Assembly: GCA_949289625.1 (NCBI GenBank)
Contig: CASEPH010000461.1
Location: 1 to 5,007 of the forward strand
DNA: 5,007 nucleotides
Source of the DNA: an uncultured Clostridia bacterium
GTDB taxonomy: Bacteria; Bacillota_A; Clostridia; Oscillospirales; Oscillospiraceae
Direction: 5' to 3'
In this document: piece by piece, positions 1-5,007 of the stretch
Numbering within the stretch: the stretch's first letter is position 1
How the letters are laid out: each line of letters begins with the position of its first letter
Notes under the pieces: generated by a model
The model's database searches: none
What the model was told of the DNA's origin: nothing
The model's input: only the letters and a program-made list of their open reading frames with translations
Program-made: the position numbers and the translations under genes

Positions 1-167
1 GCCACCTCTGTCCTGCCAAACAGGACAGCCAAATAGGATATATCATAGCATTGCAGGAACAGTGCTCTAAGCTCCGAGATTTCCTTGTCAGTCCACGGTT
101 TCCCGTAATTCTCGGGCCGCTTGCTTCCATCCCGGAGCGCCTGTAATTCCTTCTGATATGAAGTCAT
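1..167 (-). CDS. Partial small protein with Myb/SANT- or GcrA-like helix-turn-helix
   Basis: This is the 5' end of a gene that runs off the left edge; 55 codons plus two bases are visible. The ATG at 167-165 follows a strong ribosome binding site (AAAGGAGGG on the minus strand, 184-176) with an 8-base spacer, which makes the start convincing. After a basic N-terminus, residues 24-55 read PWTDKEISELRALF, then CYDISYLAVLFGRTEV. That is the usual pattern of a Myb/SANT-like or GcrA-like helix-turn-helix: a Pro-Trp-Thr cap, an acidic first helix, an 'I-x-x-L-A' turn and a 'GRT-E' recognition helix. It may therefore bind DNA, but the rest of the protein is outside the window and no specific function can be assigned. 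It is transcribed divergently from the toxin-antitoxin pair. A weak minus-strand promoter can be proposed (TTATCA at 272-267, TATGCT at 250-245, 16 bp spacer). Confidence 0.72.
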   Translation of the reverse strand, partial: MTSYQKELQALRDGSKRPENYGKPWTDKEISELRALFLQCYDISYLAVLFGRTEV

Positions 168-235
168 TGTTTGATCCCTCCTTTACCATGATGTTAGTTG
201 ATCAAAGTTTACACGGTCCCATCTCCATCCACACG

Positions 236-264
236 TTGACTTCTAGCATAATTGTGCCTATAAT
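236..264 (+). promoter_or_regulatory. Sigma-A type promoter of the toxin-antitoxin operon
   Basis: The -35 box TTGACT (236-241) and the -10 box TATAAT (259-264) are separated by exactly 17 bp. This is one mismatch from the full housekeeping consensus. It lies 21 bp upstream of the antitoxin start, so the untranslated leader would be short and would carry the AAGGAGG ribosome binding site at 271-277. Confidence 0.88.
246..257. promoter_or_regulatory. Candidate operator palindrome in the promoter spacer
   Basis: GCATAATTGTGC is an imperfect inverted repeat (10 of 12 positions symmetrical) lying wholly between the -35 and -10 boxes of the toxin-antitoxin promoter. Phd/YefM antitoxins commonly repress their own operon by binding palindromes over the promoter, so this is the natural candidate site. 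It would also overlap the weaker divergent promoter proposed for the minus-strand gene. No second copy was found nearby, which lowers confidence. Confidence 0.45.
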
Positions 265-285
265 AATGATAAGGAGGCGATTGTT

Positions 286-573
286 ATGCCAAGTATCCGT
301 CCGGTATCTGATCTGCGAAATCATTTCGCTGAGATCACAAAGGAAGTACAGGAGACCAAGGAGCCGGTTTTCCTGACAAAAAACGGCGTGGGGTCTATTG
401 TCGTGATGAGCATGGACGCCTATGAGGAAGGGCGGTATGAGAGCCAGGTGTACGACAAACTACTGGAGGCCGAAATTCAGGCTGTCAGCACCTCCCGGCG
501 CGTGAGTCATGAGGAGGTCATGCGCTCCGCCAGGGAACGTTTGAAGCAGGCAGAGGGCGATCGCCGTGCATAA
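286..573 (+). CDS. Type II antitoxin, Phd/YefM family
   Basis: This 95-residue protein has the expected size and layout of a Phd/YefM antitoxin. Residues 3-46 carry the family DNA-binding fold: SIRPVSDLRNHFAEI, then a stretch around E26-PVFLTKNG (26-34), then the strand SIVVMSMDAYE (37-47). The C-terminal half (about 50-95) is charged, Glu/Arg-rich and probably helical, as expected for the part that wraps and neutralises the toxin. The ATG at 286 has a textbook AAGGAGG (271-277) with 8 bases of spacing and sits just behind a near-consensus promoter. The toxin gene begins inside its last codons (8 bp overlap), which is typical translational coupling. The likely roles are to neutralise the downstream RelE/ParE-type toxin and, alone or with it, repress the operon. 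The family call is firm; the exact subfamily is not. Confidence 0.9.
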   Translation: MPSIRPVSDLRNHFAEITKEVQETKEPVFLTKNGVGSIVVMSMDAYEEGRYESQVYDKLLEAEIQAVSTSRRVSHEEVMRSARERLKQAEGDRRA

Positions 574-883
574 AATCGAGTACCTGCCGATTGCACAACA
601 GGATCTGATGGAGGCGCTGGACTATCTCATCCTGACACTGGATGCGCCCCAGGCGGCCGCCGAACTGCTGGACGAACTGGAGGATACGGTATCCCGGATT
701 GCCAGGTTTCCGTATGCCCATGAGCTGTACCGGACGAACCGCCCTATGCGGGATGAAATCCGCAAGGTACCAGTGAAGAACTATGTGCTCTACTATGCGG
801 TCTATGAGGAACGTGTAGAAATCCGGCGGTTTCTCCATGGAAGGCGTGACAGAAATCCATCGGTAGTTGAACAAAAAATCTGA
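566..883 (+). CDS. Type II toxin, RelE/ParE superfamily
   Basis: This 105-residue protein has the RelE/ParE pattern. A first strand (KIEYLPIAQQDL, residues 3-14) is followed by a long helical hairpin (about 15-47). The conserved beta core then follows: MRDEIRKVPVKNYVLYYAVY (61-80), ERVEIRRFLHGRRD (82-95). The terminal 'I-R-x-F-L-H-G-R-R-D' block is the most diagnostic part. The start is a GTG at 566, preceded by AGAGGG (552-557) with 8 bases of spacing; no in-frame ATG is suitably placed. The gene overlaps the antitoxin stop (571-573), so toxin synthesis should depend on antitoxin translation. Members are either ribosome-dependent mRNA interferases (RelE) or gyrase poisons (ParE); the sequence alone does not decide which. 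On a mobile element it probably acts as an addiction module. No disruption is seen. Confidence 0.9.
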   Translation: MHKIEYLPIAQQDLMEALDYLILTLDAPQAAAELLDELEDTVSRIARFPYAHELYRTNRPMRDEIRKVPVKNYVLYYAVYEERVEIRRFLHGRRDRNPSVVEQKI

Positions 884-895
884 TAATAGCAAGGC

Positions 896-940
896 AAAGC
901 CGGGCTGTTCCATTACGGAACGACCCGGCTTTCGTCATCT
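896..940 (+). terminator. Hairpin terminator after the toxin-antitoxin operon
   Basis: AAAGCCGGG (896-904) pairs perfectly with CCCGGCTTT (924-932). An inner GTTCC/GGAAC stem (907-911 with 917-921) follows after a C-A mismatch and a G-T pair, closed by an ATTAC loop. It begins 12 bases after the toxin stop. The following T-run is poor (TTTCGTCATCT), so termination may be incomplete and some read-through into the amidoligase operon is possible. Confidence 0.68.
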
Positions 941-962
941 AGACAAAAAACAATTAGATATT

Positions 963-993
963 ATCGCCATGAATGACCCCGAGGCGATCGGGG
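963..993 (+). promoter_or_regulatory. Two mutually exclusive leader hairpins upstream of the amidoligase gene
   Basis: Stem A pairs ATCGCC (963-968) with GGCGAT (983-988). Stem B pairs CCCCGA (977-982) with TCGGGG (988-993) around a GGCGA loop. Both are perfect 6-bp stems. They share position 988, and the 5' arm of B lies in the loop of A, so they cannot both form as simple hairpins. The GGAGG ribosome binding site of the amidoligase gene follows at 1005-1009. A switch in expression is conceivable but is inferred only from this pairing. No convincing promoter is seen between the terminator and the gene; TATTAT at 959-964 is the only -10-like box and lacks a good -35. Confidence 0.3.
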
Positions 994-1017
994 GGAAAAA
1001 TCATGGAGGTAATGACT

Positions 1018-2139
1018 ATGAGCGAACAAAGAACCTGCGGACTGTGCGGGGAGCCCTATCCAGCTGAAGAACTGTATCCCTTTGACGGCCTAGAGCTCTG
1101 TCCGCATTGCCTGGACCAGCGAACCCTGACCTGTGAACGCTGTGGGGAGCGTATCTGGGACGAGGACAACGCCGGCAGTTCGGACACATCCCTGTGCCAG
1201 AGTTGCTTTGATGACCACTACACCCACTGCTGCCGCTGTGGGACGCTGCTGCACGAGTCCAGCACCTACTACGCCGAGGACGACGATTACGACGAGTACC
1301 CCTACTGCGTGGACTGCTACCAGGAGCAGGGCAAGGACAATCCAATTCATGACTACTACTATAAACCGGAGCCCATCTTCTGCGGAGAGGGGCCCCGGTT
1401 TTTTGGCGTGGAGCTGGAGATCGACAACGGCGGTGAGGTAAAGGGCAATGCCCGCTCGCTGCTGGAGGTAGCCAACCAGGAGCAGACGTTCTTCTACATC
1501 AAGCATGACGGCTCCCTGGACGACGGCCTGGAACTGGTGACGCACCCCCTGTCTCTGGACTGTCACCTTCACAAGGTTCCATGGGCGGAGCTGTGTCAAA
1601 GGGCGGTCTCCCTGGGCTACCTCAGCCACCGGGCCACCACCTGCGGCCTCCATGTCCACGTGAGCCGCAAAGCATTTGGAGCCACGGAGCAGACCCAGGA
1701 CACCGCTATAGCCCGGGTGCTCTACTTCTTCGAGAAGCACTGGGAGGAGCTGCTGAAATTCAGCCGGAGGACGCCCCGGCAGCTGGAGCGGTGGGCGGCC
1801 CGCTACGGCTACAAGGAACAGCCCATGGAGATTCTGGACTTCGCCAAGAAGGGATATCATGGCGGGCGCTACACCTGCGTCAACCTCCAGAACTACGCCA
1901 CGGTGGAGTTTCGTATGTTCCGTGGGACACTGAAGGCAAACACGATCCTTGCCACCCTGGAGCTGTTGGACCGCATCTGTGATCTGGCGGTCTGTCTCAC
2001 CGACGAGGAACTGAAGGCCGTACCCTGGACCTCCTTTGTGGCCGGCATCCCGGCGGAGAAGTTCCCAGAGCTGGTGCAGTATCTCAAAGAGCGGCGGCTC
2101 TATGTGAATGAGCCTGTGGAAGTGGGGGTGGAGGACTGA
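1018..2139 (+). CDS. Amidoligase-family protein with three N-terminal zinc-knuckle modules
   Basis: This 373-residue protein has two parts. Residues 1-100 hold six CxxC pairs forming three CxxC...CxxC modules: C7/C10 with C28/C31, C39/C42 with C60/C63, and C71/C74 with C97/C100. These probably bind zinc, like zinc ribbons or LIM-type fingers. An acidic, Tyr-rich linker runs to about 125. Residues 127-320 match the amidoligase (COOH-NH2 ligase) family of the glutamine-synthetase fold: FGVELEI (E132, E134), KHDGSL with a later E172 and THP, CGLHVHVSR (H212, H214), and VEFRMFRGT (E297, R299, R302). These are the expected metal, ATP and substrate positions. The family is predicted to form amide bonds using ATP; the substrate here is unknown. 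The start at 1018 is chosen because GGAGG (1005-1009) lies 8 bases ahead. Longer in-frame starts at 973, 1003 and 1012 have poorer sites. The stop overlaps the next start by 1 bp (TGATG). Confidence 0.85.
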   Translation: MSEQRTCGLCGEPYPAEELYPFDGLELCPHCLDQRTLTCERCGERIWDEDNAGSSDTSLCQSCFDDHYTHCCRCGTLLHESSTYYAEDDDYDEYPYCVDCYQEQGKDNPIHDYYYKPEPIFCGEGPRFFGVELEIDNGGEVKGNARSLLEVANQEQTFFYIKHDGSLDDGLELVTHPLSLDCHLHKVPWAELCQRAVSLGYLSHRATTCGLHVHVSRKAFGATEQTQDTAIARVLYFFEKHWEELLKFSRRTPRQLERWAARYGYKEQPMEILDFAKKGYHGGRYTCVNLQNYATVEFRMFRGTLKANTILATLELLDRICDLAVCLTDEELKAVPWTSFVAGIPAEKFPELVQYLKERRLYVNEPVEVGVED

Positions 2140-3086
2140 TGTGTTGCCTGTTTGGACTGATTGATTACGGACACCGCCTCACCGGACGGCAGAAGGGGCA
2201 GCTCATCCGCGCCCTGGCGGTGGAGAGTGAGGCCAGGGGCACCGACGCCGCAGGGCTTGCCTACAACTCCGGCGGCAGGCTCCAGATCCACAAACGCCCC
2301 GGCCCGGCCCACAAGCTCCGCCTGTTCATCCCGGACGACGCCCACGTCATCATGGGGCACAGCCGCATGACTACTCAGGGAAGGGCCAAATTCAACCGGA
2401 ACAACCACCCCTTTGCCGGGAACGTGCCCAATACCCGGTTTGCGCTGGCCCATAACGGGGTTCTGTACAACGACCACATCCTCCGCCGGGAAAAGGAACT
2501 GCCCAAGACCAACATCGAGACGGACAGCTACGTGGCTGTCCAGCTCATCGAACAGCTGGGAGTCCTCACACCGGCCAGCCTGAGAACCATGGCGGAGGCC
2601 GTGGAGGGCTCTTTTGTATTCACGGTGCTGGATGAGGAGGACAGCTTCTGGTTTGTGAAGGGGGACAACCCCCTGTGCCTGGAACAGTTCCCACGGCTGG
2701 GGCTCTACGTCTATGCCTCCACCAGGGAGATCCTACACCTAGCCCTGACGAAAACCTGGCTGAGCTGGGAGAAGCCCACCGAAGTACCTGTAGATGGCGG
2801 GGAGATCCTGATGATTACACCGGACGGAGCCCGTCTGTCCGAGCATTTTACCATCAGAGAGGACTGTTTTGCAGCCTGGTACTTGAACCGCCGGGGAGGA
2901 CACCTCTGCACGCCCTACGTCAGCTGTGCGGAGAAGCAGTACCTGCGGGAGCTGAAAAGTATCGCCTCCTGCATGGGCTACTCCGGGGAGGAGATCGACG
3001 CCCTGCTGGCCGAGGGCTGGACTACCGACGAGATTGAAGAGGTGCTGTATGGCTGTGGAGGGGAGGATCTGAGATGCTTGTACTGA
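2139..3086 (+). CDS. Class II glutamine amidotransferase (Ntn glutaminase) protein
   Basis: This 315-residue protein begins MCCLFGLIDYG, so Cys2 becomes the N-terminal nucleophile once Met1 is removed. The class II glutaminase motifs follow in order: RGTDAAG (33-39), GHSRMTTQG (73-81, with R76), AHNG (104-107, with N106-G107 as oxyanion hole) and ETDS (127-130, with D129 to bind the glutamine amino group). GSFVF (157-161) continues the fold. These correspond to the catalytic set of PurF/GlmS-type enzymes, so it should release ammonia from glutamine. No PurF, GlmS or asparagine synthetase acceptor domain follows. Instead, residues from about 250 form a small Cys-containing, helical tail with GEEIDALLAEGWTTDEIEEV, resembling a UBA-like or other three-helix unit. 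The partner enzyme is therefore probably the amidoligase encoded just upstream, to which it is translationally coupled by TGATG. The ribosome binding site (GGTGGAGG, ending at 2134) is close to the start. Confidence 0.9.
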   Translation: MCCLFGLIDYGHRLTGRQKGQLIRALAVESEARGTDAAGLAYNSGGRLQIHKRPGPAHKLRLFIPDDAHVIMGHSRMTTQGRAKFNRNNHPFAGNVPNTRFALAHNGVLYNDHILRREKELPKTNIETDSYVAVQLIEQLGVLTPASLRTMAEAVEGSFVFTVLDEEDSFWFVKGDNPLCLEQFPRLGLYVYASTREILHLALTKTWLSWEKPTEVPVDGGEILMITPDGARLSEHFTIREDCFAAWYLNRRGGHLCTPYVSCAEKQYLRELKSIASCMGYSGEEIDALLAEGWTTDEIEEVLYGCGGEDLRCLY

Positions 3087-3442
3087 TGATAGAACCAGGG
3101 AAAGCCCCCCGGCGTCTGGAGCTGAGCCATAGCCTGACGGAGATGCAGAAAGCCGTAGGCGGCTCCATCCAGATCCTCTACCCCTTTGAAGATCCGGTGG
3201 CCTTGGTGTGCAATGAGGAAGGGAAGCTGTTGAGGCTGCCCGCCAACCGGGCCCTGCGGGATGAGAGCGGTGCCGTCTACGATATTGTGTGCGGAACCTT
3301 CTTTCTGTGCGGGGCTCCGCCGGACAGTGATACACTGGAGGGGTTGACCGAGGAGCAGGCAAGCCGCTACGAACGGCGGTTTGCCCGCCCGGAGCTGTTC
3401 CTCAACATCGGCGGCCATATCATCTGCTTGCCGGATCAATAA
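3074..3442 (+). CDS. DUF3846-like protein, third gene of the amidoligase operon
   Basis: This 122-residue protein has the DUF3846 pattern: SLTEMQKAVGGSIQIL (20-35), a short loop, VALVCNEEGKL (42-52), LPANRAL (55-61) and a Gly-containing strand pair IVCGTFFLCG (71-80). A charged helix follows (about 91-107), then RPELFLNIGGHIICLP (105-120). The function of this family is unknown; it recurs in mobile elements and phages of Firmicutes. The ATG at 3074 has GGGGAGG (3060-3066) at 7 bases and overlaps the amidotransferase gene by 13 bp. An alternative in-frame ATG at 3086 would give a TGATG junction but lacks a site at proper distance. There is no signal peptide or membrane segment. The protein ends naturally at TAA, just before the composition drops at the IS, so it seems complete, although truncation of a few C-terminal residues by the insertion cannot be excluded. 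Confidence 0.78.
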   Translation: MLVLMIEPGKAPRRLELSHSLTEMQKAVGGSIQILYPFEDPVALVCNEEGKLLRLPANRALRDESGAVYDIVCGTFFLCGAPPDSDTLEGLTEEQASRYERRFARPELFLNIGGHIICLPDQ

Positions 3443-3514
3443 CCTTCGAAATTGGGTCAAAAGAGTGCAATGCGCGCAATAAAGTGGTAAAATATAAACA
3501 AAGAGGGGGATAAT

Positions 3515-4927
3515 ATGGGACGATATAGGGACAAAGAAGATCGTGAACAACTGAATCTGTTTCCGATGAGCCTGGAAGACTTAATTGACTCTGAAAACCC
3601 CGTCCGTTTGATCGACGTAATTGTGGAAAATCTAGATATTGCTGCACTTGGGTTTAAATATGCAGTCACTGCAGAGACGGGCCGCAGGCCCTATGACCCG
3701 GCAGATATGCTTAAACTGTATCTGTACAGCTATTACAACGGAATTCGCACATCTCGTAAAATCGAGCGCGAATGTAAGCGAAACATAGAAGTGATGTGGC
3801 TGACGGGGAACCAGACTCCCAACCATAAAACAATTTCAGAGTTCCGCAGAAATAATAAACACTCTATTCAAAAGGCATATAAGGAATTCAATAAGCTATG
3901 CTACAAAATGGGGTTGTGTAGCAGAGATATTGTTGTAGCAGACGGAAGTAAATTCCGGGCCTGGAATAGAAAAGACAATTATTACACAAAAGCCAAGGTT
4001 TCGAAGCAGCTGGAGATGTATCAGGAGCGGATGGAGCAATATTTAGAAACGCTGGATTTGAATGATTCCACAGATGCCGAAGAAGTTCAACGCCAGATGA
4101 ATGCTACACAAAGTCGAATTGCTTTTTATCAAGAGATGGCCATTCGCATAGAGAAGGAAGGGCCTGTATGCACAACAGATTCCGAAGCACGAAATATGCT
4201 TGTAAATAACGGCGGGCATGATATTTCGTACAATGTGCAAATAGCAGTAGAACCCAAGAATCATCTGGTTGTTGCGGTCGATGCTACAAATGAAGGAATG
4301 GATTATAAGCAGCTACATAATATTTCCGCGCAAGCAAAGGCTGTAATGGATACAGATGTACTGACAGTATTGGCTGATAAAGGATATTACAGCGCAGAGG
4401 AATTTCAAAAATGCAAGGCAGATGCTATTAGGCCAATTGTGCCAAAACCTAAGCGAGGTCATTCACAGAATTCGGATTTCTATAAGAGTGAATTCGAGTA
4501 TTGTGCAGAACGTGACGTTTATATCTGTCCGGCAGGGAAAGAGCTTTTTCACCACAAACATACTGAGGCAAATAAAACATCAAAAGAGTTGTATGCAAAT
4601 ACACAGGCCTGCAAAGCTTGTGCTATGCGGAATCTATGTACCAACAGGAAAAGTGGACGGAGGGTTACTCGCTGCCCTAATGATATATTTGCAGATGAAG
4701 TTGATGCAGATACCAAAGCAAACAAACATTTGCTCCGTATAAGAAAGTCAACGGTGGAGCACTGCTTTGGAATTGTAAAAGGAGTCTGGGGATTCTCACA
4801 TTTTCTAACTCGGGGATTAGAAGGTGTGAGGACGGAAGCTTGTTTGCATTTTTGGGTCTATAACATAAAACGAGTAATTAGAATCTTGGGGGTTAGGAAG
4901 CTACAGATGGCTTTGACACTCCGATGA
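3515..4927 (+). CDS. IS1182-family DDE transposase
   Basis: This 470-residue protein is full length for IS1182-type transposases. Residues about 12-115 form the N-terminal InsH/DUF772-type domain (NPVRLIDVIVENLD, RRPYDPADMLKLYLYSYYNG, NHKTISEFRRNN). The catalytic RNase H-like core supplies D143 (VVADGSKFRA), D288 (VLADKGYYSAEE) and E415 (STVEHCFGIVKG). Between the first two lies a long helical, Glu/Gln-rich insertion (about 160-215). Between the last two lies the family's Cys cluster (C330, C338, C366, C369, C375), probably metal-binding. No frameshift or stop interrupts it, so the element could be active. The ATG at 3515 follows AGAGGGGG (3502-3509). A promoter is not obvious; TAAAAT at 3488-3493 is a weak -10 candidate. 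Codon use is AT-rich (many ATA, AGA, AAA), unlike the operon to the left, consistent with separate acquisition. Confidence 0.95.
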   Translation: MGRYRDKEDREQLNLFPMSLEDLIDSENPVRLIDVIVENLDIAALGFKYAVTAETGRRPYDPADMLKLYLYSYYNGIRTSRKIERECKRNIEVMWLTGNQTPNHKTISEFRRNNKHSIQKAYKEFNKLCYKMGLCSRDIVVADGSKFRAWNRKDNYYTKAKVSKQLEMYQERMEQYLETLDLNDSTDAEEVQRQMNATQSRIAFYQEMAIRIEKEGPVCTTDSEARNMLVNNGGHDISYNVQIAVEPKNHLVVAVDATNEGMDYKQLHNISAQAKAVMDTDVLTVLADKGYYSAEEFQKCKADAIRPIVPKPKRGHSQNSDFYKSEFEYCAERDVYICPAGKELFHHKHTEANKTSKELYANTQACKACAMRNLCTNRKSGRRVTRCPNDIFADEVDADTKANKHLLRIRKSTVEHCFGIVKGVWGFSHFLTRGLEGVRTEACLHFWVYNIKRVIRILGVRKLQMALTLR

Positions 4928-4947
4928 GGGTTATTTCCCTATTTGGC

Positions 4948-4980
4948 GCGTCCTATAGAATTAGAGGGCGCTTTTTTGTT
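4948..4980 (+). terminator. Rho-independent terminator of the transposase gene
   Basis: GCGTCCT (4948-4954) pairs with AGGGCGC (4965-4971), with one T-G wobble and a 10-base AT-rich loop, followed at once by six T (4972-4977). It lies 20 bp after the transposase stop, inside the presumed IS, and would limit read-through into downstream DNA. A smaller AGGG/CCCT hairpin (4927-4930 with 4937-4940) sits directly at the stop codon. Confidence 0.78.
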
Positions 4981-5007
4981 ACTCTTTTTCGCTTACCAAG
5001 GGTCTTG

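Follow-up and report, generated by a model that had tools for sequence, protein, structure and literature searches.

Gene content of the locus and its products

The window (the whole stretch of 5,007 nucleotides analysed here) contained genes for an amidoligase (ALIG), a class II glutaminase (GAT) and a DUF3846 protein on the same strand, lying between a toxin-antitoxin pair and an IS1182 transposase gene. The following features were recognized:

3..167, minus strand: small-protein fragment, Myb/SANT-like by eye (resemblance to ORFs near ALIG in relatives)
286..573, plus strand: Phd/YefM antitoxin, flanking (family match)
566..883, plus strand: ParE-family toxin, flanking (family match)
957..964, plus strand: -10-like box of the leader, GATATTAT (read from sequence)
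977..993, plus strand: leader hairpin with a 6-bp stem, CCCCGA/TCGGGG (read from sequence)
1005..1009, plus strand: ribosome-binding site of ALIG, GGAGG (read from sequence)
1018..2139, plus strand: ALIG, Amidoligase_2 (PF12224), predicted GS-fold ligase of 373 aa (ORF, Pfam, predicted fold)
1036..1317, plus strand: N-terminal LIM-like region of ALIG with 12 cysteines, residues 7-100 (alignment)
1387..2136, plus strand: GS-like catalytic domain of ALIG, residues 124-373 (predicted fold)
2139..3086, plus strand: GAT, class II (Ntn) glutaminase of 315 aa (ORF, Pfam, residues)
3074..3442, plus strand: DUF3846 protein, PF12957 (Pfam)
3515..4927, plus strand: IS1182 transposase, flanking (family match)

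ALIG and GAT overlapped by 1 bp (TGATG around 2137-2141) and GAT and DUF3846 by 13 bp, as described in a first-pass annotation of this DNA, whose addiction module and insertion sequence were recovered as matches to Phd-ParE and the IS1182 transposase. An in-frame ATG was also present at 973, upstream of the ALIG start at 1018; the latter fits the ribosome-binding site. Searches of the window gave no match to known RNA families up to E=1, none to plasmid DNA, and a single match to phage DNA, an unannotated phage record. The fragment at 3-167 was 43.6% identical to an ORF of locus L047 and recurred near ALIG, with relatives on the opposite strand upstream of ALIG in L047, L037, L007, L015, L025, L034, and L043, and one farther from ALIG in L061.

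The ALIG protein matched Amidoligase_2 over residues 170-320 (38.7 bits, cut-off 22), as well as phrog_16683 (E 1.7e-84). Residues 124-373, which the fold comparison covered, have a predicted glutamine-synthetase-type fold with conserved acidic and basic residues and invariant positions. The first-pass annotation had named the lack of a formed active site in a predicted structure as a refuting result; the model of the ligase has a GS-type fold with invariant residues. The predicted fold also matched YbdK, which belongs to the glutamate-cysteine ligase kind. The N-terminus carried 12 cysteines in a LIM-like arrangement, nine of them invariant among 64 sequences, and probably binds zinc. LIM-like domains are known for protein contacts.

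GAT matched GATase_6 (52.5 bits, cut-off 27), and Cys2, Arg76, Asn106, Gly107, and Asp129 were invariant among 48 sequences. We take Cys2 to be the N-terminal nucleophile, and the Arg, Asn-Gly, and Asp residues presumably form the glutamine site. An Ntn fold was predicted, followed by a helical C-terminal part, so that both residues and fold are those of a class II glutaminase. Full-length PurF, GlmS, and AsnB models scored far under their cut-offs against GAT, and no fused acceptor domain was found; only glutaminase families matched the 315 aa. These results bear out the earlier view that no PurF-, GlmS-, or AsnB-type acceptor is involved and that the glutaminase and amidoligase form a pair with intact catalytic motifs, as active-site residues were present in both. 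Both proteins look cytoplasmic from their sequences.

Pairing, distribution, and the place of DUF3846

A scan with GAT only, using one genome per species, yielded 212 relatives, of which 80 were kept as genomic loci. ALIG lay upstream of GAT in all 80, some of them cut by contig ends, indicating that the pairing is not due to chance. The gap was at most 0.41 kb in 79 loci, and the remaining one, L006, was a decayed, run-together copy. In this copy (9252-10720), residues 1-253 of ALIG were fused into GAT from residue 65, and an intact copy (L004) was present in the same genome. Of 200 genomes drawn from the family, 19 carried both ALIG and GAT and the other 181 carried neither (E<=1e-30); for the pair, the co-occurrence that the first-pass annotation had set as a test is therefore strict. 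ALIG was found in two of 299 genomes drawn from the phylum, namely the source genome of the window (G001) and one more. The distances of ALIG and GAT were highly correlated (r=0.875 in 68 loci; 0.90 in the 36 loci also having a resolvase). Two genomes, G003 and G004, held four full-length ALIG copies each, and broken copies also existed. The distribution of ALIG-GAT is patchy and multicopy, and its constant unit is the pair, not a trio.

The DUF3846 protein of the window matched PF12957 with 119.3 bits (cut-off 27.5). Of the 80 genomic loci, some of which are shortened by contig ends, 29 had such a match, on either side of the pair. Among the 23 genomes with ALIG, DUF3846 lay within 4 kb of 18 of 43 ALIG places, a count that takes in fragments and contig-end pieces, and the three-gene operon that the first-pass annotation treated as the unit is not borne out. 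The 40 DUF3846 copies comprised 18 near ALIG-GAT, three accompanying a second amidoligase that lies with GGCT, and 19 close to neither of these. It is very improbable that the three genes form an obligate trio with DUF3846 as an essential subunit: the 13-bp overlap with GAT in the window and L003/L004, the correlation of DUF3846 distances with those of ALIG (0.66) and GAT (0.73) in 24 loci, and the frequency of DUF3846 in genomes with ALIG (14 of 19, vs 41 of 181 without) speak for it, but 25 of the 43 ALIG places, some at contig ends, had no DUF3846 within 4 kb and 19 of the 40 copies were near none of the amidoligases found, so that ALIG-GAT copies lacking DUF3846 largely refute it. The co-occurrence by genome is also not independent evidence of joint function, because both genes reside on mobile DNA.

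The second amidoligase was distinct from ALIG and adjoined GGCT in four genomes (G083, G123, G005, and G155), with DUF3846 alongside in the first three. It matched PF12224 far more strongly than ALIG did (E 1e-56 to 1e-84) and was absent from the matches listed for the ALIG profile; the copy in L171 had no cysteine-rich N-terminus. In G083 and G123, a relaxase and a coupling protein lay within about 11 kb of it; in G155, a coupling protein was no more than 10 kb away, and neither was found on its contig in G005. Amidoligase, GGCT, and DUF3846 stood together at L171 9657-12203 (minus strand), G123:C1 212608-214659, and G005:C12 50603-52980, with SAM synthetase-like and C5 methyltransferase-like ORFs (both named by eye) next to the L171 cluster. 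DUF3846, a domain that a single paper of the literature searched mentions by name, is thus linked to amidoligases in two separate settings.

Relatives of ALIG were also sought in viral contigs with an ALIG alignment, giving at least 494, of which 80 were kept. At a strict cut-off, 82 viral loci had GAT just downstream in 12, elsewhere in three, and not at all in 67. Solo amidoligases in most phages, as seen at this cut-off, became less likely when, at a loose one (E<=1e-2), 46 of the 80 kept loci proved to have a GAT-like ORF close to ALIG. Among these ORFs, 45 began between -150 and +200 bp from the ALIG end, and in distant viral relatives they often lay directly 3' at E 1e-2 to 1e-6; this constant position makes the weak matches credible. 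The other 34 of the 80 had no nearby GAT even at E<=1e-2, and amidoligases in the wider family may therefore act on their own. Of 163 loci, 156 had a domain long enough for a quick tree, and removal of two undecided ones left 154 rows, with the window itself not included. The clade of the window's closest relatives (SH-aLRT 99, 85 rows) had GAT in 84 rows, the label on genomic rows being given by construction since these loci were fetched by GAT, and GAT was present in nine of the 10 viral rows of this clade. Over the tree, the GAT label changed 14 times, compared with a shuffled mean of 30.4.

Mobile surroundings and a common leader

In 45 of 81 loci (counting L001), a small resolvase gene lay no more than 2.5 kb 3' of GAT on the same strand, the matches in L030 and L048 being fragments of 47 and 37 aa; five of the 36 loci without it have less than 0.9 kb of sequence beyond GAT. 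The resolvase was considered as a third core gene and set aside, being frequent but following ALIG in distance only moderately (r 0.47, a value exceeding all 2000 permutations). The closest relatives of the window, L003 and L004, carried a resolvase after GAT, in L004 behind a small ORF. Homology of the window with L003/L004 ended at 3443, immediately past the DUF3846 stop codon and at the start of the IS1182 region, indicating that IS1182 was most likely inserted between the unit and the resolvase side. The first-pass annotation had read the nearby IS as a sign of mobile cargo; the cargo part stands, and the IS itself appears incidental, occupying what is the resolvase side in relatives. On the left, DNA homology of the window with L004 and L007 began at 953-955. 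In several pairs of loci, units were 82-93% identical yet their left flanks were unrelated, with breaks about 63-107 bp before ALIG.

The genes around the pair varied. DUF960, DUF4314, DUF3990, and DUF1643 recurred beside it. L166 held a tyrosine integrase, DUF5906, and HTH_17, then divergent ALIG, GAT, Phd, Fic/Doc, and resolvase genes with an HTH_3 regulator facing them, and one extra opposite-strand ORF between Doc and the resolvase. L001, filed as viral, had the same order without the extra ORF (genes matched by length and cluster). No convincing direct repeats bounding the L166 element were detected, and its ends were not found. In L170, genes for a coupling protein and a MobA/MobL relaxase were divergent from ALIG across a gap of about 0.15-0.2 kb, and YqaJ, DUF932, and RecT genes lay upstream in L057 and, by cluster, in L054. 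Toxin-antitoxin genes stood beside the unit in the window, L044, L046, and L166; in L044 and L046, relatives of Phd and ParE were encoded 3' of GAT and on the opposite strand. DarT- and Macro-domain genes (DarTG-like) adjoined the unit 3' of the resolvase in L006 and L008.

Pfam tallies, made after 22 near-duplicate loci had been dropped, covered ORFs of at least 80 aa, 150 out of 393 near the pair and 150 out of 212 far from it. Among the 25 families listed for each set, those near the pair included resolvase (16, vs five far), HTH_3, DUF3846, integrase, and relaxase, and there was no clear excess of defence families; nor did the tallies show a toxin-antitoxin excess near the pair over far. 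PADLOC models (2023 database) gave no family for ALIG, GAT, or DUF3846 at E<=0.1. Neither PADLOC nor the tallies thus provided direct evidence for a defence role.

Relaxase-like ORFs preceded ALIG in 12 loci and followed it in two, the profile having been built from 10 of those 14 and L034 and L043 being near-copies. Stand-alone relaxase domains of about 150-190 aa occurred near ALIG in L015, L028, L034, L036, L039, L043, L067, L073, L076, and L082, beside a small MobC-like protein (named by eye) in L067, L076, and L082. A large conjugative element was rejected as the usual carrier, as relaxases and coupling proteins on long contigs were mostly far from ALIG, with G194 as an exception. With integrases, relaxases, and toxin-antitoxin genes near the pair, the earlier proposal of mobile-element cargo is upheld: ALIG-GAT is cargo of mobile elements in gut Oscillospiraceae.

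Many ALIG loci shared a leader composed of an upstream -10-like box, a hairpin of varying sequence, and a ribosome site. A stem of at least 8 pairs was present in 44 of 72 ALIG leaders, compared with 14% of shuffles and 111 of 418 other genes, and a box plus a stem of at least 7 pairs in 28 of 72 ALIG loci. The window has the box, and its 6-bp stem is weaker than those of most relatives and falls short of the 7 bp required for counting. In 2.29 Mb searched on both strands, the full pattern (box, stem of at least 8 pairs, ribosome site) occurred at 26 sites before ALIG and 11 elsewhere, an excess that for the box is partly circular because the box was defined from ALIG leaders. The circularity does not extend to its occurrence before other genes: three of the 11 sites preceded DUF3846 (L008, L014, L017), two DUF960 (L062, L067), and one a resolvase gene (L066), the rest being before other or no clear genes. 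The leader of L076 is probably a third DUF960 case (read by eye). A leader common to ALIG, DUF3846, DUF960, and resolvase genes hints at a regulon.

Plasmids of the pLS20 family are described as having establishment regulons whose leaders are rich in inverted repeats (PMC8708921). According to the parts of that source at hand, these resemble the ALIG leader in being common to several genes and in their inverted repeats, and are much longer (PMC8708921). Anti-defence genes are reported to sit in transfer-leading regions (PMC11541004), and a word search of the main text of that source returned neither amidoligase nor DUF3846. It is conceivable, and in our view rather doubtful, that ALIG-GAT serves as an establishment system, produced soon after entry from the common leader and amidating a host target so that the element settles or excludes rivals. 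A place in a transfer-leading region remains a lead, since only six of the 12 upstream relaxase ORFs were divergent and most loci had none.

Known amidoligase systems and the proposed function

The founding analysis of amidoligases is reportedly that of Iyer in 2009, known to us through later papers. Phage gene sets with an amidoligase and a GATase are on record (PMC3890496, PMC10580990, PMC5498523), as is a related set with an aminohydrolase (PMC11945000), and in the portions available two of these sources use the term peptidoglycan modification cassette or module (PMC5498523, PMC11945000). Hence 'uncharacterised', the word used in the first-pass annotation, was too strong for the system. By the descriptions at hand, the sets of LUZ24-like phages, PSA-HP1 and relatives, and OM43 phages resemble ALIG-GAT in carrying a PF12224 amidoligase and a GATase on mobile DNA, and in LUZ24-like phages the two genes are likewise close together. 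However, ATP-grasp and GGCT genes and a further amidoligase are also part of the LUZ24-like and PSA-HP1 sets, whereas in ALIG-GAT the pair alone is constant and adjacent. ALIG-GAT shares with a peptidoglycan modification cassette the joint presence of amidoligase and GATase genes. No GGCT was detected near ALIG-GAT in the 23 genomes; five GGACT matches were found, the closest about 51 kb away and the others farther or on other contigs. The COOH-NH2 ligase family (PF14395) was matched in none of the 23 genomes, with the control silent too.

Tn6164 of C. difficile is described, in the text available, as an integrative element with an Amidoligase_2-GGCT module. This module and those of G083, G123, G005, and G155 share an Amidoligase_2 gene with ALIG, but have GGCT in place of GAT. 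MurT-GatD, as far as its available descriptions go, is a ligase and glutaminase amidating peptidoglycan glutamate, similar in this respect to the carboxylate amidation predicted for ALIG-GAT. It differs in combining a Mur-ligase-like protein with a class I glutaminase, GatD, whereas ALIG-GAT combines a predicted GS fold with class II. In its predicted fold, ALIG resembles YbdK-type carboxylate-amine ligases and glutamine synthetase; to our knowledge, these enzymes possess neither a cysteine-rich N-terminus nor a dedicated GAT. Among the matches listed, titles and abstract beginnings, in a search that left most subscription literature outside its scope, gave no study of the ALIG-GAT pair on Oscillospiraceae elements. 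Taken together, phage amidoligase-GATase pairs are known, and there is hardly any description of the ALIG-GAT form or of the helper genes that recur with it.

We consider it fairly probable that ALIG-GAT is a two-subunit, glutamine-dependent amide synthetase carried by mobile elements, and that its product favours the element, the most plausible route being amidation of the host's cell-wall precursors or of an envelope component. GAT would hydrolyse glutamine and free ammonia, and ALIG would spend ATP on activating a carboxylate, to which it would join the ammonia handed over by GAT (or, less likely, an amine) within a putative complex. The cysteine-rich N-terminus of ALIG would probably hold the substrate or GAT, and DUF3846 may act as an optional accessory. 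The amidated host component would in turn benefit the element. Cell-wall precursors are the leading guess for the target, by analogy with the systems above. No cell-wall gene was constantly linked to ALIG-GAT, and doubt arises from GGCT, which is usual in the phage sets read as cell-wall modifiers and was not near ALIG-GAT in the 23 genomes.

The main rival to a cell-wall target is a protein or peptide, for example one that serves host defence or regulation, or a small element-encoded protein such as DUF3846 or DUF960, which the pair would amidate under guidance of the cysteine-rich N-terminus. We regard this as possible and hold it tentatively. The 12-cysteine LIM-like region suggests such a role, as do the small uncharacterised proteins recurring by the pair (DUF3846, DUF960, DUF4314, and DUF3990) and the position of DUF3846 next to two kinds of amidoligase, but none of these four is always present. 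A small soluble metabolite, an amide or amine conjugate that would make the pair metabolic cargo and not an envelope modifier, is an unlikely product: the cytoplasmic appearance of both proteins and the fold match to YbdK are consistent with it, but no transporter or further biosynthetic gene is constant beside the pair, and relatives are widespread in viral contigs, which points more to a part in conflict or in takeover of the host.

Returning to the amide synthetase that we favour, ALIG-GAT is a compact, strictly paired two-gene system that is small enough to purify, and it bears on an old question raised by the phage amidoligase sets, namely what gets amidated.
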